From NCBI GenBank assembly GCA_017305535.1, contig JAFKKN010000003.1:62001-126000 (forward strand): DNA of 64,000 nt. The letters run 5' to 3'. Source of the stretch: Hyphomicrobiales bacterium. Lineage in GTDB: Bacteria; Pseudomonadota; Alphaproteobacteria; Rhizobiales; Xanthobacteraceae. The notes under the pieces were generated by a model, which did not search any database, was not told where the DNA came from, and was given only the letters and a program-made list of their open reading frames with translations. Position numbers and translations under genes: made by a program. This document shows positions 1 through 64,000 of the stretch, in pieces. Within the stretch, counting starts at the first letter, position 1. The number at the start of each line of letters is the position of its first letter.

Positions 1-31
1 GCTCCGCGAAGGCAGGATTATGCGGTGTCAT
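1..31 (-). CDS. Possible 5' end of a gene running off the left edge
   Basis: An ATG on the minus strand (complement of 29-31) opens a frame that stays open to the window edge for ten codons (MTPHNPAFAE). It lies about 35 bases downstream of the cas9 stop codon. In many type II-C loci cas1 follows cas9, so this position is where cas1 would be expected, but ten residues are too few to recognise Cas1 and no clear ribosome binding site precedes the ATG. It may be noise. Confidence 0.15.
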   Translation of the reverse strand, partial: MTPHNPAFAE

Positions 32-65
32 CGGCAACGCACGCAACGCGTGTGTTAAGACAAGG

Positions 66-3000
66 TTAATCGTTAGGCGGCGAGATGCGCCAAACCCGAC
101 CGAGCTCATCGACGCGGACGGGAGTGGCGGCCAATTTCTTCAGCGTGCCATAGGACGCCATCAGCCAGCGAAACGGATCTATTTCGTTGTCGGTGGTGTG
201 ACGTCTGTCGAGATTGCCGGTTTCGTTGTGGTCGGCGAGCTTGAATCGTCCGGCCGCGGCGTCCAGCCGATGTACGACCATAATCCGGGCGCGGCCTTCA
301 TGCTCGAGCCGGATCAAGTCGCCCTTGTGGATACGCATCACCAGCTTTGCGTCCTTGTGGGTGCCGCACCACTGCGGCTCATGCGGCGTCTCTGGGCCGG
401 CGCTCTTCCGGTTGGCATCGAAACGGCGCACAGCCTCTCCATCCCATTTTCCATCAGCCGTCTCGAATACCTCGACGCAGAAATTCTCGCCGGCGCTGTA
501 CGCCTTGTAGGTCGCGCCACTCTTGCGGTTCGCAATCGGAACCAGATAATCACTCTTTTCCCGCTTGAGAATGCGGACATGGCGCAAGCCGTGCTTGAAT
601 TGCGGATAGTCATCGGAGGAGAGTTTCAACTGCCGCAACGCATCGGCTAATGCCACGCCTTTTGTCTTTTCGGCATCCACATGCACCCGGACGGTACCAC
701 GCAGCCGCCTGTCGCGGATGCGATCGATTTCGTTCTCGTTCAAGTTTTCGATCGCCTTGCGATAGACGAGGTTACCGTCTTCCGGTTCTTCCTTGCTTAC
801 GCCTTCGTGCGGTTTTACCAATCCATAAGCGGTGTCTTCGTGCAGTTTGCCTTCGATGCCGTGATCCGGCTTGTGTGAAACCACCATCTTCTCGAGCGCG
901 GCTTTTAGGTCGTCGCGCATCGTCGGCCACGGCGGATCGATGACGAATTTTTCGCGCTCTTCGTCGTAGGCATTGGCCATCTTCCACAGCAGCGAGCGGT
1001 CGGTCAGTGCGGCGACCAGACCGTCGATGGCGTGGTGACGGTGATCGGCGCGGTTCTTGACGCCTGAAAATTCCATATCATCAGTGGATGCGAGAAATTC
1101 CTCCGCCTTGTCCTGAACGCCGGCGTAGTTGTCCGAGGGCAGGAGACCGTTGAGGCCCCATTTGCCGCGCAGCATGCTGGTGAGGCGGCCCGGCACCACC
1201 CAGATCTGGTTCGGGTCGGTGACAGCGCTGAGATATTGCTTGGCGAGCCTCGCCAGCCACCCGGTCTCGTTGAGTTGCCGGGCGAGGAAGCCGCCGCGTT
1301 TGTCGAATTGTTCGCGGGCGTCGGCGTCGAAGCGCCAGCGCTTATTGCGAGGCAGACCGGTGGCGCGGGCAGCGATGTCGTCCCAATTGTAACGAAGGCC
1401 TTGAATTGTCGGGCTTGAACCGAACGCTTCGACAGGCGTCATCTTGCGTTTGTGCCGGTTGGCGTAGCGCATGCAGATGATCTTGTTCGCCGCACTGTCA
1501 TCCAGAGTCATTGCGACGGGCAGGATGTGGTCGATGTCGACCTCGTCGGACAGCAGCCGCTCGATGCTGATCTGCTCGCCGGTATAGACGCATTTGCGAT
1601 CCAGCGGATCGTTTGCGAGTTCTTCCCACAATCGCATCTTGAGCAAGTTGCGCGGATTTGCCGGGCGGCCAAATTTGGCCAGTTCCTCGCCGCGCGCTTT
1701 GTTCTTGTCTTGATTCTTGCGTTGTTCGCGCTGGATCTCTGTCTTTTGCTTTTCGGACAGTTTCAACGCGCGGGTAAACTCAATCGAGATTTCTGTCGGA
1801 GGACCGTAATTGTCGATCAGTTCGTTGACGATGCGGCGCAATTGCCCTAGCCCGATATGCACGGTGGGATTTGGAAACTGGCCGTACTGCCTTTCCTTTT
1901 GATCCCGCGCGTCGCCGCTGCCGACCACGGCATCCTGTAGCCACCGGCCATAATACGGCAAATGATCGAGCTGTTCGCCAATGGGCAGTTTGGCGTGGTC
2001 GTAGCCCGCGCGCTCGGCCGCGATGTGATAGCCCGCGCCCGACACGCCATCTTCATCGAACTCGTTCTGCATGATCGGCACGATCTTCCGGATCGCGCGC
2101 AGGCCAAGCCGGCAATGGCCGTCCGGCAGAGTTGTGTTGGCGACACGCGCTGCCGCCGCGCCGTCCAGGGCACATTCGCGTTCGAGCCATGCAATCAGTT
2201 CAGCTTCGTCTTCGGCTTCCTCCAGTTTGGCGACGATCGCGATTTGCCGCTCCAACGGAAGGCCGCGCCAAGCCTTGTGAAAACCCTTCTTGTCCGACAG
2301 CCGTGCGGCCGTCTGATCGCCGTCGAGCGCCGTACGTCGGTCGGATTCGAGATTGAATTTCGCTTCCGCGGGCAGCTTGAGCAACGTGCGCAGCTTGTCG
2401 AATTTCACTTCCTTGTTGGCGAGCAATGCCGCGACGACAAGATCGCTCTGTTCCTTGTTCAGCTTGCGCGAACCCTTGCCGGTTTCTCTGATTTCGAGGT
2501 TGCGCGCCTCCGAGAGAATACGGAATCGCTGCGCCAGCGGATGCGACCACGGCGCACGGTAGCCTTCGGGGTCTTCCTTGAAAGGGCGCGTGGCGGGATC
2601 AAGCGTGCATTTGCCGACAATGGCGGGCTTCAGCGGCCGCTGGAAGAAGATGATGTGCTCGATCTCCGCCCTCGCCTCATCCGTCATGGCGGAATGGTGT
2701 TCGCGCTGGGCTGTCCAGATGGCATTGAACTCATCAAGCAGCATCGCGCGGGTTGGATAGAAGTCGTAGCTCGCCTTGGTGCCCGTAATGGTAGCGCGAG
2801 CGCGGACGCCGTCCGGCGCATCCTTCGGCGGCAGCACCTCGTCGCCGAACAAACGCTTGCGGACCTTCGCCCAGATTTTCTTGCGGGCGTTGCCAGTAAG
2901 GTGGTCCTTGCCGAGTCGCACCAACTCGGCGCGGATGGTTTTCTGCCGTTCCAGATAGGATGCAGACAGATGCTTGTCCGCCAGAAAAGCGCCAAGCGTA

Positions 3001-3527
3001 TCGGCGTTTTCTTCTTTCATCGCGGCGTCGAGTTTGGACGCGGCCTGCTTGATGGCGCCGTCTTCGCTCTGCTTGCTGTCGGTCTTGCGGTTCGATTGAA
3101 AGCCTCGGCGCTGGTTGAGGTGAAATAGCGCCCGGCCAACATGATGCGGGGGCAGGGCATCTGCCAGCGCGGCTTTGCGCAACGCGTAGGGATCGAGAGT
3201 TTCAAGTGCCTTGCGTTCGCGTGCATCGCCCGGGAGCAGATCGCATTTGATGAGCGACGCGATCAGCGCCTTGCGACGTTCGACAAAGCGGTCGCGCCGC
3301 TTGCGCGCGCTTCGCGCCATCCGTCGATCGACGGCATTCGACGCCTTGCTCTGCGGGTCGCGGCCATCAGGGAAAATACGGACACCGCCGGGACCGAGCG
3401 CGACGGGCTCATATCGGTCGCCGCGCTTCTCAAGATGCGTGACGAACCAGCCAAGGGAATTGGAGCCAAGGTCTAGCCCTAGGCGGTATAGAACAGATGA
3501 GCTTTTCAGTATCTCATTTTTGTTCAT
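66..3527 (-). CDS. cas9: CRISPR-associated endonuclease Cas9, type II-C
   Basis: RNA-guided DNA endonuclease of about 1153 residues. The first RuvC segment carries LGLDLGSNSLGW with the catalytic Asp at residue 19. An Arg-rich bridge helix follows (RRMARSARKRRDRFVERR). RuvC-II has ISIEFTRAL with its Glu near residue 579. The HNH domain has VDIDHILP with its His near residue 660 and the downstream Asn/Lys-rich part. RuvC-III has NRADHRHHAIDGLVAAL. All nuclease residues are present, so the enzyme looks active. The length suits the long branch of II-C Cas9 proteins; from memory, Nitrobacter has one of similar size. The chosen start gives MNKNEILKSSSVLYRLGLDLG. The frame also allows an ATG at 3581, adding 18 residues with no better ribosome binding site. 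No cas1, cas2 or array is in the window. The tracrRNA-like segment lies just upstream. Confidence 0.95.
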   Translation of the reverse strand: MNKNEILKSSSVLYRLGLDLGSNSLGWFVTHLEKRGDRYEPVALGPGGVRIFPDGRDPQSKASNAVDRRMARSARKRRDRFVERRKALIASLIKCDLLPGDARERKALETLDPYALRKAALADALPPHHVGRALFHLNQRRGFQSNRKTDSKQSEDGAIKQAASKLDAAMKEENADTLGAFLADKHLSASYLERQKTIRAELVRLGKDHLTGNARKKIWAKVRKRLFGDEVLPPKDAPDGVRARATITGTKASYDFYPTRAMLLDEFNAIWTAQREHHSAMTDEARAEIEHIIFFQRPLKPAIVGKCTLDPATRPFKEDPEGYRAPWSHPLAQRFRILSEARNLEIRETGKGSRKLNKEQSDLVVAALLANKEVKFDKLRTLLKLPAEAKFNLESDRRTALDGDQTAARLSDKKGFHKAWRGLPLERQIAIVAKLEEAEDEAELIAWLERECALDGAAAARVANTTLPDGHCRLGLRAIRKIVPIMQNEFDEDGVSGAGYHIAAERAGYDHAKLPIGEQLDHLPYYGRWLQDAVVGSGDARDQKERQYGQFPNPTVHIGLGQLRRIVNELIDNYGPPTEISIEFTRALKLSEKQKTEIQREQRKNQDKNKARGEELAKFGRPANPRNLLKMRLWEELANDPLDRKCVYTGEQISIERLLSDEVDIDHILPVAMTLDDSAANKIICMRYANRHKRKMTPVEAFGSSPTIQGLRYNWDDIAARATGLPRNKRWRFDADAREQFDKRGGFLARQLNETGWLARLAKQYLSAVTDPNQIWVVPGRLTSMLRGKWGLNGLLPSDNYAGVQDKAEEFLASTDDMEFSGVKNRADHRHHAIDGLVAALTDRSLLWKMANAYDEEREKFVIDPPWPTMRDDLKAALEKMVVSHKPDHGIEGKLHEDTAYGLVKPHEGVSKEEPEDGNLVYRKAIENLNENEIDRIRDRRLRGTVRVHVDAEKTKGVALADALRQLKLSSDDYPQFKHGLRHVRILKREKSDYLVPIANRKSGATYKAYSAGENFCVEVFETADGKWDGEAVRRFDANRKSAGPETPHEPQWCGTHKDAKLVMRIHKGDLIRLEHEGRARIMVVHRLDAAAGRFKLADHNETGNLDRRHTTDNEIDPFRWLMASYGTLKKLAATPVRVDELGRVWRISPPND

Positions 3528-3613
3528 GGCTAGATGGCTGTCGCCTTTTCTTAAATGTGGAAAATCAATTTCTACGTGCATTGAAGTTTGCGCGCCAATC
3601 GAATTGCTTCATA

Positions 3614-3642
3614 CTCACAGTGTGACTAATGCTCACAATGTG
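3614..3642. promoter_or_regulatory. Direct repeats CTCACARTGTG upstream of cas9
   Basis: CTCACAGTGTG (3614-3624) and CTCACAATGTG (3632-3642) are direct repeats spaced 18 bases start to start, so they would sit on nearly the same helix face. The first is the core of a perfect odd-centred palindrome (TCACA-G-TGTGA), and the second pairs with a following GTGAG. They lie 87-115 bases before the chosen cas9 start, between cas9 and the putative tracrRNA on the other strand. This is a typical place for a regulator of divergent transcription. The binding protein is unknown. Confidence 0.45.
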
Positions 3643-3694
3643 CGTGAGGTTGTTGCGGTGCAGTGCGCCGCACCGACCTCTGAAACCGTTGCGG

Positions 3695-3870
3695 TTGGCT
3701 AACACTCCAGTCCGTTAAAATTGGAGAGTCAACGATGACACTGAAATACCTACGAAAGTTTTTGCCTCGAATGCTTTGGGTCCGCTTTGACTTTAAACTT
3801 CGATTCTAAGAACTGATTGTGTGGCCACCGGCGCAGCCGGTGGCCACCTCTCTTGACAAAGTTGAGAGAG
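3695..3870 (+). ncRNA. Candidate tracrRNA
   Basis: The plus strand has the layout of a type II tracrRNA. The anti-repeat CCAGTCCGTTAAAAT (3707-3721) ends in the TTAAAAT typical of such RNAs. A short stem GTCA-acga-TGAC (3728-3739) sits where the nexus belongs. Two strong hairpins follow: a perfect 12-bp stem at 3821-3832/3836-3847 and a 10-bp stem at 3848-3857/3861-3870. The anti-repeat can pair over 15 positions with GTTTTAGCGGACTGG at 3918-3932, including two G-U pairs; GTTTTAG is a common type II repeat start. The second hairpin also has two pairs that are G-U only on this strand, which favours plus-strand transcription. No promoter or U-rich end is obvious, and the 80 bases between nexus and hairpins are longer than usual. 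Ends are approximate. Confidence 0.45.
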
Positions 3871-3913
3871 CGAAGCACGATCTCGCAGTGTAACGGCTGT
3901 TATTGGCAGACTT

Positions 3914-3953
3914 ACTGGTTTTAGCGGACTGGTGATTGAGGGCCTCCCGTTAA
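3914..3953 (+). repeat. Lone CRISPR-repeat-like sequence
   Basis: GTTTTAGCGGACTGG (3918-3932) begins like many type II repeats and is the near-perfect inverted copy of 3707-3721 (TTTTARCGGACTGG, 13 of 14 bases). If it is a 36-base repeat it would run to about 3953. No second copy with a spacer exists in the window, so this is at most a relic or single-unit repeat, or one half of a long-range helix within one RNA. Confidence 0.35.
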
Positions 3954-3971
3954 CAAGCTTATGCACAAAAT

Positions 3972-3993
3972 GGGGCACCCTGCGGGGTGCCCC
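3972..3993 (-). terminator. Rho-independent terminator-like hairpin after the restriction-modification gene
   Basis: A perfect 9-bp stem, GGGGCACCC (3972-3980) and GGGTGCCCC (3985-3993), closes a four-base loop. On the minus strand it is followed by ATTTTG, and it lies 73 bases past the stop codon of the gene ending at 4066. It could also end plus-strand RNA from the tracrRNA region, where it is followed by TTCCATTT. Confidence 0.6.
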
Positions 3994-4065
3994 TTCCATT
4001 TGCGGACGAAGCCCAATCGTTTTCGCGCTACCGCTTTGAACAGTGTGCGACTCTGATTGTACCAG

Positions 4066-7000
4066 CTACGCTGACTTTCGCTTTCGTATCGCGCGCTCCT
4101 TCGGTGCTCTCTTCTCTGCAATCGTTGGCGGCTTTGTCGTCGCAAGTTGCTCTTGCGGTTGTTTTCCGCCAGCGATGGGCAATTTGAACTGGGGTTGCCG
4201 CCGCGCCTCCTCGGCAGTTGGGCGGCGAGGTTTTCGCTTTGTTGTCTTGGGCAATTCTGTCTCCGAAACCGCAGCCCGGGAAAGATTAAGTTCCAAGAGC
4301 TTCGCCAACGCGTCTTCCTCGGAAATGTCTGAAGCCCAGCCGTAAGCCGCTGCGACAGCGGCATCAAGGTCACGGTGAGCATCGACGAGCCACGGCGGCC
4401 GCTGATTGTAGAGATTGGTCAGCGTGCGTTCGCGCAAGGCTGCCGCCGCAATCGTATCCTTCGGCAGAATGCGGTCCGGATATCCTGGAACGACCTCCGG
4501 TTCGATACGGATGAGATCGGGTGGATTCAGCCAGGCATTGCGCAAATGGTCGAGACGTTTTGCTGCCTTGGAAATCGCTAAGGCGCGTGGATCGGCAGCA
4601 TAGTGCTGTGCGGGGATGTTCGGGGTAAGGCCTTCGGGAAAGGGGAAGGTTTCGAATACACCCGCGCTGTTGTACGTGGGATCATTTCCGACGCCATGCC
4701 ATGCGCATGTTCTCGAGGTCCACGCCTCGTGAAAGCGAGAATGAAGAATGCCAAAGAACGTGTCGTCCGATCGCATAAACGCGAATGCGCGAGAATCTGG
4801 GACCACAGTGCTATCGAGCCATGCAAAGATCCGGTGCTTTGCCACTCTTGGGGTTGCCAGATAGCGCTTATGAGCCTGCATCGCCATTCGTAATGCTGGT
4901 CGCGGCTCGACATGCCGCCACCAGTTTAACTTATAGGTGGCGCGCCGATTTCCGGATCGCTCGGGGAAGACATATTCTTTGATGTATTGGAAAGGGCCGT
5001 CATAGAGGGATGCCTCTCGCTCTGACATTTCCCAACCAAAGTCGATGAGCCACATATCTCTGGGCCGGCGTGTGATATCCATCCCGTTACGCCAGGGGCG
5101 CAGCACGTCGGAGCTTGGTCTGCCATTGGGATTGAGTGGCAAGCGCAACCAACTGCGAGCAAGCTCGCCGGTAACGTCGAAAGCGCCCCCTTTGGTGTTT
5201 CCCATATGGGCGATTTCTAAGTTTTCCGACAATTGCGCGACGCGTGTAAAATTCAGCGACCCCGCAGTTAGATCCGCATTGATTGTTGTGGCGGCTTTGC
5301 CGTCAAGTCGGACTGCCCCCTGGCCGGGACCGAAGCAAACAAGTGATACACGAACGGCAGCGCCATCGATCACCCAGGGTTCGTCCCCCCATGCCTCAAA
5401 GATACGGCTCTCAGAGACGATCTCGTCCAATACCTTACGATTTGCGCCACTGCGAATAGAATTGGTTGCGACCAATCCAACACGCTTGACACGCTCGCCC
5501 TTGAGGGCTGCCCGTGCCTTTTCAAACCAATAGCATACGAGGTCAGCTTCGCGAGAAACACGGCCGGCGTAAGCGTCGAAGAGTTGTTCTACAGCTTGGT
5601 CGCCGAGGCCAGATCGCATGACCCGTATCCCTAGAAACGGCGGATTGCCGACGATAAAATCCACCTTTGGCCATTCTGCTTCGGAATATTTGACAACGTG
5701 GGCCGACGCCTTTGATCGCGATTGTTTCGCTTGTGTAACCTCTTCTAAGAGGGTCGGCGCAACCGCGACGAGCGCGTTGCGACATTCAATGGAATCGAGT
5801 TTGCGCAGAATTGGCTTAGGTTTCGCGTGAATACCGTTTCGTAACCTCCACTGAATGTCGCCGATCCAGATCGTCGTGCGCGCAAGCTCGGCGGCCAATG
5901 GATTGATTTCGATGCCGCGGAGAATTTCCGGCCCGACGATTGGCAGGCGTGGTTGAAGGCCGAGCATCTCACATTCAAGGTTTGCTCTGTTCTCAATGTC
6001 CTTCACACCCTGCAAGGCCAAATAGAGAAAATTTCCGGAGCCGCACGCGGGGTCCAGAATTTGTAAATGGCGCAAGCGTTCGAGGTAGCGGGAGCGTACC
6101 TCTTCCGCGGCTTCCAGGAGCGTCATGCGCCGACGCACTTTAGCACGCATAGGCGGCTTGGCTTTTCCGGATGGCAGCCGTTCGATTTCCTCTTTTGCGA
6201 TCGACCATTCATCGAGCAGGGGTCTGAAAATGACCGGCTCGACGATCCGGATGATTTTTTCCCGGTCGGTGTAGTGCGCTCCGATCTGCGCTCGTTTGTT
6301 TGGGTCCAGAAACCTTTCAAACAGCGTCCCAAAGATACTTGGATCGATCAGACCCCAGTCAAGACTGCCGGCGGCTATCAACAGCCCGATGTCGCCGTCA
6401 TCCAAGGGCAGCGCGCGCCGGCCATCGAACAGTCCACCGTTGAACCATGCAATGTCGTTGAGGTCGAAATCTCCGCCGCTCTCCATGGCTTCAAAGAGCT
6501 TGTTCAAATAGCCTTGCGCTCGCTCGGGCTTTTGCGCGGATTGCCGAAGCAATTTAGGAAATAAGCCGTCCGGAAGAAGCTTGACGCTGTTGGCGAAGAA
6601 GCAGAAGACAAGCTGGTTGATGAAGTGGGCGATGTCCTCCGGCGTGCCTCGCCCCTGAAGACGCAGTGCAATCGTGGAGAATTTGTCAGCGGCTTCCGTC
6701 GTTACTGCGGCGCGCGTCTTGGTCGGCTTTAGTTTCTCGGGGTCATAGAAGACATTCCGAAGAATTTCACGAGCGCTAGCGTCAGCAAGATCATCGAGCG
6801 TGAACTCGTACTTTGCGGGAACAGTGTTGGTCCATGCCGTGTGAATTCGAAAATGCTCGATATCGCAAACGATTTGAAGCGGAGGGCTTTCGAGCGCCGG
6901 CGCATAGCGGATCAGTTGATGGAGCGCGTCGTCCAGATTTCCATTCTTCCGTTTATATTCCCAGGCAAAGTAGTCTCGCTTCCAGACATCGGCAAAGCCT

Positions 7001-7209
7001 CTTCCGCCTCCGACTTTCGCAGCCCCTTTCTCGAAGGCGAAGTGCTCACCTGTGGGGTCATCTTCACTTGGCGTCGGATGATCAAAGAGCGAACAAAGAT
7101 CGATGAAATGTTCCTGGGCGCTCTGGCGCTCATTTAATGACGCCCGTTTCCACTTCTTGATGAACGCAACAGGTGTTATCGGCGCGCGCGCGCCGCCAGC
7201 CGTACTCAT
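4066..7209 (-). CDS. MmeI-type (type IIL) bifunctional restriction endonuclease/adenine methyltransferase
   Basis: Single-chain restriction-modification protein of 1047 residues expected to cut at a fixed distance from its site and to methylate one strand of the site. The N-terminal nuclease has the family pattern D-X9-E-X-K at D74, E84 and K86 (ADVWKRDYFAWEYK). A helical linker leads to the N6-adenine methyltransferase with SAM motif DPACGSGNF (386-394) and catalytic NPPF (522-525). The remaining half should hold the target-recognition and C-terminal domains. The last 60 residues are basic and low in complexity. The frame opens at 7254, but MSTAGGARAPITP at 7209 has GGGGG just upstream and looks like the real start. 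No separate specificity or methylase gene is needed in this family. It stands next to cas9, as in defence islands. Confidence 0.9.
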   Translation of the reverse strand: MSTAGGARAPITPVAFIKKWKRASLNERQSAQEHFIDLCSLFDHPTPSEDDPTGEHFAFEKGAAKVGGGRGFADVWKRDYFAWEYKRKNGNLDDALHQLIRYAPALESPPLQIVCDIEHFRIHTAWTNTVPAKYEFTLDDLADASAREILRNVFYDPEKLKPTKTRAAVTTEAADKFSTIALRLQGRGTPEDIAHFINQLVFCFFANSVKLLPDGLFPKLLRQSAQKPERAQGYLNKLFEAMESGGDFDLNDIAWFNGGLFDGRRALPLDDGDIGLLIAAGSLDWGLIDPSIFGTLFERFLDPNKRAQIGAHYTDREKIIRIVEPVIFRPLLDEWSIAKEEIERLPSGKAKPPMRAKVRRRMTLLEAAEEVRSRYLERLRHLQILDPACGSGNFLYLALQGVKDIENRANLECEMLGLQPRLPIVGPEILRGIEINPLAAELARTTIWIGDIQWRLRNGIHAKPKPILRKLDSIECRNALVAVAPTLLEEVTQAKQSRSKASAHVVKYSEAEWPKVDFIVGNPPFLGIRVMRSGLGDQAVEQLFDAYAGRVSREADLVCYWFEKARAALKGERVKRVGLVATNSIRSGANRKVLDEIVSESRIFEAWGDEPWVIDGAAVRVSLVCFGPGQGAVRLDGKAATTINADLTAGSLNFTRVAQLSENLEIAHMGNTKGGAFDVTGELARSWLRLPLNPNGRPSSDVLRPWRNGMDITRRPRDMWLIDFGWEMSEREASLYDGPFQYIKEYVFPERSGNRRATYKLNWWRHVEPRPALRMAMQAHKRYLATPRVAKHRIFAWLDSTVVPDSRAFAFMRSDDTFFGILHSRFHEAWTSRTCAWHGVGNDPTYNSAGVFETFPFPEGLTPNIPAQHYAADPRALAISKAAKRLDHLRNAWLNPPDLIRIEPEVVPGYPDRILPKDTIAAAALRERTLTNLYNQRPPWLVDAHRDLDAAVAAAYGWASDISEEDALAKLLELNLSRAAVSETELPKTTKRKPRRPTAEEARRQPQFKLPIAGGKQPQEQLATTKPPTIAEKRAPKERAIRKRKSA

Positions 7210-7254
7210 GACGCAACCCCCGCAACGCCGTCTGTATTCAGATCGGCACCTCAA

Positions 7255-8448
7255 AATTCTGGCTTGTTTTGGTTGAAGTCAACCCTGGGTTGCTGGTGAC
7301 GGCTATAAAGCGGCCGAATTGGCCTAAGAGGGTTAATCGAGATCAGAACCCTTAAACGACCAATTGACGGATAATTTAAATATTGATTTCAAGAACATAA
7401 GAGTTCGCAGTTTTATTCCGAACGGCGCGCCAGCTTCTACAGAAGTCCTATTAAATCAAAGATATGGCGTAAATATTGGCTTTCTCTGCTGTTCGGTCGC
7501 GGCAGTGAGCGATAGCAATTGATGCGCGCTCGAATGGGCATAATCAAAGACAGGCTGGCACCTGCCACGCCCAGCGGAAGGTACCTGAGCGCTTTCAAGA
7601 GATGGTTACCCGAGTTCTAGGCTGACACAAGGTGCGTCAAGCCTATCTCAAAAAGTCACTCGGGACGAAAGCTCCTAAAGCTGCAAGTGCTGCTGCAAAA
7701 TTGACGCTGGCCGGGTTTGACCGAATGCTTGCTGAGGCGGAAAAGCTAACGAAAGCTCGCCCGTTAGTTTCCTCGCCAACAGATGCACAGATTACGCGCT
7801 CTTGAACCGATTGGAGATAGTGTGGATCGCGGCGCGATCGATGCGCGAACTCGCGAGCTTGGGTCGGGCCAATGTCGGTCCGGCGATGCCGGACCGCTTG
7901 AATATGGTCTCGATCGAATCCGCTCTCGGCGGCAACACCTACTACAAGCTCAGTCCCGACGAATGTGTCCTCATCAAATCGACGGCACATGGCCAAGCCT
8001 ATCTCGGGGCGTTGCCCGTGAATGCGCTCAACGTTTCTCGTTCATTTGAAAGTATCGCGACCGGAGGAGCTGCTTCACGCGGAGCAGGAGTTGCAGCGGA
8101 CCAAGATCGAGCTTCAAACGTCAGGCTTTTCCACCGTGGCGGGCAGCTTTTATCTGGCGTGGATGCGCGCTTGTTCTCATGCTGTTGCGTGGGCAGTTAG
8201 GCGCCTTGTGACGTGTGCGTTCTCGGCGATGAGTCATTTCCCGAACTGTCTCGCAGATACATTGGCACGGGCCTAGTTCCACCATTTGGACACCTTTCCG
8301 AGGCGGACCACTGGCCATGACCCACCACAAATTCTAGTTTTCGCTCGTTCACAACTAGCGATGAAAGCAATGCGCCGTGTTGGCCGTTTCGGCTCGCGTG
8401 CGCGCGGCCTTGGCTTTTCAGGTCGAAGCCGGGCAGGAAAGATTGGTG
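7255..8448. other. Long gap between defence island and catabolic genes; possible decayed coding DNA
   Basis: About 1.2 kb holds no gene I can identify. The part 7300-7500 is clearly AT-richer than the rest of the window. A 57-codon plus-strand frame from GTG 7632 to 7805 (MRQAYLKKSLGTKAPKAA at its start) has natural-looking composition and AAGG before it. It is followed in overlapping frames by 7802-8200 and 8022-8276, the latter with a helical stretch (LLHAEQELQRTKIELQTSG). The switching of frames suggests an eroded gene or genes, but no family was recognised and no tRNA or terminal repeat marks an insertion boundary. Confidence 0.3.
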
Positions 8449-9735
8449 ATGATTCAAGCAAACGGCGGAGCACTCGACGAAGGCACGTCGCGCACCACGC
8501 CGCTGGTCGGCGCGCTGAACGGCCTGAAGGTCCTCGATGCATCCGGCTGGAGTGGGCAATATTGCGGCAAGATGTTTTCCGATCTTGGCGCCGAAGTAAT
8601 ACTTGTCGAGCCGCATGGCGGATCTTCGGTGCGGCGTGACGGGCCGTTTCTCGACAACAAGCCACACATCGAGCGCAGTCTGCCGTTCGCTTATTTCAAT
8701 GCGGGCAAACGCAGCATCGGGTTGAATCTCGACAGTCTCGAGGGGCGGGACATTTTCAAGCGCCTTGTAGCGCGCGCTGATCTTTTGATCGAGTCGGAAA
8801 AGCCCGGCGTTATGGCGTCGCGTGGGCTCGATTTCGCCAGTCTGTCAGCGAGCGCGCCGCAACTCGTGATGACCAGTATCACACCGTTCGGGCAGAGCGG
8901 GCCATTCGCGCAGTATGATTCTGAGGACATCGTCACGCTCGCGCTTGGCGGTCTGTTGTATCTCGGTGGCTATCCGGAAACCGAACCGATCGCCGCTTAT
9001 GGCAATCAGGCCTGCCTGGCGGCGTCGCAGTTCGCTGCGGTTGCCTCGATGATCGCTCTGCATGCCGGAGTTGCGAGCAACGCACCGAGTGGTCGTCATA
9101 TCGATGTTTCGATACAGGAATGCGTCGTGCTCGCGATGGAGAACGCCGTGCAGTTTTTCGATCTGGAGGGAACGGTTCGCAAGCGCAACGCCGGCCACCA
9201 GCGGCAAGCGGGCATGGGTGTTTTCCCATGCGCCGATGGGCAGGTGTATTTCATGGCGGGTGGAATCGCGTCCAATCGTTTTTGGGACGGCAGCGTGCAA
9301 TGGTTGCTCGACGAAGGCGTCGCGGGCGCCGAGAAACTGAAGGCGCCCGAATGGAAGCAGGCAGCCTATCTTGCGACCGACGAGGCCAAGAAATTGTTCG
9401 CTTCGATCTTCACACCTTTCTGCCGCACGCGTACCAAGGCGCAGCTTTATGCCGAAGGGCAGGCGCGACGCTTGCCGATATGTCCCATCAGCACGCCGCG
9501 CGATCTCCTCGATAATCGCCAACTCGCGTATCGTAACTATTTCACATCGCTTGATCACAATTGGTCGGGGCGTGCGCTGACGGTGCCGGGAAGTCCCTAT
9601 CAGTTCAGCGAGACGCCATGGCGGATGCAAGGACCGGCGCCACGGCTGGGCGAGCATACCTCAGACATTTTGTCGGAACTTTCGATCGCCCCGGAGCGGC
9701 AGTCTGTTTTGTTGAAGGCAGGAGTCATTCAGTGA
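8449..9735 (+). CDS. CaiB/BaiF (class III) CoA-transferase family protein, subunit 1
   Basis: Predicted cytosolic enzyme of 428 residues that would move CoA from a donor thioester to a carboxylic acid. The family start is visible (LNGLKVLDASGWSGQYCGKMFSDLGAEVILVE cut short here to its first part: LNGLKVLDASG and LGAEVILVEP), followed by YFNAGKRSIGLNL and the middle segment with FGQSGP. The usual Asp nucleophile region is not certain by eye. ATG 8449 was chosen because AGGAAA lies upstream; an in-frame ATG at 8377 would add 24 residues without family character. The stop overlaps the next start (TGATG). Its paralogue follows directly, so the two probably form a heteromeric transferase, as in BbsEF-type pairs. 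Confidence 0.82.
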   Translation: MIQANGGALDEGTSRTTPLVGALNGLKVLDASGWSGQYCGKMFSDLGAEVILVEPHGGSSVRRDGPFLDNKPHIERSLPFAYFNAGKRSIGLNLDSLEGRDIFKRLVARADLLIESEKPGVMASRGLDFASLSASAPQLVMTSITPFGQSGPFAQYDSEDIVTLALGGLLYLGGYPETEPIAAYGNQACLAASQFAAVASMIALHAGVASNAPSGRHIDVSIQECVVLAMENAVQFFDLEGTVRKRNAGHQRQAGMGVFPCADGQVYFMAGGIASNRFWDGSVQWLLDEGVAGAEKLKAPEWKQAAYLATDEAKKLFASIFTPFCRTRTKAQLYAEGQARRLPICPISTPRDLLDNRQLAYRNYFTSLDHNWSGRALTVPGSPYQFSETPWRMQGPAPRLGEHTSDILSELSIAPERQSVLLKAGVIQ

Positions 9736-10961
9736 TGTCGACATCGATGAAGCCATTGTCGGGCGTCCGTGTCGCCGATTTCACCTGGATCGGAGCCGGG
9801 TCCTTCACCACCAAGTTGCTCGCTGATTTCGGCGCCGATGTCATCAAGATCGAAAGCGCCTCGCGGCTCGATACGCTGCGCGACGGCGCACCGTTCAAGG
9901 ACGGCATTCGTGGCGTCAATCGCAGCGGCTATTTCGCGGACCGCAATTCCAGCAAGCGCAGTGTTACCATCGACATGAAGCAGCCCGCAGGGCAGGCGCT
10001 GGCGCGTAAGTTGATCGCTCAAAGCGATGTTGTGGCTAACAATTTCACGCCGGGAACGATGGAGAAGTTCGGCCTAGGCTACGAGGCCGTACGTGCCATC
10101 CGCGATGATATCGTCTATGTTTCGATGTCGATGCAGGGCTCTTCCGGACCGGAGTACAAGTACCTGGGCTATGGACTGACGATCGGCGCATTGACGGCCA
10201 TGCAATATCTGTCGGGACAGCCGGATCGCGAGCCGGCGGGGACGGGCACCAACTTTCCGGACCATATCCCCAATCCGTGTCATGCGGCGTTTGCGATTCT
10301 GGCGGCGTTGCGTCATCGCAGGCGCACGGGGCAAGGACAGTATATCGACATTGCCCAAACCGAGCCGATGATCTCGCTGCTCGGCCCGGCCGTGATGCAA
10401 TGGACCGCGAACAGCGAGGTGACCGAACGGCGCGGCAATCAACATGTGGCTGGCTCGCCGCACGGTGTCTATCCTTGCGCTGGTGAGGATCGTTGGATCG
10501 CCATTTCAGCTATCACGCTTTCCGCCTGGCGTGGCCTTGTTCAGGTGCTCGGCCTGTCGGATCTCGCGGCCGACGTCCGGTTGCTGCACGCCGATGCACG
10601 TTGGGAGCGACGTCATCAGATTGGCGAAGCGATTGCCGATGCAACGCGGTCGTGGGATGCGGACGAACTGATGGACACGCTTCAGGCCGCGGGCGTGGCT
10701 GCCGGCGTGGTACGCGACGCGGCCGCGATCGTAACGCGTGATCCGCAGCTTCAGGCCCGCCATCACTGGGTTCGTTTGCAGCACCCCGAAATGGGCGAAA
10801 GCGTCTACAACGCGCCAGCGTTTCGCATGTCTGGGGCTGAGATTGGTCCTTATTCGCCGGCGCCTCTGCTCGGCCAGCACACCGACGAGGTCTGCCAGGA
10901 CGTGTTGGGTATGACGAAAGACGAGATTGCAGCGTTGACTGAGGCCGGAGTACTTCGATGA
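9735..10961 (+). CDS. CaiB/BaiF (class III) CoA-transferase family protein, subunit 2
   Basis: Second CoA-transferase of 408 residues. It opens with LSGVRVADFTWIGAGSF, LLADFGADVIKIES and NSSKRSVTIDMKQPAG, all typical of the family. RTGQGQYIDIAQTEPM in the middle corresponds to the conserved GQG-DI segment. Its length matches active single-subunit members, so this may be the catalytic half of the pair. The start ATG overlaps the stop of subunit 1 by one base, and the end overlaps the MmgE/PrpD gene as ATGA, indicating translational coupling. The acid it activates is unknown; the downstream beta-oxidation-type genes suggest the product enters a CoA-ester pathway. Confidence 0.85.
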   Translation: MSTSMKPLSGVRVADFTWIGAGSFTTKLLADFGADVIKIESASRLDTLRDGAPFKDGIRGVNRSGYFADRNSSKRSVTIDMKQPAGQALARKLIAQSDVVANNFTPGTMEKFGLGYEAVRAIRDDIVYVSMSMQGSSGPEYKYLGYGLTIGALTAMQYLSGQPDREPAGTGTNFPDHIPNPCHAAFAILAALRHRRRTGQGQYIDIAQTEPMISLLGPAVMQWTANSEVTERRGNQHVAGSPHGVYPCAGEDRWIAISAITLSAWRGLVQVLGLSDLAADVRLLHADARWERRHQIGEAIADATRSWDADELMDTLQAAGVAAGVVRDAAAIVTRDPQLQARHHWVRLQHPEMGESVYNAPAFRMSGAEIGPYSPAPLLGQHTDEVCQDVLGMTKDEIAALTEAGVLR

Positions 10962-12307
10962 CACCGACGGCCAGCGAGCGGATCGCGCGTTTTGCCACGG
11001 CGTTCGGTCCCGACCGGCTGACTGCTCCACTGCGCGCGGCTTGCGGTCGCTCGCTTGTCGACTTGCATGCGGCGGCGATCGCCGGATGGGACGAGCCGGC
11101 GGCGGAGCGCGTTCGCAGATACTGTGCGAGCCTTTCCGGAGGTGCTGTCGATGTCGTACGTCTCTGGCGCGGCGGATATGGTTCGCTTGAAGGTGCGGCG
11201 CTGGCCAACGGCGTCGCGGCGCATGTGCTTGATTACGACGATGTCAGCTCGCCAATGCGCGGACACCCCGGCGTCGCAATCTGGCCTGCCTTGCTGGCGC
11301 TCGGGGAAGCGCGGAAAGCATCCGGCGATCAACTCGCGAGCGCTTTCATTGTCGGGTTTGAAGTTATCGTCAAGCTGTCGCGCGCAATGGCGGTCAGGCA
11401 CTATGCGCGTGGCTGGCATTCCACCTCGTCGATCGGCACGATCGGTGCCGCTGTCGCCTGCGCATATCTTCTGAGGCTGGACGCGACGCGAGCCATCAAT
11501 GCGATCGGTCTCGCCGTGGCCCAGGCCGCGGGAACGCGGCAGAATTTCGGAACAGACGCCAAGTCGTTTCAGGCCGGGCAGGCCAACGCGGCGGGACTGC
11601 GTGCGGCGCTCCTTGCAGAAACCGGATTTTCTGCCTCGCCCGCCGCGCTCGACGGTGGCGTGGGCTATATCAACCTTTACGGGACGGGCGAGGACCTCGC
11701 CGGTCAGCTCGCCGAACTCGGCAGTGCGCCGCTGGAGATCGAACGAAGCGGCGTCGAGGTCAAGAAGTATCCATTGTGCTATGCGACCCATCGAATGCTC
11801 GACGGCCTGCTCGATCTGCGCGCCGCACATCGTCTCGTACTCGCGGATGTCGCGAGTATCGACATCCGTGTTAGCCGCGATGCACTCGCGCCGCTGATCC
11901 ATCATCGTCCACGATCCGGTCTCGAGGCCAAGTTCAGCATGGAATATGCGGCTGCCGCGGCGCTGCTCGACGGCGATGTAAAATTGTCCAGTTTTCTCGA
12001 CAGTGCCGTGATGCGCCCGGAAATCCAGAATTTTCTGCCGAAAGTGACGGCTAGCGAGCAGGGCGAGACGTTGATGCCGCGCTGGGCGGAAATGACGGTT
12101 CGGCGTAACGATGGCGCGCCCCTGACCACCCGGATCGAGAGCTTGCGCGGGTCGGCCGAAAAGCCGCTAAGTGACGAGGAATTTCTGCACAAGATCCAGG
12201 ATTGCTATGATTTCGGCGGCTGCCGCATCGACGCCGCGCGCTTCCTCGACGACGCCATGCGGATGGATTGTCGTGACGTCAGCGGTCTGCTGCCCGTCGT
12301 GGCATGA
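10958..12307 (+). CDS. MmgE/PrpD family protein
   Basis: Protein of 449 residues in the 2-methylcitrate dehydratase/cis-aconitate decarboxylase/iminodisuccinate epimerase superfamily. Family features include HVLDYDDVSSPMRGHPG near residue 90, RGWHSTSSIGTIGAAVA near 150 and FGTDAKSFQAGQANAAG near 200. The superfamily acts on small tricarboxylic or hydroxy acids by dehydration or decarboxylation, but specificity cannot be read from sequence. It is coupled to the CoA-transferase genes by a 4-base overlap, so it probably works on the same substrate or on an acid released from it. A second member lies at 52124-53482. Confidence 0.85.
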   Translation: MTPTASERIARFATAFGPDRLTAPLRAACGRSLVDLHAAAIAGWDEPAAERVRRYCASLSGGAVDVVRLWRGGYGSLEGAALANGVAAHVLDYDDVSSPMRGHPGVAIWPALLALGEARKASGDQLASAFIVGFEVIVKLSRAMAVRHYARGWHSTSSIGTIGAAVACAYLLRLDATRAINAIGLAVAQAAGTRQNFGTDAKSFQAGQANAAGLRAALLAETGFSASPAALDGGVGYINLYGTGEDLAGQLAELGSAPLEIERSGVEVKKYPLCYATHRMLDGLLDLRAAHRLVLADVASIDIRVSRDALAPLIHHRPRSGLEAKFSMEYAAAAALLDGDVKLSSFLDSAVMRPEIQNFLPKVTASEQGETLMPRWAEMTVRRNDGAPLTTRIESLRGSAEKPLSDEEFLHKIQDCYDFGGCRIDAARFLDDAMRMDCRDVSGLLPVVA

Positions 12308-12328
12308 CGATGGCGCGCCGGTGTGACG

Positions 12329-13138
12329 TTAGCCTATGTTTGCCAATGGTTGCGTTGCGAGTTCGTCTTCGATCTCGTTGATCGCCTCGCGTAGCGCCAG
12401 AGCGAGCTCGGCGCATCGATCGGGATCGAGACGTGTGGTGAGGGCCGAGATGCTGATCGCAGCGATCGGGCTGCCGTCTGTCAGCGTGATCGGCATGCCG
12501 ATGCTGCGAATACCGGGTACCTCAACCACGTCGCTGACGACGTATCCTTTCTGCGCTCCCTCTTCAAGAATCGCGTTGGTCTTCTCGAAATCGAAGCGCG
12601 CATAACGGTAGACAAGCTTTGGATAGTTCGTCTTGAGAATTCGGCCTCGTTCCTTGCGTGTCAGCGCACTCAGAATGGCGAGGCCGCCGGTGCCGATGCC
12701 GAGAAGGCGTCGGCGTCCGACATCCAGCACAAACGCCTTCACCGGAAACGCCCCTTCGGTGCGATCGATGCAGACGCTTTCCATGCCGGATCGGATGTTG
12801 AGAAACACGGTGTCGGCGGACAGCGCTGCCAGGCTCACCAGATGCTTGTGACAGACGTCGCGCAACTGGAATTGCGGTGCGGCGGCGAGGCCCATCTCAT
12901 AAATCATCGGTCCCAGGAAGTAGCGTTTGGTCGTCTGGTCCTGCCGGACCAGACGCTCCGCGATGAGGCCCTGGAGAATGCGATGGGTTGTCGGACGTTC
13001 CAGCTTGGCCTTGCGATAGAGTTCGACAAGGCGCATGCCCTTGCGATTCTGCGCGGTCAGCAGTTTCAGCAGTTGCGCGGCACGCTGAATGCTTTGCGTG
13101 CCGAGCGAGCTGGACGATTCCGATCCCGTCTTTCTCAT
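12329..13138 (-). CDS. IclR family transcriptional regulator
   Basis: DNA-binding regulator of about 269 residues. The N-terminal winged helix is visible (SIQRAAQLLKLLT, AKLERPTTHRILQGLI) and is followed by the effector-binding domain with LLGIGTGGLAILSAL, GYVVSDVVEVPGIRSIGMPI and IAAISISALTTRL. ATG 13138 is preferred over an upstream TTG at 13162 because the TTG frame abuts the aldehyde dehydrogenase stop. It lies 25 bases behind the aldehyde dehydrogenase gene in the same direction, so the two are probably cotranscribed. It most likely controls the flanking CoA-dependent catabolic genes, as IclR proteins often regulate neighbours. Confidence 0.9.
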   Translation of the reverse strand: MRKTGSESSSSLGTQSIQRAAQLLKLLTAQNRKGMRLVELYRKAKLERPTTHRILQGLIAERLVRQDQTTKRYFLGPMIYEMGLAAAPQFQLRDVCHKHLVSLAALSADTVFLNIRSGMESVCIDRTEGAFPVKAFVLDVGRRRLLGIGTGGLAILSALTRKERGRILKTNYPKLVYRYARFDFEKTNAILEEGAQKGYVVSDVVEVPGIRSIGMPITLTDGSPIAAISISALTTRLDPDRCAELALALREAINEIEDELATQPLANIG

Positions 13139-13162
13139 AGGGTTGCCGTCCCGTGATTCCAA

Positions 13163-14593
13163 TCAGGTCTGACTGACATACTTGTACTGGGTGAAAGCCT
13201 CGATTCCCTCGATGCTGCCTTCCTTGCCGAGTCCGCTGTCCTTGACGCCGCCGAACGGCGTTTCGGGAAAAGCGTGCTGGCAGTTATTGATGCAGACAAC
13301 GCCGCTTTCAATCGCATCCGCGGCGTTCATCGCGATGGTGGTGTTGCGGGTGAAGACATAGGCCGCAAGCCCGAAGGGAAGCCGGTTCGCTTCGGCAACC
13401 GCTTCATCGAATTGCGAGAAGCTCTTCAGGATGGCGAGCGGCCCGAACGGTTCGACCTGGGCGGCTTTCCACGATGGCTCGTAACCGCTGATGACGGTTG
13501 GCTCCATGAACCAGCCGGCTGTGCCGATATGCTTGCCGCCGGTGAGCACGGTGCCACCCCGACTTGCGGCGTCTTCCACCATCTCGGTCACCGCTGCAAC
13601 GCGTCTTGGATTCGACAGCGGTCCCATCTGAACGCCTTCAGACAATCCATTACCCACCTTGAGTCCGCGCGCCTGCTGGGCGATCTCATTGCCGAGTGCT
13701 GCGGCGATGGACTCGTGGACGATGATGCGTGTCGGTGACGTGCATATCTGTCCGGCGTTGCGGAATTTCGCTTGAGTGATGATGGTTGCCGCCTGCGCGA
13801 TATCGGCATCGGCGAATACGAGCACCGGTGCGTGTCCGCCGAGTTCGAGAACGGTGCGCTTGAAGCCCGGCGCCGCCATCGTTGCAATCTGTCTGCCGAT
13901 CATCGTGGAGCCGGTGAACGTGACCGCGCGCGTAATCGGTGACTCCACGATGCGGCGAGAGGTCTCGGCCGGATTGCCGAATACCATGTTGAGGACACCC
14001 TTTGGCAGCCCGGCGTCGGCGAGCGCACGCGCAAGAAATAACGCGCAGGCCGGTGTTTCCTCCGCAGGCTTGATGACGAGGGTGCAACCGGCGGCGAGCG
14101 TACTCGATATCTTTCGGCTCGGTGTTCCCGCCGGCGCGTTCCATCCGGAGAAGGCACCGACCGGACCGACCGGCTCCGGCATCGCCATGTGCCATGTGCG
14201 TGGTGCGCGGGGAGGGATCAGGCGACCATAAAGCCGACGGCTTTCTTCTGCCGCCCACTCGAACATCTCGGCGGCGACGGTGGCTTCCCGGCGCGCTTCA
14301 CCGAGCGGCTTGCCCTGCTCCGAGGTCATCACCCACGCGTAGTGATCGAGGCGTTCGCGAATGAGCGTGGCCGCACGCCGCAGAATATTCGAGCGTTCGA
14401 GCGCCGGCGTTGCACGCCATGCTGGAAATGCACGTTGTGCGGCATCAAGCGCGGCATCGACGTCCGCGGCCGTGGCTATGGGGAGTTGGCCGAGGCAAAC
14501 GCCGGTCGCTGGATTGATAACGTCGCAGGCCTCGCGACCCGCCGTTGATAGCCATTCACCGTCGATGAAGAGCGAGAGTTGCGGATATTCCAC
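13163..14593 (-). CDS. NAD(P)-dependent aldehyde dehydrogenase
   Basis: Enzyme of 476 residues oxidising an aldehyde to the acid, close in type to succinate-semialdehyde dehydrogenases. The cofactor Lys is in VIKPAEETP, the general-base Glu in VLELGGHAP and the nucleophilic Cys in NAGQICTSPTR. The active-site Asn is in SGWNAP, an unusual variant of the common PWNFP. The end has TPFGGVKDSGLGKEG. The start is GTG with AAGGAAAA eight bases upstream. It is divergent from the enoyl-CoA hydratase gene over a 282-base gap. In context it may oxidise the aldehyde released by the thiolase-like/DUF35 pair. Confidence 0.9.
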   Translation of the reverse strand: MEYPQLSLFIDGEWLSTAGREACDVINPATGVCLGQLPIATAADVDAALDAAQRAFPAWRATPALERSNILRRAATLIRERLDHYAWVMTSEQGKPLGEARREATVAAEMFEWAAEESRRLYGRLIPPRAPRTWHMAMPEPVGPVGAFSGWNAPAGTPSRKISSTLAAGCTLVIKPAEETPACALFLARALADAGLPKGVLNMVFGNPAETSRRIVESPITRAVTFTGSTMIGRQIATMAAPGFKRTVLELGGHAPVLVFADADIAQAATIITQAKFRNAGQICTSPTRIIVHESIAAALGNEIAQQARGLKVGNGLSEGVQMGPLSNPRRVAAVTEMVEDAASRGGTVLTGGKHIGTAGWFMEPTVISGYEPSWKAAQVEPFGPLAILKSFSQFDEAVAEANRLPFGLAAYVFTRNTTIAMNAADAIESGVVCINNCQHAFPETPFGGVKDSGLGKEGSIEGIEAFTQYKYVSQT

Positions 14594-14875
14594 TGCGATT
14601 TTTCCTTATTCCGTACCCGTGATGACAGACAGCCATCTTAGGGGATCACTGATCGTGGCGGGGTACAGGATCGAGTCAGAAACGTCCGTATAGTGAGATG
14701 AGATGTCGACAGTGGTTGCTATACAGCGCTTTAGAGCCACCGCGAGAGGCATTCCGCCGCATATCTGTCGTATCCCACATAGTGGACTTGTTTAGCCTCT
14801 GGGTTGCTTCAACGCTTGGCGCTTTTCTCCTAGGTTCCGCCCGCATCGCACTATCCCTGTTGGAGCTTTGACGTC

Positions 14876-15652
14876 ATGACCTTGCGGATCGAAACAGCTG
14901 GTCACGTTTGCACGCTGACGCTTGATCGTCCCGAGGCGATGAATTCCATTGATCCGGAATTGCGCGCGGCGCTGCGTGATGTCTGGCCGCGCATTCAGGC
15001 GGATAACCAGATTCGGGTTGTTATTCTGACCGGCGCCGGCGATCGCGCTTTCTGCACCGGTTCCGATCTGAAGAAGACCATGCCGCCGCAAGAAAGTTTT
15101 GCCGAACTGACGTTCGGGCGGGCGGAGTCCGATCATCTATTGGCCGGCATGAATGTCGACAAGCCGATCATCTGCGCCATCAACGGTTATGCGATGGGCG
15201 GCGGACTCGAGATTGCTCTCGCGTGCGACATCCGGATCGCCGCATCTAATGCGCGGTTCGCGCTCTCCGAAGTTCGTGTCGGCAGCATGCCGGGCGCCGG
15301 TGGCACCCAACGTCTGCCGCGGGCAGTTGGTATGTCCAATGCGATGCTGATGATGCTGACGGGCGATCAGATCGATGCGGCCGAAGCGCTCCGCATTGGG
15401 CTGGTGAGCCGGGTCGTCGAATCTGCTGACCTGTTGTCGGCTGCGCGGGCCATAGCTGTGCGGATCGCGGAGAACGCGCCATTGTCGGTGCGCGCCGTGA
15501 AGCAAGTCGTTCGTGACGGTCTCGATATGCCGCTTGAGGCGGGAATGCGTGCCGAGCGGTTGGCCTTCGGCGTGTTGCGCGACACCCAGGATCGTATCGA
15601 GGGGCGCAAGGCTTTTCAGGAGAAGCGGCCACCCGTCTATCAGGGGCGCTGA
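14876..15652 (+). CDS. Enoyl-CoA hydratase/isomerase family protein
   Basis: Crotonase-fold enzyme of 258 residues, expected to hydrate an enoyl-CoA. The oxyanion-hole segments are DRAFCTGSDLKK (near residue 60) and YAMGGGLEIALACD (near 102). SEVRVGSMPGAGGTQRLPR carries the region where the second catalytic Glu would stand; here the first position reads VGSMPGAGG rather than LGLLPGAGG. Related families also include isomerases and hydrolases. TTGGAG lies upstream of the ATG. It is first in a plus-strand run that continues through the thiolase-like, DUF35, dehydrogenase and transporter genes. Confidence 0.88.
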   Translation: MTLRIETAGHVCTLTLDRPEAMNSIDPELRAALRDVWPRIQADNQIRVVILTGAGDRAFCTGSDLKKTMPPQESFAELTFGRAESDHLLAGMNVDKPIICAINGYAMGGGLEIALACDIRIAASNARFALSEVRVGSMPGAGGTQRLPRAVGMSNAMLMMLTGDQIDAAEALRIGLVSRVVESADLLSAARAIAVRIAENAPLSVRAVKQVVRDGLDMPLEAGMRAERLAFGVLRDTQDRIEGRKAFQEKRPPVYQGR

Positions 15653-15684
15653 CGGTTCGACCGGAAGATTTTCGAGGAGTAGGA

Positions 15685-16830
15685 ATGTCGTCGATCAGAG
15701 GCAAGGTTGCGATTGTCGGGTTGGGTGTAACCGAGCAGGGGAAACTTCCCGGCTCGACCCCGATTTCGCTCGGCGCGGAGGCGTTCAAACGCGCGATTGC
15801 GGATGCCGGCTTGCGCAAGGATCAGATCGACGGCCTGCTGACGATGCCAGGTACCACGTCGCCGGAAGGTCCGCTCAACTATTTGCGGCTTGGCGAGGCG
15901 CTCGGCATCGATCCGCGCTACACCGGCAGCATGGTGATGGGCGGCGGAACGGCAGGCGCGCTGATTCAGAATGCGGTTCTTGCCATTGAGGCCGGTCTTG
16001 CGGATTGCGTGGCCTGTGTGTTCGGCGATACCGCACGCACTGGCGGCTCCCGGTTCAGCCGAGCCTCCGGCTGGGGCGACTCGTGGGGCTTGTGGGGCAT
16101 GTTTGGCGCCGCCGCCAACAGCGCGGTCGCCGCGAGTCGCCACATGGCGCTCTACGGTACCACAAGCCGGCAACTCGCCGAAGTCGCGGTAGCCTGCCGT
16201 TATCATGCGTCGCTTAATCCCAATGCGGTGATGCGCGAGCCGATCACCATCGAGGATCATCAAGCATCGCGTTGGATCGTTGAGCCGTTCCGTCTCCTCG
16301 ATTGCTGTCTGATCAGCGATGGCGGCGTTTGCATCATTTTGACCTCTGCGGAGCGAGCGCGCGACTTGCGCCAGCCACCTGCGATTATCGGCGGAATCGG
16401 TCAGGCCTACACCACGCGCAACATGGAGCGCGAAGACTGGTGGTATGTGCCTCATCAGAAGGAGGCGCTGTCGCGTGCGTTCGCCATGGCAGGCGTCGGT
16501 CCTTCGGATGTAGACGTTGCGCAGCTCTACGATAATTTCACGATGAGCGTTCTGCTGTGGCTTGAGCACGCTGGCTTCTGCGGGGTTGGCGAGAGCGGCT
16601 CGTTCGTGGAAGGCGGGCGCATTCGTCTCGGCGGCGATCTTCCGGTGAATACCGCTGGCGGCAATCTGTCGGAATCCTACATGGAAGGATGGCTCCATAT
16701 CGTCGAGGGTGCACGCCAGATGCGTGGCGAATGTGGTCCGCGTCAAGTCGAGGGGGCGGAGACCTGCCTCGTCACTGGACGCGGTATGACGCTCAATTGC
16801 TCCAACGCCATGATCCTTCATCGCGCCTAA
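15685..16830 (+). CDS. Thiolase-like (SCP-x/lipid-transfer type) protein, probably without thiolase Cys
   Basis: Protein of 381 residues with thiolase fold (KVAIVGLGVTEQGKLPG at the start, VDVAQLYDNFTMS in the second half). Where thiolases carry the nucleophilic Cys, this one reads MVMGGGTAGAL with no Cys. The C-terminal part is VTGRGMTLNCSNAM instead of the usual CGGG loop. Family members of this kind pair with a DUF35 Zn-ribbon partner; the steroid Ltp2-type members are retro-aldolases rather than thiolases, and BbsAB of toluene degradation is a related pair. The partner gene is directly downstream. I infer C-C cleavage of a hydroxyacyl- or ketoacyl-CoA, with aldol cleavage more likely. Confidence 0.82.
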   Translation: MSSIRGKVAIVGLGVTEQGKLPGSTPISLGAEAFKRAIADAGLRKDQIDGLLTMPGTTSPEGPLNYLRLGEALGIDPRYTGSMVMGGGTAGALIQNAVLAIEAGLADCVACVFGDTARTGGSRFSRASGWGDSWGLWGMFGAAANSAVAASRHMALYGTTSRQLAEVAVACRYHASLNPNAVMREPITIEDHQASRWIVEPFRLLDCCLISDGGVCIILTSAERARDLRQPPAIIGGIGQAYTTRNMEREDWWYVPHQKEALSRAFAMAGVGPSDVDVAQLYDNFTMSVLLWLEHAGFCGVGESGSFVEGGRIRLGGDLPVNTAGGNLSESYMEGWLHIVEGARQMRGECGPRQVEGAETCLVTGRGMTLNCSNAMILHRA

Positions 16831-16852
16831 AGTCTGCCGCAGGAACATCAAG

Positions 16853-17290
16853 ATGACCAAAAACACCGACAAGCCGGCGGCTCCGCAACGCCCGTTGCCG
16901 ACTATCGACAACAGCAACCGGCCGTTCTGGGATGGTGCCCGCGCCGGTGAACTTCGGATGCAGAAGTGTTGCGGATGCGGTCATATCCGTTATCCGATCA
17001 GCGACCTGTGTCCGCAGTGCCTCTCTGGTGAATTCGAATGGCAGCGGCTGTCCGGGCGTGGCAAGGTGTTCTCGACGATCGTGTTTCACCAAGTCTATCA
17101 CGCCGCGTTTGCGGGTGAGGTGCCTTACAACGTGTCGCTGATTCAGCTCGATGAGGGCCCGCGCATGTTCAGCAACGTGGTGGGTGTGCCGCCGTCCGAA
17201 GTGAAGGTCGGCGATGCTGTCGAGCCGGTGTTCGATCCGGTAACCGAGGACGTAACCCTACCGCGCTTCCGCATCGCTCGAGCCGGGTGA
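16853..17290 (+). CDS. Zn-ribbon/OB-fold (DUF35) partner of the thiolase-like protein
   Basis: Small protein of 145 residues. A rubredoxin-like Zn ribbon is formed by CCGCGH and CPQC (about residues 39-58), followed by an OB-fold domain (GRGKVFSTIVFHQVYH, VPYNVSLIQLDEGPRMFSNV). DUF35 proteins bind thiolase-superfamily enzymes and help present the acyl-CoA. The gene follows the thiolase-like gene by 22 bases and precedes the acyl-CoA dehydrogenase by 7, which supports a complex of these products. Confidence 0.9.
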   Translation: MTKNTDKPAAPQRPLPTIDNSNRPFWDGARAGELRMQKCCGCGHIRYPISDLCPQCLSGEFEWQRLSGRGKVFSTIVFHQVYHAAFAGEVPYNVSLIQLDEGPRMFSNVVGVPPSEVKVGDAVEPVFDPVTEDVTLPRFRIARAG

Positions 17291-17297
17291 TCCCATA

Positions 17298-18494
17298 ATG
17301 AACTTCGAGATGCCCGAAGCGATGGGGATGATTCGTACGTCGGTTCGCGCTTTCGTCGAGCGTGAACTGATGCCGCTCGAGGCAGATCTCATCGCGCGGG
17401 AGGCATCCCGTGGCCACAACGACGATCCATTGTTGCCGGCGGAAATCGATCAGAGGTTGCGGGACAAAGCGCGGGACGCTGGCCTGTGGGGCATCGACGT
17501 TCCGGTGGACATGGGTGGGCAAGGTTTTGGCGCGCTGGCGCGTGTCGTCATCACCGAAGAACTCAAACGCTCGATCGTGCCGTTTGTGCCGCCGCCGGAC
17601 AGCCCCAATCTCTATCTCCTGAAGGAATTGTGCGTCGGTCCGCAGGTCGACAAATATCTGCTGCCCTATGCCAGCGGCGAGAAGCGAAGCTGTATCGCGC
17701 TCAGCGAGGCAGGCGCCGGCTCCGACGCTGCCGGCATCAAGACGCGCGCCGAGCGCAAGGGTGGAAAATGGATCCTCAACGGATCCAAGATGTGGATCAG
17801 CAACGCCCGACGCTCCGATTTCATGATCGTGGTGGCGGTGACCGATCCGCAAAAGCGGGCGCGCGGCGGGATGACGGCGTTTCTCGTCGATCGGGAAACG
17901 TCCGGCGTCTCCATTCCGTCTTCCTATCCGATGATGGGCGAATATCATCCCTACGCGGTGTTCTTCGACAATGTCGAGCTGGACGATGATCAAGTTCTCG
18001 GCGAGATCGGTAACGCCTTTGTGCCCATCACTAATCGGTTGGGCGTACGTCGGCTCGATATCGCGGCGCGGTGCATCGGCCTCGCCACGCGTTGCCTGGA
18101 GATGATGATCGCGCATGCTAATTCGCGTTCGACTTTCGGCTCGCTGCTGGCGGATCGGCAGGCGGTGCAGTGGTGGATCGCCGACAGCTATCAGGAACTG
18201 GAAATGGTGCGACTGCTCACCTATCGGCTGGCCTGGCGGGTGGAGCGGGGCGACAAGGATTTTCGGATCGATGGATCGATCGTGAAGACCCAGGCGACCG
18301 AGATGCTGGGACGCGTAGTCGATCGCGCGATTCAAGCGTTCGGCGCCATGGGCGTTTCGAAGGAATTGCCGCTCGAGTACATCGCGCGAATGGGGCGGGT
18401 GATGCGGATCGTCGAAGGGCCGAGCGAGGTGCACCGCTGGGTCATCGCCCGCAGCCTGCTTCGCAACGGTCTGCCTGATCTGAGCGCCGCATGA
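17298..18494 (+). CDS. Acyl-CoA dehydrogenase
   Basis: FAD enzyme of 398 residues introducing a double bond into an acyl-CoA. It shows the family signatures CIALSEAGAGSDAAGI and GSKMWISNARRSDFMIVVA, and near the C-terminus QAFGAMGVSKELPLEYIARMGRVMRI cut here to QAFGAMGVSKELPLE, then EGPSEVHRWVIAR. The catalytic base is expected around the IVEGPSEVHR segment. Its stop overlaps the start of the livH-like gene as ATGA, so enzymes and importer are one operon. With the upstream hydratase and cleavage pair it makes a beta-oxidation-like route. Confidence 0.92.
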   Translation: MNFEMPEAMGMIRTSVRAFVERELMPLEADLIAREASRGHNDDPLLPAEIDQRLRDKARDAGLWGIDVPVDMGGQGFGALARVVITEELKRSIVPFVPPPDSPNLYLLKELCVGPQVDKYLLPYASGEKRSCIALSEAGAGSDAAGIKTRAERKGGKWILNGSKMWISNARRSDFMIVVAVTDPQKRARGGMTAFLVDRETSGVSIPSSYPMMGEYHPYAVFFDNVELDDDQVLGEIGNAFVPITNRLGVRRLDIAARCIGLATRCLEMMIAHANSRSTFGSLLADRQAVQWWIADSYQELEMVRLLTYRLAWRVERGDKDFRIDGSIVKTQATEMLGRVVDRAIQAFGAMGVSKELPLEYIARMGRVMRIVEGPSEVHRWVIARSLLRNGLPDLSAA

Positions 18495-19444
18495 ACACCG
18501 CCTTCATCGTTATCTCCCTGATGAACGGGATCAGCTACGGCCTGCTGTTGTTCATGCTGAGCGCCGGCCTGACCCTGATCTTCAGCATGATGGGCGTGCT
18601 GAATTTCGCCCACGCCAGCTTTTACATGCTCGGCGCCTACTTCGCTTATTCCCTGATGGGGGTCATCGGGTTTTGGCCTGCCTTGATCATCGCGCCGCTT
18701 GCGGTTGGCTTGATCGGCGCGCTGTTCGAACGCTACAGCCTGAGGCGGGTTCACAGGTTCGGTCATGTCGCGGAACTGTTGATCACGTTCGGCCTGTCCT
18801 ATCTCGTTCTCGAGGTCGTGCAGCTTCTATGGGGGCGCGCCGCGGTACCTTATGCATTGCCGCCGGCGTTACAGGGCACGCTGTTCACCCTTTATGACAT
18901 CCAGTTTCCCAAATCGCGCTCCTTCATCATGCTGGTCGCAGTGCTCATGCTGGTGGCGGTCTGGCTATTGCTGACGCGGACACGCATCGGTCTCATCATT
19001 CAGGCAGCACTGAAGAACCCGGAAATGGTGGAGGCGCTGGGGCATAACGTCCCGCGCGTTTTCATGTTCGTATTCGGGGGTGGCGCCGCGCTCGCGGCGC
19101 TGGCGGGGGCGATCGCTGGCAATACTTATGTCACCGAGCCATCGATGGCCGCGGCCGTCGGTTCAATCATCTTTGTTGTTGTGGTGGTCGGCGGCATGGG
19201 CTCGCTGAGCGGCGCGTTTGTCGCGTCTTTGCTGATCGGCATCGTTCAGACTTTTGCGGTAGCACTGGATATCTCTGTCGCGACCGTGCTTCAGCCGCTC
19301 GGCATTTCGGTATCGCCGCAGATATTCGGGTACGCGCTGCTGTCGCTGACCATTTCGCAGATGGCACCGATCCTGCCGTATCTGTTCCTGGTTCTTATCC
19401 TGATCTTCCGCCCGAACGGCTTGCTCGGAACCGAGAGGGGATGA
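18491..19444 (+). CDS. livH: ABC transporter permease, branched-chain amino acid (LivH) type
   Basis: Inner-membrane permease of 317 residues with about eight hydrophobic helices. It starts with LMNGISYGLLLFMLSAGLTL and LNFAHASFYMLGAY, both standard for LivH. VVVVGGMGSLSGAFVASLLIG is the loop contacting the ATPase. Homologues carry branched-chain amino acids, but also aromatic acids and other carboxylates. The location in a CoA-ester degradation operon suggests the latter. It overlaps the acyl-CoA dehydrogenase gene by 4 bases. Confidence 0.93.
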   Translation: MNTAFIVISLMNGISYGLLLFMLSAGLTLIFSMMGVLNFAHASFYMLGAYFAYSLMGVIGFWPALIIAPLAVGLIGALFERYSLRRVHRFGHVAELLITFGLSYLVLEVVQLLWGRAAVPYALPPALQGTLFTLYDIQFPKSRSFIMLVAVLMLVAVWLLLTRTRIGLIIQAALKNPEMVEALGHNVPRVFMFVFGGGAALAALAGAIAGNTYVTEPSMAAAVGSIIFVVVVVGGMGSLSGAFVASLLIGIVQTFAVALDISVATVLQPLGISVSPQIFGYALLSLTISQMAPILPYLFLVLILIFRPNGLLGTERG

Positions 19445-19445
19445 C

Positions 19446-20744
19446 ATGGGTTTTTCGTGGTCGGAAATCGAGCGGTCGTTCTGGGGCCGTGCCATCATCT
19501 GGCTAGCATTCGCTGCAGGGCTCGGCATCGCGCCGCTGCTGTTTCGCAGCGGTATCGCGATGACGATCCTGTCGCAGGCGGGTTACGTCATCATCATCTG
19601 CTTGAGCTACAACATCCTGTTCGGCCAGGGCGGCATGCTGAGTTTTGGCCATGCCGTCTACACCGGCTTTGGCGCGCTGATCGCGATGCACGCGATGCGC
19701 ATGGCCGGTGACTCTGGTGGCTGGTCGGTGCCGCTGCCGCTCATTCCGCTGGTCGGCGGACTCGCGGGCGGCTTCATGGCCGTGCTGTTCGGTTATGTCA
19801 CCACCAAGAAATCCGGCATCACCTTCGCCATGATTACGCTCGGCCTAGGAGAATTGGTGGCGGCGATGTCGCTAATGTTCCCCGGCTTCTTCGGTGGTGA
19901 GGCAGGGGTCAAGGCGGACCGCGTCTATGGCGAGCCGTTGTTTGGTTTCGATTTTGGCCCGCAGATTCAGGTATACTACCTGATCGCGATCTATTGCGTG
20001 GTCTGCACCGCGTTGATGTATGCGTTCACCTGCACGCCGCTTGGTCGCCTGCTGAACGCCACCCGCGACAACCCGGAACGCGTCGAGTTCATCGGATACA
20101 GCACGCAGCGGGTTCGCTACCTGGCCTTCATCGTCTCCGGTTTTTTCGCTGGAATTGGCGGAGGCCTCGCGGCGATCAATTTCGAGATCATCAACGCCGG
20201 GGACAGCCTGAGCATCGCGCAGTCGGGCAGCTTTCTGCTGTTCACGTTCCTCGGCGGCGCGTCGTTCTTCGTCGGGCCGATCATCGGCGGCATCATGCTG
20301 GTGCTCGCGTCGGTGCTGTTGTCCGATCTGACGAGTGCCTGGCTGCTCTATATCGGCCTGTTCTTCGTATTGATGGTGATGTACGTGCCGGGCGGCGTTG
20401 CGAGCCTGATAGCCACAAACGTTGCGGTCGTCCATTCCGGAAAGGCGTCCCGATTGATCGTGCCATATATCGGTCTGATTGTGGCCTCGGTCGCCGCTTT
20501 GTGCGGTTTGTCGTTGCTGATCGAGATGACCTATCACACCCAGTTTGAAACGGCGAAGGGGCCGGTCATGCGCTTTCTCGGCGCGACGATCGACACCCAT
20601 CAATCCGCGATCTGGATCGCCGCTGTGCTTTACACGGCTCTTGTCGGCGCCTTCCTCCGCTTTGCCTGCCTACGTTTCATGAGCGGGTGGGAGAAAATCC
20701 AGGAGGAGATGGATGCAGCGCAGGCCATCGAGGTGCGGCCATGA
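19446..20744 (+). CDS. livM: ABC transporter permease, branched-chain amino acid (LivM) type
   Basis: Second membrane subunit of the importer, 432 residues. Typical LivM segments are YNILFGQGGMLSFGHAVYTG near residue 55 and GRLLNATRDNPERVEFIGY near 205. The C-terminal 110 residues form extra hydrophobic segments beyond the conserved core, as in long LivM forms. It starts one base after the livH-like stop and overlaps the livG-like start by 4 bases. Confidence 0.93.
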   Translation: MGFSWSEIERSFWGRAIIWLAFAAGLGIAPLLFRSGIAMTILSQAGYVIIICLSYNILFGQGGMLSFGHAVYTGFGALIAMHAMRMAGDSGGWSVPLPLIPLVGGLAGGFMAVLFGYVTTKKSGITFAMITLGLGELVAAMSLMFPGFFGGEAGVKADRVYGEPLFGFDFGPQIQVYYLIAIYCVVCTALMYAFTCTPLGRLLNATRDNPERVEFIGYSTQRVRYLAFIVSGFFAGIGGGLAAINFEIINAGDSLSIAQSGSFLLFTFLGGASFFVGPIIGGIMLVLASVLLSDLTSAWLLYIGLFFVLMVMYVPGGVASLIATNVAVVHSGKASRLIVPYIGLIVASVAALCGLSLLIEMTYHTQFETAKGPVMRFLGATIDTHQSAIWIAAVLYTALVGAFLRFACLRFMSGWEKIQEEMDAAQAIEVRP

Positions 20745-21508
20745 CGCATGCTCTCGAAATCAAGGCGCTGCGAAAGGATTTCGGCAAGACCAGCATCATC
20801 CGCGGCATCGATCTCGCCGTGCGACGCGGCGAGCGCGTTGCCATCATTGGTCCCAATGGCGCCGGCAAGTCGACGCTGTTCAATCTTGTGAGCGGTCGGA
20901 TTACGCCAACCAGCGGTGAGGTGTTCCTCAACGATTCACGGATCGACGGACTGCGGCCCTACGACATCTATCGACGGGGATTGGCGCGTAGCTTTCAGAT
21001 CACCAATGTGTTCGCCAACCTTAGCGCATTCGAGAATCTTCGTTGCGGAACGTTGTGGAGCCTGGGCTACGGCTACAGTTTTTGGCGGTTTCTGTCCGAC
21101 ATGCGCGACGCCAACGAGCGGGCCGAGGTGATCCTTGAGCAGATCGGCCTGTCCCGCAAACGCGATGTCGCGGCGTCCAGCCTGACTTACGCCGAACAGC
21201 GTGCACTCGAAATCGGACTGACGATCGCTGGTGGTCAGGATGTCATCCTGCTGGATGAACCGACCGCGGGCATGAGCAGGACCGAGACCGAACGCTTTGT
21301 CGAGCTGATCCGAAAGGTGACCGAGGGAAAGACGCTCCTGACCGTCGAGCACGATATGAGCGTCGTCTTCGGGCTTGCCGACCGGATCGCGGTGATCGTC
21401 TACGGCGAAGTGATCGCCTTCGATACGCCGGAAGCGGTTCGCGCTGACGCCAGGGTGCAGGAGGCCTATCTCGGCTCACCGCTGGCGATGACCTCCGCTG
21501 GACATTGA
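20741..21508 (+). CDS. livG: ABC transporter ATP-binding protein (LivG type)
   Basis: Cytosolic ATPase of 255 residues. Walker A is IIGPNGAGKSTLFN, the signature region is SLTYAEQRALEIGL in place of canonical LSGGQ, as often in LivG, and Walker B is DVILLDEPTAGM followed by the switch His in LTVEHDMSVVF. ATG 20741 overlaps the livM stop; an earlier in-frame ATG at 20687 lies inside livM and was not used. It pairs with the LivF-like ATPase directly downstream. Confidence 0.93.
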   Translation: MTHALEIKALRKDFGKTSIIRGIDLAVRRGERVAIIGPNGAGKSTLFNLVSGRITPTSGEVFLNDSRIDGLRPYDIYRRGLARSFQITNVFANLSAFENLRCGTLWSLGYGYSFWRFLSDMRDANERAEVILEQIGLSRKRDVAASSLTYAEQRALEIGLTIAGGQDVILLDEPTAGMSRTETERFVELIRKVTEGKTLLTVEHDMSVVFGLADRIAVIVYGEVIAFDTPEAVRADARVQEAYLGSPLAMTSAGH

Positions 21509-21510
21509 CC

Positions 21511-22206
21511 ATGCTTACGCTCGAAGGCGTCCACGCCTATTACGGAAAAAGCCATATCCTGCACGGTGTGACATTCGACATCGCGCCAGGAGAAATCGTC
21601 GCGTTACTTGGGCGCAACGGCTCCGGCCGGTCGACTACCGCCAAGGCCATCATGGGCATGGTGAAGGTGGAAGGCGCGTTACGGTGGAAGCAGCAGAGCA
21701 TTCTTTATCATAAGCCCTATGAAATCGCGCGAATGGGGATCGGCTACGTACCCGAGAATCGCGAAATCTTTCCGAACCTCACCGTGCATCAGAACCTGTT
21801 GCTCGGGCAGAAGCGATCGCGGAGCATCGGACGATGGACGTTCGATGATATGTACGCGATGTTTCCGCGATTGAAGGAACGTCAGCATACGGATGCCGGC
21901 GTGTTATCCGGCGGCGAACAGCAGATGCTGACGTTGTGTCGCACGCTGATGGGTGATCCGGACCTGATCATCATCGATGAGCCAACCGAAGGGCTGGCGC
22001 CGAAGATTGTCGAGCTTGTCGGCGCCTATATCCTGCGGCTGAAGGAGCGCGGCATTTCCGTGCTCCTGATCGAGCAGAAACTGACGATCGCGATGTCGGT
22101 TTCAGACAGGGCTCTTGTCATGGGACATGGTCAGATCGTTTTCTCCGGCACGCCGGCTGCGCTGGAAAACGCGCCGGCGGTGCGCGCCGAGTGGCTGGAG
22201 GTCTGA
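21511..22206 (+). CDS. livF: ABC transporter ATP-binding protein (LivF type) with Arg in Walker A
   Basis: ATPase of 231 residues. Signature LSGGEQQMLTLCRTL and Walker B LIIIDEPTEGLAP are intact. Walker A, however, reads GRNGSGRSTT, with Arg (codon cgg) replacing the invariant Lys. Lys-to-Arg at this place usually impairs ATP hydrolysis, though one weakened site can be tolerated in heteromeric ABC transporters. The frame allows a TTG start at 21505 overlapping the livG stop; ATG 21511 gives the common family start MLTLEGVHAYYGK. Confidence 0.9.
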   Translation: MLTLEGVHAYYGKSHILHGVTFDIAPGEIVALLGRNGSGRSTTAKAIMGMVKVEGALRWKQQSILYHKPYEIARMGIGYVPENREIFPNLTVHQNLLLGQKRSRSIGRWTFDDMYAMFPRLKERQHTDAGVLSGGEQQMLTLCRTLMGDPDLIIIDEPTEGLAPKIVELVGAYILRLKERGISVLLIEQKLTIAMSVSDRALVMGHGQIVFSGTPAALENAPAVRAEWLEV

Positions 22207-22298
22207 CGACGACATCTCACAAGATGGACCTATATTTCGGCGGGCTGCGTTGCCTCGTTCCAACGCGCCCGATTACCGTGTTTCGGGGAGAAGGTCAT

Positions 22299-22664
22299 AT
22301 GAAAGATCTGGCTCGGTTTGTTAACGCGAACGCGGCGCTTGTTCGTCGCGGACGATATCTGAATACTCGCTTCCTCGTCGAAGTGGGTGATGACGGCTAT
22401 CTGGTGGTCATTCGTGACGGAATGGTTCAGTCGGTGACGCCCGGTCCTTTTGTCATGCAGGACTGGGATTTCGCGTTGCGCGCCGCGCCCGATACCTGGG
22501 AGAAGTTCTGGCTCGCCATACCGCCGCCCGGCTACCACGATCTGATTGCCCTGATGCGATACAAGCGTCTGCGCGTTGAGGGCAATATGCTCATTTTCAT
22601 GCGCAACCTTCTCTACGTCAAAGGCCTGATGGCGTCGCTTCGACCTGCCGGAGCTGCACAATGA
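22299..22664 (+). CDS. Small SCP2-like (sterol carrier-type) protein
   Basis: Protein of 121 residues resembling the SCP2 sterol-binding fold (GRYLNTRFLVEVGDDGYLVVIRDG cut to LVEVGDDGYLVVIRDG, then DFALRAAPDTWEKFW and a GNMLIFMRNLLYVKGLM helix). Such proteins or domains bind acyl chains or hydrophobic ligands, and similar small ORFs occur beside CoA-ester catabolic genes. The start is fixed by GGGAGAAGG five bases before ATG 22299. It overlaps the hydrolase gene as ATGA. Assignment to SCP2 rests on pattern by eye. Confidence 0.65.
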   Translation: MKDLARFVNANAALVRRGRYLNTRFLVEVGDDGYLVVIRDGMVQSVTPGPFVMQDWDFALRAAPDTWEKFWLAIPPPGYHDLIALMRYKRLRVEGNMLIFMRNLLYVKGLMASLRPAGAAQ

Positions 22665-23515
22665 AACCTTCCTTCGAACCGATCATCGGCCGCTATCTCA
22701 ATCTCGAGTTGCTGGGCAAGCCGCATCGCCTCTATATCGAAGAAGCGGGGCAGGGCGTGCCGCTGCTGTGCTTGCACACCGCCGGCGCTGATGCGCGGCA
22801 ATATCGTGGCGTGCTGAATGACCCCGAAGTGTTGCGCCACCACCGCGTGGTCACGTTCGATCTGCCGTGGCATGGCCGCTCCTCACCGCCTCCCGGTTGG
22901 CATAACGAGGAATACAAGCTGACATCGCGGGACTACATGGATGTAATCCTTGCGGTCAGCGATGCGCTGGGATTGGATCGTCCGATCGCAATGGGATGCT
23001 CGATCGGCGGACGGGTGGCACTGCATCTAGCGCTTCACTATCCGGAGCGCTTCCGCTCCATCATCGGCCTGCAATCCGGTGCGCACGTTTCGCGCTACTT
23101 CGATTCGAGCTATCTGCATCGTTCTGACGTTCATGGCGGCGAAGCCTGCGCCGGCGTGGTGTCCGGATTGATCGGACCGTTCAGCCCGGATAGCGATCGT
23201 TGGGAAACGCTGTGGCATTACATGCAGGGCGGTCCTGGTGTGTTTCTCGGTGACCTGTATTTTTATCAGCTTGAAGGCGACATTCGCGCGGATGTCGCGA
23301 AGATCGATACGAACCGCTGCCCGCTCTATCTGTTGACGGGCGAGTACGACTACTCCTGTTCGCCTGACGATACGCGCGAGGTTGCGAAACAAGCCGCCGG
23401 CATCGACGTAACGATCATGGAACGGCTTGGCCATTTCCCGATGAGCGAGAATCCGGCGCCGTTCTTGTCGTATCTGCGGCCGGTTCTCGAGCGAATTCGC
23501 GCCGCCACGGCGTGA
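22661..23515 (+). CDS. Alpha/beta hydrolase
   Basis: Hydrolase of 284 residues. The nucleophile Ser is in AMGCSIGGRVAL (near residue 112), the acid probably in LTGEYDYSCSP and the His in ERLGHFPMSENP near the end. PLLCLHTAGADARQYRG gives the oxyanion-hole region. It could cleave an ester, a thioester or a C-C bond; the context suggests a step on a CoA-pathway intermediate or hydrolysis of an ester substrate before CoA transfer. It is translationally coupled to the SCP2-like gene. Confidence 0.88.
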   Translation: MKPSFEPIIGRYLNLELLGKPHRLYIEEAGQGVPLLCLHTAGADARQYRGVLNDPEVLRHHRVVTFDLPWHGRSSPPPGWHNEEYKLTSRDYMDVILAVSDALGLDRPIAMGCSIGGRVALHLALHYPERFRSIIGLQSGAHVSRYFDSSYLHRSDVHGGEACAGVVSGLIGPFSPDSDRWETLWHYMQGGPGVFLGDLYFYQLEGDIRADVAKIDTNRCPLYLLTGEYDYSCSPDDTREVAKQAAGIDVTIMERLGHFPMSENPAPFLSYLRPVLERIRAATA

Positions 23516-23555
23516 GCATCGCTGGATTTGAATTTTCATTCTGGAGAGGGAAACC

Positions 23556-24800
23556 ATGAGTAAGGTAACGTCACTCGGTTGGCTGGCTGCTGCCGTGATG
23601 GCATGCGCGGATCCGGCCGCAGTCAATGCGCAAGACATCAAGATCGCGTTCATCGATCCGCTGACTGGTCCATTCGCGCCAGTGGGCAACAATCAACTCA
23701 AGAGCTTGCAATTCGCGGTCGATCTCGCGAACAAGGAGAAGTGGGGTGGATCGCAGACCCTTCATGTCGAAGGTTTCGACAACAAGGGCAGTCCTCAGGA
23801 ATCGATCGTGCAGCTCAATTCGGCGATCGACCGGGGATACCGCTTCGTTGTCCAGGGTGACGGATCAGGTGCGGCGGCAGCGCTGATCGATGCGATCAAC
23901 AAGCACAACCAACGGAATCCCGACAAGCGGGTGCTGTTCCTCAATCACGGCGCGCTCGACCCTGATTTCACCAACAGCAAGTGCAGTTTCTGGCATTTCC
24001 GTTTCGATGCCAATTCGGACATGAAGCTTGAGGCGCTGACCAGCTATCTTGCCGCTGACAAGGCGGTGAAACGTGTCTACGTCATCGGCCAGAACTACTC
24101 TCACGGCCAGCAGGTCAGCCGCGCCGCGAAAGAATACCTGAAGGCCAAGCGCCCTGACGTTGAAATCGTCGGCGACGATCTACATCCGATTGCCCAGGTC
24201 AAGGATTTCGCGCCGTATATTGCCAAGATCAAGGCGGCGGGCGCGGATACCGTAATCACCGGAAACTGGGGTGCCGACCTCGCGCTGTTGATCAAGGCGG
24301 CGAAGGAAGCTGGCCTCACGGCTAATTTCTACACGCTTTACGGCGATAACAGCGGTGTGCCGACGGCGATCACGGCCGATGGCGAGAATCGCGTCAAGAC
24401 GATCAGTTACTGGAACATGAACAACGAGACCTACAATGGAAAGGACCTCGTTGAAAATTTCCGCAAGAAGTACGATGACGACTACTATCAGATGTCGACC
24501 TACACCATCGTCGCCATGCTTGCGAAGGCGGGCAAGGAAGCCAACTCGTCGGATGCTCTAAAAATCGCCAACACTCTGGAGAACATGAAGTTCACCAGCC
24601 TCAACGGCGAAGTGGAGATGCGCGCCTCGGATCATCAGATCCAGCAACCGCTCTACATCAAGACCTGGGTGAAGGCCGGCGCTCCCGATGTTTTGTTCGA
24701 TCAGGAGAAAACGGGGCTCGGTTGGCGGACCGACAAGAAGATCGATGCCGCCACGATTACGCAGCCGACCACCTGCCAGATGAAGCGTCCGGCTTCGTAG
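23556..24800 (+). CDS. livK: Periplasmic substrate-binding protein of the Liv-type ABC importer
   Basis: Binding protein of 414 residues with an N-terminal signal peptide, probably cut after NAQ near residue 26. The mature part begins DIKIAFIDPLTGPFAPVG, characteristic of the LivK (type I periplasmic binding) family. The lobe-joining segments AADKAVKRVYVIGQNYSHG and AGADTVITGNWGADLALL are clear. GAGAGGGAAACC precedes the ATG. It would deliver the ligand to LivHMGF encoded upstream. Related proteins bind amino acids, aromatic acids or amides, so the ligand is open. Confidence 0.92.
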   Translation: MSKVTSLGWLAAAVMACADPAAVNAQDIKIAFIDPLTGPFAPVGNNQLKSLQFAVDLANKEKWGGSQTLHVEGFDNKGSPQESIVQLNSAIDRGYRFVVQGDGSGAAAALIDAINKHNQRNPDKRVLFLNHGALDPDFTNSKCSFWHFRFDANSDMKLEALTSYLAADKAVKRVYVIGQNYSHGQQVSRAAKEYLKAKRPDVEIVGDDLHPIAQVKDFAPYIAKIKAAGADTVITGNWGADLALLIKAAKEAGLTANFYTLYGDNSGVPTAITADGENRVKTISYWNMNNETYNGKDLVENFRKKYDDDYYQMSTYTIVAMLAKAGKEANSSDALKIANTLENMKFTSLNGEVEMRASDHQIQQPLYIKTWVKAGAPDVLFDQEKTGLGWRTDKKIDAATITQPTTCQMKRPAS

Positions 24801-25022
24801 ACGTTCGCCGTCAGCGCGTCAAACAGACTGCGGGAGCCGATGAAGGACGGATTTCCAGTTTCACCGTGGCCGTAAGTGCGAAGGTGAAACTGAGATCCGG
24901 ACCCGACAGGGCGACCGCGGGTCAAGCGCTTTAAGGAGCATTCGTCCACCTTGCTCCAAGTCTTGAGGTAGTATCGCTCGGGGAATAACGACATTTCCGT
25001 GATCCATAGCTGAACCAGCCAG

Positions 25023-25469
25023 TTGGTCAGGTATTTTCTCAAAAGGGCGGTACGCGGGCTTCGTCATCCGGTTGTTCCGGGTAATGCCAGCGTGCCGGCA
25101 GCTTATGCATCGCCTGACTATGTCCGCCGTTTCGGGGCGCCGGAGTTGCAGGCAGACCTGGTGGATCATTGTTGTGCGCTGTTTCGCTCGCCATGGTCGG
25201 TCGGTCCGATCGACCATTGGATGTTCGGGCGGGACGGGCATCGCGAGATGGTGCAGGTGCGGCCTTCGCTGGTCACGCCGGATCGCGAGGGCCTGATCGT
25301 GGCTGCGTGCGCGGGCGTCGGCACCATCTACGTGGCGTGCTTCGATCCGACGTTGCTATCGTCCGGCCGGCTTATGCGCCTGCTGCCGGGATGGTCGTGC
25401 CCGTCGAGCTATCGAGATTACATCGAGTTGACCCGATCATCGCGGTCGTCGGCGCTGAAAACCACGTGA
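25023..25469 (+). pseudogene. LysR-type regulator, C-terminal fragment
   Basis: This 148-codon frame matches only the effector-binding half of a LysR regulator: AAYASPDYVRRFGAPELQAD, VQVRPSLVTPDREGLIVAAC, GVGTIYVACFDPTLLSSGRL and MRLLPGW are in the usual order. The N-terminal helix-turn-helix and linker, about 150-160 residues, are absent upstream, and no in-frame continuation exists. The fragment is likely the remnant of a deleted regulator gene. Confidence 0.75.
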
Positions 25470-25501
25470 CCGTTGTGCCCATGCAATAGTGAAATCGCTC
25501 G

Positions 25502-25534
25502 GAGCTCCGGTTCCTGTGGTCAGGAACGGAGCTC
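25502..25534. terminator. Strong hairpin between convergent genes
   Basis: GAGCTCCGGTTCCTG and CAGGAACGGAGCTC form a 14-bp stem with one bulged base and a TGGT loop. It lies between the LysR remnant (plus) and the AhpD-like gene (minus), 45 bases past the latter's stop. No U-run follows on either strand, so termination is inferred from stem strength and position only. Confidence 0.45.
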
Positions 25535-25578
25535 AGGATTGAGGATAGATATCACATCAGGCGCGATTCGCTTCTGGT

Positions 25579-25914
25579 TCAGGTACTGAGTTCATCGAAG
25601 GCGGTGAGTGCCTTGGCGCCATAGACGGTAGCCGGACCGCCACCCATTTCGATGGCGATCGCAAGCATCTCGGTCAGTTCTTCGCGCGTCGCGCCATGCC
25701 GGATGGCATTCTGAACATGGAACACGATGCAGCCTTCGCATCGCGCTGTGACGGCGATGGCAAGCGCCGTCAGCTCCTTGATGCGAGCGCTCACAGCTCC
25801 ATCCTTGGATGCGGCGCGCATGACGCCCTGGAACGCCGTCATCACCTCGGGCAATGCTTTGTACAGCGTGCGAGCTTCGTTTCGAATTTCCTGAGCTTTT
25901 TCGTTGTAAGACAT
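25579..25914 (-). CDS. AhpD-like/carboxymuconolactone decarboxylase family protein
   Basis: Protein of 111 residues with the AhpD core: KELTALAIAVTARCEGCIVFHVQNAIRHGAT, here shown as TARCEGCIVFHVQ, carries the CxxC pair and downstream His of the peroxidase-type proton relay. EMLAIAIEMGGGPATVYG completes the helical bundle. Members with CxxCxxxH act as peroxide-reducing or disulfide-active proteins rather than as true lactone decarboxylases. It lies 21 bases downstream of glyA on the same strand and may be transcribed with it. Confidence 0.9.
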   Translation of the reverse strand: MSYNEKAQEIRNEARTLYKALPEVMTAFQGVMRAASKDGAVSARIKELTALAIAVTARCEGCIVFHVQNAIRHGATREELTEMLAIAIEMGGGPATVYGAKALTAFDELST

Positions 25915-25935
25915 GAGTATCGTTCCTTTCGTGGC

Positions 25936-27225
25936 TTATTGAAACCGGTGGTCGAGGGGAAAGCGCGCGCAGAGTTCCGCGACCGAGCGTCGAGCAAGCT
26001 CTTCGACCTTGTGGTTTCCAGCGGGGCCGTGGGCTGAAAATCCGTCGATGACATCTGCGATTAGATTGCCGACGGTGCGAAATTCTTCAACGGTGAATCC
26101 CCGCGTGGTCGCTGCCGGGGTTCCAAGCCGAATACCGGATGTGATCGATGGCTTCTCGGGATCGAAGGGAATGCCATTCTTGTTGCAGGTAAGGCCGGCG
26201 CGTTCGAGCGCGGCCTCGGCATCGCGCCCCGTCACCCCTTTCGGGCGCAGATCCACCAATACCAGATGCGTATCGGTCCCGCCGGACACGATCGAGACAC
26301 CTCCGCTAGCGAGGGTTTCAGCCAATACTCGCGCGTTCTCGACAACGTGTTCGGCGTAGGTCCTGAAGGCCGGTTGCAGCGCCTCGCCGAAAGCGACCGC
26401 CTTCGCCGCGATGATATGCATCAGGGGCCCACCTTGCAGGCCGGGAAACACCGCCGAGTTGAATTTCTTCGCAAGCTCGGCGTCGTTGGTGAGGATCATG
26501 CCGCCACGTGGACCGCGAAGCGTCTTGTGCGTGGTGGTCGTCACGACGTGTGCGTGCGGTATCGGTGACGGATGCACTCCGGCCGCGACCAGCCCGGCGA
26601 AATGGGCCATGTCCACCATCAGCAGGGCTCCCACTTCATCGGCAATGGCGCGGAATGCGGCAAAATCGATGATGCGCGGATATGCCGAGCCGCCGGCGAT
26701 GATGATCCTTGGCCGATGCACGAGAGCAAGAGATCGCACCTCGTCCATATCGATGCGGTGATCGCTTTCGCGAACCTGGTAGTGGACAGGCCTGAACCAT
26801 TTTCCGGACATCGCCACGCCGGCGCCATGCGTAAGATGTCCGCCGTGGGCAAGCGACATGCCGAGAAAGGTGTCGCCGGGCTTCATCAACGCGAAGAATA
26901 CCGCGGAATTGGCCTGCGCTCCCGAATGAGGTTGCACGTTGATAAAGTCAGCGCCGAACAGGCGACGTGCGCGATCGATCGCTTCCGCTTCGACTTCGTC
27001 CACGAACTCGCAGCCGCCGTAGTAACGTCGACCGGGATAGCCCTCGGCATATTTGTTGGTCAGGACCGATCCCTGTGCGGCCAGCACCGCGGCCGAGACA
27101 ATATTCTCGGAGGCGATCAGTTCGATCTGCTCATTCTGACGCGTGAATTCGCGCTGAATGGCCGAAAATATGGTTGTGTCGGAATCCCTCGTCGCGGTGT
27201 CGTGTATGGTCGTCGGCATGCTCAT
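25936..27225 (-). CDS. glyA: Serine hydroxymethyltransferase
   Basis: PLP enzyme of 429 residues interconverting glycine plus methylene-tetrahydrofolate with serine. Family landmarks: [45 protein letters not shown], and the PLP Lys in [18 protein letters not shown] 27225 was chosen because GAGGATGAAG lies before it; a further ATG at 27252 overlaps the sdaA end. The gene follows sdaA by 10 bases, with its ribosome binding site overlapping the sdaA stop. Because the operon is preceded by a glycine riboswitch, this copy probably serves glycine consumption rather than one-carbon biosynthesis; the housekeeping glyA should be elsewhere. Confidence 0.95.
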
Positions 27226-27235
27226 ATCTTCATCC

Positions 27236-28666
27236 TCAACAGTTGGGAACATTGATCGCGAGGCCGCCGCGTGACGTCTCGCGATATTTCGATTTCATGT
27301 CACGGCCAGTCTGCCGCATCGTTTCGATCACCTGATCGAGCGAGACGTGGTGCACGCCGTCACCACGCATGGCGAGGGATGCGGCATTGATCGCCTTGAT
27401 GGCGCCGAAGGCGTTACGTTCGATGCATGGAATCTGAACCAGCCCGCCGACCGGGTCGCAGGTCATGCCGAGGTGATGCTCCATCGCGATCTCGGCGGCA
27501 TTCTCGATCAGCTCAATCGTTGCTCCGAGTGCCGCCGCCAGGCCGGCGGCCGCCATTGCCGAAGCGGAACCAACTTCACCCTGGCATCCGACTTCGGCGC
27601 CGGAGATCGATGCGTTTTGCTTGATGATGCCGCCGATCGCCGTTGCCGTGAGAAGGAAGGTCCGGATGCCCTGCTGATCGGCGCCGGGACAGAAGTCGCG
27701 ATAGTAGCGCAGCACGGATGGAATTACGCCAGCAGCCCCGTTGGTCGGAGCGGTGACGACGCGCCCGCCCACGGCATTCTCCTCGTTCACTGCCATCGCG
27801 AAGACAGAAACGAAATCGAGAATGCGATGCGGTGAAAGTTCCTTGTCGCTCTGTTCTTCGGCCAGCAGGTTTTGGTGAATCTGCCGCGCCCGCCGCCGAA
27901 CCTTCAATCCGCCGGGAAGCTCACCATCACATGAAAGGCCGCGCTTGATGCAATCGAACATTGCGTCGGCGATGCTGTCGACGTGAGCCAGGGGATCTGA
28001 GCCGGGATGGTTTGCCCGTTCGTTCGCAAGGACCAGTTCAGCAATCGTAAAGCTGCTGTTGCGGCAAAGCTCCAGGAGCTCGGCGGCCGTGCCGTAGCGA
28101 TGTGGCGCGCTCCAGTTGCGGACCGCGCTTTCCTCACCGTCGCGGATCACAAATCCGCCCCCAATCGAGAACCATATCTCGGCGGCCAGGGGGTGTCCGG
28201 TCGCGTCGAAGGCTTCGAAGCGCATCGCGTTGGGATGCCGCTTGAATGTCTGTACGCGGTCGGAAACGATATCACGGTCCTTGATGAACTCGACCGTTTG
28301 CCCACCCGGCAGAGTGAGGCGACTTTCTTTCTGGATACTGGCCAGTCGCGGTTCGACGTCGTTCGGGTCGATGCTGTCCGGGCGCGAGCCGGTCAATCCC
28401 AGGATGATCGCACGATCCGTCCCGTGACCCGTGCCGGTCCAGGCAAGAGACCCGTAGAGTATGACGGTCAGGCGGGCGACACGCGATTCCAGACCATGAA
28501 GCGTGCGTGCGAAGTTGCCAGCCGCAAGCATCGGCCCGACGGTATGTGATGAAGAGGGGCCGATTCCGATCTTGAAAAGCTCAGTGAGTCCAACCGGGTT
28601 TGTTGGACGGGAAGCTTTGCGCGATGATCGCTGGACGCCGGATGCGGCGTACGCGTTAAATGACAT
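27236..28666 (-). CDS. sdaA: L-serine ammonia-lyase (single-chain, iron-sulfur type)
   Basis: Enzyme of 476 residues deaminating L-serine to pyruvate and ammonia. The beta domain starts [19 protein letters not shown]. The alpha domain holds [35 protein letters not shown] and the C-terminal AINVPNC; the first three Cys are the [4Fe-4S] ligands of this family. The start ATG 28666 has GGAG upstream; a frame extension to 28705 would run into the riboswitch and was rejected. With glyA it forms a glycine-to-pyruvate pathway, controlled by the upstream tandem glycine riboswitch. Confidence 0.95.
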
Positions 28667-28698
28667 AGGGGCTCCACAACGTTGATTACCAACATGGT

Positions 28699-28868
28699 GC
28701 CCCATCTGTCCTTGTGCCTGAGAGTGTTATCCCTTCGGCGGAGCGGAGGCGTCGGAGGCCTCGCAACTCGCTTTCCAGATGCTGTATTGCAGGAAGACGG
28801 TCCTTTTGCCTGAGAGTTTCCGGGGCGGTTGCTCCTTCGGCGCCGGCGCCAGGCCGGTCTCTCCCATC
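28699..28868 (-). promoter_or_regulatory. Tandem glycine riboswitch upstream of sdaA-glyA
   Basis: Read on the minus strand, the first aptamer runs from about 28866 to 28797 with GGGAGAGACC, GCGCCGAAGGAGCAA and AAACTCTCAGGCAAAAGGAC, all matching the glycine aptamer. The second follows with GCCGAAGGGATAA and ACTCTCAGGCACAAGGAC, ending near 28700. This two-aptamer arrangement is the classical glycine riboswitch. Between it and sdaA, GGGGC (28699-28703) can pair with GCCCC (28668-28672), which lies between the ribosome binding site and the ATG, so translational control is possible. Glycine would be expected to switch the operon on. Confidence 0.93.
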
Positions 28869-28870
28869 CG

Positions 28871-29488
28871 CTGCGTCAATCGGTCGATCGTCTCCCGGGT
28901 CTGCGCTCGTTCGTTTATTTCGACGGCGGTTTGTTTCGATGTCCGACAGAGATCGCACATCCGATGCTCTGAGCAATAGCTTATGTTGGTGACGGAGTCA
29001 TCTGTCAGGACAATTCGTGGTGAAGTATTTCGTGCTCCGCGTTTCAGTGTGAAGTCGGTTGTATCGCGCATTTCTCGACACGGGATGAATTCGACAGCCG
29101 ACATTCATGATGAAAAGCAATCATCTGCGGGTCGCTTACCGAGCGACGAATGAGTTCCGTGACGCCTGAACGCTTGTAGTGAATTGCTCGGGTGAATTGA
29201 GCGACGACACAGGCATCGGAGCAGTTATTGCGTCGATCTGCCACATTACCGTCAGGAGCTATCTTTGTCGGTAAGCGTGCGCCGTCATGATTATCGCTGC
29301 CGCACTGCGAGCATCGATGGGTCCGTACCTATTTGAAACGGACAAATCTGTGTCGATCGCTGCGGCTGGCGACGTCATCGACGGGACTTTCTGCAAACCT
29401 CTGGCGTCTCATGTTGACAAGACGGGGGAGCCTGTGGTCATCTCTTCAAAATAGTATACTGTCGTCAAGATATAATATCTGGGAGCGG
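28871..29488. other. Intergenic region between the glycine operon and the molybdenum hydroxylase operon
   Basis: No gene is supported here. The left part must hold the promoter for the riboswitch RNA (minus strand). The right end has AT-rich palindromes just before the hydroxylase operon. Upstream in-frame codons from 29333 are not used because they contain no ribosome binding site and lie outside the family alignment. Confidence 0.6.
29453..29480. promoter_or_regulatory. Paired palindromes in front of the molybdenum hydroxylase operon
   Basis: AGTATACT (29453-29460) is an exact palindrome. AGATATAATATCT (29468-29480) is an exact odd-centred palindrome with 6-base arms and it includes TATAAT. 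The second ends one base before the ribosome binding site of the operon's first gene, so a bound protein would block expression. Its GATAT-N-ATATC form is a short version of the AT-rich motif seen at 47845 and elsewhere. The GntR/FCD protein encoded in the same operon is a natural candidate. Confidence 0.5.
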
Positions 29489-31918
29489 ATGCCCGTGGCT
29501 CATTCAAGCGCGGTCGAATTGTCGGCACTCCCCCGTGGGGTGGTGGCCGACGCGGGCCAAAAGGACCTGCAACATGGGCCCCGCGGCATCGGCGCGCGTA
29601 TTCTACGCAATGAGGATGCGCGGTTCCTCGCCGGGCATGGCGAGTATCTGGCGGATCTCAATATTCCCGGGACGATGGAGGTCGCGTTCCTCCGGTCGCC
29701 GGTGGCGCACGGCCGGATCACCGCGATTCATATTCCGCCTGAAATACGCGCGCGGGTCTTCCTTTTGAGTGATCTGGGCGAGGTTCGCCCGGTGCGGGCG
29801 GTTTTGAATGCCCCGGCGTTTCGCGGCTCGGATTTTCCTGCGCTTGCGGACGGTGTCGTCCGTTTTGTGGGCGAGCCGATCGCCATGTGCATCGCGCCGA
29901 CCCGGGCAGAAGCGGAAGATCTTGCTCAGCAGGTGGTTGTCGACTTCGATGAGCTTCCGGTCGTCGTCGACATGCTGAAGGCGGCGGATGGCAGCGCGCC
30001 TCCCATTCATGAAGGGTGGGGAGACAATGTCTGCTTCGTCTCCACGCCGAGCAATGGCGATCTCGCGAAGGCTGTCGGCGATGCCGCAGTGACGATCGAG
30101 CGCGAACTGCATATGCGTCGCCAATGCGTGGTTTCGCTCGAGGGGCGGGGCGTACTGGCTTATCGTGACCGTCGGTTGGATGAGTTGGTCATCTACAGTT
30201 CGACGCAGCAGCCGCATATCATCAGGACGGTGCTGGCGCCGTTGATCGGCGTTGAGGAGAGCAGGCTCCGTGTTGTGGCGCCGGATGTCGGCGGCGGATT
30301 TGGCGTCAAGAATAACCTACAGCAAGAGGAAGTCGCGATCGGTGCGCTCGCCCGGATAGTGAATCATCCAGTGCGGTGGACGGAGGATCGACGCGAACAT
30401 CTCACGGCATCCCCGCAGGCGCGCGAACATCACTATCGCATGAAGTTGCATGCCGACGCGCGGGGAAAAATTCTCGGACTTGAAAGTGACGTCATCGTCG
30501 ACGCCGGCGCCTATTCGATCTGGCCGTGGTCGTGCGCGATGGAGGCCAACATGTCCGCCGGCATCATGCCGGGACCGTATCAGATGCAAGCCTATCGCGG
30601 TTGCGGCACGACCGTGGTGAGCAACAAGCCTCCGCTTGGTCCGTATCGCGGCGTGGGTCGGCCAGGCGCGTGTTTCGCGCTGGAGCGGATGATGGATGAG
30701 CTCGCGCGCGCGGTAGGCCGTGAGCCGCACGAGGTCAGAATCGACAACATGGTCCAGCCCGACCAGATGCCGTACCTGACCATTGCGGGCAAGCTCTATG
30801 ACAGCGGAGATTTTCCCGAGAGCGTTCGCCGCGCCGCTGAGATGATCGATGTTCCAGCTATTCGCGAGCGGCAGAAGGCGAATGGAAAGGATGGTATCTA
30901 TCTCGGGCTGGGTTGGGCCTGTTATGTCGAACAGACTGCGCACGGCACCAACGAATGGCTGCAGCGCAATCTCACCGAGGTGTTTGGTTACGAGGCGGCG
31001 ACCGCGCGTTTCACGCCGGATGGCAAGCTTGTGCTTGAGGTGGCGATCCAGAACCATGGGCAGGGTCTCGAAACGACATTGGCGCAAGTCGCTTCGACGG
31101 AACTCGGCGTCGATCCGGCCGATATCGTGGTCCGCCATGGTGATACCGCTGTATCGCCTTATGGGCTCGGTACTTTCGCCTCTCGCAGCATGGTGATGGC
31201 GGGCGGTGCCGTCGGTCGCGCGTCGCAAATGCTGGCGGAAAAGGTCAAGAGGATTGGTGCGCATTTCCTGCAAACCGATCCGCGCAACGTTTCATTGCAG
31301 GACAGCGCGGTCGTCTATGGCCAGCGCCGCGTGCCGTTCTCCGAGATCACGCGTGCAGCCTTCCGCCATGCGCAGGATCTGCCGCCCGGCGAAGAGCCCG
31401 GGCTTTCGGTCACCACGACATATCAACCCGAATCCGGCACCGGTGCGTTCTCCTACGCGACCCACGCGGTGGTGGTTTCAGTCGACGTCAATACGGGTCT
31501 GACCCGGATTCTCGATTATGTCATCGTGCATGACTGCGGCACGATCGTGAATCCGATGATCGTCGACGGGCAGATCCAGGGTGGCCTGGCGCAGGGGATC
31601 GGTACCGCGCTCTTCGAGGAAAGCCCTTACGACGAGGCGGGACAGCCGCTTGCGTCGACCTTTCTCGATTATCTTTTGCCCGGATTCACCGAGGTTCCCA
31701 GCGCACGGATCGGACATATCGTCTCGCCGTCTCCGTTCACGCGATATGGCGTCAAAGGCATGGGTGAAGGCGGCGCGATCGGTGCGCCCGCCGCAATCGT
31801 AAATGCAGTGAACGACGCGCTCCATGCGCTCGGTGTCGAAATCAATGAGACCCCCATCACGCCCAAGCGTCTGCTCAAGGCGATCGATCAGGCCGAAAGA
31901 AAAAGGGGGATGGCATGA
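29489..31918 (+). CDS. Molybdenum hydroxylase (xanthine dehydrogenase family), large molybdopterin subunit
   Basis: Catalytic subunit of 809 residues, hydroxylating a heteroaromatic or aldehyde carbon with water-derived oxygen. Visible are GIGARILRNEDARFLAGHG, VRFVGEPIAMCIAPTRAEAE, VAPDVGGGFGVKNNLQQEE, GPYRGVGRPGACFALERMMD and, near the C-terminus, GVKGMGEGGAIGAP with the catalytic Glu. The CO-dehydrogenase active-site motif AYxCSFR is absent; YRGVGRPG places it with general hydroxylases. ATG 29489 has GGGAGCGG before it. It is followed by FAD and 2Fe-2S subunit genes with ATGA overlaps, the usual three-subunit L-M-S set though in the order L-M-S. Confidence 0.93.
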   Translation: MPVAHSSAVELSALPRGVVADAGQKDLQHGPRGIGARILRNEDARFLAGHGEYLADLNIPGTMEVAFLRSPVAHGRITAIHIPPEIRARVFLLSDLGEVRPVRAVLNAPAFRGSDFPALADGVVRFVGEPIAMCIAPTRAEAEDLAQQVVVDFDELPVVVDMLKAADGSAPPIHEGWGDNVCFVSTPSNGDLAKAVGDAAVTIERELHMRRQCVVSLEGRGVLAYRDRRLDELVIYSSTQQPHIIRTVLAPLIGVEESRLRVVAPDVGGGFGVKNNLQQEEVAIGALARIVNHPVRWTEDRREHLTASPQAREHHYRMKLHADARGKILGLESDVIVDAGAYSIWPWSCAMEANMSAGIMPGPYQMQAYRGCGTTVVSNKPPLGPYRGVGRPGACFALERMMDELARAVGREPHEVRIDNMVQPDQMPYLTIAGKLYDSGDFPESVRRAAEMIDVPAIRERQKANGKDGIYLGLGWACYVEQTAHGTNEWLQRNLTEVFGYEAATARFTPDGKLVLEVAIQNHGQGLETTLAQVASTELGVDPADIVVRHGDTAVSPYGLGTFASRSMVMAGGAVGRASQMLAEKVKRIGAHFLQTDPRNVSLQDSAVVYGQRRVPFSEITRAAFRHAQDLPPGEEPGLSVTTTYQPESGTGAFSYATHAVVVSVDVNTGLTRILDYVIVHDCGTIVNPMIVDGQIQGGLAQGIGTALFEESPYDEAGQPLASTFLDYLLPGFTEVPSARIGHIVSPSPFTRYGVKGMGEGGAIGAPAAIVNAVNDALHALGVEINETPITPKRLLKAIDQAERKRGMA

Positions 31919-32760
31919 AGCCGGCGCCGTTCGATTATATCAGGCCGCGCGATCTGAAAGAGGCTGTTGTCGCGCTCTCCGAACTCGAATGGGGTGGTCG
32001 CGTGCTGGCCGGTGGGCAATCGCTGGTGCCCATGCTGAATTTGCGGTTGAGCCCGCTGGTACGCCTCGTCGATATTTCTCGCCTCGAAGAACTGCGCGGG
32101 GTGGACGAGACCGCTGATAACATCACGTTTGGTGCGTGCGTGCGCCACGGTGAATTCGAAGATGGAAAGGTTCCGGATCCGGCGCGGGGCATGATGCGCC
32201 ATGTCGCCGGGCGGATCGCCTATCGTGCGGTACGTAACCGGGGCACTATCGGAGGCAGCCTGTCGCTGGCCGATCCGTCGGCCGACTGGATCAGTGTCGT
32301 CATGGCGCTCGGCGCGAGCTTCACTATCCGTGGTCCTCATGGCGAGCGATCGCTCGATGCGGCGGATATGTTTGTCGGGCCATATACAACGGCGCTCGGC
32401 GAGCACGACATTCTCGCCTCGATCCGCATTCCGAAGCTCTCAGGCAAAGCGCGTTGGGGTTACTACAAGGTCATTCGCAAGGCCGGCGAATATCCGATGA
32501 CAATTGCTTCTGTTGTGTTGGACCCCGATCGTGACCGTCACAGCATCGTGCTTGGCGCGGTCAACCGCGGCGCATTGACGATGACGGAGACTGGTGTGGT
32601 CCTCAATGGCGCTCAGAGTTGGTCCGAGCGGCTTGAAAGTGCGCTGCGGGCCGCGATCCGGCGCGATCTCGAAGCCGCTGGTCGAACGGAGGATGTTTGC
32701 GAAATGAAGCTCAGTGAAACGACGGTCCTTCGCGCGGCTACATCGGCGTTGGTGCAATGA
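31915..32760 (+). CDS. Molybdenum hydroxylase, FAD-binding (medium) subunit
   Basis: Protein of 281 residues carrying electrons from the Fe-S subunit to the acceptor. FAD-binding signatures are VLAGGQSLVPMLNLRLSP near residue 33 and RNRGTIGGSLSLADPSADW near 105. The C-terminal domain has KVIRKAGEYPMTIASVV. It overlaps the large subunit at its start and the 2Fe-2S subunit at its end, each by 4 bases. Confidence 0.93.
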   Translation: MKPAPFDYIRPRDLKEAVVALSELEWGGRVLAGGQSLVPMLNLRLSPLVRLVDISRLEELRGVDETADNITFGACVRHGEFEDGKVPDPARGMMRHVAGRIAYRAVRNRGTIGGSLSLADPSADWISVVMALGASFTIRGPHGERSLDAADMFVGPYTTALGEHDILASIRIPKLSGKARWGYYKVIRKAGEYPMTIASVVLDPDRDRHSIVLGAVNRGALTMTETGVVLNGAQSWSERLESALRAAIRRDLEAAGRTEDVCEMKLSETTVLRAATSALVQ

Positions 32761-33248
32761 TGCGGGTGGCATTTACGCTGAATGGCAAGCCTTTTTCCGC
32801 TGATGTCGAGCCTCGCACTTCCTTGGCCGACCTATTGCGATCGCCGGGCTGCGGCTGCACCAGCATTCATCTCGGGTGCGAACATGGTGTTTGTGGCGCT
32901 TGTACAATTCTGATCGATGGTCAAATCGCACGCTCATGCATCACGCTTGCGGTGTCCTGCAGCGAATCCGAGATCGTAACGCTCGAAGGACTCGACAGGG
33001 ATGAACTGATCGGAGAGCTCAAGGACGCATTTCGAAAGCATCACGGCCTGCAATGCGGATTCTGTACGCCCGCAATGATGATTTCCGCGCGCGAAATGAT
33101 CCTTCGAAATCCGCAGATGACTGAGGACGACCTTCGCCTCGCCATGAGCGGCAACATCTGCCGCTGCACAGGATATTCCGGAATCGTCGCCGCGGTGGGT
33201 GCGGTTGCTGCAAATCGCTGCGCGTCTTCCGGCGCATCGAGCCAGTAA
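32757..33248 (+). CDS. Molybdenum hydroxylase, 2Fe-2S (small) subunit
   Basis: Protein of 163 residues with two [2Fe-2S] clusters. The plant-ferredoxin-type cluster uses the Cys of GCTSIHLGCEHGVCGAC and the downstream ARSC. The second uses LQCGFCTPAMM and GNICRCTGYSGIV. Two adjacent ATG codons (32757, 32760) are possible starts; the first overlaps the FAD-subunit stop. It lacks a signal peptide, so the enzyme is cytosolic. Confidence 0.94.
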   Translation: MMRVAFTLNGKPFSADVEPRTSLADLLRSPGCGCTSIHLGCEHGVCGACTILIDGQIARSCITLAVSCSESEIVTLEGLDRDELIGELKDAFRKHHGLQCGFCTPAMMISAREMILRNPQMTEDDLRLAMSGNICRCTGYSGIVAAVGAVAANRCASSGASSQ

Positions 33249-33261
33249 AGGAGCGCGTGCC

Positions 33262-33849
33262 GTGGAAATCCGCCAGAAATTCGTCGTCGAGCAACCGATC
33301 GATACTGTCTGGGCGGCATTGTCGGACATTCGTCTGGTCGCATCCTGCATGCCGGGAGCCGAAGTCGTCTCGGTATCGGAGGATCAGACCGAGATCGAAG
33401 GCCGAATGCGCACGAAGGTCGGTCCGATCAGCGCGGCTTTCGGAGGCCGTGGGAAAATCGTCCGGGATGCTGCCAGTCATACCGGAAGCGTCGAGGGTTC
33501 GGGTGCGGACAAGAACAGCGGATCGCGCGTCCAGATCAAGCTGACCTATGCACTGGAGCCGAGCGACGGTGGTCATTCAACCACGACATCAATTGTGGCG
33601 GGCGTCACGCTGACGGGTCCGCTTGCGCAGTTCGGTAAAGGGGCGCTGATCAACGAGATCGCGGCGCACATGACGCAGCAATTCACGAACAATCTGCGTC
33701 AGCGTTTCGAGACGGCCGCCAGTCCAGCGGAGATCGCATCGCCTGTGACACGCGAGATTGCGCCCGCCAATGAACTGCGGCCGGTCCAGTTGTTGATCGC
33801 CGTTCTGAAGAAACGACTCAAGCGCCTTGTCACGCGCTCAGCCGGCTAG
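33262..33849 (+). CDS. CoxG-like SRPBCC family protein
   Basis: Protein of 195 residues in the carbon monoxide dehydrogenase subunit G family (VEQPIDTVWAALSDIRLVAS, CMPGAEVVSV, GRMRTKVGPISAAFGG and GRGKIVRDA). CoxG proteins accompany molybdenum hydroxylases; proposed roles include membrane attachment or maturation. A basic C-terminal tail (KKRLKRLVTR) is present. GTG 33262 was chosen for AAAGGAG seven bases upstream; the frame opens earlier inside the 2Fe-2S gene. Confidence 0.88.
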   Translation: MEIRQKFVVEQPIDTVWAALSDIRLVASCMPGAEVVSVSEDQTEIEGRMRTKVGPISAAFGGRGKIVRDAASHTGSVEGSGADKNSGSRVQIKLTYALEPSDGGHSTTTSIVAGVTLTGPLAQFGKGALINEIAAHMTQQFTNNLRQRFETAASPAEIASPVTREIAPANELRPVQLLIAVLKKRLKRLVTRSAG

Positions 33850-33913
33850 GTGAGTAAAGGGATCAAAGGGGACAACCAACAGTCCTGAATTTTATCAATG
33901 GGAGGGAATAGAA

Positions 33914-35032
33914 ATGTCGAAGTCTCAAGCGGGACGTTTCACGCGTCGCTCCATGTTGCAGTTTGGCGCCGCCGCTGCCGCATCGATTCCTCTGGGTGGG
34001 TCGTTCGCCGGTCGCGCGCGTGCCGCAGCGCCGACAAACGTCAAATTCACGCTGCCGTGGATTCCGAATGGATCGAGTTATTGGCCGCTGATCGGCAACG
34101 AGATTGGTGTCTTCTCAAAGCATAACATCAACCTCAACGTGGCGCGGGGATTTGGTTCGGTGGCTGCGGCGCAGGCGGTCTCGAGCGGTCAGTTTGATTT
34201 CGGCATGGTCTTCGCCGGCGGGAATTTCCTGGCCGCCGCGCGCAAGCTGCCGCTGGTGGTGATTGCCACTGTTTATTACGATGCGATCATGGGAATCTGC
34301 CTGCGGGCGGACTCGCCGATCAAGACGCCAAAGGATCTTGAAGGCAAGAAGCTTGGCACCGTTCCCACGTCGGCGGAGTCACCATACTGGCCGGCTTTCG
34401 CGAAGAGCGCCGGTGTTGACATCAGCAAGATTTCACTGGTGCAGGTTGATAGCAAAGTGGTCGAGCGTGCGCTCATCGACAAGCAGGTTGATGCGATAAC
34501 CGCTGTTGGGACCAGTTCAATTCCTCTGATCGCGGCAATGGGCGAGGCGCCACGCTTCATGCCCTGGAGCCGATATGGCGTTGAACTGTATGCGGGGCAA
34601 ATCGTGACTCGGCCCGAGACTGTCGAGAAAAACCCGGAGCTTTGCCAGAAAGTGGTCGATACCGTTCTGGAGTGTTACGCCCATACGCTGCGCGAACCGG
34701 AGAGTTCGCTCCAGCTCTTCGCCAAGGCGTTGCCGGAGGTCGGTCTGACCAAGGCCGGTATGCAGAGTGCGAGAATTGCCCAGGGGTTGACCCAACTCGT
34801 GACGCGTCGCCCGGAGGCGGTCGATCATGCGCTCGGCTGGTCCGACCCCGCGAAGATTCCGGGCATGATCGATCTGGTGATGGAATTTGGCGCGCCGAAG
34901 GACGCGGTGCGGCCGGATCCCGCGGCTCTGATCACCAATCGCTTTGTGGGGAACGTCAAGTTGTCCGCGCAGGAGTGGGACAAGGTGAAAGAGAACACCG
35001 CGACATTCGCAGCCTATCTCGGGGATGGCTAG
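33914..35032 (+). CDS. ABC transporter substrate-binding protein, SsuA/NMT1-like, with Tat signal
   Basis: Periplasmic protein of 372 residues. The N-terminus has a twin-arginine motif (FTRRSMLQFG), a hydrophobic core and a probable cleavage at RARAAA near residue 38. The mature domain (FTLPWIPNGSSYWPLIGNEI, GVFSKHNINL, SGQFDFGMVFAGG) belongs to the NMT1/THI5-like group, whose members bind pyrimidine precursors, nitrate, taurine or aromatic sulfonates. The N-heterocycle context favours a nitrogenous ligand. GGGAGG lies upstream of the ATG. Confidence 0.9.
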   Translation: MSKSQAGRFTRRSMLQFGAAAAASIPLGGSFAGRARAAAPTNVKFTLPWIPNGSSYWPLIGNEIGVFSKHNINLNVARGFGSVAAAQAVSSGQFDFGMVFAGGNFLAAARKLPLVVIATVYYDAIMGICLRADSPIKTPKDLEGKKLGTVPTSAESPYWPAFAKSAGVDISKISLVQVDSKVVERALIDKQVDAITAVGTSSIPLIAAMGEAPRFMPWSRYGVELYAGQIVTRPETVEKNPELCQKVVDTVLECYAHTLREPESSLQLFAKALPEVGLTKAGMQSARIAQGLTQLVTRRPEAVDHALGWSDPAKIPGMIDLVMEFGAPKDAVRPDPAALITNRFVGNVKLSAQEWDKVKENTATFAAYLGDG

Positions 35033-35151
35033 GCGCCTCAGGACAATCTTGGCGGTGCGGAAGGCGATATGGCTCGAATAAGCCAGGTGATGACCACGCC
35101 CTCGTGCCGCAACCTCGCTCCTTATCAGGACAAATGGTCTGGGAGATCGTG

Positions 35152-35982
35152 ATGACCCAAAGCCAAATGATACAACCGGCCGGATCTAGCGCCATGACGG
35201 TGGCGACGCCTCCGGTTGGCTGGAAGCTCGATCCCGCGTTACGAGCCATTATATTACCGGCGGTTACCGCCGCAGGCCTCATCGCGTTATGGGAGGCTGC
35301 GGTTCCCCTGCTGGGCATCCCGCATGTGCTGCTGCCGCCGCCGTCGGCAATTGCCGTGCGGCTGGTTCAACTGTTCTTTCCGCTGATTCTGCAACACGCG
35401 ATTCCGACTATTCTGGAGAGCCTTATCGCTTTTGTCATCTCCTCGATTCTCGGTGTCGTCCTGGCGGGCGTGCTGAGTTCCTCGAAGATCGTGCGTGAAG
35501 CTCTTTATCCGAACGTCGTGTTCTTCCAGCTAATCCCCAAGATTGCGCTCGCGCCGCTGTTCATTGTCTGGTTCGGTATTGGATCGGAATCGCGCATCGC
35601 CTTCTCGATCTTCATCAGCTTCTTTCCGGTCGTCGTCGCGACCCTCGCGGGCCTTGATAACGTGGACCGCGAACTCCTGAGACTCTGCAAGGCACTCCGC
35701 GCGAGCGAATGGCAGGTGTTCAGGGATGTCCGGATACCGTTTGCCATTCCCTACATGTTTAGCGGTATGAAAATCGCCACCACCTTCTCCATCATCGGGA
35801 TCATCGTCGGCGAGTTCGTCACGTCTCAGGCCGGTCTTGGCTATCTGATCCTGTTCGCCTCGGCTCAAGCCGAGACGGAGCTGATATTCGCGGCGATTAC
35901 CGTTCTCTGCATATTCGGTCTGGTTTTCTACGGTTTGGTCGCGATGGCCGAAAGCTACTTGCGCAAGAAACTGGGCTCCTGA
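35152..35982 (+). CDS. ABC transporter permease, SsuC type
   Basis: Inner-membrane permease of 276 residues with six or so hydrophobic helices. The ATPase-contact loop is in LDNVDRELLRLCKALRASEW and VRIPFAIPYMFSGMKIATTF. IPKIALAPLFIVWFGIG is characteristic of SsuC/TauC. ATG 35152 has GGGAG upstream; the frame is open from 34642 inside the preceding gene, but that part lacks hydrophobic character. It works with the binding protein before it and the ATPase at 36746. Confidence 0.92.
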   Translation: MTQSQMIQPAGSSAMTVATPPVGWKLDPALRAIILPAVTAAGLIALWEAAVPLLGIPHVLLPPPSAIAVRLVQLFFPLILQHAIPTILESLIAFVISSILGVVLAGVLSSSKIVREALYPNVVFFQLIPKIALAPLFIVWFGIGSESRIAFSIFISFFPVVVATLAGLDNVDRELLRLCKALRASEWQVFRDVRIPFAIPYMFSGMKIATTFSIIGIIVGEFVTSQAGLGYLILFASAQAETELIFAAITVLCIFGLVFYGLVAMAESYLRKKLGS

Positions 35983-36065
35983 AACAACGGTTCGTTCGCT
36001 CTCACATTCAAAGCGAGTAAATAATGGTGACCTCTCTGGTTCGTCAGAATTTGTCCCGAAGGGCA

Positions 36066-36749
36066 ATGATTACGGCACGTCCTGACCCCATCGAGCTCGA
36101 CATCGCCGAAACGGCGTTGATCGTCATCGATATGCAGAATGCCTATCTTTCGAAGGGCGGCTATCTCGATCTGGTCGGCTTTGACGTTTCGGAGTCGCCG
36201 AGGGTGATCGAGGCCGTACGTAAGGTAATCGACAGCGCGCGTTCCGCAGGCATGACCATTATCTACATGCAGAACGGTTTCGATCCCGAGAAAAAGGAAG
36301 CTGGCCCGGCGACAGCTCCAGTTTATCACAAGTCAAATCCCCTCAAATTTATGAGGGCGAATCCGGGAAAACAACTGATCACTAAGGGGACGTGGGACTA
36401 TGCTCTCGTTGATCGCCTGAAGCCCCATCCCGACGACATCGTCATTCATAAGTCGCTTTATAGTTCTTTCGCCGGAACCAACCTGGAGAACGTCTTGCGC
36501 GGCCGGCGAATTTCCAACCTTCTCGTGACCGGCGTGAACACCAATGTCTGCGTCGAGTCGACAATCCGCGATGCCTATCACAAGCAGTTTTTCCCGATCA
36601 TGGTGGCGGATGCAACATTACAGGCCGGCGAGAAGCATATCTTCGATGCGACGGTGTTTAACGTCGAGCGATTCCTCGGATGGGTGGCGTCGACAGACGA
36701 CGTATGCAAGGCGCTGGAGGCCGTATCATGCACGGAGGAATCCCGATGA
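36066..36749 (+). CDS. RutB-like ureidoacrylate amidohydrolase (isochorismatase fold)
   Basis: Cysteine hydrolase of 227 residues. It follows RutB closely over its length: ALIVIDMQNAY, GGYLDLVGFDVSES, YHKSNPLKFMR, KGTWDYALVDRLKP and GVNTNVCVESTIRDAYHKQF. The triad should be the Asp of VIDMQ, the Lys of VIHKSLYSSF and the Cys of TNVCVEST. RutB hydrolyses ureidoacrylate in uracil breakdown. Starting at ATG 36066 (GAAGGG upstream) makes the N-terminus ITARPDPIELD align with RutB; ATG 36024 would add 14 residues. It sits between the permease and ATPase genes of an importer. NicF-type maleamate amidases share the fold and are an alternative. Confidence 0.85.
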   Translation: MITARPDPIELDIAETALIVIDMQNAYLSKGGYLDLVGFDVSESPRVIEAVRKVIDSARSAGMTIIYMQNGFDPEKKEAGPATAPVYHKSNPLKFMRANPGKQLITKGTWDYALVDRLKPHPDDIVIHKSLYSSFAGTNLENVLRGRRISNLLVTGVNTNVCVESTIRDAYHKQFFPIMVADATLQAGEKHIFDATVFNVERFLGWVASTDDVCKALEAVSCTEESR

Positions 36750-37579
36750 CGACTCACGCCACGGGAAGTATCCCGGCCATAAGGTCGTTGAAGCCCCTTA
36801 CGGATACGTCGACGCCATATATCTCCGTCGAGAGCGTCCGGAAGGTCTATCACACGGCGGACGGTGATATCGAAGCCGTCAGCAAGGTCGATTTTGATAT
36901 CAACTCCGGTGACTTCGTCTCCATCCTTGGGCCGAGCGGCTGCGGCAAAAGCACATTGATGATGATGATGGGCGGGTTGGAAACGATCAGCTCCGGGCGC
37001 ATCGTCATCGGTGGTGAACCGGTGACCGCGCCTCGTGGCGATCTTGGATACGTATTCCAGGACCCGACGCTGCTGCCCTGGAATACCGTGCTCGAGAATG
37101 TGCTGTTTCCGATCCGTCTGCGGGATGGCTCGACGAGAAAATATCACGACCGGGCTCAGGAATTGCTTGAACTGGTCGGATTGTGGGAGTTTCGTAACAA
37201 GCGGCCACGACAGCTTTCCGGTGGCATGCGCCAACGTGTGGCGATCTGTCGGGGGCTTATCAACGATCCTGCATTGCTACTTATGGATGAGCCCTTCAGC
37301 GCGCTTGATGCGATCTCGCGTGACGATATGAATGCCGCGCTCGCTGATATCTGGGATCGCTTTCATAAAACAGCGATCTTCATCACCCATAGCATCCGGG
37401 AAGCTGTTTTTCTGTCGGACCGGATTTTAGTAATGAGCCGTCGGCCCTCTACCGTATGCTATGACATAAGAGTGGACTTCCCGAGGCCACGGCGGATGGA
37501 AATGCAGGAAACCCTGGAGTTCAACGAGCTCTGCGGCCTGCTCCGGAAGAAGATCGAAGAAGGATACAAGGTCTCATGA
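36746..37579 (+). CDS. ABC transporter ATP-binding protein, SsuB/TauB type
   Basis: ATPase of 277 residues for the importer encoded just upstream. Walker A is LGPSGCGKSTLMM, the signature LSGGMRQRVAICRG, Walker B LLLMDEPFSALD, with switch His in FITHSIREAVFLSDRI. About 30 residues precede the conserved ISVESVRKVYH start. It overlaps the RutB-like gene as ATGA, and its end overlaps the GntR gene as ATGA. Confidence 0.93.
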   Translation: MTTHATGSIPAIRSLKPLTDTSTPYISVESVRKVYHTADGDIEAVSKVDFDINSGDFVSILGPSGCGKSTLMMMMGGLETISSGRIVIGGEPVTAPRGDLGYVFQDPTLLPWNTVLENVLFPIRLRDGSTRKYHDRAQELLELVGLWEFRNKRPRQLSGGMRQRVAICRGLINDPALLLMDEPFSALDAISRDDMNAALADIWDRFHKTAIFITHSIREAVFLSDRILVMSRRPSTVCYDIRVDFPRPRRMEMQETLEFNELCGLLRKKIEEGYKVS

Positions 37580-38364
37580 GTGATTCGCAGCCACCCCTTG
37601 GCATCGAGTTCGATCGTGTTGCGGATGACTGGCTATCCCGCCGCCCGCCGTCGACCGTCGACGTGATTGTCGGGTTGCTGCAAGAGGCCATCGTCAAGGG
37701 CGATCTCCCGCAAGGAATGCCTCTCCGTCAGGAGCACATCGCCCGGAAGTTCGGGATCAGCAAGATTCCGCTACGTGAGGCGCTGGCCAAGCTCGAAGCC
37801 GGAGGGTTCGTCACGACGCACCCTCGGCGCGGTGCTTTCGTTTCGGAAATCAGTGCCGAGAAGATTGAGGAGATATTCCGTCTGCGACTCTCGATCGAGC
37901 CCGACGTCCTGCGCCATGCCATTCCACGAATGACCGCGGAGGATATGGCGGGTGCTGGCCAGGTTATCGAGAAATTCGCCAAGGCCGATGCCGGCGATCT
38001 TGGTGTGTTGAACTGGGAATTTCACCATGCGCTCTATCGCCCTTCGGGACGAGAATTGTCGCTGCAAATTCTGAGCAACCTCCATCTTCATGTGGATCGA
38101 TACGTTCGGATTCATATGGTGTTCGTCGATACGAAAAAGGAATCGAACGACGAGCACCGCATGCTGCTGGCTGCCTGCCGCAAACGCGATGTGGAATCGG
38201 CGGTCAAGATTCTACATGCCCATATCGACAATATTCGTCTTGCGATCCGCGATCTGGTCAGCCCTTCCGCTTCCACCAAAAGCACGAAACAACAAGCAAA
38301 ATGGTCCAAACCTACATCATCGAAGCCGAGTACGTCCTCCCGAGGCCGCAAGCGCAAAGCCTGA
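37576..38364 (+). CDS. GntR family regulator (FadR/FCD type) with basic C-terminal tail
   Basis: Regulator of 262 residues. The N-terminal winged helix is QEHIARKFGISKIPLREALAKLEAGGFV, seen as FGISKIPLREALAKLEAGG. The FCD ligand-binding domain has IFRLRLSIEPDVLRHAI, NWEFHHALYRPSG and DEHRMLLAACRKRDVESAV, with Asp/His residues fitting a metal site. The last 30 residues are Ser/Lys-rich and basic (ending SSRGRKRKA), unusual for the family; they are encoded partly in the 64 bases shared with the next gene. It probably represses or activates its own operon, and the palindromes at 29453-29480 are candidate sites. Confidence 0.92.
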   Translation: MSDSQPPLGIEFDRVADDWLSRRPPSTVDVIVGLLQEAIVKGDLPQGMPLRQEHIARKFGISKIPLREALAKLEAGGFVTTHPRRGAFVSEISAEKIEEIFRLRLSIEPDVLRHAIPRMTAEDMAGAGQVIEKFAKADAGDLGVLNWEFHHALYRPSGRELSLQILSNLHLHVDRYVRIHMVFVDTKKESNDEHRMLLAACRKRDVESAVKILHAHIDNIRLAIRDLVSPSASTKSTKQQAKWSKPTSSKPSTSSRGRKRKA

Positions 38365-39824
38365 TTGCGGATGGCGCGCTTGTCGTCGAGGGGCATCGAA
38401 TTGCGGCGGTCGGGACATCGTCGGAGCTGAAGCAGAAATGGCCGGACGCGGAAGTTATTTCGCTTCCTGATTGTCTGGTCATGCCGGGGCTCGTGAATGC
38501 CCATCAACACGGCCGGGGTCTCAGCCAGATTCAACTGGGCTATCCTGACGATTTTCTTGAGCCGTGGATCGCGGGGCGTCGTGCGCGCGGGGCTCTTGAT
38601 GGCCGTGTCGTGACCACGCTCGCGGCGGCGCGAATGATCGCCAACGGTGTCACCACCACGATTCACGCCAATTATAGTTATGGCACCGGCAACTATGAGA
38701 AGGAATTGCGCGATCAGATCAGTGCCTATGAGGCCGTCGGAATCCGCGCCACCATGTGCGTCGGTGCGATGGATCGCGGAAGCACGGTCTATCCGCCCCA
38801 TGAAGCTTGCTTTCTCGCGGGTCTGACCGACGATCTGCGCAGCTGGGTTTCAAGTCCGGCGTCGGCTGCCTATGCGGGAGATGGTACTGCGACCGTGGCC
38901 CTGATGGCCCGTTTGAGAGCGGATTTTGCCGATCGTCCGCTTGTGCGTTTGTGTTACGGGCCCGCAGGCCCGCAGTGGGTTTCCGACGAGCTTTGGCGGA
39001 TTATCGCGCGCGATGCCCGCGACCACGATCTCGGCATGCATCTGCATGCGCTCGAGTCGCCGGCGCAGAGGGCCGCGGCGAAGGAGCTGTTTCCGGGTGG
39101 CGTGTTTTCGCATCTCGAAAGCCTCGGCGCGATGACGCCGCGGACCGTGATTGCCCATGGTGTCTGGGTCGATGATGCGGATATGGAGATTCTGGCGCGC
39201 ACTGGTGCGACCGTCATCCGTAACCCGGGCTGCAACATTCGCATGCGCAACGGCATCGCGCCGCTGGCGCGCTATCTGCGGCATGGTGTGAGAGTGGCGG
39301 TTGGCACCGACAACTGCGCAATGACCGACGATGAAGATCTGCTCGGCGAACTGCGGTTGGCGGGCAATCTTGCCCGGGAGCCGGACTGGAATGGGCCACC
39401 ACCGCCCGGCATTGACGATCTGCTCGCCATGGCGACTGCCAACGGCGCTGTCGCCGCGCAGTTCGGTGATGAGGTCGGGACGCTTGAGCCGGGCAAGTGC
39501 GCCGACGTTGCGGCGTTCTCGCTGAAGCGCACGCGCGAGCCCTATCTCGATGAGGACATGCCGATACTGGACGCCTTTCTTGCGCGTGGGCAGGGCCGTG
39601 ACGCCGTGTTGACGATGGTGAACGGCCGCATTCTCTACAGGGACGGTCGCTATACCGGCCTGTCTATCGAAGAGCTTGAAATGGATGCCGCCGCGGTTGC
39701 GCGTGCCGCGCGTCGCCCCGCCGATCCAGCGAATGTGGTGCGCACAAAGCGTTACCGCAGCCATATTTGCGATCACTATCGCAAGCTGGCGGCCGACTCT
39801 CCCGATCCTCTTGTGAAGTCATAG
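38301..39824 (+). CDS. Amidohydrolase, ATZ/TRZ (deaminase/chlorohydrolase-like) type
   Basis: Metal-dependent hydrolase of 507 residues. The first metal pair is in VNAHQHGRG (H68, H70), then LGMHLHALESP and TVIAHGVW supply His ligands, and VGTDNCAMTDDEDL the Asp. This pattern is that of the group containing guanine and methylthioadenosine deaminases and triazine hydrolases, so removal of an amino group or substituent from an N-heterocycle fits. The start lies 64 bases inside the GntR gene, in another frame. The N-terminal strands (TYIIEAEYVLPRP) are needed for the fold, so a later start is unlikely. Confidence 0.87.
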   Translation: MVQTYIIEAEYVLPRPQAQSLIADGALVVEGHRIAAVGTSSELKQKWPDAEVISLPDCLVMPGLVNAHQHGRGLSQIQLGYPDDFLEPWIAGRRARGALDGRVVTTLAAARMIANGVTTTIHANYSYGTGNYEKELRDQISAYEAVGIRATMCVGAMDRGSTVYPPHEACFLAGLTDDLRSWVSSPASAAYAGDGTATVALMARLRADFADRPLVRLCYGPAGPQWVSDELWRIIARDARDHDLGMHLHALESPAQRAAAKELFPGGVFSHLESLGAMTPRTVIAHGVWVDDADMEILARTGATVIRNPGCNIRMRNGIAPLARYLRHGVRVAVGTDNCAMTDDEDLLGELRLAGNLAREPDWNGPPPPGIDDLLAMATANGAVAAQFGDEVGTLEPGKCADVAAFSLKRTREPYLDEDMPILDAFLARGQGRDAVLTMVNGRILYRDGRYTGLSIEELEMDAAAVARAARRPADPANVVRTKRYRSHICDHYRKLAADSPDPLVKS

Positions 39825-39833
39825 GATAAAGCA

Positions 39834-40721
39834 GTGTCGATAGCCTCGAACCCCCGCGCGCCTTTTACACTGTCCTCGATGCGGCCCAAGCTTGCCGCTC
39901 CGAACGGAAAACCGTTCATCGTTCACGTCGTCGTCAACATCGAATACTGGCCGTACGATCAGCTCACGCCACGGACGATCGTTGTCCCGCCGCATGGGCG
40001 AACCCATGTGCCGGACCTGCCAAATTTCTGCTGGTCCGAGTATGGCAATCGTTGCGGCATGCCCCGGCTCCTGGAGCTCTTCGGCGATCTCAAGATTCCG
40101 GTCAGTGCGAGCATCAATGCCAGTGTGATCGATGTCTATCCTGACCTCGCACGAGCCGTGCGCGACGCGGGATGGGAGTTCGTTGGCCACGGCATGCATC
40201 AGCGTGCGCTCGGCGTCGAAACCGATGAAGGCAAACTGATCGGCGCTGCTCTGGAGAGGCTGAAAGCCTTTACCGGAAAGAGCCCGCGCGGCTGGATGAG
40301 CCCGGGCTGGAGCGAAACCTTCGACACGCTTGATCATCTTCGCGCCAATGGCATCGAGTATGTTTGCCAGTGGGTAATCGATGACATTCCGACGCGCCTG
40401 ACGACCAAGCACGGCCCGATGGTTTCGTTACCCTATGGTCTCGATCTCAACGACAGCGTTGTCTACGCCATCGAGAAGCAATCCTCGTCTGAAATGCGGC
40501 TGCGGATGCTCGAGACGATCAAGACCTTCGCACGCGAAATCGAGCGTCATGGCCAGCCGCGAGTTTTGACGATCCCGTTGCACCCGCATCTGTCGGGCGT
40601 CGCCCATCGCATCAATTTCCTGCGAGAGATCATCGAAACGCTCGCCGGCCGCGACGACACGGTCTTCATGAACGGCAGCCAGATGCTCGATTGGTACCTC
40701 TCCCTTCCGGCAGAAAAGTGA
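39834..40721 (+). CDS. Polysaccharide deacetylase (NodB) fold protein, allantoinase/cyclic-imidase-like
   Basis: Protein of 295 residues with the NodB-type barrel: VHVVVNIEYWPYD, GMPRLLELFGDLKIPVSASI, GWEFVGHGMHQRAL and LTIPLHPHLSGVAHRINFL. This is the PuuE-like subgroup, which includes metal-independent allantoinases and imide hydrolases rather than sugar deacetylases. Opening a cyclic amide or imide ring would fit between the amidohydrolase and the carbamoyl hydrolase genes. The start is GTG 39834 with AGGATAAA before it. Confidence 0.8.
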   Translation: MSIASNPRAPFTLSSMRPKLAAPNGKPFIVHVVVNIEYWPYDQLTPRTIVVPPHGRTHVPDLPNFCWSEYGNRCGMPRLLELFGDLKIPVSASINASVIDVYPDLARAVRDAGWEFVGHGMHQRALGVETDEGKLIGAALERLKAFTGKSPRGWMSPGWSETFDTLDHLRANGIEYVCQWVIDDIPTRLTTKHGPMVSLPYGLDLNDSVVYAIEKQSSSEMRLRMLETIKTFAREIERHGQPRVLTIPLHPHLSGVAHRINFLREIIETLAGRDDTVFMNGSQMLDWYLSLPAEK

Positions 40722-40727
40722 GGCGCG

Positions 40728-42020
40728 ATGTTGCCTGGGCAGTCCTCGATCGACGCCGGCCTCGTGGTGGCCCGGCGTCTGCTTGACGCGATCGGAACGA
40801 AGACATTCGACGGTGTTGGCTTCACGCGCGCGGCTTACGGCGAGGGCGAGCAGTGTGCGCACGATATGATTGCCGCATCGGCGCGCGATCTCGGCCTCGC
40901 GATCAGGATCGATGAAGCGCTCAACATGACGATGACCCTGCAAGGGGAGGATCCGGCACTTTCCCCCCTGATCATCGGCTCGCATGCGGACGCTGTGCCG
41001 CAAGGTGGAAATTTTGACGGTCTGGCTGGCATTCTGGCGGGCTTGGCGTGTCTGGCCGCGTTTCGTGATGCCGGGAACCGTCCCCGGCGCACCGTTGAGT
41101 TGATGGCGATACGGGCGGAGGAAAGCGCGTGGTTCGGTGCTCAGCATGTCGGAAGCCGTGCACTGCTCGGCACGCTGGATCAGCGAATCCTCGATGACGC
41201 CAAACGTGTCGATACCGGCCGCAGTCTTGCGGACCACATGAAGGAGGCCGGAGCCGACATTCAACGAATTCGGGCCGGCGGCGCGCTGCGCGATCCCCGC
41301 GCGATTCATGGCTATGTCGAACTTCACATCGAACAAGGCCCGCTTCTGGTCGCTAGCAGCCTGCCAATCGGCATCGTGACCGGCATTCGCGGCAATCGTC
41401 GCTGCCGGAAGATCGTTTGCAAGGGCGAATATGCCCATTCCGGAACCGCGCCGCGCAAACTCCGCCATGATGCGGTGTTCGCGGTCTCGGAGCTTGTCAC
41501 CCGGATGGACGAGTTGTGGCGCGTTATCGAAGATGACGAAGGCGGAGATCTCGTGTTGACCTTCGGCCGCTTCATGACCGATCCGGCGGCCCACGCCGTC
41601 ACTACTGTGCCGGGCGAAGTGGAATTCTGCTTCGATGCGCGGAGTCATTCGACGGACACTCTCGCGCGCGTCGAGCACGCTCTCGTCGCGGCGATGAACG
41701 AGATCGCCGTTCGGCGTGGCGTCACTTTCTCTTGTGATCCGTTCACGGGCGACGCGCCGGCCGCCATGGATCGCGGCTTCCAGGAGTTGTTGCGACGTGG
41801 TTGCGAGGAATCGTCGATTCCGGCGATGCCGATTGCCAGCGGGGCCGGCCACGATGCCGGGGACTTCGCCGCCGCAGGCGTGCCGTCTGCGATGATCTTT
41901 GTTCGCAACGACAAGGGTAGCCATAATCCGGCGGAAGCAATGGAATTCGATGATTTCGTCCAGGGTGTTCGACTGCTCACCTGGTTTGTCGCCAACGAAT
42001 ACAAGGCATCACGGCCATGA
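40728..42020 (+). CDS. M20-family Zn hydrolase, N-carbamoyl-L-amino acid hydrolase/allantoate amidohydrolase-like
   Basis: Enzyme of 430 residues hydrolysing N-carbamoyl or ureido compounds to carbamate and an amine. Metal ligands lie in IIGSHADAVPQGGNFDGLAG, AIRAEESAWFG, YVELHIEQGPLL and GSHNPAEAMEF; GAGHDAGDFA also matches this subfamily. It begins 6 bases after the deacetylase-fold gene and overlaps the next gene as ATGA. With RutB- and RutD-like neighbours, ureide cleavage is a consistent role. Confidence 0.9.
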   Translation: MLPGQSSIDAGLVVARRLLDAIGTKTFDGVGFTRAAYGEGEQCAHDMIAASARDLGLAIRIDEALNMTMTLQGEDPALSPLIIGSHADAVPQGGNFDGLAGILAGLACLAAFRDAGNRPRRTVELMAIRAEESAWFGAQHVGSRALLGTLDQRILDDAKRVDTGRSLADHMKEAGADIQRIRAGGALRDPRAIHGYVELHIEQGPLLVASSLPIGIVTGIRGNRRCRKIVCKGEYAHSGTAPRKLRHDAVFAVSELVTRMDELWRVIEDDEGGDLVLTFGRFMTDPAAHAVTTVPGEVEFCFDARSHSTDTLARVEHALVAAMNEIAVRRGVTFSCDPFTGDAPAAMDRGFQELLRRGCEESSIPAMPIASGAGHDAGDFAAAGVPSAMIFVRNDKGSHNPAEAMEFDDFVQGVRLLTWFVANEYKASRP

Positions 42021-43156
42021 CAGGGCTGCCCCCGATCAGCTATCGCCTCTCGGAGGCCGGTTCGCGTTATGAATTGAACACTCCATCGCTCGTGCTGGAC
42101 CTCGATGGTCTTGAACGCAATATCGCGCGAATGGCCGACATCATGCGTGGCTTCGATCGAAAGTTGCGGCCGCATGCAAAATCGCACAAGTGCTCGCGTA
42201 TCGCCCAAGCACAGATCGCGGCCGGTGCGGTCGGCATCTGCTGCGCGACGCTGGATGAAGCCGAGGTGATGGCGGACCGGGGAATTCGCGGCATCTTGAT
42301 CACCTCGCCGGTGACGACCGCGATGAAGATCGCAAGGTTGGCGGATCTCGTGAGCCAGGCGCCCGATACCATGATTGTGACCGACAACCGGGACAATGTT
42401 TCGGCGCTGGCGCAGGCCGCGGCCGGCAAAGGGATCGTCATGCCGGTGCTGATCGACATCGAGTTGGGCTTCGGCCGCACCGGAGTGCTCAGCGTCGATG
42501 CCGCGGAGGTGCTGGCGCGACAGATCGCCAATGAACGCGCGCTGAAGTTCGCAGGCATTCAAGCTTACGGAGGTCATCTTCAGCATACAGCGGGCTATGC
42601 CGAGCGGCTTGCGCTGTCGCAACGCGCACACGCCTTCATCACCGAGATCGTGAAGCGTCTCGCATCGATTGGAATGCCGCCCGCGATCGTCACCGGCGGT
42701 GGCACCGGTACTCATGCCATCGACGCGCAGTCTGGCCCGTTTACGGAAATCCAGGCCGGTTCCTACATCTTCATGGATGCCGAATACCGGACCATCACAT
42801 ATGAGAACGGAAAAGACTGGCCGTTCGAGAACACTCTATTCGTGCAGACCGCGGTGACCAGCACCAACGTCGCGGGGACCGTGACCACTGACGCCGGGAC
42901 GAAGTCCTTCGCACTCAATGGACCGAAACCACGTATCGTGTCGGCCGACCTCGCCGATTCTACTTACGATTATAGCGGTGATGAGCACGGGCGGGTGACG
43001 CTGGCGACCGGAATGGCGCAACCTCGACTCGGCGAGCGCATCGAATGCCTCATCTCGCATTGCGATCCGACAGTCGTTTTGTACGATCGATTTCATTGCG
43101 TACGCGGCGATGCCGTTGTCGACATCTGGCCGATCGACGCGCGTGGACGACGATAG
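42017..43156 (+). CDS. PLP-dependent D-threonine aldolase/D-serine dehydratase-like protein
   Basis: Fold-type III PLP protein of 379 residues. The PLP Lys is in KLRPHAKSHKCSRIA near residue 55. The barrel has VLIDIELGFGRTGV and AGIQAYGGHLQH, and the C-terminal domain ends ISHCDPTVVLYDRFHCVRGD, in which HCDP is the metal-binding pair of this family. Such enzymes cleave beta-hydroxy-D-amino acids to glycine and an aldehyde or dehydrate D-serine. Glycine production would connect with the glycine-responsive sdaA-glyA operon, but this is inference. Confidence 0.88.
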   Translation: MTGLPPISYRLSEAGSRYELNTPSLVLDLDGLERNIARMADIMRGFDRKLRPHAKSHKCSRIAQAQIAAGAVGICCATLDEAEVMADRGIRGILITSPVTTAMKIARLADLVSQAPDTMIVTDNRDNVSALAQAAAGKGIVMPVLIDIELGFGRTGVLSVDAAEVLARQIANERALKFAGIQAYGGHLQHTAGYAERLALSQRAHAFITEIVKRLASIGMPPAIVTGGGTGTHAIDAQSGPFTEIQAGSYIFMDAEYRTITYENGKDWPFENTLFVQTAVTSTNVAGTVTTDAGTKSFALNGPKPRIVSADLADSTYDYSGDEHGRVTLATGMAQPRLGERIECLISHCDPTVVLYDRFHCVRGDAVVDIWPIDARGRR

Positions 43157-43194
43157 ACGATCCATCGTTAAGTCCCAGGCAGTGAGGAAACGAA

Positions 43195-43983
43195 ATGAGC
43201 TTCTTTGAAAGGCCGGACGGCAGGATCTACTTTGAAGTAGACGGCGAGGGGCCGCCGCTTGCGCTGGTTTCAGGGTTGGGCGGAAGCGGCAGCTATTGGA
43301 GCAACATCGTGCCGCCGCTTGCCCGTCACTTCACGGTGGTGCGTCACGATCACATGGGCACCGGAAAGTCCTCGATGACGCGCAAGCATCACAGCGTGGA
43401 GGCACTTGCGGACGACGTGGACAGCCTGATGCGGCATCTCGGCCATCAGCGCTATAGTCTGGTCGGACACTCGACCGGTGCGGCCGTTGGCCAGGTTCTG
43501 GGGCTGGAGCGTCGTGAGCGCCTCGATCGCGTGGTTCTGTTCGCCGGATGGGCTGGCCCCGACACGCATTTCCGACAATGTTTTTCCGTGCGTAAGATGC
43601 TGCTCGAGCGTGTCGGCATGGAGGCCTACAATGAAGCCGCCCCGCTGTTTCTCTATCCGCCCCGCTGGATTAGCGAAAACCCGCAAGCACTTGCGTCGAT
43701 GATCAAGGAGGCCAATGCGAGCGCGGCGCCGGTCGCGGTTGCCGCTGCCCGGATCGATATGATCGTGGCGTTCGATCGCCGCGCGTCCGTTGGCCAGATG
43801 ACGACACCCACACTCGTTCTCTGCGCGAGGGACGATTTCCTGACGCCACCACATTTGTCGGAGGAACTCGCGCAGCTAATCCCTGACGCGCAGCTCAGCT
43901 TATTGGAGTACGGCGCGCATGCCTGCTCTCAGACGGTGCCGCAGAAGTTCCTCGACGAGATCGTGCCGTTCCTGCGGCGCTGA
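43195..43983 (+). CDS. RutD-like alpha/beta hydrolase
   Basis: Hydrolase of 262 residues resembling RutD throughout: VSGLGGSGSYWSN, VVRHDHMGTGKSS, SLVGHSTGAAVG with the nucleophile Ser, CFSVRKMLL, APLFLYPPRW, LCARDDFLTPPH with the acid and EYGAHACSQT with the His. RutD takes part in aminoacrylate removal in the Rut pyrimidine pathway. NicD, an N-formylmaleamate deformylase, is a related alternative. It is the last gene of the operon, 38 bases behind the PLP enzyme gene. It matches the RutB-like protein encoded 7 kb upstream. Confidence 0.85.
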   Translation: MSFFERPDGRIYFEVDGEGPPLALVSGLGGSGSYWSNIVPPLARHFTVVRHDHMGTGKSSMTRKHHSVEALADDVDSLMRHLGHQRYSLVGHSTGAAVGQVLGLERRERLDRVVLFAGWAGPDTHFRQCFSVRKMLLERVGMEAYNEAAPLFLYPPRWISENPQALASMIKEANASAAPVAVAAARIDMIVAFDRRASVGQMTTPTLVLCARDDFLTPPHLSEELAQLIPDAQLSLLEYGAHACSQTVPQKFLDEIVPFLRR

Positions 43984-44608
43984 AGTTCGAGGCGTATTGT
44001 TACGATGAGCTAGACGCGATCGCTGCCCGCGAACTGGTCACGAGCTTCCAGCCCTCCCGCGCGCTCCAGCGAGATGCGCGCCATTGCGATTCCCGCGCGC
44101 GTTCATCCTGTTTCATTATCTGCGCGGTAAAACACGATAGCTTCAGCGTTCGGAATCTGCACCAACAAGCGCCAAAGGCGCTTGTGACGCGTCGAGAATC
44201 GTTCTGGCTTAGGCGGTAAGTAGGTCCCGCGACACGATTTTCTTATCGAGATGACAGATTCAAGACTACGGATCGGGGCCTCGGCAGTGCCGATATCGGC
44301 GTGTGGCTGGGCCAGGATCGCGTGAAAACAGGCCTCCCACCACATCTATGATCTGGTTTGTCACGAGAGCGGCATCGCGCATCGGCTCTCCGAGTGCGAG
44401 CAAAAACTGGGATTAGCTCGATCGGCTGTCCACCAAACCGTATTTGAAGATCCTCAAGCGAATTCAACGTCGTCTCGCCAGATGAAACTCGTCTATCTGA
44501 TGCTGGAGCGATTGCACCGGACGGCGATCTATATAGTTTTGCTGGTTATCCGTGGCCGTTAATCGACCAGCTTGTGTCAAATCGGCGCATTTGACTTTCG
44601 ATAAAGAC
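43984..44608. other. Gap of about 600 bases; possible mobile-element debris
   Basis: No intact gene. Short frames on both strands (for example 44103-44345 minus, and 44345-44562 plus ending LMLERLHRTAIYIVLLVIRG) have plausible composition but match no family I recognise. The stretch may be a remnant between two operons. It separates the end of the RutD operon from the second importer. Confidence 0.3.
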
Positions 44609-44625
44609 ATAAGTATCATCTATAT
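44609..44625. promoter_or_regulatory. AT-rich operator-like motif before the second importer
   Basis: ATAAGTATCATCTATAT is a weak copy of the motif at 47845 and 61836, centred on the C of ATC. It ends 50 bases before the start of the binding-protein gene at 44676. Confidence 0.45.
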
Positions 44626-44675
44626 GTTTTAACGCGTCGGAACAGGCGCCTAAAATGAAAACGGGGAGGACATGG

Positions 44676-45758
44676 ATGTCATTCAAATGCGGATGGATTG
44701 AACGCGATGCCAAGAGAGCCGCGATTGCGGTCGTGGCAGCGAGCTTAAGTCTTTTGGCGGTCCCGAAGGCGAGTGCTGCGGAGGCCTGCGCAACACCGAC
44801 GGTCGTCAAGGTCCAAGAGTACGTTGGAATTATCCAGAATCTCGTTGCTTGGGCAGCAATAGACCAGGGCTTTTTTCGGAAGCACTGTCTCGAAGCCAAG
44901 ATGTCCAATTTCCCATCGGGGCCAGCCGCTTTGGCGGCTTCCTTGCAAGGGGGACTTGATTTCATCTCACTCGCGCCGGACACGGTCTATGTTCCCGCAA
45001 GCCAAGGCTTCGATCTGAAGATCGTTGCCTTCATGAATAGCGCCATCCACTACTCTCTTGTTGCGGCTCCGAATGTTTCCTTGCCTCACAAGGAGGCAGG
45101 CTATCCCGCGGTCATGCAGGATTTGGTCGGAAAGAACATTGGCGTGAATGCCCTGGGCTCGACGACAGATACACTTGCTCGGGCCAACTTCCTCGGAGCC
45201 GGCCTCGATCCTGCAAATCAAGCTCATTGGGTTGCGTATGGTCCGCCGGCGGCGGGTATCGCGGGACTTCAGAGTGGCTCGTTGGCGGCGGCTGAATTCT
45301 TCGGTGACGGAATGGATATCGCCGCAGCTGTCACGGGAGGCACGATTATCGTCGATCCTCGCGATCCCGACGCCAAGATACCCCCACAGATCGCGGCTAT
45401 GCGAGGGGCCTCCCTGCTTTGGGCATGCACGACCGCCTTTATCAACAAGAACCCCGACGTTGTGCGCCGCTTCTCCGCAGCCAACAATGAGGCGATCGAC
45501 TGGATAAAAGATCCCAAGAATTTTGATCAGGTTGTGCGAATAGTGCGCGAAAGAGCGCCAAATCCACCTGGCGTTCCGGACTCTGAAAAGCTGCTCCTGG
45601 AGCGCGTGAAGCGGTACGTCGTCCAGGAAGATAAGCATGCCAGCATGAAAGCGCTGAAGGCCTGGAGCGAATGGGATGTCGCGATGAAGCGGATTCCAAA
45701 ACCGGCAGACATTGATGGCCTGCTTTGGGAAACGGCGCGATCGATGATCGTTCCGTAG
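44676..45758 (+). CDS. ABC transporter substrate-binding protein, NMT1/SsuA-like
   Basis: Periplasmic protein of 360 residues. A signal peptide (AAIAVVAASLSLLAVPKASA) precedes a mature part beginning AEACATPTVVKVQEYVG. The conserved LVAWAAIDQGFFRKHCLEA and LQGGLDFISLAPDTV place it in the NMT1-like group. It has an extra Cys pair early in the mature protein. ATG 44676 is chosen because GGGGAGG precedes it; the in-frame ATG at 44655 lies before that site. ATPase and permease genes follow. Confidence 0.88.
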   Translation: MSFKCGWIERDAKRAAIAVVAASLSLLAVPKASAAEACATPTVVKVQEYVGIIQNLVAWAAIDQGFFRKHCLEAKMSNFPSGPAALAASLQGGLDFISLAPDTVYVPASQGFDLKIVAFMNSAIHYSLVAAPNVSLPHKEAGYPAVMQDLVGKNIGVNALGSTTDTLARANFLGAGLDPANQAHWVAYGPPAAGIAGLQSGSLAAAEFFGDGMDIAAAVTGGTIIVDPRDPDAKIPPQIAAMRGASLLWACTTAFINKNPDVVRRFSAANNEAIDWIKDPKNFDQVVRIVRERAPNPPGVPDSEKLLLERVKRYVVQEDKHASMKALKAWSEWDVAMKRIPKPADIDGLLWETARSMIVP

Positions 45759-45822
45759 TTGATCTATCCGGACGCCCGGCAGGCCGGTTAAGACTTATCA
45801 CAAATCGCGCAGGACAGCATAA

Positions 45823-46605
45823 ATGAGCGGCAAAACTATTTGCCTCGAAAACGTCGAGCACTTCTTTAGTTCGCATCGGCTCGGCGAACCGCCGACCAGA
45901 GTGCTGTGTCAAACGTCGGTAACAATGCCAAGGCAGCAGTTTGTATCGCTGGTTGGACCGAGCGGTTGTGGAAAGACTACAGTTCTTAACATGGCGGCCG
46001 GTCTGGTCCGGCCGACGCAGGGCAACATTACTCTGGACGGGCAGGTACCAAAGGTAGGTGACCCCGACGTCGGTTACCTGCTGGCTCGTGATGCATTGCT
46101 GCCTTGGCGTACCGCTTTGATGAATGTATCGCTGCCGCTTGAATTGCGGGGCGTTAATCGTAAAGAACGCGAGGGTCTTGCGCACAAAATCCTGGAAGAG
46201 GTCGGACTTGGTAAGTTTGCCGACGCTTATCCGGCGCAACTTTCACACGGAATGAGGCAGCGTGTGGCGGTTGCGCGTACGCTAGTTGCGGAGCCCAACA
46301 CGCTGTTGATGGACGAGCCGTTTTCGGCTTTGGACGCGCAAACTCGTTTAAGCGTGCAACAGCTGTTTTTGCGGCTTTGGGAGCGAGTGCAATCGACAGT
46401 ACTGTTTGTGACCCACGATCTAACAGAAGCGATATTGATGTCCGATCGTGTTCTCGTCTTCTCGGCCCGGCCTGGTAGAATTGTCGCTGAGTTCGAAGTT
46501 GACTTTGAGCGCCCGCGATCTCTTCGCGAACTTCAGAGCAGCGAAAAATTTCATGATCTGTTTCGCCGCGTTTGGGATGTCTTTCGACAAGAGGTGGAAG
46601 TATGA
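45823..46605 (+). CDS. ABC transporter ATP-binding protein, SsuB/TauB type
   Basis: ATPase of 260 residues. Walker A is VGPSGCGKTTVLN, Walker B LLMDEPFSALDAQ and the switch His is in FVTHDLTEAILMSDRV. The signature reads LSHGMRQRVAVART, with His replacing the second residue pair's Gly of LSGGM, a variant that also occurs in some importers of this type. It overlaps the permease gene by 4 bases. Confidence 0.92.
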   Translation: MSGKTICLENVEHFFSSHRLGEPPTRVLCQTSVTMPRQQFVSLVGPSGCGKTTVLNMAAGLVRPTQGNITLDGQVPKVGDPDVGYLLARDALLPWRTALMNVSLPLELRGVNRKEREGLAHKILEEVGLGKFADAYPAQLSHGMRQRVAVARTLVAEPNTLLMDEPFSALDAQTRLSVQQLFLRLWERVQSTVLFVTHDLTEAILMSDRVLVFSARPGRIVAEFEVDFERPRSLRELQSSEKFHDLFRRVWDVFRQEVEV

Positions 46606-47480
46606 CCCAATTGGAACAGGGCCTGCGCATGGCGAAACACAACGAAGTCGCCGCATCTCCGACGAAGGCTATCGAAGCTCCGAAGCGAAGGAAGCCACTT
46701 GCGGATCGTCCGCTTGCAGTCGTTGCCGGGTGGATCGTTCTCGCAGGCCTCATGGGAGGGCTTTGGGAGTGGGCAGGCCGAAGCGGACAGGTCAACCCGC
46801 TATTCATCAGCTATCCGTCCGCTATCGGCCGCGCTCTGTTAAAGGGGCTCCATGGAGATCTGATCACAGTAGATGCAAGATACACTTTCGTTGCGGTTTT
46901 CCTGGGGTTTGCCGGGGCCGCGGTTCTAGGCATCGCAGTGGCGTTTGCGCTGGCTCAGAACGCCTACTTAAAGAAGGTCGTGGATCCATTCTTGACGGCA
47001 TTGAATAGTCTGCCGCGAGTTGCGCTGGCCCCGCTGTTTCTGATGTGGTTCGGGATTGGGTTGTTTTCCCACGTGCTAATGGCGGCGAGCCTCACGTTCT
47101 TCGTTGTCCTTGCAAACACGACGGCGGGAATTGAAAGCGTTGATCAAGATCATTTGCTTCTAGCCCGGCTACAAGGTGCGACTCGGTGGCAAACGTTTCG
47201 CCTGTTTATTGTGCCGTCGGCCTTGCCAGGTATCTTCGTCGGTCTCGAACTGGGTTTCATTTTCGGAACGTTGGGAACTGTTTCGGGAGAGATGATCGTC
47301 GGCGAGCATGGACTTGGCGTCCGTCTCTCCAGAGACGCCGGGATTTTTGATACCGCGGACTACTTTGGAACGTTGTTTGCGCTCGTGGTCATCAGTGCGC
47401 TACTGACGTTCTGTTTCCAGATTACGAAGAATCGACTTCTTGGTTGGCAGCGACTGCACGTGGTTCAGAAGTCGCATTGA
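46602..47480 (+). CDS. ABC transporter permease, SsuC type
   Basis: Permease of 292 residues. A basic, unstructured N-terminus of 35 residues precedes six hydrophobic helices. LPRVALAPLFLMWFGIGLFS and ARLQGATRWQTFRLFIVPSA are the typical permease segments, the second being the ATPase-contact loop. It closes a three-gene importer for the substrate of the downstream carboxylase cluster. Confidence 0.92.
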   Translation: MTQLEQGLRMAKHNEVAASPTKAIEAPKRRKPLADRPLAVVAGWIVLAGLMGGLWEWAGRSGQVNPLFISYPSAIGRALLKGLHGDLITVDARYTFVAVFLGFAGAAVLGIAVAFALAQNAYLKKVVDPFLTALNSLPRVALAPLFLMWFGIGLFSHVLMAASLTFFVVLANTTAGIESVDQDHLLLARLQGATRWQTFRLFIVPSALPGIFVGLELGFIFGTLGTVSGEMIVGEHGLGVRLSRDAGIFDTADYFGTLFALVVISALLTFCFQITKNRLLGWQRLHVVQKSH

Positions 47481-47844
47481 GTGATGCTGGAAACATCATG
47501 GGTTGATTTCCGTGCCCCTCTCGGAGCCGAACAGCAGAGCTACGGCGGTTGAAGCGGCCGACGCTCAGGTGCAAATGAAGCACATCGGAAGCGCATCGAA
47601 ATGTTGCCGTAGCTCCGACGATCAACCCGGGACGAGTGAGCCGATAGTCGTCTTCTGCCGGCGGCCTTTTCGCGGTCGGCATCGTGTTGGCGTCCGGCCC
47701 CTTTCGGCGGAGCTTTGTTGGGCGCCTTCCATGTGTTCGGGGATGCGGCTTCCCTAGTCGCCGTTTCTGTTCGCCGTGTCGTGCTGTTTTGGTGTGGAGA
47801 TCGTGTTTGACGCCATCTCCAGCTTGCAGTGCTTTTCTTACATA
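47481..47844. other. Intergenic region before accC
   Basis: No gene supported. A minus-strand frame crosses it but is a shadow of the flanking sequence. The right end leads into the AT-rich operator. Confidence 0.5.
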
Positions 47845-47863
47845 GATATATATGATATATATC
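47845..47863. promoter_or_regulatory. Perfect AT-rich palindrome before accC
   Basis: GATATATATGATATATATC is an exact odd-centred palindrome with 9-base arms. It is the best copy of a motif repeated at 44609, 52082, 60880, 61836 and 63903. It ends 40 bases before the accC start. In DNA this GC-rich the pattern is striking and fits a GntR-type or similar dimeric repressor. Confidence 0.65.
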
Positions 47864-47902
47864 GCTCGCATCCTCATGTGATGCTCACCGGGTGGAGGAA
47901 CC

Positions 47903-49273
<1,371 letters not shown>

Positions 49274-49390
49274 CGAACGGTTCTTTGGCACGAAGCAGCA
49301 AGGCCGGATCATTGGCTGGCCATGCACCATTTTATCGGCCGGCAAGGCAAAATAACACGTCCGTCGCCGTCAAACCGAAAGGGAATAACA

Positions 49391-49930
49391 ATGTCCGGCG
49401 GTTCGAATCTTACTCATGAAGACGTTATGCGCATTCTTCAGATTGTCGATAAATCCGAGGATGTCGAAATCAGTGTCGAGTATGACGGCCTCAAGCTTCA
49501 TGTCGCGAAGGGGGCGGCCGCGTGTCGTGACGGGATCTCTGCTCCTTTGGAGCATGCTCCCTACAAACAAGTCGTCCTGTCGTCGCCAGCCGCCAAGGAG
49601 GCGCTGGATGGCGAGTTATCCCCGGCTGCATCGACTCCATCCATCCAACCTGTATCCGAAACCACACCGGCCGGTGCAATCCCGGCGGGGACATTGACGA
49701 TCGCCGCGCCCCTGCTTGGACGGTTCTATCGTTCTTCCTCACCGAGTGAGCCTCCCTTCGTTGAGGTTGGCAGCAGGATCTCCGAAAGCGATACGGTTGG
49801 CGTGGTCGAGGTGATGAAATTGTTCAATGAAATAAAATCCGGCCTGCGTGGAACGATCGTCGAAATACGGGCGGCGAACGAAGAGATGATTGAAGAAGGT
49901 CAAATTCTCTTCGTCGTGCGGCCGGATTGA
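49391..49930 (+). CDS. accB: Biotin carboxyl carrier protein
   Basis: Carrier of 179 residues with the AccB layout. A short N-terminal domain (EDVMRILQIVDKSEDVEISV) is followed by a Pro/Ala-rich linker and a C-terminal biotinyl domain. The biotinylated Lys is in GVVEVMKLFNEI; the preceding APLLGRFYRSSSPSEPPFVE is also typical. GAAAGGGAA precedes the ATG. It lies between accC and the pyruvate-type carboxyltransferase and should shuttle carboxybiotin between them. Confidence 0.92.
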   Translation: MSGGSNLTHEDVMRILQIVDKSEDVEISVEYDGLKLHVAKGAAACRDGISAPLEHAPYKQVVLSSPAAKEALDGELSPAASTPSIQPVSETTPAGAIPAGTLTIAAPLLGRFYRSSSPSEPPFVEVGSRISESDTVGVVEVMKLFNEIKSGLRGTIVEIRAANEEMIEEGQILFVVRPD

Positions 49931-49954
49931 GCGATGCGCAGCGAGGAGAGGCAG

Positions 49955-51466
49955 ATGACTGAAGCGGAGAAAGTACGCGCCCGGCGCGCTCGCGATGGAT
50001 CGATCGGCATCATCGACACGACTTTCCGTGACGCCCAGCAATGTCTTTGGACCACCCGAATGACCGCGGGCATGATGTGGCCGATGCTTGATCGGATGGA
50101 GCGTGCCGGATTCGAAATGATCGATTTCATGGCGCCCGTGCAGTTCGATGTATGCGTGCGCTATCTCCAGGAGAATCCCTGGGAGAAAGTGCGTCTCTTC
50201 AAAACGAAACTCGTCGATACGCCTCTCCGGAGCTACTGCCGCAGCAAGAGCCTGATCGGGTTTAGCTTGATGCCGGATGACATGGTGGAGATGTGGATCG
50301 AGCGTCTCGCCGCAAACGGATTTTCCGTGGTGGGTACGCTTGATGCGCTGTTTGACGTCGACAACATGGCGCTCAGCATCCGACATGGAAAGAAGCTGGG
50401 ATTGCATACGGTTGCGGCGTTGGTGTTCTGCCAAAGTCCAGTCCATACCGATGAACTATATGCCGCCACGGCAAAGGCCCTCATCGAGAAGGCCGATGTC
50501 GATGGCGTGATGATCAAGGATTCCGGGGGATTGCTAACGCCGGATCGAATCCGCACGCTCGTTCCGGCGTTAAAGGTGGTGATGGGTGACCGGCCGCTCG
50601 AGCTGCATAGTCACTGCAACACCGGTCTGGCGCCACTTGTTTATCTCGAAGGTGCGAAGCTCGGCGTCGATCAACTACATACCTCGATTGCGCCGCTTGC
50701 CAGCGGTCCTGCCCAGCCCTCAATTCAGAATACGATGCGAAATCTGGCGTTGTCGGGGCTGAAAGCCCACGTCGACCTGGCAATCATAGAGGAACTCAGC
50801 GAGTACATCGGAGGCCTGGCTGCTCAGGAAGGTTTCCCGCTCGGTCAACCGATGGAATACGACGTCTTCACCTACAAACATCAGATGCCATGGGGAATGG
50901 CGAACAACTGGCGCTCGCAGCTTCGTTCGCAGGGGCTGGAACATCGCTACGACGAAATTCTCGAGGAAATCGTCCAGATACGCTCCGAGCTCGGATGGCC
51001 GATCATGGTCACGCCGTTCTCGCAAATTATCGGTGTGCAGGCGATGTTGAACGTCGTGTCAGGCGAGCGATACCGAAACGTTACAGATGAGATCAAGCGC
51101 TATGCGCTTGGCCATTTCGGCAAGCTGCTGGCGCCAGTCGATTCAGATATTCTCGATCGCATCGTCGAGAATGGCTCGCCGGGCATTCCGATTGAACCGA
51201 AGCCGCTTGAGCCGGCGCGCGCCGCACTTGAACGGTCTTATCCCAATCTCGACGATGATGAGCGCTTGTTGCGCTATATGTTCGCGGGTAACGAGGTCGA
51301 CCGTATGAACGCCGCCGGAGCGCTCAACATAGCGGCCGCCACCGGCAGTCCCGTCGAGGCGCTTTTGAAGGGGTTGCAGGAGCGCGGAACGATTCGCCAC
51401 TTCGACATGAAGTACAAGCAGGTTCATGTTGCTTGGCGCAGGCGCGGTAACGCGGCCAGTAACTGA
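49955..51466 (+). CDS. Pyruvate/oxaloacetate-type carboxyltransferase (OadA/PycB/transcarboxylase 5S-like)
   Basis: Protein of 503 residues. The metal-dependent TIM barrel has IIDTTFRDAQQCLWTTRM near residue 25, VDGVMIKDSGGLLTPD with the Lys that is carbamylated in relatives, and LELHSHCNTGLAP with the HxH metal ligands. The C-terminal conserved carboxylase domain follows (IGVQAMLNVVSGERY). No biotinyl domain is fused, which agrees with separate carriers. Relatives move CO2 between biotin and pyruvate or 2-oxoglutarate; the real acceptor here is unknown. GAGGAGAGGCAG precedes ATG 49955. Confidence 0.9.
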   Translation: MTEAEKVRARRARDGSIGIIDTTFRDAQQCLWTTRMTAGMMWPMLDRMERAGFEMIDFMAPVQFDVCVRYLQENPWEKVRLFKTKLVDTPLRSYCRSKSLIGFSLMPDDMVEMWIERLAANGFSVVGTLDALFDVDNMALSIRHGKKLGLHTVAALVFCQSPVHTDELYAATAKALIEKADVDGVMIKDSGGLLTPDRIRTLVPALKVVMGDRPLELHSHCNTGLAPLVYLEGAKLGVDQLHTSIAPLASGPAQPSIQNTMRNLALSGLKAHVDLAIIEELSEYIGGLAAQEGFPLGQPMEYDVFTYKHQMPWGMANNWRSQLRSQGLEHRYDEILEEIVQIRSELGWPIMVTPFSQIIGVQAMLNVVSGERYRNVTDEIKRYALGHFGKLLAPVDSDILDRIVENGSPGIPIEPKPLEPARAALERSYPNLDDDERLLRYMFAGNEVDRMNAAGALNIAAATGSPVEALLKGLQERGTIRHFDMKYKQVHVAWRRRGNAASN

Positions 51467-51636
51467 AATTGGTGACGAGGCGCAGCCCGGCTAATCGATA
51501 TTCGCGGCACCGTGTTGTTGTGCGTCGTCCGCCCTCGATCGTTCCAAGAGGTTCTCGCCCTGGTGAGGCGAAATTCTCGCGCCTGCAGTTCGGCCTTTAT
51601 CGCTAAAGGAAAACGATCCAGCGTTAGGTGCGATAG

Positions 51637-52032
51637 ATGCAGTACAAAATCCATCACATCCACATCAAATCAGATGACCCCAAGTCGACGGCGGACTGGT
51701 TTGTTGCCGCGTTCGGTTTCGGTGTCATCTCCGATGAAACCAGAGCTTTCGGCGATCGTTTCATCCGTCTTCAGGACGCTGCAAACGTGCTCGTCATGAT
51801 TTCCGGCCGTCGGACCAACGAGGTGCTGGAACCTGCCTGTACCAGTTCGCATCTGGGGCTCGATCATTTCGGGATGCGAACTAATAACCTGACGAACGAC
51901 CTCAGCCGATTGTCCGCAAATGGTGCCAGGGTGGTTGAGGGGCCGCACAACATGCCCGGGGGTATCAGGTCCGCGTTCCTGGTTGTGCCGGGCGACGTTC
52001 GGGTTGAACTCATCGAAGGGCCGGCAATCTAG
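51637..52032 (+). CDS. VOC (glyoxalase/extradiol dioxygenase fold) family protein
   Basis: Protein of 131 residues with two beta-alpha-beta-beta-beta units: IHHIHIKSDDPKSTADWFVA at the start, LGLDHFGMRTNNLTNDLSRL in the middle and FLVVPGDVRVELIEGP at the end. The His of IHHIHI, the His of LGLDHF and the Glu of VELIEG are in metal-ligand positions. Similar proteins are epimerases, lyases or isomerases; specificity is not evident. It stands alone between the carboxyltransferase and the PrpD gene. Confidence 0.85.
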   Translation: MQYKIHHIHIKSDDPKSTADWFVAAFGFGVISDETRAFGDRFIRLQDAANVLVMISGRRTNEVLEPACTSSHLGLDHFGMRTNNLTNDLSRLSANGARVVEGPHNMPGGIRSAFLVVPGDVRVELIEGPAI

Positions 52033-52081
52033 CTGTGGTTGCGCAGTTTCGCCTCTAAGGTCTGATTGACATTCGATCATC

Positions 52082-52098
52082 ATACATATTATATATAT
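52082..52098. promoter_or_regulatory. AT-rich operator-like motif before the second MmgE/PrpD gene
   Basis: ATACATATTATATATAT resembles the 47845 palindrome with T at the centre. It spans an ATG (52097) that would otherwise be a start, and ends 25 bases before the chosen start, where GGGAGGA gives a good ribosome binding site. Confidence 0.5.
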
Positions 52099-52123
52099 GA
52101 ATATGTCCACGGGAGGATTGTGC

Positions 52124-53482
52124 ATGCGCATAACGCGCGAGATCGCGGATCGTGTGGTTGCGACACGGATTGAAGATCTGGCTCCCAGTGTTGTCGATTA
52201 CGCGTCGACACTTGCCATGAGTGCCTTCGGCGCGATGGTTTCAGGCCATCGCTGCACGGCCGGGGTCGAGACGATCAACTACGTCAAACGTCACGGTGGT
52301 GAGCCGCAGGCGACGGTGCTCGGCGCCGGTTTCAAGAGTTCGGTCGAGTTGGCAGGCCTTGCAAACGGAACGTTTGCGCATGCGACCGAATACGAGGACG
52401 ACAGTTTTCCGGAAGCAGTGTCGAGCTACACGCTTTTCCCGCCGCTCTTTGCGCTCGCCGAGCATCTGGGGTCACCGGGATCTCGTATCATCGAGGCGTT
52501 CGTTGCCGGCTATGAGGTTCAGGCGCGCATCGGCCTTGCCTGCCGTGAGGCGCGTCGCATCGGTTACATGGTTTTGAGTCTGGCGGGTTCGATCGGCGTG
52601 GCCGCCGCGGCCGCGAAGCTGCTTGGTCTGGACGCCGAAAAAACCGCGCATGCGATGAGTATCGCGGCTTCTCAGGCGAGTGGCGTCGGATATCAGACCG
52701 GCTCGGTTGCCCACATACTGGAGATGGGGTTCTCAGCACGAAACGGTATCGCTGCTGCTTATATGGCGGCGGAGGGAATGACCGGCCAATTGGATGTGCT
52801 TGAAGCGCCGCGCGGCCTCATGAACATGATCACCGGCGGCAAGGTCGAGAATCCCGAGAACATCCTGGCGGATTGGGGCGCGCCATATCGGATTTTCGAG
52901 GTGGGGATCAAGTTCTATCCCTGCTGTTTCCATCTCCAGCGATTGATCGAAGCGACGCTCGACTTGAAGAAAGAACGTGGCCTGTCGGCTGACGATATCG
53001 AGAAGATCGCTGTTGAGGTGAATGCCTTCTTTCCGACCGTGGTTCAGCATTCCGAACCGCGTGACGAGATCGAGGCGCAGTTTAGCTTGCCGCATTCGCT
53101 GGCGGTCGCGATGCTTGACGGCGCAGTCGGCCCCGAAGGTTTCTCACAAGAGCGGATAAACGACGAGCGTTTCCGGGCATTCCGGCCGAAGGTGGAGACG
53201 ATCGTCCGCGAGGATTGGGGCTGGGCGCCGACCGGCTGGACCGCGCGCATGACGTTTACCCTCAAGGGGGGCGAGGTGATCGTGCGCGAGCCGACCCACT
53301 CGCGAGGGCATCCGCCGGATCTGCTCTCGTTCGATGAATGCATCGAGAAATTTCGCGGCTGCGTCGACGACTTGTTGTCTGACGCGCATATCCGACGCTC
53401 GATCGCAATGCTGCGCAACTTGAAGGATCTGCCGAATGCGGGCGATCTCATCGCGGAAGTGGCGACGGTCGGCGTGGTTTAA
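52124..53482 (+). CDS. MmgE/PrpD family protein
   Basis: Protein of 452 residues of the same superfamily as 10958-12307 but clearly different in sequence. Landmarks are FAHATEYEDDSFPEAVSSYT near residue 90 and MEMGFS-like SVAHILEMGFSARNG near 210, with KFYPCCFHLQRLIEA near 265. It may dehydrate or isomerise a small hydroxy acid of the pathway. The start ATG 52124 follows GGGAGGATTGTGC; an upstream ATG at 52097 lies within the operator-like motif. Confidence 0.85.
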   Translation: MRITREIADRVVATRIEDLAPSVVDYASTLAMSAFGAMVSGHRCTAGVETINYVKRHGGEPQATVLGAGFKSSVELAGLANGTFAHATEYEDDSFPEAVSSYTLFPPLFALAEHLGSPGSRIIEAFVAGYEVQARIGLACREARRIGYMVLSLAGSIGVAAAAAKLLGLDAEKTAHAMSIAASQASGVGYQTGSVAHILEMGFSARNGIAAAYMAAEGMTGQLDVLEAPRGLMNMITGGKVENPENILADWGAPYRIFEVGIKFYPCCFHLQRLIEATLDLKKERGLSADDIEKIAVEVNAFFPTVVQHSEPRDEIEAQFSLPHSLAVAMLDGAVGPEGFSQERINDERFRAFRPKVETIVREDWGWAPTGWTARMTFTLKGGEVIVREPTHSRGHPPDLLSFDECIEKFRGCVDDLLSDAHIRRSIAMLRNLKDLPNAGDLIAEVATVGVV

Positions 53483-53533
53483 ACATCGAGGATCGATCAT
53501 TCTTCGAGACAGCTTGGTGCTGCGGGGGAAAGC

Positions 53534-54625
53534 ATGGCGTCAAAAACGGCTGTGATCGCTGGAGCAACCGGGATCGTCGGGCGCGGACTGATCGATCATC
53601 TTCGGTCGACAGGTGAGTGGAATATCGTATCCGTCTCTCGGCGCGAAAGTGACCTTGGTTCAGGCGTGCGACACGTCCGGGCCGATCTTTTGGACAAGGA
53701 TGCCTCTGCCCGGCAACTCGGCGAGCTTCGCGAGGCCACCCATATTTTTTATACCGCGTATGCGCCGCGGCCGAGCTGGGCTGAGGAAGTTTGGCCCAAC
53801 GTTTCGATGTTGGTGAATCTGGTCGAAGCGCTTGAGGGCGTCGCGCCGAATCTTGCCCATGTGCAGTTGATGCAGGGTACGAAGTGGTACGGCAATCACC
53901 TTGGGCCGTTCAGCACGCCGGCGCGCGAAACTGATCCGCGCCATCTGCCGCCCAATTTCTACTACGATCAGCAGGACTGGCTCGTGGAACGGCAGCGCGG
54001 AAAGCGCTGGAGCTGGTCCGCGTTGCGGCCGCATTGCATCATGGGCTTCGCGCTGGGCAGCCCGATGAGCCACTTGATGGGCCTGTCGCTCTATTCGGTA
54101 ATTTCGCGGGAGCTGGGTCTTCCGCTGCGTTGGCCCGGCGATCCCGCAGCGTTCGCATCCATGTACAACTTCACCGATGCGCGGCTCCTTGGTCGTGCAA
54201 TGGCGTGGGCGGCCACGACGCAGGCTTGCGAAAACGAGGCGTTCAATATGACCAATGGCGATGTCGACCGTTGGGAGCGCGTATGGCCCGAGGTCGCCGA
54301 GATATTCGGAATGGAAGCCGGGCGGAAAGTCCAGCAGGTCAACCTTCAGAGGATGATGGCGGACAAGGAGCCCTTGTGGGCGAGGATGCGCGAGAAGTAC
54401 GGGCTGCAAGCGTTCGAACTGAAGCAGCTCGTGAGTTGGCCCTGGGCCGACTGGGCTTATTCGACGCCTTACGATCAGGTGTCCAGCATTGCGAAAGCAC
54501 GGCGCGCGGGTTGGACCGCGGTGCAGGACACCGGAACCATGTTTCGCGAATTGATCGGCGGTCTCGTCGATAACAGGATCATTCCGCCAGCGCCCGTGCC
54601 GGCAGGATCAATGAGAGCCTCGTAG
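53534..54625 (+). CDS. PRISE-type short-chain reductase (enone 1,4-reductase-like)
   Basis: Reductase of 363 residues. The nucleotide-binding start is KTAVIAGATGIVGRGLIDHL, followed by SVSRRES, which suits NADPH. It then shows hallmarks of the progesterone 5-beta-reductase/iridoid synthase group: LMQGTKWYGNHLGPF and FYYDQQDWLVERQ, the latter with the active-site Tyr, and WSALRPHCIMGFA. Such enzymes reduce the C=C of enones. This hints at a cyclic or conjugated ketone among the pathway intermediates. It lies between PrpD and the acyl-CoA carboxyltransferase genes. Confidence 0.88.
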   Translation: MASKTAVIAGATGIVGRGLIDHLRSTGEWNIVSVSRRESDLGSGVRHVRADLLDKDASARQLGELREATHIFYTAYAPRPSWAEEVWPNVSMLVNLVEALEGVAPNLAHVQLMQGTKWYGNHLGPFSTPARETDPRHLPPNFYYDQQDWLVERQRGKRWSWSALRPHCIMGFALGSPMSHLMGLSLYSVISRELGLPLRWPGDPAAFASMYNFTDARLLGRAMAWAATTQACENEAFNMTNGDVDRWERVWPEVAEIFGMEAGRKVQQVNLQRMMADKEPLWARMREKYGLQAFELKQLVSWPWADWAYSTPYDQVSSIAKARRAGWTAVQDTGTMFRELIGGLVDNRIIPPAPVPAGSMRAS

Positions 54626-54675
54626 TCGGCAACGCGATGGCGTTTGCGTGATTACTATTCGGGATGGAGAAGCGG

Positions 54676-56205
54676 ATGGCACATGACGAAATGATTGCTG
54701 AGCTCGCGCAGCGAAAGGAGAAGGCCCTTGCCATGGGTGGGCCGGAAAAGCTGGCGAAGCGCAAGGCCGAAGGGCATTTGAATGCGCGCGAGCGACTCGA
54801 GGCGCTCTTGGACAAGGATAGCTGGATCGAAAGCGGTCTCTTTGCCACTTCGCATCGGCCTGAGGTTCGCGACAAGACACCGGGAGATGGCAAGATCGGT
54901 GGCTTCGGCAAGGTAGCCGGTCGTCCCGTCGCGGTCGTATCGAACGACTTCACCACCATGGGTGCCTCCAGTTCCGTGGTCAACGGCAAGAAGATCAGGC
55001 ACATTCGCGAGGTCGCGACCAGATCCGGCATGCCGCTTATCATGCTGGGAGAATCGACCGGTGCCCGGATGCCCGACCGTATGGGTGCTGAGGGACGCGC
55101 CATTCTTGGCCAGGACCCTATTGAGTACCTTCGCAGTCGCGAGTCGCCCTGGGCGAGCGCGCTACTGGGCGCCTGCTATGGCTCGTCGACCTGGTATGGC
55201 TGCCTCTCCGACTTCGTCGTCATGCGCAAGGGCGCGACGATGGCCGTTGCCAGCGGGCGTGTCACCTCGGCGGCAATCCGACAAGAAATCGATTCGGAAG
55301 AGCTAGGCGGCTGGAAGATGCATGCCGAGCATTCCGGACTCGTGGATGCTATCGTCGACACGGACGAGGAAGCGCTTCTGTCGATCAAAAAGTGGCTGAG
55401 TTATCTGCCGAGCCATCAGAACGAAGCGCCGCCCGCATACGATGTGCCGGAAGGATCGCAGGGACGCGGCCAGCAGATCCTTGAGATACTCCCCGATACT
55501 CCGAACAAGGTTTACGATGTCCGCAAGATTATCGATCTCGTGGTGGACAAGGACAGTCGATTTGAGCTGAAGCCCCGCTACGGCAAGTCGATCTGCACGT
55601 CGTTGGCCCGCATCGACGGCAAGTCGGTCGGCGTCGTTGCTAACAACCCGATGTTCAAGGGCGGTGCGATCGACGTCGATGCCATGAAGAAGGCAACGGC
55701 CTTCATCGTTCAGTGCGATTCGTTCAACATTCCTCTGTTGTTCATGGTCGACACGCCGGGCTTCCTGATCGGTCTGGAAGGCGAGCGCCGTGCCGCGCCC
55801 GGCAAGATCATGAACTGGATGAACGCTCTTTCGCTGGTCACCGTCCCGAAGATTTCGCTGATCATGCGGAAGAGTTACGGCCAAGCGTATCTGAATATGG
55901 GTGGCGGCCGCAATTCGGACGAGGTCCTCGCCTGGCCGACGGCTGACCTCGGCTTCATGGCGGCGAATGTCGGAGCGAGCGTTCTCTCCGGTGTCGACAA
56001 GGACCCTGAGAAGTACGCGAAGATGGCCAAGGATCTTTCGCGCGATACCGCAGTCTGGGGTCTGGCCCAACTCTACGAAGCCCACACAGTCATCGATCCC
56101 CGCGACACACGTGAGACGCTGATCCGACTTTTTGAAATCCATCGTAACCGGCATGGCAGCGGAGTGGGCAAGCATCGCCTCGCGGTTTGGCCGACAACTT
56201 ACTGA
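54676..56205 (+). CDS. Acyl-CoA carboxyltransferase (PccB/transcarboxylase 12S-like)
   Basis: Protein of 509 residues with two crotonase-type domains. The N-terminal half has HLNARERLEALLDKDSWIE and GLFATSHRPE, and RMGAEGRAILGQDP; the C-terminal half has PLLFMVDTPGFLIGLEGERR and MRKSYGQAYLNMGGG, both near the CoA/biotin site. Homologues carboxylate propionyl-, methylcrotonyl- or other acyl-CoAs, or decarboxylate methylmalonyl-CoA. ATG 54676 follows GGAGAAGCGG. The next gene encodes a small biotinyl carrier, 24 bases downstream. Confidence 0.92.
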   Translation: MAHDEMIAELAQRKEKALAMGGPEKLAKRKAEGHLNARERLEALLDKDSWIESGLFATSHRPEVRDKTPGDGKIGGFGKVAGRPVAVVSNDFTTMGASSSVVNGKKIRHIREVATRSGMPLIMLGESTGARMPDRMGAEGRAILGQDPIEYLRSRESPWASALLGACYGSSTWYGCLSDFVVMRKGATMAVASGRVTSAAIRQEIDSEELGGWKMHAEHSGLVDAIVDTDEEALLSIKKWLSYLPSHQNEAPPAYDVPEGSQGRGQQILEILPDTPNKVYDVRKIIDLVVDKDSRFELKPRYGKSICTSLARIDGKSVGVVANNPMFKGGAIDVDAMKKATAFIVQCDSFNIPLLFMVDTPGFLIGLEGERRAAPGKIMNWMNALSLVTVPKISLIMRKSYGQAYLNMGGGRNSDEVLAWPTADLGFMAANVGASVLSGVDKDPEKYAKMAKDLSRDTAVWGLAQLYEAHTVIDPRDTRETLIRLFEIHRNRHGSGVGKHRLAVWPTTY

Positions 56206-56229
56206 AACTGAAATTTGTGAGGACGCCTG

Positions 56230-56451
56230 ATGGCACAGACGAAAGTCGTTTGCGAGATCAATGGTTCGGTTTGGAAGATCCAGATCAAGGAGGGAGATGC
56301 GGTTTCCGAGGACGATACCTTGGCAATCCTGGAATCCATGAAGATGGAAATCCCGGTGCTTGCCCCCGCGAGCGGTACGATCGGGAAGATTCTGGTTGCG
56401 GAGGGAGACTCCGTCGCCGAGGGCCAGGATCTCATGGTCATAAACGAGTGA
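56230..56451 (+). CDS. Short biotinyl-domain carrier protein (transcarboxylase 1.3S-like)
   Basis: Protein of 73 residues consisting only of a biotinyl/lipoyl domain. The modification site is LAILESMKMEIPVLAP with Lys in MKM, the biotin motif. EGDSVAEGQDLMVINE closes the domain. Free single-domain carriers like this accompany decarboxylases, transcarboxylases and some acyl-CoA carboxylases. It sits directly between the acyl-CoA carboxyltransferase and the acyl-CoA synthetase genes. Confidence 0.93.
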   Translation: MAQTKVVCEINGSVWKIQIKEGDAVSEDDTLAILESMKMEIPVLAPASGTIGKILVAEGDSVAEGQDLMVINE

Positions 56452-56459
56452 CCGCTTTC

Positions 56460-57191
56460 ATGACTCAAACACTGTCCGAAGTGCTGCACAAAGCGCGCGC
56501 AATGGGTGTCGAGGCACTGGACGAACCATCCGGCAAGAACGTCCTGAAGTCAGCCGGCATCAACGTGCCGAACTCTGTTGTGGTGAAGATTGGCGACGAT
56601 GTTGCCGCGGCGGTTTCGGACCTTCGTGCTCCGCTTGCGCTCAAGGTTGTGGCCACCGGGGTCGTTCATAAAAGCGACGTCGGCGGCGTGAAGCTCAACA
56701 TTCAGGATGCTGCGGCGGCAGCCGAAGCCGCGTCTGATCTGCGCACGGCGATGAAGGCGAAGGGCATCGAGCCCGACGCATGGTTGTTCGAGGAGATGGC
56801 TCCGCGCGGCGCGGAAGTTGTCGTCGGTGGAACGATGGATCCCGAGTTCGGGCCGATGATTATGGTCGGCCTGGGTGGAATTTTCGTCGAGGTGCTGAAG
56901 GATATCGCCTTCCGCATTTGCCCGATCCGCGAACGCGATGCTTACGAAATGCTGTCTGAACTCAAAGGGGCGGCTGTGCTGAAAGGCGCGCGGGGAAGCG
57001 AACCGGTGAATATCGAGGCGATCGTTGATGTGCTGCTGCGGGTGGGGGGAGACGATGGCATTTTGATGCGGGGCACCAGCGAATTGGCTGAAATCGACAT
57101 CAACCCTCTGATCGTTTCCAAACATGCGGCCGTGGCCGTGGATGCGCGATTTATTCTGCGGAAGGAGAAGGTGATCGATGTCCACGCTTGA
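56460..57191 (+). CDS. Acyl-CoA synthetase (ADP-forming), beta subunit (ATP-grasp)
   Basis: Protein of 243 residues corresponding to the ATP-grasp half of ADP-forming acetyl-CoA synthetases. Visible are APLALKVVATGVVHKSDVGG with the family's HKSDVGGV, EEMAPRGAEVVVGGTMDPEF, GPMIMVGLGGIFVEVLKD and AEIDINPLIVS. It should make ATP from an acyl-CoA or use ATP to activate an acid. ATG 56460 is 9 bases after the carrier gene; a frame from 56187 is an overlap artefact. It overlaps the alpha gene by 14 bases. Confidence 0.9.
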   Translation: MTQTLSEVLHKARAMGVEALDEPSGKNVLKSAGINVPNSVVVKIGDDVAAAVSDLRAPLALKVVATGVVHKSDVGGVKLNIQDAAAAAEAASDLRTAMKAKGIEPDAWLFEEMAPRGAEVVVGGTMDPEFGPMIMVGLGGIFVEVLKDIAFRICPIRERDAYEMLSELKGAAVLKGARGSEPVNIEAIVDVLLRVGGDDGILMRGTSELAEIDINPLIVSKHAAVAVDARFILRKEKVIDVHA

Positions 57192-58614
57192 GGAGTTCAG
57201 GCCGCTGTTTCATCCGGCCCGGATCGCGGTCGTCGGTGCCTCGACCACCAGCGTCAGCGGCGGCAACCGCTTCATTCGGAACCTGAAGAATTTTGGCTAC
57301 GCCGGAACCATCATCCCGATCCACCCCAAGGCGGAGGAAATCGAGGGCCTGCGGGCTTATCAATCGCTGGCCGATGTGCCGGGTCAGATCGATTACGCCT
57401 ATGTCGCGGTTGCCGCGGCCACCGCGCCCGGTGTTGTTCGCAACAGTGGAGGCAAGGTTCGGTTCGCCCAGGTCATGTCCAGCGGATTCAGCGAAATCGT
57501 GGGTGGCACGGATTTGGAAGCGGATCTGGTGGCTGCCGCCCGGGAGGTTGGTACACGAGTGATCGGGCCGAATTGTCTGGGGACCTATTCTCCCGCGGCT
57601 CGGCTGACCTTCACCGAAAAGGCGACGCCCGAGCCGGGCTCGATTGGCGTTGTCTGCCAGAGCGGCGGACTGGGGATCGACATCATAAGGCGGGGCCAAA
57701 ATCGCGGATTGCGTTATAGTGGTCTCGTGACTATCGGCAACGCGTCCGATCTCGGAGCGTCGGAGCTGATCGAATATTTTCTCGAGGATGACAAGACGCG
57801 GACCATCGGGCTTTACCTGGAAAGCACGCGCGAAGGACGCCGGCTGTTCGAGGTCCTCAGGCGCGCCAATGCACGTAAGCCCGTGGTACTTCTGAAAGGC
57901 GGCCGTACCAGCCAGGGTCAACGCGCCGCCGCATCCCATACGGGAGCGCTCGCAGGCAGCCATAGCGGGTGGGAAGCGCTGTGCCGCCAGACCGGCACCG
58001 TTCTGACGGATACGCTCGATGATTTCCTCGATGCGTTAATGGCGACACAGGGTATGGACCTGCGGCCTTCCGCGACTTCGCGGGTCGTGTTGTTCGGCAA
58101 CGGAGGCGGGACGAGCGTTCTCGGCACTGACGCGTTCGACCGTGCCGGGTTTTCGGTCGGTGCGTTCGCGGATGACACTCTTACCAAGCTGGAGGCGCTT
58201 GGGCTGCCGGCGGGGTCGTCCGTCGCCAACCCCATAGACGTTCCGGCAGGGGCCTTGCAGCAGGACGAAGGCCGTGTTGCCGAGAAGATTATTTCGACTA
58301 TCGCCGCCAGCGGAGCGGCCGATGCCGTGGTCATCCACGTCAATATGACCGTTATCATGGGGTTCAGGCATGTCGACATGCTTGGCAATATCATCCAGGC
58401 CGTGCTTCGCGTGCGGCAGGAGCACAGCCCCGGCATGCATATCGTGTTGGTTCTGAGGTCCGACGGCGATTCCGAGACAGAAGAGCGCAAACGCGAGTAT
58501 CGTCAACGCGCCACATCGAATGGCGTCGCTGTTTTCGATGAACTCGCCCAGGCTGCGCGCGGTCTGGCGGCCATCCGGATTGTGGAGACCTATCGCTCGG
58601 GCGCCACTGTCTGA
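57178..58614 (+). CDS. Acyl-CoA synthetase (ADP-forming), alpha subunit
   Basis: Protein of 478 residues. The CoA-binding domain comes first (RIAVVGASTTSVSGGNRFIR), then the succinyl-CoA synthetase-like domains with VCQSGGLGIDII and GLVTIGNASDLGASELIEYF. The phosphorylated His is expected in AASHTGALAGSH. With the beta subunit it forms a complete ADP-forming enzyme that conserves energy from an acyl-CoA. In the cluster it may release the final acid from CoA, or activate the substrate. Confidence 0.92.
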   Translation: MSTLEEFRPLFHPARIAVVGASTTSVSGGNRFIRNLKNFGYAGTIIPIHPKAEEIEGLRAYQSLADVPGQIDYAYVAVAAATAPGVVRNSGGKVRFAQVMSSGFSEIVGGTDLEADLVAAAREVGTRVIGPNCLGTYSPAARLTFTEKATPEPGSIGVVCQSGGLGIDIIRRGQNRGLRYSGLVTIGNASDLGASELIEYFLEDDKTRTIGLYLESTREGRRLFEVLRRANARKPVVLLKGGRTSQGQRAAASHTGALAGSHSGWEALCRQTGTVLTDTLDDFLDALMATQGMDLRPSATSRVVLFGNGGGTSVLGTDAFDRAGFSVGAFADDTLTKLEALGLPAGSSVANPIDVPAGALQQDEGRVAEKIISTIAASGAADAVVIHVNMTVIMGFRHVDMLGNIIQAVLRVRQEHSPGMHIVLVLRSDGDSETEERKREYRQRATSNGVAVFDELAQAARGLAAIRIVETYRSGATV

Positions 58615-58937
58615 AGATGTCGAATGGCTTGATGCAGGAAGCAGTGACTGGTGTACTATAGGCTGAAGGTGGCCAGCAGTTCGTGATTGGCGGCCTGAAA
58701 ATCGACGGGAGTGTCGTTTTCTGAATCGGTTCGCGGCAACCCGCCCGACGCGGAAGAGATACCAACGCAATGACCCGTCAAGGTTGTCGTGGCGGCACTG
58801 TTGACCGAGTATTTGCCCGATCGCGTACGGCCAGCATGCCGTCTCGAGCTAACGGCCGGTGTGTGTCAATGTACTCCTCGGCGCTTATCCGGCTTATCTA
58901 ACTGGAGATGCTGCTGCCGGTGTCGGGGAGTGCGTGA
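58615..58937. other. Intergenic region before the GntR/UTRA gene
   Basis: About 320 bases with no supported gene. Frames crossing it are short and without family character. The promoter of the regulator should be here. Confidence 0.5.
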
Positions 58938-58956
58938 ACTACAATACAATTGTAGT
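58938..58956. promoter_or_regulatory. Palindrome ACTACAAT-aca-ATTGTAGT, probable operator
   Basis: Two exact 8-base inverted arms are separated by three bases. It ends 81 bases before the GntR/UTRA gene. GntR proteins of the HutC group often bind such palindromes in their own promoters, so autoregulation is likely. It differs from the ATATATC motif found elsewhere in the cluster. Confidence 0.6.
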
Positions 58957-59037
58957 CTCGACCAAGGTTACGATTCGAGGTATTTGCGTTGAAATAACAA
59001 CCAAGGGGGCTGGCCAGATCGTTGGCAGTGAGGTGAA

Positions 59038-59856
59038 ATGAAAGAAGCCAATGATCCTGGAATTTTGGGGCGCAAATTGTCCAAGAGCGGAAGCAAGCGC
59101 CGAGAAAAAATAGCGGGAAGCGGAATCGGTTCACGGCCGCTCTACAAGGAAGTAAAGCTTGCGCTGACGCGTCTTCTCTCGAGCGGAGAGATTGGCGCAG
59201 GCGAAGCTATTCCGACCGAGAAGCAGCTTTGTGAGCAATATGACGTCAGTATCGGGACGGTGAGGAAGGCAATTGACGAACTCGTCACCGAACGGGTTCT
59301 CGTTCGCCAGCAAGGTCGTGGAACGTTCCTTGCGACTTATAGCGCGGAGCGGATGCTGAACTATTTCTGGCACATCGTTCGCAAGGATGGCGTCAGGGAA
59401 ATACCTATCGTGCAGACCCTCAGCTTCGAAAAAGGACGAGCGGTTGCCGAGACTGCGAAAGCTCTCTCGATCAACGTCGGTGATGACATCTTTCGTATCA
59501 ACAATCTTCTCATCCTTGGTGGTGAGCCGGTCATCTTCGACGAAATCGAAATTGCTCGAGCGATGTTTCCGAGACTTACCGAAGACACTTTTGCCAAGCG
59601 AGATACCACTGTCTATGGGTTCTATCAGAGCGCATTCGGCATCAATGTCATTCGTACTTTCGACAAGCTGGGCACTGTTGCCGCGGACGTGACCAACGCG
59701 AAAAGACTCGGTGTCCCGCTTGGGATGCCTCTGCTTGAGATACGTCGCGTGGCTTATACTTTTAACGATCAGCCGGTGGAGACCCGACGCAGTCTGATGG
59801 TTACTGAGAAGTACGAGTACTACAACACGCTTAGTTCTGACGACACCTTGTCATAA
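59038..59856 (+). CDS. GntR family regulator (HutC/UTRA type)
   Basis: Regulator of 272 residues. A basic N-terminal extension of about 30 residues precedes the winged helix (AIPTEKQLCEQYDVSIGTVR, KAIDELVTERVLVRQQGRGT). The UTRA effector domain follows with IFRINNLLILGGEPVIFDEI and VYGFYQSAFGINVIRTFDKL. UTRA domains sense small metabolites. It probably controls the surrounding catabolic genes and its own promoter through the palindrome at 58938. Confidence 0.92.
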   Translation: MKEANDPGILGRKLSKSGSKRREKIAGSGIGSRPLYKEVKLALTRLLSSGEIGAGEAIPTEKQLCEQYDVSIGTVRKAIDELVTERVLVRQQGRGTFLATYSAERMLNYFWHIVRKDGVREIPIVQTLSFEKGRAVAETAKALSINVGDDIFRINNLLILGGEPVIFDEIEIARAMFPRLTEDTFAKRDTTVYGFYQSAFGINVIRTFDKLGTVAADVTNAKRLGVPLGMPLLEIRRVAYTFNDQPVETRRSLMVTEKYEYYNTLSSDDTLS

Positions 59857-59902
59857 GCGACAGCCACCGATCGTTGCGCTGACGCGGGCTGGTCTTTCAG
59901 AC

Positions 59903-59933
59903 GGCGGATGCAGCGAATATCGCCGCATCCGCC
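59903..59933. terminator. Hairpin between convergent genes
   Basis: GGCGGATGC (59903-59911) and GCATCCGCC (59925-59933) form a perfect 9-bp stem between the ends of the GntR gene (plus) and the amidohydrolase gene (minus). It can serve as a shared terminator, although no clear U-run follows. Confidence 0.55.
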
Positions 59934-59944
59934 GCCTTGTCTGA

Positions 59945-60820
59945 TCAGGCCTTGACGCCAAGAAGCTTGGCTGCGTTGTCCCACAGAATCTTGTGCATGA
60001 TGTCGGGCCGCCATCCCATTCCGAGGAAGTCCTTCACCGTTTCCTGAATATCCTTCACCGGATAAGCGGTGCCGAAAAGTGTCCGGTCTTCCAGGAAAAG
60101 ATTGGCGCCTTTGACATAGCTGTCCGCGGCGATCATGCCTGCTGTCGCCGAATAGAGATCTGGCGACACGTAGATGTTGGGGCACGCAAGCGCGACCACC
60201 ACCATCTCGTCCGCATAGGGCCATGCTGCGTGCGAAACGATGATTTTTAGTTCCGGCCAACGCTGCGCGACGCGCTGGATGGAAACCGGACGCGACCAGG
60301 TAATGTCGTGACCCGCAAGAGCTGAGAGCAGGCCGGACAGTGAAATGGACACCGGCAGACCCAGTTCAAGAGCAAGTTCGTAGACAGGAGTCAGGCTGTC
60401 GTCATCAGACCAGCGCGGAATTCTACCGGAGCCGGGCTCGATCGATATCCCTTTGACGTTGGGGTGTCCCGCCATTTCGCGGATTTCCGCCAGACTGTCG
60501 TCGATTGCATCCAGGTCTACACCCAGGAATCCGAGAAATCGGTTCGGATACTTTTCCAGCAACTCGATAATTTCGGCATTGGCAACTCCACCGAGGTTTC
60601 CCGCGCCAGAGGAGGCTCGTCCCATTGCGACGCCCCAGCGAATTCCCGCTGAATCCATTTCCGTGAAAAGCATGTCGACGGATTCCATCCACGCGGATCG
60701 TGCGCCTTTGAAGGTTAGGTTGTGCCGTGGATAGTGCATCGCGGTTTTAAACACTGTGCCGCGGGTCCAGGCCGACACGGGCGGTCGCAAACGCATGTCG
60801 AGAATCGGGGGCGTGAACAT
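59945..60820 (-). CDS. Amidohydrolase_2 family protein lacking the HxH metal motif
   Basis: Barrel protein of 291 residues in the amidohydrolase_2 family, whose members include hydrolases and metal-dependent decarboxylases. VANAEIIELLEKYPNRFLGF, KGISIEPGSG, IIVSHAAWPYADEMVVVA and the end MHKILWDNAAKLLGV are typical. The N-terminal metal motif (usually DxHxH) reads ILDMRLRPP, so two His ligands are missing, and the late Asp motif reads FGTAYPVKD instead of GSDYP. It may use a different metal arrangement. An AT-rich operator lies 60 bases upstream of its start. Confidence 0.85.
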   Translation of the reverse strand: MFTPPILDMRLRPPVSAWTRGTVFKTAMHYPRHNLTFKGARSAWMESVDMLFTEMDSAGIRWGVAMGRASSGAGNLGGVANAEIIELLEKYPNRFLGFLGVDLDAIDDSLAEIREMAGHPNVKGISIEPGSGRIPRWSDDDSLTPVYELALELGLPVSISLSGLLSALAGHDITWSRPVSIQRVAQRWPELKIIVSHAAWPYADEMVVVALACPNIYVSPDLYSATAGMIAADSYVKGANLFLEDRTLFGTAYPVKDIQETVKDFLGMGWRPDIMHKILWDNAAKLLGVKA

Positions 60821-60879
60821 TGGTTTCCTCCAAAAGTGAGTTTGACTGCCGGGGCAGACTAGCTTGTCCTAGAGGAAAA

Positions 60880-60896
60880 ATATATATCATAAGTAT
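60880..60896. promoter_or_regulatory. AT-rich operator-like motif before the amidohydrolase_2 gene
   Basis: ATATATATCATAAGTAT is a good left half and a degenerate right half of the recurring motif. It lies 60 bases upstream of the amidohydrolase start on the minus strand. Confidence 0.5.
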
Positions 60897-61056
60897 GAAT
60901 ATGAGGTGAGTTGAAGCTGTTTGAGCGTCCGGCAGGTATGGGCTGTGATGTGGGTACGTATAGCTGGGCCGTGACCGCAAAACTTGAATTGGCCGACCTT
61001 AAATATACGACGAGGTGTCCTCACGTTTGCCAGTGCGCTGCTGCCACCGTGCGCCA

Positions 61057-61707
61057 CTAGGGCGCGCCATTCGCGCGGAGTGTGACGACGACTCTTTGTT
61101 TGACGATCACGGAAAGCAACACGGCATCGTCCACGGTCTGGCGATATGCGGCCACGGCCGCTTCCATGTTCGGATAAGGTATTTGGCGCACGATTGCGGG
61201 TGGAGCGCCAGGCCAGCCTGCTATGTCGACGACCCTGTCATCCCAGCCTGCAGAGGAGTTGATCCTCGTTGTTCCACGTGGCGGCGACTCGCCTCCGGCT
61301 GCTGTACGAAATTGCACCAGTTTGATCGCGCCATCTGGAAGGCCCGTTGATCCTTCTCCTGTCCGAGCGGTCATAAGGAAAGCTCGTTTTGACGCATCGA
61401 GCAAAGAGCGTTCGTCAGGCAGAATGACATCTTGATAGTAAGATGAGGAAACCGCGATCGACATCGCCTCCTGAGATGCGAACTCAACTTCGGAGAAAAC
61501 ATCGAACCCGGAGTCTTGGGAGAGCGTTTCACCGTCGTCTCGAAGGACGGCGTGGTTTTGCACATACGATACTAAATCGGGAACGCGGGAGAACAGTTGA
61601 GCATGCCGCCCTGCCCAATATTTCTGCGCCTCGAGGCGTGTCAGGTTCGCGATACGAGGCGAAAGTCCAATGCGGATCATCCGTGTGTCGTCACCCGAAC
61701 GGTTCAT
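61057..61707 (-). CDS. EthD-domain protein (two dimeric alpha/beta-barrel repeats)
   Basis: Protein of 216 residues with an EthD-like ferredoxin fold: LTRLEAQKYWAGRHAQLFSR and PDLVSYVQNHAVL in the first half, then FDVFSEVEFASQEAMSIAVS and SSYYQDVILPDERSLLD. The second half (AIKLVQFRTAAGG onwards) may be a second, weaker repeat. EthD-type proteins can be lyases or accessory proteins in degradation pathways. ATG 61707 is chosen with AGGG nearby; ATG 61680 is also possible. It is divergent from the SDR pair. Confidence 0.75.
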   Translation of the reverse strand: MNRSGDDTRMIRIGLSPRIANLTRLEAQKYWAGRHAQLFSRVPDLVSYVQNHAVLRDDGETLSQDSGFDVFSEVEFASQEAMSIAVSSSYYQDVILPDERSLLDASKRAFLMTARTGEGSTGLPDGAIKLVQFRTAAGGESPPRGTTRINSSAGWDDRVVDIAGWPGAPPAIVRQIPYPNMEAAVAAYRQTVDDAVLLSVIVKQRVVVTLRANGAP

Positions 61708-61835
61708 CGATTGCGCCCTGGCATCGTCTTGGGATCTGCGAATTGGTTTTCCATATCCAGGGTCCCGAAATGCGACCGGCGGGCAGAAGTGCATCGAGGA
61801 AATCAGCCCAGGCCGAGACGATTGACAAGAAAAAA

Positions 61836-61852
61836 ATATGTATCATATATAT
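61836..61852. promoter_or_regulatory. AT-rich operator-like motif before the SDR pair
   Basis: ATATGTATCATATATAT matches the 47845 palindrome closely; with the bases after it (CTAT) it shares ATCATATATATCTAT with the reverse complement of that site. It lies between the divergent EthD and SDR genes and could serve both. Confidence 0.6.
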
Positions 61853-61906
61853 CTATAAATTCAAACTGGGGAGGCAGACCTGGATTCGCTCGGAACGAAC
61901 TCCGCC

Positions 61907-62632
61907 ATGCCGAGAATCGACGGTTCCGTCGCCCTGATAACCGGCGCGGGGCGAGGCATAGGTCGGGCCATTGCTCAAACGTTCGCAAAAGCGGGAGCCG
62001 CGGTGGTCGCGACTGATATCTCTATTGCTGATGAGGTCGACTATCGCACGATGTGCTGTGACGTCCTCCGGGCAACTGACATCGCGAAGGCCGTGGATGT
62101 GTGCGATGAGCTGGGCGGCATCGATGTCCTCGTCAACAGTGCTGGCATCATCAGGCGCGCGGATCCGTTGAAAATGTCTCGACAACTGTGGGACGAGATC
62201 ATCGACGTCAATGTGAAGGGAGCGTTTCTCAGTTCGCAGGCGGCGGCGAAATCAATGATCCGCCACGGTCGCGGAGGATCTATTGTCAACATCGGGTCCG
62301 TCAATGCCGAGAAGGTTTTCGGCGAGACAGTCGCCTACTGCACATCGAAAGGCGCGCTTCATGCAATGACCCGCGCCATGTCTCTGTCGCTCGCGCCGTT
62401 CAATATCCGTGTGAATGTGTTGGCACCCGGTGCCGTCGCAGACACGAATCTGGAGCCGTCCCGCTGGCAAAGCGAACGGGAACGGGATGCGATGGTCTCT
62501 CGAACCCCGCAGCGCCGGCTGGGGCAGTCTCAAGACATCGCGCCGTCCGCTCTATTTCTGGCCTCATCGCTGTCCTCCTTCATCACCGGAGCGACCTTGT
62601 TTGTGGATGGGGGAAGGAGCGCGTCGGTATGA
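61907..62632 (+). CDS. SDR family oxidoreductase 1
   Basis: Classical short-chain dehydrogenase of 241 residues. The dinucleotide motif is LITGAGRGIGRAIAQTFAKA, with Asp in VVATDIS suggesting NAD. LVNSAGIIRR, IVNIGSVNAEKVFG with the catalytic Ser, and AYCTSKGALHAM with Tyr and Lys complete the active site. The end is FITGATLFVDGGRS. A good GGGGAGG lies 35 bases before ATG 61907, so the real start may be an upstream non-ATG codon. It overlaps its paralogue as ATGA. Confidence 0.92.
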   Translation: MPRIDGSVALITGAGRGIGRAIAQTFAKAGAAVVATDISIADEVDYRTMCCDVLRATDIAKAVDVCDELGGIDVLVNSAGIIRRADPLKMSRQLWDEIIDVNVKGAFLSSQAAAKSMIRHGRGGSIVNIGSVNAEKVFGETVAYCTSKGALHAMTRAMSLSLAPFNIRVNVLAPGAVADTNLEPSRWQSERERDAMVSRTPQRRLGQSQDIAPSALFLASSLSSFITGATLFVDGGRSASV

Positions 62633-63342
62633 GTGAATTGACCGGTAAAGTAGCGTGGGTGACGGGCGGAGGCGGAGGCATCGGCGCCGCCATCGTCAAC
62701 GAACTGCGTCGGCGCGGCGCAACTGTCCGCGCAACGGATCGAGACGAGGTGGGAGGGCTAGATCGCTGTGACATGTGCGATCCCGACGAGATCGATCGCT
62801 ACGCCCGCTCGCTTGTGGCTGCTCATGGGAAACTGGACATCCTGGTCAACAATGCGGGTATTCAGCGCCGCAGACAGTTTGTCGATTTCACCGAGGCTGA
62901 TTTCGACGCCATTTTCGGCGTCAATGTGCGAGGCATGTTCTTTGCCAGCCAGGCGGCGGCACGCATGATGATCGAAACTGGTTGCGCCGGCTCCATCATC
63001 AATATTTCATCGGTCAATGCCACGCATGCGCAACCGGAAACGGTCCTCTATTGCGCATCAAAGGGAGCGGTCGCGACCATGACGCGAGCGCTGGCTGTCG
63101 CATTCGGCCCCCATGGCATTCGCGTCAATGCCATCGCCCCGGGAACGATCGTCACCGGCCTGAATCGGGACCGGCTCGCGAACGAGGATACTGTCGAAGG
63201 AGTTATACAGGTGACCGCCTTGGGGCGACTTGGTTTGCCGCAGGATGTGGCGCCGGCGGCAGCCTTCCTGGCAAGCGACGGCGCGGGCTTCATCACCGGG
63301 GCAACCGTCGCCGTTCATGGCGGCTGGACCCTCCAAGGATAG
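62629..63342 (+). CDS. SDR family oxidoreductase 2
   Basis: Second classical SDR, 237 residues: WVTGGGGGIGAAIVNELRRR, ATDRDEVGG, LVNNAGIQRRR, INISSVNATHAQPETVLYCA with Ser and Tyr, then SKGAVATM with Lys. It resembles the preceding SDR in length and motifs, and the pair probably arose by duplication or forms a heteromeric enzyme as BbsCD does. Oxidation of a hydroxyl group in a CoA ester or of a free alcohol is likely. Confidence 0.92.
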   Translation: MSELTGKVAWVTGGGGGIGAAIVNELRRRGATVRATDRDEVGGLDRCDMCDPDEIDRYARSLVAAHGKLDILVNNAGIQRRRQFVDFTEADFDAIFGVNVRGMFFASQAAARMMIETGCAGSIINISSVNATHAQPETVLYCASKGAVATMTRALAVAFGPHGIRVNAIAPGTIVTGLNRDRLANEDTVEGVIQVTALGRLGLPQDVAPAAAFLASDGAGFITGATVAVHGGWTLQG

Positions 63343-63375
63343 ATAGGAGAGGAGGGTTATCCTTTTTGTGAGAAT

Positions 63376-63687
63376 CTAAATTTTGTTGGAGTCGAAGATT
63401 GTACGGCAGACAAGGCCGTAGCGATTGTTGACACCGCGTGCATTCGCTTCTTCCTGCGATCGTTGCCCATCGATTCCGCTGCGCCAAGCGAGCGTGGCCT
63501 CGATGTCGGTTGTATGGATGATGGCGACGTATTTTCGTCGATCGGCTGGACCATCCGTCACCTCAAACCTTTGGACAGCCGTGACGCCGGGGGTTGCCAG
63601 GACCTCATCATAGTGAGGCCCGTGCATCCATTCTTCAAATTCGACGTTGGATGGCGCGTCGTACATCACGACTACGGCATGGCTCAT
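63376..63687 (-). CDS. Small dimeric alpha/beta-barrel-like protein
   Basis: Protein of 103 residues. FEEWMHGPHYDEVLATPGVT with the following AVQRFEVTDG is typical of small ferredoxin-fold proteins that resemble EthD and muconolactone isomerases. The N-terminus MSHAVVVMYDAPSNVEFEEW forms the first strand and turn. ATG 63687 has GAGAGG upstream; the frame is open to 63834 without family character. It converges with the SDR pair, leaving 33 bases between stops. Its function is not known. Confidence 0.75.
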   Translation of the reverse strand: MSHAVVVMYDAPSNVEFEEWMHGPHYDEVLATPGVTAVQRFEVTDGPADRRKYVAIIHTTDIEATLAWRSGIDGQRSQEEANARGVNNRYGLVCRTIFDSNKI

Positions 63688-63902
63688 GTTCGACCTCTCG
63701 TGAGTTGCTGATCGGGCAGGTCGATCAGGTGTGCGTTCTAAAGGGGTGGTGCACGTGATGATCCAGATTGGTCGCACAGTGTGCCAAATAGGACCGATTT
63801 TCTTACGCGGCGCGAGGCGTCGCACTGCAATCACTTGGCGATAGCAACTTGCTCAACGCTATCATCGGCAAGCAATCGCGGCAGACGACGCCATTGACAT
63901 TA

Positions 63903-63919
63903 AACTATATCATATATAT
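63903..63919. promoter_or_regulatory. AT-rich operator-like motif near the right edge
   Basis: AACTATATCATATATAT is a close copy of the recurring motif. It lies 216 bases upstream of the small protein gene on the minus strand, and no plus-strand gene begins before the window ends, so it probably belongs to a further gene beyond 64000. Confidence 0.5.
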
Positions 63920-64000
63920 GTATTATGTCCAGGTGCTCGCTCTGACGCGCGCGGTCAGGAAAAGGCTGGTTAGTCCGCCGGATCGGGTGCTTCGTCACCG

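Follow-up and report, generated by a model that had tools for sequence, protein, structure and literature searches.

A degenerate CRISPR repeat and a small ORF beside the tracrRNA of an alphaproteobacterial type II-C cas9 locus

The cas9 locus and its tracrRNA

The stretch of DNA analysed here (the window, 64,000 nt, C1:62001–126000 of its own genome, G000) contains a cas9 gene whose product is 87% identical to a Nitrobacter winogradskyi protein. Its assignment to subtype II-C comes from the make-up of the locus and from kinship, with no subtype model, and the features of the region are listed in Table 1. An MmeI-like DNA methyltransferase/restriction protein (4066–7254, − strand) adjoins the tracrRNA, and a glycine riboswitch (65.9 bits) is found at 28788–28876 (− strand). 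The same genome has a second type II-C locus (L005, G000:C14:278000–297900) with an array of 36-nt repeats (38 core copies) and its own tracrRNA, upstream of which a search for the lone repeat described below (R′) found none.

Table 1. Features at and upstream of cas9 in the window
Feature	Position	Strand	Basis or remark
cas9, type II-C, 1171 aa	66..3581	−	Pfam RuvC_III, HNH_4, Cas9_a
Hairpin 5′ of the guide-like stretch	3648..3678	+	Fold −20.1 kcal/mol; kept in two Nitrobacter
Guide-like stretch CCTCTGAAACC before R′	3677..3687	+	CTGAAAC in common with N. winogradskyi; no convincing target
R′, ectopic degenerate CRISPR repeat, crRNA orientation	3688..3721	+	Match to array repeat; duplex energy
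GGAG, Shine-Dalgarno of the small ORF	3723..3726	+	Predicted to be sequestered by R′
24-aa ORF MTLKYLRKFLPRMLWVRFDFKLRF, ATG...TAA	3735..3809	+	Conserved with N. winogradskyi
12-bp hairpin after the ORF, possible weak terminator	3821..3847	+	Stem sequence differs in two Nitrobacter
Likely tracrRNA promoter TTGACA-17-CACGAT	3853..3881	+	Similar hexamers and spacing in relatives
tracrRNA anti-repeat (the "lone repeat" of the initial annotation)	3918..3954	+	Complement of array repeat; conserved in relatives
Nexus region and tracrRNA terminator stem (3972–3993)	3955..3993	+	Loci of relatives; terminator scan

The CRISPR array lies at G000:C1:59157–60643, ending 1.4 kb left of the window. Its 36-base repeat is GTTGCGGTTGGCCCTCAATCACCAGTCCGCTAAACT; 23 copies contain the 20-base repeat core, and 21 of these are exact over all 36 bases. 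Past the last repeat, on the + side, comes AAGGCCTTGGAAACAGGGCCTTTTTT, an inverted repeat accompanied by a T run, and the arrays of four related loci (L036, L037, L038 and L041) likewise have a T-run stem at the end that agrees with GTTGCGG.. as the crRNA sense. No such stem was seen at the located array end of L039, and the array end of the second system (L005) has an inverted repeat and lacks a T run. We take GTTGCGG.. to be the crRNA sense because of this array-end stem, the conservation of the element at 3918, and the guides of related loci that end at the 5′ edge of R′ (see below). One array spacer has a near-match to a single phage (27/30 by eye, E 0.1), and the spacers of two Rhodopseudomonas arrays had no phage match. 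The PAM used below, NNRNAY, is a poorly known one drawn from that single near-match and the sites of loci L011 and L012.

The initial annotation of this region had described a 15-bp helix between CCAGTCCGTTAAAAT (3707–3721) and GTTTTAGCGGACTGG (3918–3932), and the helix is indeed there, with 13 Watson-Crick pairs and two G-U pairs that both exist only if the + strand is the RNA. By itself such a stem is only a mild surprise and weak evidence, as the longest stem in 3695–3953 with G-U permitted has 18 pairs and 3 of 200 dinucleotide shuffles of that segment contain a stem of at least 15 pairs (longest 17). The pairing goes beyond chance because both halves match the repeat of the array left of the window, in opposite senses, which is the array-repeat check that had been proposed for it. 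R′ agrees with the array repeat at 12/12 and 13/15 positions flanking a 7-nt middle (9 nt in the array repeat), and the segment 3918–3944 is identical to the reverse complement of the array repeat at 25 of 27 positions and continues with a bulge to 3954. The roles first given to the two halves have to be exchanged: the array sense with its array-end stems, the conserved tracrRNA body in relatives, and the guide ends rule out the original assignment and make the 3918 element the anti-repeat and 3688–3721 the lone repeat.

All 16 close loci compared (9 distinct) have the 3918 element upstream of cas9, together with GTTAACAAG and a terminator stem, and the tracrRNA body is also kept in Rhodopseudomonas and Tardiphaga loci that lack R′ by the survey criteria given below. 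An anti-repeat complementary to the array repeat, with a nexus and terminator conserved beside cas9, is what a type II-C tracrRNA should have, and these sequence features identify the + strand from 3918 to about 4000 as the tracrRNA of the adjacent II-C Cas9. Its promoter is likely TTGACA-17-CACGAT; the pattern TTGAC.-16/18-CAC..T occurs in 4 of 12 related loci, similar pairs were seen by eye in relatives, and a consensus promoter scan reported none at 3853–3881. A 10-bp hairpin annotated between the two halves is present (3848–3857/3861–3870, two G-U pairs), although it overlaps the −35 element of this likely promoter. The annotated 12-bp hairpin is that at 3821–3847, which is kept in the two Nitrobacter with another stem sequence and was not reported by the terminator scan. 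We take the "4-bp nexus-like stem" of the same annotation to be part of the larger predicted leader hairpin over the Shine-Dalgarno sequence discussed in the next section, not the tracrRNA nexus.

The lone repeat, its guide-like stretch and the small ORF

R′ is thus placed, by its match to the array repeat, as an ectopic degenerate repeat with the capacity to pair with the tracrRNA. The R′:anti-repeat duplex is predicted at −37.4 to −38.3 kcal/mol in the window and −42.6 kcal/mol in N. winogradskyi, and co-folding bears out the proposed fold-back, as the minimum-energy fold of 3648–4002 includes this pairing. The tracrRNA and a lone repeat copy are on the same strand, with the degenerate repeat 5′ of the anti-repeat, and the architecture is like that of long-form tracrRNA (tracr-L), as was first suggested. 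The pairing arms of R′ are nearly identical in the window and N. winogradskyi and the flanks have diverged. Farther upstream, the hairpin at 3648–3678 and its counterparts have folds of −20.1 (window), −17.2 (N. winogradskyi) and −15.9 kcal/mol (N. hamburgensis), with arms that differ.

Between R′ and the anti-repeat lie a 24-aa ORF and the strong hairpin at 3821–3847. The ORFs of the window and N. winogradskyi are identical at 60 of 75 nt with no indel, and 10 of the 15 changes fall at codon position 3 (P = 0.0085); this form, R′ with the ORF, is known from two genomes only and the conservation statistics are accordingly thin. A degenerate 27-base pattern for PRMLW[VI]RFD, with one mismatch permitted, matched 2 of 391 family genomes, the window's own and that of N. 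winogradskyi. Pfam gives no match for the peptide, and an exact-pattern search of viral contigs did not turn up its 9-residue core. An Rfam search yielded three hits, all far below gathering scores, and a promoter scan identified no promoter for an R′ transcript.

In both species the R′ hairpin is predicted to bury the GGAG of the ORF (P(unpaired) 0.0 and E −16.2 in each; z −2.58 in the window and −2.27 in N. winogradskyi). Pairing with the anti-repeat is predicted, again in both, to displace this leader hairpin and still to cover the first two G of GGAG; the last two Shine-Dalgarno bases would then be unpaired with probabilities of 0.4 and 0.38 in the window and 0.92 and 0.9 in N. winogradskyi. 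The sign of any regulation is uncertain, because the leader alone hides the Shine-Dalgarno sequence and the tracrRNA leaves its last two bases partly or mostly unpaired.

The 11 nt preceding R′ resemble a guide; the corresponding stretch in N. winogradskyi is CAACTGAAACA. The window's guide, at the 5′ edge of R′, has no match to the cas promoter region, and a cis target was found neither by exact search over 930 nt nor with mismatches allowed; the anchored match in the interval between cas9 and R′ is at most 4 nt (at most 5 nt in N. winogradskyi). The 18-kb cas region (L004) holds no second copy of at least 8 nt and only two 7-nt copies besides the guide itself, and the second II-C locus has only 7-nt copies. 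Elsewhere in its own genome the full 11-nt guide occurs once more, at C14:431178, followed by GTAGTGAT, which does not fit NNRNAY; by simple arithmetic, a genome of this size should contain any given 11-mer about twice by chance. The N. winogradskyi cas region has a 9-nt copy of its guide at L036:5005, followed by CTCGAAC. An 8-nt guide core with the PAM NNRNAY is found genome-wide at 3 sites in the window's genome (control 2) and at 9 in N. winogradskyi (control 2), where the sites with a fitting PAM include one 10-nt match (L129) and two 9-nt matches. All 12 sites, defined with this poorly known PAM, are inside stop-to-stop frames of 540–1758 nt, and blastn found no locus common to the 3 and the 9. 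A convincing trans target of the window's guide was not found by this soft test with its weakly founded PAM.

The N. hamburgensis X14 plasmid NC_007959.1 (L047) keeps a full-length cas9 and the tracrRNA. R′ and the start of the ORF are deleted there, and TGA stands in place of the ORF's TGG. Repeat-like pieces occur at three places on this plasmid; the two that were read have a decayed look and lie on the other side of the origin at a distance of about 15 kb. The Cas9 of this plasmid, considering the plasmid only, is possibly without a working array nearby. Three more Nitrobacter loci (L050–L052) have tracrRNA-like pieces and decayed repeat pieces.

Candidate guides with cis matches in related II-C loci

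Loci for comparison were collected with the window's Cas9 protein (matches in 33 of 391 family genomes, its own included, and in named records, 10 loci), with tracrRNA patterns, and with the second II-C Cas9 of L014 (43/397 order genomes, 61/385 class genomes), taking the best matches of each search, at most 30. Loci were dropped if the match started off the N-terminus, the upstream region was shorter than 300 nt or its first 150 nt were identical to another, which left 80 upstream regions. An anti-repeat core was found in 69 of the 80 and an R′-like element, defined by a duplex at or below −26 kcal/mol, in 14 of those 69. Shuffled controls, 20 for each of 62 regions (1240 in all), gave an R′-like element in 27 cases, by which one or two of the 14 could be chance finds; none of the 1240 had both R′ and a guide match.

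In eight of the 14 (8/80 regions), the 3′ end of the stretch before R′ matches the interval between cas9 and R′ exactly over at least 9 nt: L011 (13 nt), L012 (10), L014 (11), L017 (12), L019 (11), L067 (11), L074 (12) and L101 (9). Per-locus null fractions are 0 to 0.0004 (0.0012 for L012 in an earlier test), and the eight are related loci, not independent events. In every one the matching guide ends at the 5′ edge of R′. The R′-bearing loci with no counted match are the window (L001), N. winogradskyi (L006), L027 (broken cas9), L093, L105 and L124. An uncounted 9-nt match, whose last base is a mismatch, was seen by eye in L093. Two other candidates, L016 and L078, were rejected, having 7-nt matches only (null 0.02 and 0.06) and falling outside the final survey criteria.

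We noticed afterwards that the second base 3′ of the target is G in six of six loci (L014, L017, L019, L067, L074, L101), and it is A in L011 and L012, which are closer to the window's Cas9. The G would fit a shared PAM. A TTGACA starts 3–6 nt beyond the target in L012, L019 and L067 and is absent there in the other five. By eye, the region between cas9 and the guide target of L012 also contains an apparent 27-aa ORF and a long, GC-rich hairpin. Taken together, the sequences of these loci point to natural single guides in alphaproteobacterial II-C systems as well.

Interpretation and comparison with known systems

The reading that we tentatively favour is that the window holds a natural-single-guide locus whose guide has lost its cis target, and whose repeat has turned into a tracrRNA-binding control element for a peptide. 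In the lineage of the window and N. winogradskyi the guide would no longer have a cis target and R′ would now be the leader of the 24-aa ORF, whose Shine-Dalgarno site R′ alone would hide. The tracrRNA, in trans or through cis read-through, would pair with R′ and the first two G of that site, and would bring in RNase III and Cas9 as it does on a pre-crRNA; the peptide would be kept off, or its production would depend on how the CRISPR system stands. This reading builds on facts of the sequence, namely the potential for pairing, the similar ORFs of two species and the absent cis target, and from them we infer that R′ RNA is made, that the tracrRNA acts on it and in which direction. The N. hamburgensis plasmid speaks for this explanation: where the repeats that were read look decayed, R′ and the start of the ORF are gone and TGG has become TGA, and cas9 and the tracrRNA are still there. 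A bolder version, in which the tracrRNA is also an antisense regulator and the peptide, made only when the tracrRNA is missing or tied up, would be part of a Cas9-linked guard or sensor, is possible but doubtful.

We consider it rather unlikely that R′ is simply the decaying relic of a natural single guide once present in an ancestor, with an incidental ORF beside it. The absent cis target, the absence of R′ from Rhodopseudomonas and Tardiphaga relatives, its deletion in N. hamburgensis and the decayed pieces in L050–L052 would all suit such a vestige; near-identical pairing arms between diverged flanks, and an ORF that changes as coding sequence does, speak against it. A plain tracr-L-type natural single guide, in which a long + strand RNA that begins upstream of R′ folds R′ onto the anti-repeat and a 9–11 nt 5′ guide directs Cas9 to repress promoters between cas9 and R′, seems quite unlikely for this locus. 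Its architecture does stand, having the identical topology and the minimum-energy fold and being shared with the eight loci with exact guide-target matches. Self-repression is not supported here, as the guide lacks a target near cas9 (an anchored match of at most 4 nt, or 5 in N. winogradskyi, and no second copy of at least 8 nt in L004), a conserved small ORF and strong hairpin intervene, and the distance from the start of R′ to the end of the anti-repeat is 270 nt (N. winogradskyi, 269), compared with 72–143 in the eight loci. Less probable again is a scaRNA-like trans regulator, in which R′ and its guide, paired with the tracrRNA, would send Cas9 to a distant gene. The window and N. winogradskyi both retain R′ and the guide core CTGAAAC, and the 11-nt copy at C14:431178 (with its PAM misfit) and the N. 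winogradskyi sites at L129, L036:5005 and the two 9-nt matches could be cited for it, but the core-plus-PAM sites are 3 and 9 against controls of 2 and 2, all lie in long frames with no shared locus, and about two copies of an 11-mer are expected anyway.

Tracr-L, the long-form tracrRNA that acts as a natural single guide in the S. pyogenes II-A system, is described in PMC11417352 and PMC8616872, with an 11-nt guide match according to the latter; the same 2021 review says that tracr-L is found in II-A only. Among open-licence papers from 2020 on, PMC8616872 was the only one to bring tracr-L and II-C together, which leaves absence from print unproved. The loci described here are like tracr-L in that a degenerate repeat precedes the anti-repeat on the strand of the tracrRNA, with a 9–13 nt guide match near cas9 in eight related II-C loci. 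They differ in being II-C, not II-A, and in that three of the eight have TTGACA 3–6 nt past the target, an apparent promoter directed towards the guide RNA; the window itself has no target and has a small ORF between the two halves.

For II-C systems of Neisseria and Pasteurella, scaRNA:tracrRNA pairs have been predicted (PMC6199352), and a 2026 paper (PMC13431127) reports that the N. meningitidis II-C scaRNA lowers efeO translation through the 5′ UTR, independently of tracrRNA, its authors adding that it may act like an sgRNA. As described there, this is likewise a II-C CRISPR-associated RNA that lowers translation by binding an mRNA 5′ UTR; the meningococcal RNA acts on the unrelated efeO mRNA, whereas we propose that the mRNA itself bears the repeat and that the tracrRNA is its partner. 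The II-B scaRNA of Francisella novicida resembles R′ in being a separate degenerate repeat that could pair with tracrRNA, and differs in that the window's guide has no convincing trans target and R′ is on the tracrRNA strand, possibly in the same transcript.

The mRNAs of type I toxin-antitoxin systems resemble the arrangement predicted for the window in that they encode a short basic or hydrophobic peptide, have a leader hairpin over the Shine-Dalgarno sequence and lie beside the gene of a complementary RNA. Here the putative antisense RNA would differ from those in being the tracrRNA. CreTA, the CRISPR-regulated toxin-antitoxin of type I-B and I-F systems, also pairs a tiny gene with an ectopic repeat that lies next to cas genes (PMC9458426, PMC12737573); the present system is class 2, and its putative control is RNA pairing, not DNA targeting. 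Exact, mismatch and anchored searches found no guide match upstream of the 24-aa ORF such as a CreTA-like arrangement would use. Both comparisons are functional analogies, not memberships.

The eight II-C loci with guides are ready targets for tests of self-regulation in II-C, and if the ORF is incidental and the window's locus a vestige, what endures is the set of candidate natural single guides in its relatives. If the favoured reading is true, the window's locus would be a second use of an ectopic repeat, the control of a small ORF by tracrRNA, and would tie a Cas9 system to a peptide, in a way loosely comparable to the link that CreTA makes between type I systems and toxic RNAs.
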